Shown in pieces: positions 1 through 13,283 of a DNA stretch of 13,283 bases. Below the pieces are notes generated by a model. It made no database searches and had not been told where the DNA came from. It was given only the letters and a program-made list of their open reading frames with translations. This stretch comes from Nitrospiria bacterium (GTDB lineage Bacteria > Nitrospirota > Nitrospiria > Nitrospirales > UBA8639). The stretch's first letter is position 1. Every line of letters begins with the position of its first letter. The stretch is from the NCBI GenBank assembly GCA_030430725.1, contig JAUIKP010000034.1, positions 1 through 13,283 on the forward strand. The letters run 5' to 3'. The position numbers and the translations under genes are program-made.

Positions 1-204
1 GCAGCTCTGAAGGCCAATGGATATGATCGCGGCGAACATTGGGTGGCCCAACTGATGCGCTGGCATGGAGTTGTCTTCCGGTATGAGAGGAAATTCGGAG
101 CGAAGGCCAACTCCAGGCATCAGCATCCCGTCGCTGACAACTTGTTCGAACAGCAGTTTTCGGTATCCGGATCTAACCCCTTGCGGATGTCAGAATGGTG
201 TTGA
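1..204 (+). pseudogene. IS3-family transposase (OrfB) fragment, truncated at both visible ends
   Basis: Frame 1 is open from the window edge to a TGA at 202-204 and gives 67 residues. Residues ~12-56 match the stretch of IS3-family OrfB transposases just before the DDE integrase core: an LMR-x-HG segment, a basic stretch, then SRHQHPVADNLFEQQFSVS. Intact members continue with APNQxWxxDITY and the catalytic DDE core. Here the match stops at about residue 57 (near base 170) and runs into unrelated sequence PLRMSEWC and a stop. The catalytic domain is therefore absent and the piece cannot be a working transposase. The upstream part of the element would lie left of the window. I saw no terminal inverted repeat. 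This is an old IS remnant marking a rearrangement point; the family call is from motif memory. Confidence 0.75.
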
Positions 205-379
205 TCCTTCAGAAAATTAATTATCTCTTGTATGTGATTTGCGGAACAATCTTGAGGCATTTCTCCTTCGTCCCAACCAGGATTCAATTGATTCATGGGC
301 TCCAAGAAATAAACAGAGATGCTGGACAGATATCTTTTTATGTCCGACGGCCTCAAAATAAAGTCGTTAATTTAAAAAA

Positions 380-805
380 ATGCTGAGGGCCAGATCAAGG
401 CTGTCGACATCAGAACAATTGTTAGAATTCTTCGCTGATCAGGAAAAATCAAACACCGGGAATGTAACAGAAAAGAAGACCGTACCATCAGCAGGGCCAG
501 AAAAACCATGCGTGCAATCACGAGGAAGAACGTCAAAGAGATTCAATGGTTCTCAATCAATTGAATTACAACCCAACCAACCACGAAGTAAAGAAATATT
601 CTATGCTTTTGCGCAAATAAAGGTAAGCCAAGGCTACAACATGGACGCATTGGTTGCAGAAGGAAGGCAAAAGCTCTTCTCAGGATTCTACAACCCCATT
701 GGACAATTAACACCTAAAAATCTTGGAAAAAATGATCTGTCTCCCGAACAAACCCGATGGGAGAACAGAAAAGATTTACTGAGTACGAAAGTGAATACGA
801 AGTGA
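380..805 (+). CDS. Hypothetical protein, 141 aa, doubtful
   Basis: This is the only sizeable plus-strand ORF in the gene-poor stretch 205-775. It starts with ATG directly after an A-run (no Shine-Dalgarno sequence seen) and ends with TGA at 803-805, overlapping the end of the convergent TonB-like gene by 30 bp. The product is hydrophilic, with no signal peptide or membrane segment. Residues ~20-65 are rich in S, K, E, P and Q and look disordered. The C-terminal half (from about RSKEIFYAFAQIKVSQGYN to the end) looks more like folded protein. I recognise no family. It may be a real but unannotated small protein, the remnant of a gene broken near the IS3 fragment, or a chance ORF. Nothing else recognisable is seen in 205-775. 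Confidence 0.25.
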   Translation: MLRARSRLSTSEQLLEFFADQEKSNTGNVTEKKTVPSAGPEKPCVQSRGRTSKRFNGSQSIELQPNQPRSKEIFYAFAQIKVSQGYNMDALVAEGRQKLFSGFYNPIGQLTPKNLGKNDLSPEQTRWENRKDLLSTKVNTK

Positions 806-1222
806 GACTTCACCATCAACAGGTTCCTCGCCATTCATTTGGGGCAAAAAGGTCCACTGTTTTAAAGCCAGTATAGAAGCTTGAGTGAGTTCGCGATGTG
901 CCGCAGGTTGAAGAATAACCACCGTCACATCTGAATTTTTACTGACCAATATTCGAGCTTTAAGCCAATCATCTAAGATCTGCCCATCAAGGGTAGATGG
1001 AATGGTGGGCCAGGGAGTTCGTTGTGGGACCGGCCCAATTTGTTGATCTTTATTGAGTCGTAGCCCATGGACATGGACCGTGTCGAGAGTTTCCACCTGT
1101 ATGTCTTCTTCATGGTCAGATTGATGCGTCGCGAAATCTGATTCGGCCGTATAGGAAAGCGACGGGCCACTGACTAGCCAAAGCACGTGCATGAAGAGAC
1201 CAATATTCCTGGAAATGTTCAT
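776..1222 (-). CDS. Short periplasmic/anchored protein with TonB C-terminal domain
   Basis: The 148-residue product starts at the ATG at 1222. Longer in-frame starts exist up to 1318, but they lie inside the preceding receptor gene. The chosen ATG follows the receptor stop (TAA, 1227-1229) by 4 bp, which suggests translational coupling. Residues ~7-25 are hydrophobic and could be a cleaved signal peptide or an uncleaved anchor. Residues ~80-148 resemble the TonB C-terminal domain, with the hallmark A-(L/V)-K-x-W-x-F-x-P followed by NGEEPVDGEVSLRIHF, as in energy-transducer TonB proteins. The usual long Pro-rich spacer is missing; only about 50 polar residues link the two parts. That linker carries ETLDTVHVHG, which looks like a TonB box of the kind normally found on receptors. 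No ExbB or ExbD is nearby, so any energising complex would come from elsewhere. It probably serves the adjacent receptor, either as a dedicated TonB-like partner or as an accessory periplasmic protein. Confidence 0.7.
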   Translation of the reverse strand: MNISRNIGLFMHVLWLVSGPSLSYTAESDFATHQSDHEEDIQVETLDTVHVHGLRLNKDQQIGPVPQRTPWPTIPSTLDGQILDDWLKARILVSKNSDVTVVILQPAAHRELTQASILALKQWTFLPQMNGEEPVDGEVSLRIHFRTQ

Positions 1223-1226
1223 AGAA

Positions 1227-3671
1227 TTACCCACCAAAAAAGAATTGCCCGCGAAAGAAAAAAGAACGGGGCATGTTAGCATGCGCCACACCAAGGCCAA
1301 TACTCCCCTCCCCATCATTTAGAAAGACTTGTTGATCCAGGAGATTGATGACATCAAACCCCAACAGCGCTTTATAGTTATCCCAAAGAGGTAGAAGATG
1401 TTCGATAGACAGATTATACGTGGTATAAGACGGGCTGTGAGTAGCGTTTGTCTTCCCACCGGGATCCGATGACCGAAGTCCCGATCCGAACAACATTTGT
1501 CCGGTAAGGGTAGTATATGCAAAAGGGTGATAGGTAAGCACAGCCGAACTCGTGACCAATTGCATATGATCACAATACACTCCGCTGTGAGAATTTATAT
1601 CATCAATTTCGTTTTGCTCCAACAAAAAATAACCTGACTGTAGTTTTTTCCCTCGACACTGACCCCAAGCGACATTACCGCGCCCGTACAGGTTTTCTAA
1701 AAACTTAGCCTTAACCGTCAAATCGACCCCCCGCTGCCAGCCACGCTTAAACGCAAAATAATTAAGAAGCGGGGCCGTCCCGAATTGTCCCGCATCTGAT
1801 AGATTTTTATTCAATTTATAATAACCGGTTAATTCTATGGACAATGAATCCCCCAAGGCATGAGCAGAGCCGACTTCGAAGTAATGCGCTCGCTCAGGTT
1901 CCACGGTTCGATTAGTCAAATTTTCTGGTTGTGCCGTAGTACCAATGGTATTCAGCTGAAGGAATGGAACGGATTCAAGATTTGGAGGAGTAAATAATCT
2001 TCCATAAAAGGCATGAAAGACATGATTTGGAGTCATGGCATACGTGGCTCCTACCCGTGGACTTACTTGCCCATCATTGGTCAAGGCCTGGATTTGATCG
2101 AAGCGAACGCCTAGATTAAAGGTCCATTGAGCCCAGGGGGTCCATTGATCTTGGATCCAGAATTCCTCGCGCCATCCAATGGTGCGATTATCGGCATTTC
2201 GAGAAATGACTCCCCCTATGGGATCGCCGGCTCCATCCCTCAAAAAAGCCGATAGCCTGGTTTTATTGACAGCCTGGGTCCTTTGAATCTGAAAGCCCGT
2301 TTTAATTAAATGATCAGGATTTAATCGATGACTGTAATCTAACCGTATCCCTCCAGCATAGGCCCACCGGTCCTGATCGCTTGCCGAAAAAGGCTCCTCA
2401 GTATCTTGTGTATAGGACAGGGCATTTAAAGGGTCGGTCTGGAACGTTGCTCGGGAATGCTGGAAAAAGCCCGACAAACTGAGAAACTGATCCTGACCCC
2501 AATCATGTCGCCAAACCAGATGTGAATATTGATTGTTCTCCTTCTGGTACTCATCTATATGTTGGGAATTAACCGGTTCAAAGCCCGGATCAGTCCCTTG
2601 AATAAGCCCGACAATAGTGGGATTTGCCACTAGCCCTGGTTTGGTTGGAATTTGAAATTTTGCAACTGAGTTTAGAAATAGCCACGTCACGGTATTCTGG
2701 TTATCGATTTGCAAGTCCCCGCGCACCATGGTTTGATTTTGGTTGCTTTGATCATGAAAAATCGTTTTTCCCAGGGTCGGTGGGTTAATCCCTCGGTTTG
2801 TGGAAGTAAAGCTATTTTGCAGATAGTAGCGAAAGCTTGACCCAACCGTACCCCCATACTCAAAAGCCGGATTAATGGTTTCATTCGAGCCTCCAAAATA
2901 TTGGACGGACCCAAAGCCAGGCTTGGTCCCGCTTTTGGTGGTCACGTCGATAACCGCGGCGGTTTTATTCCCGAATTGCGCCTCCGGTCCACCTAAAATA
3001 ATGTCTGCACGCTCCCAGGTTCGCGGAGAAATGACATCCGTAAACACCGAAGAGACGGTATCGGGAATTGGAACACCATCAACCCGGAATTGGTAATTGG
3101 CGTGATCTTGACGAATGTGTACTTGTTTCAGTCCCCCGTCTACCGCACTGGGAAGGGTTAAAAGCAGATCATTAAGAGCAATATTATTCCCTCGGGGTAA
3201 TTCCTCGATATCCTTGCGACTCACCGAATAGGATTCCCCCGAGAGCCGATGCTGAATAGGCGGCAAAGAGGCCACAACCTCAAGGGAAAGCTCCTGACGA
3301 TGTGCCAGGGTTAACTTGACCTCAAGTAATGGATCCTTTTTAATCTCAAGAATCGTTGATTCGCTCGATAGGTCTGACTGAATTGCTCGAATAGAATAAA
3401 CACCAGACTCAGGAGGAGCTAAAATAAACTCACCCTCTTCATTCGTCACTTGAGTCTCAATGATCGTGCCTTCTTGATCCCGCAATTCTACTGTTGCCTG
3501 AGGGACCCGGCGAAGGTCCTCATACTGCACTAAGCCGGTTACAATCCAGACCTTTTTGTTATTGTCTTTTTCCAGAGCTTGAACAAGGCTAATATCGACA
3601 AACGTCCCCAATCCGAAAATCCAGAGAACAAGTCCACCCCACTCCCCCCATTTACCATTCCCAGTCAGCAT
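1227..3671 (-). CDS. TonB-dependent outer-membrane receptor with carboxypeptidase-regulatory-like N-domain
   Basis: The 814-residue outer-membrane active transporter starts at the ATG at 3671, preceded by a G-rich SD-like run (GGGGGG) about 5 bases upstream. Residues 1-32 form a signal peptide (hydrophobic ~12-31, cleavage near VQA-LE). Residues ~41-125 are a CarboxypepD-regulatory-like beta-sandwich (VTGLV...VPQATVELRDQEGT...TNEEGEFILAPPESGVYSI). Residues ~130-250 are the plug: a TonB-box-like LSLEVVAS, then IEELPRGNN, FRVDGVPIPDT, ILGGPEAQFGNKTAAVIDVTTKSG. The remainder is the beta-barrel, with alternating aromatic strands, the conserved YYKLNKN and GVDLTVKAKF segments, and an aromatic-rich C-terminal strand. 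Two cysteines ~35 residues apart in a late barrel segment (GQCRG and VYCDHMQ) could form a loop disulfide. Total length is normal for the family. The substrate cannot be read from the sequence. The His-rich small gene upstream and the Fur-type palindrome before the operon point to a metal or metal chelate. Confidence 0.92.
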   Translation of the reverse strand: MLTGNGKWGEWGGLVLWIFGLGTFVDISLVQALEKDNNKKVWIVTGLVQYEDLRRVPQATVELRDQEGTIIETQVTNEEGEFILAPPESGVYSIRAIQSDLSSESTILEIKKDPLLEVKLTLAHRQELSLEVVASLPPIQHRLSGESYSVSRKDIEELPRGNNIALNDLLLTLPSAVDGGLKQVHIRQDHANYQFRVDGVPIPDTVSSVFTDVISPRTWERADIILGGPEAQFGNKTAAVIDVTTKSGTKPGFGSVQYFGGSNETINPAFEYGGTVGSSFRYYLQNSFTSTNRGINPPTLGKTIFHDQSNQNQTMVRGDLQIDNQNTVTWLFLNSVAKFQIPTKPGLVANPTIVGLIQGTDPGFEPVNSQHIDEYQKENNQYSHLVWRHDWGQDQFLSLSGFFQHSRATFQTDPLNALSYTQDTEEPFSASDQDRWAYAGGIRLDYSHRLNPDHLIKTGFQIQRTQAVNKTRLSAFLRDGAGDPIGGVISRNADNRTIGWREEFWIQDQWTPWAQWTFNLGVRFDQIQALTNDGQVSPRVGATYAMTPNHVFHAFYGRLFTPPNLESVPFLQLNTIGTTAQPENLTNRTVEPERAHYFEVGSAHALGDSLSIELTGYYKLNKNLSDAGQFGTAPLLNYFAFKRGWQRGVDLTVKAKFLENLYGRGNVAWGQCRGKKLQSGYFLLEQNEIDDINSHSGVYCDHMQLVTSSAVLTYHPFAYTTLTGQMLFGSGLRSSDPGGKTNATHSPSYTTYNLSIEHLLPLWDNYKALLGFDVINLLDQQVFLNDGEGSIGLGVAHANMPRSFFFRGQFFFGG

Positions 3672-3798
3672 TCAGACCCCCCAACATCTAACAATCGATT
3701 AGCCGGATGTCTCCCCTTTCGTCATTCACACGCACCATTCCATGTGGAAATCTGCGAAATGATGAACCGACGGTGAAAGACAGTTGTAAAAAAGAAAA

Positions 3799-4140
3799 TT
3801 AGGAGAAAAAAGAAGCTGGAGGACCGCGAGGGTTACCGAGGGAAAGGGCGAGAGACGTATACGTCTTTTCTCGATCAAGGGAAAAGAAACCGGAAACAAC
3901 AAACCAATGAGATAAACCCGAGTCCTCCCAAATTAAGGAATTGGAAGTATGGTGCTGTACCCATTGGCATACATCATCATCAGAATGCTGATGCCCATCA
4001 TAATCCACCTCAGCAAATACATGATGGATTCCTAAGGCCTGCACAAGCGGCATTGAACTCAACAACACCAAAGCAAGTGCTAGGACCAAGCTGAAATTAC
4101 ATTGAAAAATGAGAGGTGGCGGTTTTCGGATCATGAACAT
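3799..4140 (-). CDS. Small His-rich secreted protein with C-terminal RGPP motif (DUF2946-like)
   Basis: The 113-residue product starts at the ATG at 4140; a second ATG at 4134 is equally possible. A longer TTG start at 4176 is rejected because it lies between the -35 and -10 of the predicted promoter. A basic N-terminus (IRKPPP) and a hydrophobic core at ~15-31 form a signal peptide or anchor ending near LVQA-LG. Residues 39-64 are rich in likely metal ligands: H39, H40, several Asp/Glu, H50, H52, C58, H63 and H64, around the core DYDGHQHSDDDVCQWVQHH. The C-terminus ends NPRGPPASFFS. Short secreted proteins with a His/Cys segment and a terminal RGPP motif, such as DUF2946 members, are known near metal and TonB receptor genes; the family link is from memory and tentative. 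It is first in the receptor operon, 127 bp before the receptor. It may bind or present metal in the periplasm. No clear SD precedes either ATG. Confidence 0.6.
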   Translation of the reverse strand: MFMIRKPPPLIFQCNFSLVLALALVLLSSMPLVQALGIHHVFAEVDYDGHQHSDDDVCQWVQHHTSNSLIWEDSGLSHWFVVSGFFSLDREKTYTSLALSLGNPRGPPASFFS

Positions 4141-4166
4141 TTTTGCCAAGTAAATTCTTGCGCCCC

Positions 4167-4195
4167 AAAATACCAAAGGCCCTTAGGCGTGTCAA
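4167..4195 (-). promoter_or_regulatory. Sigma70-type promoter of the TonB receptor operon
   Basis: Read on the minus strand, a perfect -35 box TTGACA lies at 4195-4190. It is followed by a 17-bp spacer and a -10 box TATTTT at 4172-4167 (4 of 6 to TATAAT). Transcription would begin near 4160, giving a leader of only ~20-26 bases before the ATG at 4140 or 4134. This promoter fixes the start choice for the small His-rich gene. Confidence 0.6.
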
Positions 4196-4200
4196 CATTA

Positions 4201-4219
4201 ATTGCAATTAAATTGCAAT
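4201..4219. promoter_or_regulatory. Perfect 19-bp palindrome, Fur-family-like operator (Nur-type TTGCAA-N5-TTGCAA)
   Basis: The sequence ATTGCAATTAAATTGCAAT is a perfect 9-1-9 inverted repeat, the arrangement of classical Fur-family boxes. It contains TTGCAA-N5-TTGCAA, the form described for the nickel-responsive Fur-family regulator Nur of Streptomyces. It lies 5 bp upstream of the -35 box of the receptor operon, about -41 to -59 relative to the expected start. Each arm region also contains the self-complementary ATTGCAAT. The palindrome is directly visible; assignment to a metal regulator is inference. Confidence 0.6.
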
Positions 4220-4455
4220 AAAGACTTTCCGAGTAAATGGCAACAAAAACATTCACTTGCAGAAATTGGCTTTACTGAAACTCGGGACAACGGTAATAAT
4301 ATCAATAAAATTCACACACCACTTCATGAAGAAAAACTGACCCCATTTCCAAAGTTCAAATCAGTCTTCAAGGCCTTCAAGACTTGATCGATCTCAACCG
4401 AAAAGCGTACTGAGGCCTATCCTAAGGATACAACTGAAAAATCCGCTCTGTGGTC

Positions 4456-4472
4456 AAGGATTTACGCCATTG
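4456..4472 (+). promoter_or_regulatory. RBS and TTG start codon of the aspartic protease gene
   Basis: AAGGA at 4456-4460 stands 9 bases before a TTG at 4470-4472. No ATG precedes the hydrophobic anchor in this frame, so the SD supports TTG as the start. Confidence 0.5.
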
Positions 4473-5018
4473 GGGACTGCCAACAGACTTTTTATTACCT
4501 TTACGGTATTAGCGATTGGTACCGTGGTGGGTGTGCATGCTTTTCTCAATCAATTATCTTTGGACCAATCTCTTCGTCCCACTCGTTCGCATTCTCCAAA
4601 ACCAGCCCAAGTGACTGCTGGGAGCGAAGATTCTGTGATTTCCCTTGAACATTTAGGAGGTGTTTGGGTGGCCCGCGTGGAGTTGAATGATTTCCATGAA
4701 GCCAGACTCATCGTTGATACGGGGGCAACATTTACAACAATTTCAGAAGATTTGGCATTTGATGCGGGGATTCGGTCAGATACGGCCAATTCGCCGATTA
4801 ACCTCAATACTGTAGGGGGAAGGGTTCAAGCCGAACTAGGCGTCGCACGAAGAATTCGTGTGGGCAATACAGGCCGAGATGATGTCCGAGTGGTCATACA
4901 TACCATACCGAACCTCCCCGATGGGATCGACGGCCTACTCGGCCTCAGTTTCTTTGATCGCTTCCTGGTCCGTCTGGACCACTCGAACCAACAGTTATAT
5001 CTCACGCCAAGGACTTAG
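4470..5018 (+). CDS. Membrane-anchored retropepsin-like aspartic protease
   Basis: The product has 182 residues and starts at TTG. Residues ~7-26 form one hydrophobic segment, an uncleaved anchor or signal, followed by a ~30-residue Ser/Pro-rich linker. From ~60 to the end is a clan AA single-lobe aspartic protease domain. It has a flap-like start HLGGVWVARVELND, the catalytic LIVDTGATFTT (Asp83 of D-T-G-A), a glycine-rich VGGRVQAELG stretch, and the second hydrophobic-Gly element DGLLGLSFFDRF with LDHSNQQLYL. This matches the bacterial retropepsin-like proteins (TIGR02281/gag-asp-type) that work as dimers. The domain would face the periplasm. Substrate and physiological role are unknown. It stands alone, 329 bp from the operator-side start of the divergent receptor operon and 243 bp before the next gene. 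Confidence 0.85.
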   Translation: MGTANRLFITFTVLAIGTVVGVHAFLNQLSLDQSLRPTRSHSPKPAQVTAGSEDSVISLEHLGGVWVARVELNDFHEARLIVDTGATFTTISEDLAFDAGIRSDTANSPINLNTVGGRVQAELGVARRIRVGNTGRDDVRVVIHTIPNLPDGIDGLLGLSFFDRFLVRLDHSNQQLYLTPRT

Positions 5019-5030
5019 ACTCCGGAGTCT
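5017..5030. repeat. 14-bp perfect palindrome overlapping the protease stop codon
   Basis: AGACTCCGGAGTCT is perfectly self-complementary and begins inside the TAG stop (5016-5018). As RNA it would form a 5-bp stem with a CCGG loop. The nearest T-run is ~18 bases downstream, so it is not a standard intrinsic terminator. It may be a weak termination or mRNA-end structure, or a chance palindrome. Confidence 0.35.
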
Positions 5031-5198
5031 CTTCCAGCTCTACCTTGATGTTTTTTGGATATTGATCTTGAGCTAGCTCCCATCCTCCATACCTTCACAC
5101 CTTGCTTTGCAGGTTTGGGGGCCGGGCACCACCTTTTCTGCGGTCCTTCCTGACCATACAAAAAAGCTCCGACCTTATAGGATATAGAGAATCAGTCC

Positions 5199-5229
5199 TT
5201 GACAGCTCTCGAAGGCAGTATGGTAATAC
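5199..5229 (+). promoter_or_regulatory. Possible promoter of the cyclotransferase-ferredoxin-moaB group
   Basis: A perfect TTGACA (5199-5204) is followed, after 19 bp, by TAATAC (5224-5229), ~33 bp upstream of the ATG at 5262. The spacer is longer than ideal, so confidence is low. The rest of the 5031-5261 gap shows nothing I can name. Confidence 0.3.
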
Positions 5230-5261
5230 TATCTTTCCCCTAAACAGACAGGACTTAATCT

Positions 5262-5705
5262 ATGCGATTCTTCGTTTATGCAGACAATTTGAATCCTACG
5301 CAGCTCAAACGACGCGCTCCCGAAGCACAATTTTTATTTCAGGCATATGTACCAGACCACACCATCAAATTTGGGCGGTGGTCCAACCAATGGCGCTGTG
5401 GATTAGCCACCATTGCACCTTCTGCTGGTGAGCGCGTGTGGGGCGGAGTGTTTGAGCTTACCCAGGAAGATGTCGAAGAAATGGACAAGTTCGAGGGCGA
5501 TCTTCCAGAAGGAGCATTTCGCCATGTTGAAGTCCATGTGTTCACCAAGGATGGAGAAAAAGAGTTCGTAAGCACGCACGTAGCCCAAAGCATTGGAAAG
5601 TTTAAAGCCAAAGATCATTATTTAGATTGGATTCTTTCGGGAGTTAAACATTGGAAACTACCGGATGAATGCGTGGACATGTGGAATTTGTTTCGCTCGC
5701 AATGA
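5262..5705 (+). CDS. Gamma-glutamylcyclotransferase-like (AIG2/GGCT) family protein
   Basis: The product has 147 residues. The ATG is preceded by CAGGA at 5249-5253, 8 bases upstream. The N-terminus FFVYADNLNPTQLKRRAPEA corresponds to the GGCT signature FxYGSNLxxxxLxxRxPxA. The conserved acid lies in MDKFEGDLPEGAFRHVEVHV (Glu78), aligning with the catalytic Glu of GGCT (Glu98 in the human enzyme). Such enzymes release 5-oxoproline from gamma-glutamyl amines or dipeptides; many bacterial members act on peptides or antibiotic intermediates, so the substrate is uncertain. Here Gly-Ser of the substrate-binding loop is Ala-Asp. The protein has no signal peptide and is cytosolic. The ferredoxin gene follows 65 bp downstream on the same strand. 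Confidence 0.8.
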   Translation: MRFFVYADNLNPTQLKRRAPEAQFLFQAYVPDHTIKFGRWSNQWRCGLATIAPSAGERVWGGVFELTQEDVEEMDKFEGDLPEGAFRHVEVHVFTKDGEKEFVSTHVAQSIGKFKAKDHYLDWILSGVKHWKLPDECVDMWNLFRSQ

Positions 5706-5770
5706 GCCTTTCGTTCTTTTTTTCGATTAATTGTTTCTCCCTTTTACCTATTCGTTGAGAAGGAGCATCT

Positions 5771-6097
5771 ATGCCAAAACCGAAGTATCATATTCTGGTG
5801 TGCACGAATTCCCGTCCTCCTGGACATCCCAAGCCTTCTTGTGGAGCTGCGGGTGCTCAAAATTTATTGATGGCACTTAATATGGGCTTGATTGAACGTG
5901 GCGTTCAACCTGGCGAGGTATTAGTCACGGGGACAACTTGTCTCGGGCCTTGCGAAAGTGGCCCTAACGTTGTCGTCTATCCAACAGGAACCTGGTACTC
6001 TCAGGTCAAAGACTCCGATGTGGCAGTAATATTGGATGAGCACATTAAAAAAGGAGAGCCTGCTACCCAGCTCAAACCGGATTCCGTTTGGTCTTAA
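5771..6097 (+). CDS. Thioredoxin-like [2Fe-2S] ferredoxin
   Basis: The product has 108 residues with a strong SD (AGGAG at 5761-5765, 5 bases before ATG). Cysteines at 11, 24, 57 and 61 (LVCTNSRPPGHPKPSCG and TTCLGPCESGP) match the spacing of the thioredoxin-like [2Fe-2S] ferredoxins typified by the Aquifex aeolicus protein (Cys 9, 22, 55, 59). The GPNVVVYPTGTWYSQV segment after the last Cys is also typical. Length is normal for the single-domain family, so this is a stand-alone electron carrier and not a NuoE subunit. The protein is cytosolic. Its electron partner is unknown. The moaB-like gene begins 27 bp downstream, suggesting one transcript. Confidence 0.92.
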   Translation: MPKPKYHILVCTNSRPPGHPKPSCGAAGAQNLLMALNMGLIERGVQPGEVLVTGTTCLGPCESGPNVVVYPTGTWYSQVKDSDVAVILDEHIKKGEPATQLKPDSVWS

Positions 6098-6124
6098 CTG
6101 ACAGGTTTGCCCTATAGGTTAAAC

Positions 6125-6682
6125 ATGGATGAACCCCAACATCATGAAGGACATGGATGCCATTCCGACCACTCTCAACCGTCTCATCTCACACATAAAA
6201 CACAGAGGCCATCCTCCTTGGTCTGCATGGTGCTCACATGTAGTGATACTAGGACCACAGACTCCGATACCAGCGGAAAGTTAATCTGCCATCTTTTAAA
6301 AGAACAGGGTCATTCCATCTCAGAGTATCGAATTGTTAGAGATGAACCGGCCGAAATCAAAGCCATCCTCCGCCAGGCCAGAGGTCAGGAGGCGCTTCAG
6401 GTTATCATAATCAATGGCGGGACGGGTATTTCCCGGCGAGACTCCACCTTTGAAGCCGTTGATGGCATATTGGAAAAACGGCTTGATGGATTTGGAGAGC
6501 TTTTCCGGTATTTGAGCTATCAAGACATTGGATCGCCCGCCATGTTAAGTCGAGCCACTGCAGGTACCTATGGAAAACTGGTGATTTTTTCTATTCCAGG
6601 TTCCCAGGGGGCTGTCCGTCTTGCCATGGAGAAGCTTATTCTATCTGAAATAGGGCACATAGCTGGAGAGCTTACAAAATAG
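6125..6682 (+). CDS. moaB: MoaB/MogA-family molybdenum cofactor biosynthesis protein with His-rich N-terminus
   Basis: The 185-residue product starts at the ATG at 6125, with AGG 6 bases upstream; a TTG at 6107 would add only six residues. Residues ~31-180 are the molybdopterin-binding fold: VLTCSDTRT (37-44), the substrate loop INGGTGISRRDSTFEAV (96-112, with GGTG and the conserved Asp106), the LSRATAGTYG segment (141-150) and FSIPGSQGAVRLAMEKLI near the C-terminus. The family adenylylates molybdopterin before metal insertion (MogA), or is its MoaB counterpart in archaea and some bacteria. The odd part is residues 1-24, with seven histidines (6, 7, 10, 13, 16, 21, 24) and Cys12. Typical MoaB proteins lack this; it could bind metal. 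The gene lies third in a plus-strand row after the cyclotransferase and ferredoxin genes and ends convergent with the PhzF gene. The gene symbol is a family-level assignment. Confidence 0.88.
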   Translation: MDEPQHHEGHGCHSDHSQPSHLTHKTQRPSSLVCMVLTCSDTRTTDSDTSGKLICHLLKEQGHSISEYRIVRDEPAEIKAILRQARGQEALQVIIINGGTGISRRDSTFEAVDGILEKRLDGFGELFRYLSYQDIGSPAMLSRATAGTYGKLVIFSIPGSQGAVRLAMEKLILSEIGHIAGELTK

Positions 6683-6767
6683 GCATCTTCAGAACAATTA
6701 CCCTTCCATTTCCATTCAGACAACCTTCCCTCAAGAATGCAAAGCAGACAAGAAACAAAATTCTAGG

Positions 6768-7700
6768 CTAATAGACCATCTTTCCTTCCGCCACCATTAC
6801 CACCTGGCCTCCCACTTTTATTTCTATAATCACATCATCATCAGAAAAAATCTGTACCAAAATACGGGACGGCCGGTCGATTTCATACCCTTGCTCCATT
6901 ACCACTTCAGTAGTCGGACCAACTTCTACGACTCCATTCTTAACTAAATAGGCACCAAGGGCGCCACTTGCGCTGCCTGTTGCAGGGTCCTCCGAAATAC
7001 CAATGGGATCGGCAAACATTCTCGTGTGAACAGTGGCGCTTTCCTCCACTGTCATCGTTGTAAAAATCATAATTCCATTAGCCCCAAATCGAGCACAAAT
7101 CTCTAAAATTTCAGAATGATCAACCTCCATGGATTTTGCAGCTGTCAGGCTCCGAATGGGCACAATTAGCACCGGCAATCCTGTCGATACCAATTCAACA
7201 GGGAAAAGGGTATCGGCAATGAGCGATCTGTGAATTCCCAAAGCCTTGGCAATATCATAAATGGCTTCCGCCTGTGTGATGACATCTATAAATTGCGGAG
7301 AGGGTTGCGACATAATGACCTGTTCAATTTGTCCCTTCAGGACAATAAGGTCAAGCGGATACAAGCCTAGAGTACATTCATAAAAAACTTTTGTCACGGG
7401 CTCCTGCAAGGCAAGAAGCTTTAGTGTTCCAAGCACATAAAATGTGCCCAAAATAGGATGGCCGGCAAACGGAATTTCATGGAGAGGGGTAAAGATTCTT
7501 ACTTTGGCGGCGGCCTTGGGATCGGTAGGCGGGAGGACAAAAACCGTTTCAGACAAATTCATTTCACGCGCAATTTGTTGGAACTCCCGTTCGCTTAGCT
7601 CCCCTGCGGACGGAAACACCGCCAAAGGATTTCCCCCAAAAGGCTCACTTGAAAATACATCAACCTGATAAAATTGAAGCCAGTTTTTAGAAGAATCCAT
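6768..7700 (-). CDS. PhzF-family isomerase-like protein
   Basis: The 310-residue product starts at the ATG at 7700; a TTG at 7706 would add two residues. No clear SD is seen. The sequence is a full-length PhzF/YddE two-lobe protein: YQVDVFSSEPFGGNPLAVF (11-29), the general acid/base Glu51 in MNLSETVFV (PhzF Glu45), FTPLHEIPFAGHPILGT (70-86) and, in the second lobe, GISEDPATGSASGALGAYL with the conserved Asp. In phenazine producers PhzF isomerises a dihydro-anthranilate; the many non-phenazine homologues (YddE, YHI9 type) have unknown substrates. No phenazine genes are nearby, so phenazine synthesis is not implied. The active site residues appear intact, so it is probably an isomerase. It converges with moaB, with an 85-bp gap and no evident terminator hairpin. 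Confidence 0.9.
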   Translation of the reverse strand: MDSSKNWLQFYQVDVFSSEPFGGNPLAVFPSAGELSEREFQQIAREMNLSETVFVLPPTDPKAAAKVRIFTPLHEIPFAGHPILGTFYVLGTLKLLALQEPVTKVFYECTLGLYPLDLIVLKGQIEQVIMSQPSPQFIDVITQAEAIYDIAKALGIHRSLIADTLFPVELVSTGLPVLIVPIRSLTAAKSMEVDHSEILEICARFGANGIMIFTTMTVEESATVHTRMFADPIGISEDPATGSASGALGAYLVKNGVVEVGPTTEVVMEQGYEIDRPSRILVQIFSDDDVIIEIKVGGQVVMVAEGKMVY

Positions 7701-7795
7701 AATCAACGTGAAAGCACTTCAAGAAGGATTAGAAACAGGTTAAACGAATTTCAAAAATACAAAACTGTACATGGATTACATCACATAGGAAAATT

Positions 7796-8014
7796 TTACT
7801 GCCCTCCCGTAATCATGCATTCCTCATAAGCTCTTTGCCAGCCGGGAACTCCTCTCCCTCCCATTCTCGCATCAGTTATCTTTTCACACATTAAGGAATC
7901 GTTTTCTTTTTTTTGTTGACTGAATGTCTCTTGGCTTTCCAAAATTCCGGAACACCCAATTGCCCCCACAAACCACAAAAAAAAGAACAATCCGCTTACT
8001 GTTTTCACCAGCAT
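7796..8014 (-). CDS. Small lipoprotein of unknown function
   Basis: The product has 72 residues and starts at the ATG at 8014. Lys4 followed by a hydrophobic stretch (residues 5-19) leads to a lipobox-like AIGC, with Cys21 as the likely lipidated residue. The mature part is ~52 residues: a charged Gln/Lys/Glu segment, then MCEKITDARMGGRGVPGWQRAYEECM with two cysteines (43 and 66) that could pair in the periplasm. No family is recognised. It lies between the radical SAM gene (81 bp upstream) and the PhzF gene (95 bp downstream), both on the same strand. A short run of G precedes the ATG, but no canonical SD. Confidence 0.55.
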   Translation of the reverse strand: MLVKTVSGLFFFLWFVGAIGCSGILESQETFSQQKKENDSLMCEKITDARMGGRGVPGWQRAYEECMITGGQ

Positions 8015-8095
8015 AACCCCAAAATGCTTGATTGGTTCGGTAGTTCTGGAGTACCGACCTTTCCATCAACTTTTTTCATGAAATATTCCAACAGC

Positions 8096-9334
8096 TTACC
8101 CTATTAATGAAGTCGCTTCATAAGAACGTGCCAAGGGATTACGCACATAGTCCTCCACATAGTTTTGTAGTGACCCATTTCGATACAATCGATTATTGGC
8201 AAACTTCGTGCTGATTTTTGGCAGAATTCTCACCTTCACTCCGGTCTTATTTACAAAGTCGTCAACATGAACCCCGGCAATATCGCGATTCGAACCTCTT
8301 CCGGACTCAACAACACATTGGGGGACATAAATATATTTCTCTTTGGTCAACCGTTTGGCAATGTCATTTAACGTCAACAGAACCGTACAATCAGAATCCC
8401 CTCCAAGCGTGGCATTCGGCACATGGACAAACCTCGCTCGATTTTTCCTGAACATAGACAATATCCGATACACACTGCCCGCCATGACAATCGAATCCCG
8501 TTTTTCTAATTCCAAAGAGTCGAATAGGCTAAGAATTCGCTTTCGATTCAAAAAGGCCGTCACATAAGCTTCCGTATGAATCGTCGTAAGATTTGGAAGG
8601 CCGGCATCGTATATCTTTTCCGCCTCAACAGCAAGATATTTTCGACCTTGCCTCATCACACGACTTGTTGCCTCTTGAATTCCGCCCACCGGCGTCAAAC
8701 ATCCCATCCACAGTACACACCGAGAATTGATTCTGGAAATCGTTTTCGCATCTGTAGACATCGTGTTTTCATCAAAGGCATAAAAATTTGCCGAGGAAAC
8801 TGCAGGGCCATCCAAGACCTTCATCAGATGTTTAACAGAGGGAGCATGCGGCATCAATTTTTGTCGATACTCCCCAAGGGTAATGACGGATAACTCAAAA
8901 TTTATCCTCCCGGGATATTGCTCGACCAACCGATGAATCTTCGGCACATGGACAAAACCAACCGTGAAAAATTGAATATTTTTATCAGTAAATTTCAAAA
9001 AATCTTCGATCCATTCCATGGCTTTTGGATGAAGAAACAAATCGGTCCATTCCATATATTCATTACCACCCAGACACCAGAACTGAAGAGGATCTGTTGG
9101 CTTGGAATTAATATAATTCAACATGAATTGCCAGTCTTCCTGGGAGGTTTTTGGTGGGTCCAGGGTTTCTCGATAGGAATGGTCTAATTCATAACAAAAT
9201 GCACATTTGACCGGACATTCTTTCCCTAAGCTCAACGGAATTTTCCCTCCATCTATTTCCCGCTTCAAAACTTCGCGGTAATCTTGGCTGGCAAATAACT
9301 TGGGAGCTTCTAAGATGGGGAGTTCACGCAGCAT
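8096..9334 (-). CDS. Radical SAM protein with DUF512-like C-terminal region
   Basis: The 412-residue product starts at the ATG at 9334; a TTG at 9340 would add two residues. Residues 40-47 carry the CxxxCxxC cluster motif (CPVKCAFC, Cys40, 44 and 47), followed by Tyr and an acidic stretch. The barrel continues with FWCLGGNEYMEWTDLFLHP, IQFFTVGFVHVP and INFELSVITLGEYRQKLMPHAP, as in radical SAM proteins that bind a [4Fe-4S] cluster and cleave SAM. The C-terminal part has VPNATLGGDSDCTVLLT, YVPQCVVESGRG and DIAGVHVDDF. This resembles the NxFFGxxVxVxGLLTGxD ... LPxxxLR...FLDxxTL pattern of DUF512 radical SAM proteins, but is diverged. Additional Cys residues (CVLWMGCL and others) might hold a second cluster. 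Substrate is unknown. The gene is followed by the small lipoprotein gene and is divergent from the J-like gene. Confidence 0.82.
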   Translation of the reverse strand: MLRELPILEAPKLFASQDYREVLKREIDGGKIPLSLGKECPVKCAFCYELDHSYRETLDPPKTSQEDWQFMLNYINSKPTDPLQFWCLGGNEYMEWTDLFLHPKAMEWIEDFLKFTDKNIQFFTVGFVHVPKIHRLVEQYPGRINFELSVITLGEYRQKLMPHAPSVKHLMKVLDGPAVSSANFYAFDENTMSTDAKTISRINSRCVLWMGCLTPVGGIQEATSRVMRQGRKYLAVEAEKIYDAGLPNLTTIHTEAYVTAFLNRKRILSLFDSLELEKRDSIVMAGSVYRILSMFRKNRARFVHVPNATLGGDSDCTVLLTLNDIAKRLTKEKYIYVPQCVVESGRGSNRDIAGVHVDDFVNKTGVKVRILPKISTKFANNRLYRNGSLQNYVEDYVRNPLARSYEATSLIG

Positions 9335-9469
9335 CGTCAAGGCTTTCTAAGGAAAAGACCTGTTGTAGATTAGTCTGAAACCCAATTGACAGTATCACTG
9401 CTCTTTTGAAACACTTGGGAATCCCAATCAGGCTGATGAACATCATAAAACTTTCTTGATGAGAAATTC

Positions 9470-9760
9470 ATGACCTCCTCAAGTGACCCAAACTCAATGA
9501 CCGTAGAACACGCACTGCTGCTGCTGAATCTCACAGAGCCACTTTCGCCTGATGCCTTACAGCAACGATATGAGGAAGCCAGGCGAGTCTGGTATCCGTC
9601 ACGTTACGCAGGCCTCACCAATAATCCAGCGAAGTATATGGAAATGTACAAAAAGGGAGAGGCCAAAACGAAAGAAGTTCATGCAGCCTATCAAATTCTA
9701 TCCAATCACCTACTGAATAGCCGTTCCTCTTCACCACAAGACGATCACGGAGCAACATGA
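9470..9760 (+). CDS. Small J-domain-like protein lacking HPD
   Basis: The product has 96 residues and starts at the ATG at 9470. Residues ~11-80 have the helical layout of a J domain: TVEHALLLLNL (helix I), LSPDALQQRYEEARRVW (helix II), a loop, then KKGEAKTKEVHAAYQILSNHL (helix III, compare FxxIxxAYExLS). The position of the HPD tripeptide, normally YHPDR, reads WYPSR here, so His and Asp are missing. It should not stimulate DnaK ATPase in the usual way. It resembles the degenerate J-like proteins that act as binding or scaffold modules. Its last 16 bases overlap the end of the convergent B12-type radical SAM gene, and its start faces away from the other radical SAM gene. An SD is weak or absent. 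The family call is by pattern. Confidence 0.65.
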   Translation: MTSSSDPNSMTVEHALLLLNLTEPLSPDALQQRYEEARRVWYPSRYAGLTNNPAKYMEMYKKGEAKTKEVHAAYQILSNHLLNSRSSSPQDDHGAT

Positions 9761-11712
9761 CTGACCACCCGAGACATTCCTGGCTCACCTTTTGAATTAT
9801 TCTCGGAAGGGGCATTTGATACAGGCCAGGTAATGAGACCTTGAACCCCATCAGTTCGTGGTTCATCCTGCCCAGCTTTCATCGCATAGATCTGGGGAAG
9901 GTAATTCGTGCCAAATTTAGAAATATAGAGGAATACATGTTCGCGAGCATTCACTCTAACAGCCCATGGTTCAAAATCCTTCCGATAAAACTCCTCTGCC
10001 AATTGCATCGCCTCTAAACAAGTGATTCCACCTGGTTCTTTCAGTGTGTAATAGTAATCAAGAGGCATATCATACTCTTCCTGCTTATGAATAGTGATAC
10101 CATACTTATCAGGATTCCGAACCATTGGTGTATGTCGGTAAGCGACAAAATAAAATAATTCCACCGAATGAATAAACCGTTTATTTTCCAGGAGAAATTC
10201 CCGCGTCTCCTCTGCTTCATCCCGTGTTTCGCCAGGAAAGCCATAGAAAGCCATCACATGATTCCAGATCCCAGCTTTAGCGGCCTCCCGTAAATTATTT
10301 TCAATCACCGCTTTTTTTGCATGCTTATCCATCAGCTCCAGTACACGCTCATTGGCTGATTCCATCCCATAATACAGCGTGCAACAGCCCGCCCGAACGG
10401 CTTGTTTCCATATTTCAGGATCCTGCAATGATTCTTCAAAGCGGATTAAAGTTGTCCATTTTATCCCCACCTGTTCCTCAATCAACAATTGCGAAACCTT
10501 TTTTAATAACGCGGGAGGGTAGGATTCATCTGAAAATAAAAAGTGTTCTGCCTGGTATTTCTCCTTCAAGGCTTTGATTTCTCGAACCACATCCTGCGCG
10601 GGTTTTCCACGGTACTGATCGAAATATCCCTGCCCATGATCACAAAAAGTACATCGTCCCCAATAACACCCTCGAGTGGCCAAGTAGGGTAAAATTCGAA
10701 CCGGGACAAAATAAGCATCCAACGGTAATCCCTCAAAATCCGGAAGAGGCAAGGCCGTCGTCTTTTCGGTATATATTTCATCATTCACACGGACCTCCCC
10801 TTCTTGATGCCACATCAAGTTAGGAACCTTGCCCCAGTCTCGTTCACCCGCCAGCGCTTCCAGCAACCAAACCAACGCATGTTCACCTTCATACAAAATG
10901 GCCGAATCAAAGACTTGCGTGAAAAATTCCTTCCGTGTTGGGAGGTCATCTTTTAACCGGGTAATCACGTTGCCACCTACGGTCACATGAATGTCGGGAA
11001 ATTCCTCCTTAATGATTTTACAAAAGGTCATACCAGCCAGGAGTTGCATTTGGGTCCCGACGGAAACTCCTATCACTTCCGGTTGCTCTTTCTGAATAGC
11101 AGGAAGCACTAACTGGCGGCACACATCCCGATACACGTTGACAAGTTCGTCATCCAGGCATGCCAACACCTCCGTCGACACTCCCGAGCGATATCCCAGA
11201 TTACTTTCCATGGGATAGAAAACGAGGGAAGCGGGGAAATAGGCGGCAGAAATAAATTGCATAACATCGCGAAATGTCCGCAAGGCCCATTCCAGTTTTC
11301 CCGCATCATAAAATGACTCGCCTCGCACAATGGCTTTGGCTTCTATAGCTCGTTCAGCCAATTCCATTACATCTATAGCATCTTGCGACGTTAAACACGC
11401 CAGTCGGTCTCGTTCCAAATCGGTCAATTCATTGCGGGCTTTCCGTTCGTTCAAACCTCGCCGTTGCTGATCCATCCGAAGCTTTACCCAGATTAAAAAG
11501 GTATCACTGAAAAACCAGTCGTACATTTCAATGTTGACATCTTTCTGTACCACCTCATGGCCATAGGAGCGGAGGACGGCAGTCAGGCTGGGCAGAGCAA
11601 GGTATGGAGCGGTAGGGACCCATTCCGGAGGAAAGAGCAGCATTGTTTTAAACGTCCGTCTGGATTTATCGGTCGAACCACCACGCACGATTTCAATTAA
11701 GGTATCAGTCAT
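9745..11712 (-). CDS. B12-binding-type radical SAM protein (second of a tandem pair)
   Basis: The 655-residue product starts at the ATG at 11712, preceded by AGGAG (11727-11723) 10 bases upstream. The longer ORF (to 11832) would overlap the preceding gene. Residues ~21-65 are the first part of a B12-binding Rossmann domain (MLLFPPEWVPTAPYLALPSL, then LRSYGHEVVQKDVN). A helical insert of about 140 residues follows, then the rest of the fold (PEVIGVSVGTQMQLLAG, FPDIHVTVGGNVITRL, 211-253). The radical SAM motif is RGCYWGRCTFC (Cys349, 353, 356), then FLFSDESYPPALL and FYGFPGETRDEAEE further on. This is the class B cobalamin-type radical SAM layout, often methyltransferases, though not all members bind B12; a DxHxxG motif is not present. 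It lies 19 bp after its upstream paralogue and so is probably cotranscribed. Substrate unknown. Confidence 0.88.
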   Translation of the reverse strand: MTDTLIEIVRGGSTDKSRRTFKTMLLFPPEWVPTAPYLALPSLTAVLRSYGHEVVQKDVNIEMYDWFFSDTFLIWVKLRMDQQRRGLNERKARNELTDLERDRLACLTSQDAIDVMELAERAIEAKAIVRGESFYDAGKLEWALRTFRDVMQFISAAYFPASLVFYPMESNLGYRSGVSTEVLACLDDELVNVYRDVCRQLVLPAIQKEQPEVIGVSVGTQMQLLAGMTFCKIIKEEFPDIHVTVGGNVITRLKDDLPTRKEFFTQVFDSAILYEGEHALVWLLEALAGERDWGKVPNLMWHQEGEVRVNDEIYTEKTTALPLPDFEGLPLDAYFVPVRILPYLATRGCYWGRCTFCDHGQGYFDQYRGKPAQDVVREIKALKEKYQAEHFLFSDESYPPALLKKVSQLLIEEQVGIKWTTLIRFEESLQDPEIWKQAVRAGCCTLYYGMESANERVLELMDKHAKKAVIENNLREAAKAGIWNHVMAFYGFPGETRDEAEETREFLLENKRFIHSVELFYFVAYRHTPMVRNPDKYGITIHKQEEYDMPLDYYYTLKEPGGITCLEAMQLAEEFYRKDFEPWAVRVNAREHVFLYISKFGTNYLPQIYAMKAGQDEPRTDGVQGLITWPVSNAPSENNSKGEPGMSRVVSHVAP

Positions 11713-11731
11713 AGGGTCAACGCTCCTGACA

Positions 11732-13283
11732 TTAGACAGAGGCCAATTTCGTTGAGGAATCGTGCGAGTCAAGCCGAAATTGCAGCGATGGTAGTTTATT
11801 GGTCCCGAAGTGGGCCACGTATAAAAACACATACTCCCGCACGAAAATTTTCAAATCCCACCCAGCGTAATGATTCTGCTCAAATTCTTCGAATACCCGT
11901 TCGGCATCCTCAATACTCAATCCTTCTTTCACCGTAAAATAGTAATCCAGGGCCAAATCCCATTCCGGATTTTTATAATAGGTGATGCCAAATTTTTCAG
12001 GATTTTTTGCGACGGGGGTATGCTTGCTTAAATCAAAGGTCCCAAATCCAATTGAATGGACGTGTTCTCGATTATCTTCTAAAAATTGAATAGAGAATTT
12101 GGCCTCTTGGTAGGTTTCACCAGGAAATCCAAAAAATCCCATGACATGATTCCAAACCCCGTGTTTAGAGGACAACTCCAAGCTTCGCTGAATCACCTCC
12201 GTTGTGGTCGCCTTATCCATGAGTTGAAGCACACGCTCACTTCCGGATTCATAGCCCATATGGAGGAATTTACATCCCGATGTCCGGGCATCCGCCCAAA
12301 CTTGGTCCTCAAGAAGACTCTTTTCGAAACGAATATGTGTGGTCCACGCAATATCTAAATTTGACTCAATCAGTTTCTTGGTGAGCTTTCGAAATAAGGC
12401 CGGAGGATAGGACTCATCGGTAAAATGAAAATTTCTAGCCTGATACTTATTTTTCAAATGAGTGAGTTCTTCAATAATCTGCCAATCCCTTTTGGTCCGA
12501 TACCCTGCGGTATAACCCTCACCATGATCACAGAATTCACACCGCCCCCAGTAACATCCGCGGGTGGCTAAATAGGGAAGAATCGGCTCGGGTACAAAGT
12601 ATTTCTCTAATGGCAATCCGTCAAAATCTGGAGGAGGTAACTCGCCCATATTTTCCGCGTAGGATTCGGAATTCACATGAATCCCAGCTGCATCTCTGAA
12701 CAATAAATTAGGAACATGTGACAAATCCCCATCCGAGCCTATGGCTTCCACTAATCGCAATAGGGCCGTTTCACCTTCATAAACAATTGCGCTATCAAAT
12801 AATGCGAAGAGATTTGGAATATCTGGAAGCACTTCTCTCAGACGGGTGACGGTATTGCCTCCAATGGTCACATGAATATCGGGAAACTGCTCTTTAATGA
12901 GCGCACAAAATGTCATAGATGAAAACAATTGTTGTCGAAGAACAATGGAAATCCCAATGACATCAGGATTTTCCGCAAGAATAGCTGGTTTCAGGATTTC
13001 CTCAAACACATCGCGATAAATATTGACTTGAGTATCCTCAACAGCCTCAAGCACTTCAGACGACATAAAAAGTTTATAGGATAAATCGGTCTCCATCGGA
13101 GGCATGCAAATTCTTGCCGGGGCATACACCAAGGATATCGTTGCCGTTACTTCCCTGAATGTGTTCATTACCCATTCCAGCTTGTCACTTTCGTAAAACT
13201 CTTGGCTGCGCACAATTTCTTTTGCTTTCTCAGCTCTGTCAGCTAAATCGCTGATGTAGCCCCGGGTACAATTGCAGAGAGCT
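11732..13283 (-). CDS. B12-binding-type radical SAM protein, N-terminus outside window (first of tandem pair)
   Basis: The visible 516 residues run open to the right edge of the window. A GTG at 13213 is not the true start: the frame continues upstream, and residues there (ISDLADRAEKAKEIVRSQEF) align with the matching helix of the downstream paralogue. About 105 N-terminal residues, including the first B12-domain strand, are missing from view by comparison with that paralogue. The visible part has the end of the B12-like domain (PDVIGISIVLRQQLFSS, FPDIHVTIGGNTVTRL), the cluster motif ATRGCYWGRCEFCDHGEGY (Cys 243, 247, 250 of the visible part), NFHFTDESYPPALF and a C-terminal GWDLKIFVREYVFLYVAHF segment. 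It is homologous to the next gene over its full visible length. Both keep intact CxxxCxxC motifs, so both copies look active. Substrate unknown; promoter and start lie beyond the edge. Confidence 0.88.
   Translation of the reverse strand, partial: ALCNCTRGYISDLADRAEKAKEIVRSQEFYESDKLEWVMNTFREVTATISLVYAPARICMPPMETDLSYKLFMSSEVLEAVEDTQVNIYRDVFEEILKPAILAENPDVIGISIVLRQQLFSSMTFCALIKEQFPDIHVTIGGNTVTRLREVLPDIPNLFALFDSAIVYEGETALLRLVEAIGSDGDLSHVPNLLFRDAAGIHVNSESYAENMGELPPPDFDGLPLEKYFVPEPILPYLATRGCYWGRCEFCDHGEGYTAGYRTKRDWQIIEELTHLKNKYQARNFHFTDESYPPALFRKLTKKLIESNLDIAWTTHIRFEKSLLEDQVWADARTSGCKFLHMGYESGSERVLQLMDKATTTEVIQRSLELSSKHGVWNHVMGFFGFPGETYQEAKFSIQFLEDNREHVHSIGFGTFDLSKHTPVAKNPEKFGITYYKNPEWDLALDYYFTVKEGLSIEDAERVFEEFEQNHYAGWDLKIFVREYVFLYVAHFGTNKLPSLQFRLDSHDSSTKLASV

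Follow-up and report, generated by a model that had tools for sequence, protein, structure and literature searches.

A 19-bp palindrome before a TonB receptor operon of a Nitrospirales bacterium is very probably the operator of a Fur-family regulator that carries the same box

The DNA analyzed here is a stretch of 13,283 nucleotides from a Nitrospiria bacterium, which we call the window. Its relevant features are listed in Table 1. An operon on the minus strand begins with a small His-rich gene, named HisSmall here, for which the ATG at 4134 was preferred as the start over the listed TTG at 4176. The HisSmall product gave no match in Pfam and NCBIfam. The second gene encodes a TonB-dependent receptor, which had no match among solved structures at E values up to 0.001; in a related genome (G041), the receptor gene is broken by in-frame stops, two TGA and one TAG (L129:3959-6281). 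An aspartyl-protease-like gene lies divergently on the other side of the palindrome. Elsewhere in the window, the minus-strand region 8096-13213 includes a 414-aa CxxxCxxC-containing protein for which Pfam gave no match, a radical-SAM protein (9745-11832) which also has a B12-binding match, and a second protein which by eye resembles the latter (11732-13213).

Table 1. Positions of the features around the palindrome in the window
Feature	Position	Strand	Remarks
FurZ operator (predicted)	4201..4219	.	TTGCAA-N5-TTGCAA core 4202-4218 inside perfect 9-1-9
-35 TTGACA	4190..4195	-	follows the 19-mer after 5 bp and the 17-nt core after 6 bp
-10 TATTTT	4167..4172	-	17-bp spacer after -35; TA-initial hexamer in relatives
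HisSmall, small His-rich gene with N-terminal hydrophobic segment	3799..4134	-	111 aa from ATG at 4134
TonB-dependent outer-membrane receptor	1227..3671	-	814 aa, operon gene 2
TonB C-terminal-domain protein	776..1318	-	operon gene 3
Aspartyl-protease-like gene	4470..5018	+	divergent

The 19 letters read ATTGCAATT-A-AATTGCAAT, that is, an exact 9-1-9 repeat which is self-complementary around position 4210. The original prediction had described this palindrome and, 5 bp from it, a promoter of the form TTGACA-17-TATTTT; the letters agree with both descriptions, and the promoter is on the minus strand. No other perfect 9-1-9 palindrome was found in the window. When the window was shuffled with its dinucleotides preserved, 10 of 200 shuffles contained one (mean 0.05), so that a perfect 9-1-9 in one window, taken alone, is only mildly unusual. 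These shuffles are what speaks for a chance palindrome. The comparative evidence described below, namely, the conservation of the site and its association with a Fur-family gene, is decisive over the shuffle counts, and because of it we regard the palindrome as real. The chance reading was rejected on conservation, and we give it a negligible probability.

It had also been proposed that the genome be searched for further copies of TTGCAA-N5-TTGCAA and for a gene of the Fur family. The genome of the same organism (3,519,148 bases, 83.41% complete) contained the exact sequence in two places, and the reversed pattern used as a control in none. The second place (C370:2126-2142) coincided with the promoter of a gene of the Fur family (G000:C370:2175-2597, start codon provisional), which we named FurZ. 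Thus, one further site and a Fur-family gene were found together, the gene bearing the same box on its own promoter. Between the end of this box and the aligned start of FurZ there are about 30 bp, and the box overlaps the place where the -10 of a TTGACA promoter would be expected. A MerC-domain (MerC-like) gene follows FurZ.

The 20 genomes of the window's genus (g1) held 40 exact places. FurZ followed at 18 of them and HisSmall at another 18 (spread over 17 genomes), which leaves 4 in other positions; with the reversed pattern, the same genomes gave 4 places. All 18 genomes of the genus with FurZ at 73% identity or more had the exact box before it. Across the family, 32 of 48 genomes contained the exact site, in 61 places altogether: 24 before FurZ, 28 before HisSmall or its like, and 9 elsewhere. 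Several of these last 9 were within unrelated genes, and two were near Hsp20 genes. The latter (L143:2984 and L154:3217, in two genera) lie just upstream of genes which by eye are Hsp20-like, and are perhaps there by chance. Weaker matches to the 19-base pattern with up to two mismatches numbered 13 to 28 per genome in 7 genomes, against 4 to 8 for the control. The places listed included 19 of the 25 in G037 and none of those in G000 (the window's own genome), G042, and G047; among them, we looked at 10 (in G021, G029, G030, and G037); 7 were inside open reading frames and 3 were intergenic with no shared context, and they added no member to the regulon.

The original prediction expected the palindrome to be conserved before orthologous operons. 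We compared 74 loci possessing a relative of the window's TonB receptor, and the exact box was present in 7 of them, at a distance of 509-577 bp on the upstream side of the receptor match, which places it immediately before the HisSmall promoter. With 76-98% identity, these were all of the close relatives whose sequence includes the region (7/7); L008 and L014, also close, do not include it. The 7 loci are copies of genomes which are also in the 48-genome family set, and are not independent of the family counts. In the alignment of the close relatives, the box and the -35 and -10 hexamers formed a single conserved block, and the other side drifted. The remaining 67 loci comprised 8 with less than 600 bp of upstream sequence and 59 with at least 1361 bp. 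In 58 of these 59, which are loci of Nitrospira and relatives (55-65% identity), no box with up to two mismatches was found, and the other one (L059) had a poor match with two mismatches. A simple scan of 61 upstream stretches showed no shared replacement palindrome standing out before the HisSmall-TonB operon of Nitrospiraceae. The expectation was therefore borne out within the family, whereas the orthologues in Nitrospiraceae are without the box. Since the close relatives all had it and 58 of the 59 distant loci did not, the box belongs to the HisSmall-TonB operon in the window's family and not in Nitrospira and its relatives.

We then compared the mapped sites with each other. At 27 of the 28 uptake-type sites, the gene that follows first was a relative of HisSmall, and the same 27 kept one promoter geometry: the box, a gap of 3-6 bp, TTGAC or TTGATA, a spacer of 17 bp (18 in L146), and a TA-type -10. 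The exception in both respects was L148, where the first gene was judged by eye to be a different small His-containing open reading frame. For L128 and L131, where the script took a nearer hexamer, TTGACT at a gap of 6 was read by eye. Thus, the position upstream of -35, which had been pointed out as unusual, is real and is a kept layout. The -35 was exactly TTGACA in 17 of the 28. At the FurZ promoters the arrangement was another one, a TTGACA-like hexamer standing 26-27 bp before the start of the box in 21 of 24, which places the box over the -10. (By script, 22 had such a hexamer with one mismatch or none, L141 at 35 bp among them; L132 had no hexamer, and L137 was truncated.) A perfect 9-1-9 occurred in 5 of the 28 uptake-type sites and in none of the 24 FurZ sites. 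Because the additional pairs of a 9-1-9, one outer and two inner, were not conserved among the sites, the predicted operator unit is 6-5-6 rather than 9-1-9, although the 9-1-9 is exact in the window.

FurZ was surveyed in a sample of 146 genomes from the order. Several genera of the family had homologues with at least 47% identity, as had, according to our count, 23 of the 86 sampled genomes of a second family (f3), which we took as Nitrospiraceae. We fetched 39 FurZ neighborhoods, leaving out G083 and G101 of f3, and set 6 of them (L202-L207) aside as diverged paralogues. Of the 33 orthologues left, all outside the set chosen by exact site, 31 had the box with at most two mismatches, 22-151 bp before the aligned start; the other two were L226, with three mismatches, and L197, with none of the box. 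In G015, FurZ was present without the box. In Nitrospiraceae the box mostly took the form AATGCAA-N5-TTGCAa/t. When the upstream regions of 56 FurZ orthologues were pooled, 54 had the box with at most two mismatches, compared with 0 of 56 for the reversed pattern and 9 of 1120 mononucleotide shuffles. However, 23 of the 56 had been picked for holding the exact site (L137 was dropped, its upstream being too short), so 31/33 is the fairer figure. By these counts, the box and FurZ go together across the sampled order.

The partner site in the same genome, the 36 of 40 genus places that lie before FurZ or HisSmall, and the 31 of 33 orthologues with the box are the reasons why we think that the palindrome is very probably the operator of FurZ, through which this Fur-family regulator would control its own gene and the uptake operon. 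The proposal of a Fur-family operator on a metal-uptake operon is thus supported, since a Fur-family gene bears the same box and box and regulator occur together.

Three of the neighborhoods set aside (L202:1929-3491, L203:798-2382, and L204:1524-3308) contained a paralogous module consisting of FurZ2, a MerC gene, and a small His-rich gene of its own. FurZ2 is 53% identical to FurZ and has lost H91-H93, D105, C109, and H129. The palindrome upstream of it is different (GATGAAAATTTTTTTCATT or its complement). FurZ2 may therefore read another signal via another box.

The FurZ protein matched PF01475 with 93.5 bits (cut-off 23.1), and its genome had four matches to this family. The fourth (G000:C110:70-267, L006) covers only the N-terminal part of the domain and runs on into a different tail; it may be a Fur that has been truncated, or may lie at an assembly edge. 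In an alignment of 58 FurZ rows, which counts the window organism's own protein twice, the four Cys of the two CxxC motifs (C97, C100, C137, and C140), corresponding to a Cys4 structural zinc site, were identical in 58/58 rows. Also invariant in all rows were E84, the HHHH stretch H91-H94, D105, C109, and H129. Against the NCBIfam models, FurZ scored 99.3 bits with Fur, 85.4 with PerR, and 35.7 with Zur (PRK11639), for which the cut-off is 167; it reached none of the curated equivalogs. The sensory Cys79 of Streptomyces coelicolor Zur aligned to Lys86 of FurZ. Because of this replacement, and because the Zur-model score is far below those of Fur and PerR, FurZ is not firmly a Zur. The sensory ligands are, on the account given in PMC6103462, not conserved between the Zur of Escherichia coli and those of actinobacteria. 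Taken together, "works like a Zur" is better supported than "is a Zur".

The likely metal was considered from the genes that the box precedes. In seven genomes (G021, G022, G023, and G025 of genus g9, G018 of g6, and G040 and G042 of the window's own genus), what came after the box and HisSmall was not the TonB receptor but a porin-like protein with a ZnuA-type ABC operon; in G040 and G042, the sequence analyzed breaks off within the ATPase gene. In the G021 copy, the Pfam matches were ZnuA (E 2.8e-47) and ABC-3 (E 1.1e-28), and the best NCBIfam models were AztA, AztB, and ZnuA, all below their cut-offs. Among the 48 family genomes, PF01297 (ZnuA) was present in 10 and the TonB receptor (E up to 1e-100) in 31. 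No genome had both; 7 had neither, and several of these 7 are incomplete assemblies. For this exclusion, the Fisher p value was 3e-6, a figure which ignores kinship. The genera with ZnuA were g1, g6, g8, and g9, and the exchange in the same slot was observed in three of them (g1, g6, and g9). G039 has its ZnuB/C genes next to the His-rich gene, on the opposite strand, and in G020 (g8) ZnuA is on a different contig from the box. Beside the HisSmall-porin-ZnuA operon of G040 there is a piece of a TonB-like gene (L128:11559-13426), a remnant which gives the impression that the TonB system was exchanged at this very spot. In addition, 15 of the 21 Nitrospiraceae loci had a COG0523/CobW-type GTPase gene close to FurZ, one copy being checked by Pfam. 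At L213, L215, L218, L224, and L225, the COG0523 GTPase downstream of FurZ was accompanied by a WD40 protein and often by a further small protein, forming a recurrent cassette.

ZnuABC, COG0523 proteins, and TonB receptors are described as regular Zur targets (PMC6103462 and PMC4176598). Genes of these kinds were found here by neighborhood and by operator, and the metal that they carry would be zinc. That is, since a ZnuA-type operon occupies the same slot, ZnuA and the TonB receptor never occur together in the 48 genomes, and COG0523 lies near FurZ, the metal is most likely zinc rather than nickel.

The original prediction had favored nickel, on the model of Streptomyces Nur; in that case the box would be a Nur box and the operon would import nickel. 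The invariant HHHH stretch of FurZ is compatible with this, as are weak NicO-family matches in 6 of the 9 genomes searched (6 of 8 besides the window's own), two of them over the cut-off. However, the same promoter and box precede the ZnuA-type operon in relatives, and the own genome, 83% complete, gave no NicO match. No nickel or SOD gene was recognized among those at the mapped sites; the nickel family searched for beyond these sites was NicO. Furthermore, position 34 of FurZ, which we take to be equivalent to a nickel ligand in the N-terminal domain of Nur, was His in only 3 of the 58 rows, two of these being the own protein. The M site of Nur is given as four His, one of them in the DNA-binding domain (PMC7055735). 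On the ZnuA-type and COG0523 contexts we dropped nickel as the best reading, and we consider nickel control very improbable.

Manganese or some other metal would be the signal if FurZ were a Mur-like sensor, with the ABC transporter and the TonB receptor carrying that metal. PF01297 and ABC-3 include manganese importers, and PF01297 also spans manganese transporters; the G021 binding protein scored 71.4 bits with manganese MntC beside 83.9 with ZnuA and 72.0 with AztC. Rhizobial Mur boxes share TGCAA half-sites, and the sensory Cys of S. coelicolor Zur is missing from FurZ. Nevertheless, zinc models were at the top in NCBIfam for all three ABC parts, and both COG0523 near FurZ and the invariant C109 and HHHH speak against manganese. 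This reading is unlikely, though less so than nickel.

Our preferred reading is that FurZ with zinc represses its own promoter and the HisSmall-TonB receptor-TonB operon through the site at 4201-4219, to which we assign a probability of about two in three; both the zinc sensing and the repression are our inferences from the genomic pattern. According to this proposal, a zinc-bound FurZ dimer would sit on the 6-5-6 core. It would block its own promoter, where the box lies over the -10 and start region, and would repress the uptake operon by occupying the UP-element region as well as crowding the -35. Under zinc shortage FurZ would release the box, and an outer-membrane system for scavenging zinc would be made. 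That the box of furZ covers the -10 points to autorepression. At the uptake operon the box is centered near -50, and there repression is favored over activation because the -35 is strong, the gap varies, and the targets serve uptake. For repression there is also the TTGACA found in 17 of the 28 uptake-type promoters, which would suit a promoter that is active without help.

One may instead suppose that apo-FurZ activates the uptake operon from -47/-50 under zinc shortage and represses only itself. The two layouts invite this idea, the box being directly upstream of -35 in 27/28 uptake promoters and over the -10 in 21/24 FurZ promoters. There is also a precedent in zitB of S. coelicolor, where a Zur box upstream of -35 activates, as outlined in PMC6103462. 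Against it, the -35 is the exact consensus in 17 of the 28 promoters, and a gap varying from 3 to 6 bp changes the helical face. Activator-dependent promoters mostly have no exact consensus -35. The zinc-bound mode, as at zitB, makes little sense for a zinc importer. We think activation rather unlikely, but somewhat less so than manganese sensing.

The box is palindromic and lies between both transcription units, and the divergent protease-like gene adjoins it in many genomes of the genus, so it might serve only, or also, that gene. However, the conserved block consists of the box and the minus-strand -35 and -10, the far side drifting, and the relatives L131, L149, and L151, which possess HisSmall and ZnuA, keep the box without that gene alongside. 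Since the gene is absent at this place in several box-bearing relatives, it is dispensable to the explanation, and control of it by the box seems highly unlikely.

A bolder extension of the zinc reading may be mentioned as a speculation that we hold to be doubtful. Within the Fur family, FurZ might form a new branch which senses zinc and reads a Nur-type box via E84, H91-H94, D105, C109, and H129, combining autorepression over the -10 with activation of uptake upstream of -35, and whose uptake slot is filled by two unrelated and mutually exclusive systems in different lineages.

These findings tie a Fur-family regulator to a predicted operator across an order that includes nitrite oxidizers. 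They also suggest that the sequence of a box alone may not tell the metal, as a box of the Nur consensus here fronts zinc-type genes. The natural swap of a TonB receptor and a ZnuA-type transporter behind one promoter offers a test case for the exchange of uptake systems. In the literature consulted, PMC3919588 was the one source in which TTGCAA-N5-TTGCAA turned up, and we came across no description of zinc regulation or of a Zur regulon in Nitrospira or Nitrospirales.

Among known systems, the Nur box of S. coelicolor, tTGCaa-N5-ttGCAA (PMC3919588), has the same half-site and spacing and is likewise a Fur-family dimer operator on metal genes, although here the operator is a predicted one. The present system differs from it in belonging to another phylum, in targeting zinc-type uptake genes, in lacking a conserved His 34, and in the absence of a recognized nickel or SOD gene at the mapped sites. 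It resembles the Zur regulons of E. coli, S. coelicolor, and Caulobacter, as they are portrayed in PMC6103462, in having a ZnuABC-type transporter, a TonB receptor, a COG0523 GTPase, and a Cys4 Fur-family protein; the differences are the Lys of FurZ in place of Cys79 and the uptake box upstream of -35. Zur boxes vary between clades, as that article notes.

With S. coelicolor zitB our operon shares a Zur-type box upstream of -35, but the zitB box, by the description in PMC6103462, activates an efflux gene at high zinc, whereas the layout here precedes uptake genes. The ZepA system of Anabaena, also reported from Nitrospirota, is alike in joining a secreted zinc-binding protein with a TonB-dependent transporter and Fur-family genes nearby; it has its own motifs upstream of zepA, (PMC10957091). 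HisSmall, of about 110 aa, is likened to ZepA here by its context.

The sequence of the FurZ box is unlike the Zur boxes known to us. What is new compared with these systems is the combination of a Nur-consensus box, a Zur-type gene content, the ligand set of FurZ, and a fixed layout upstream of -35.
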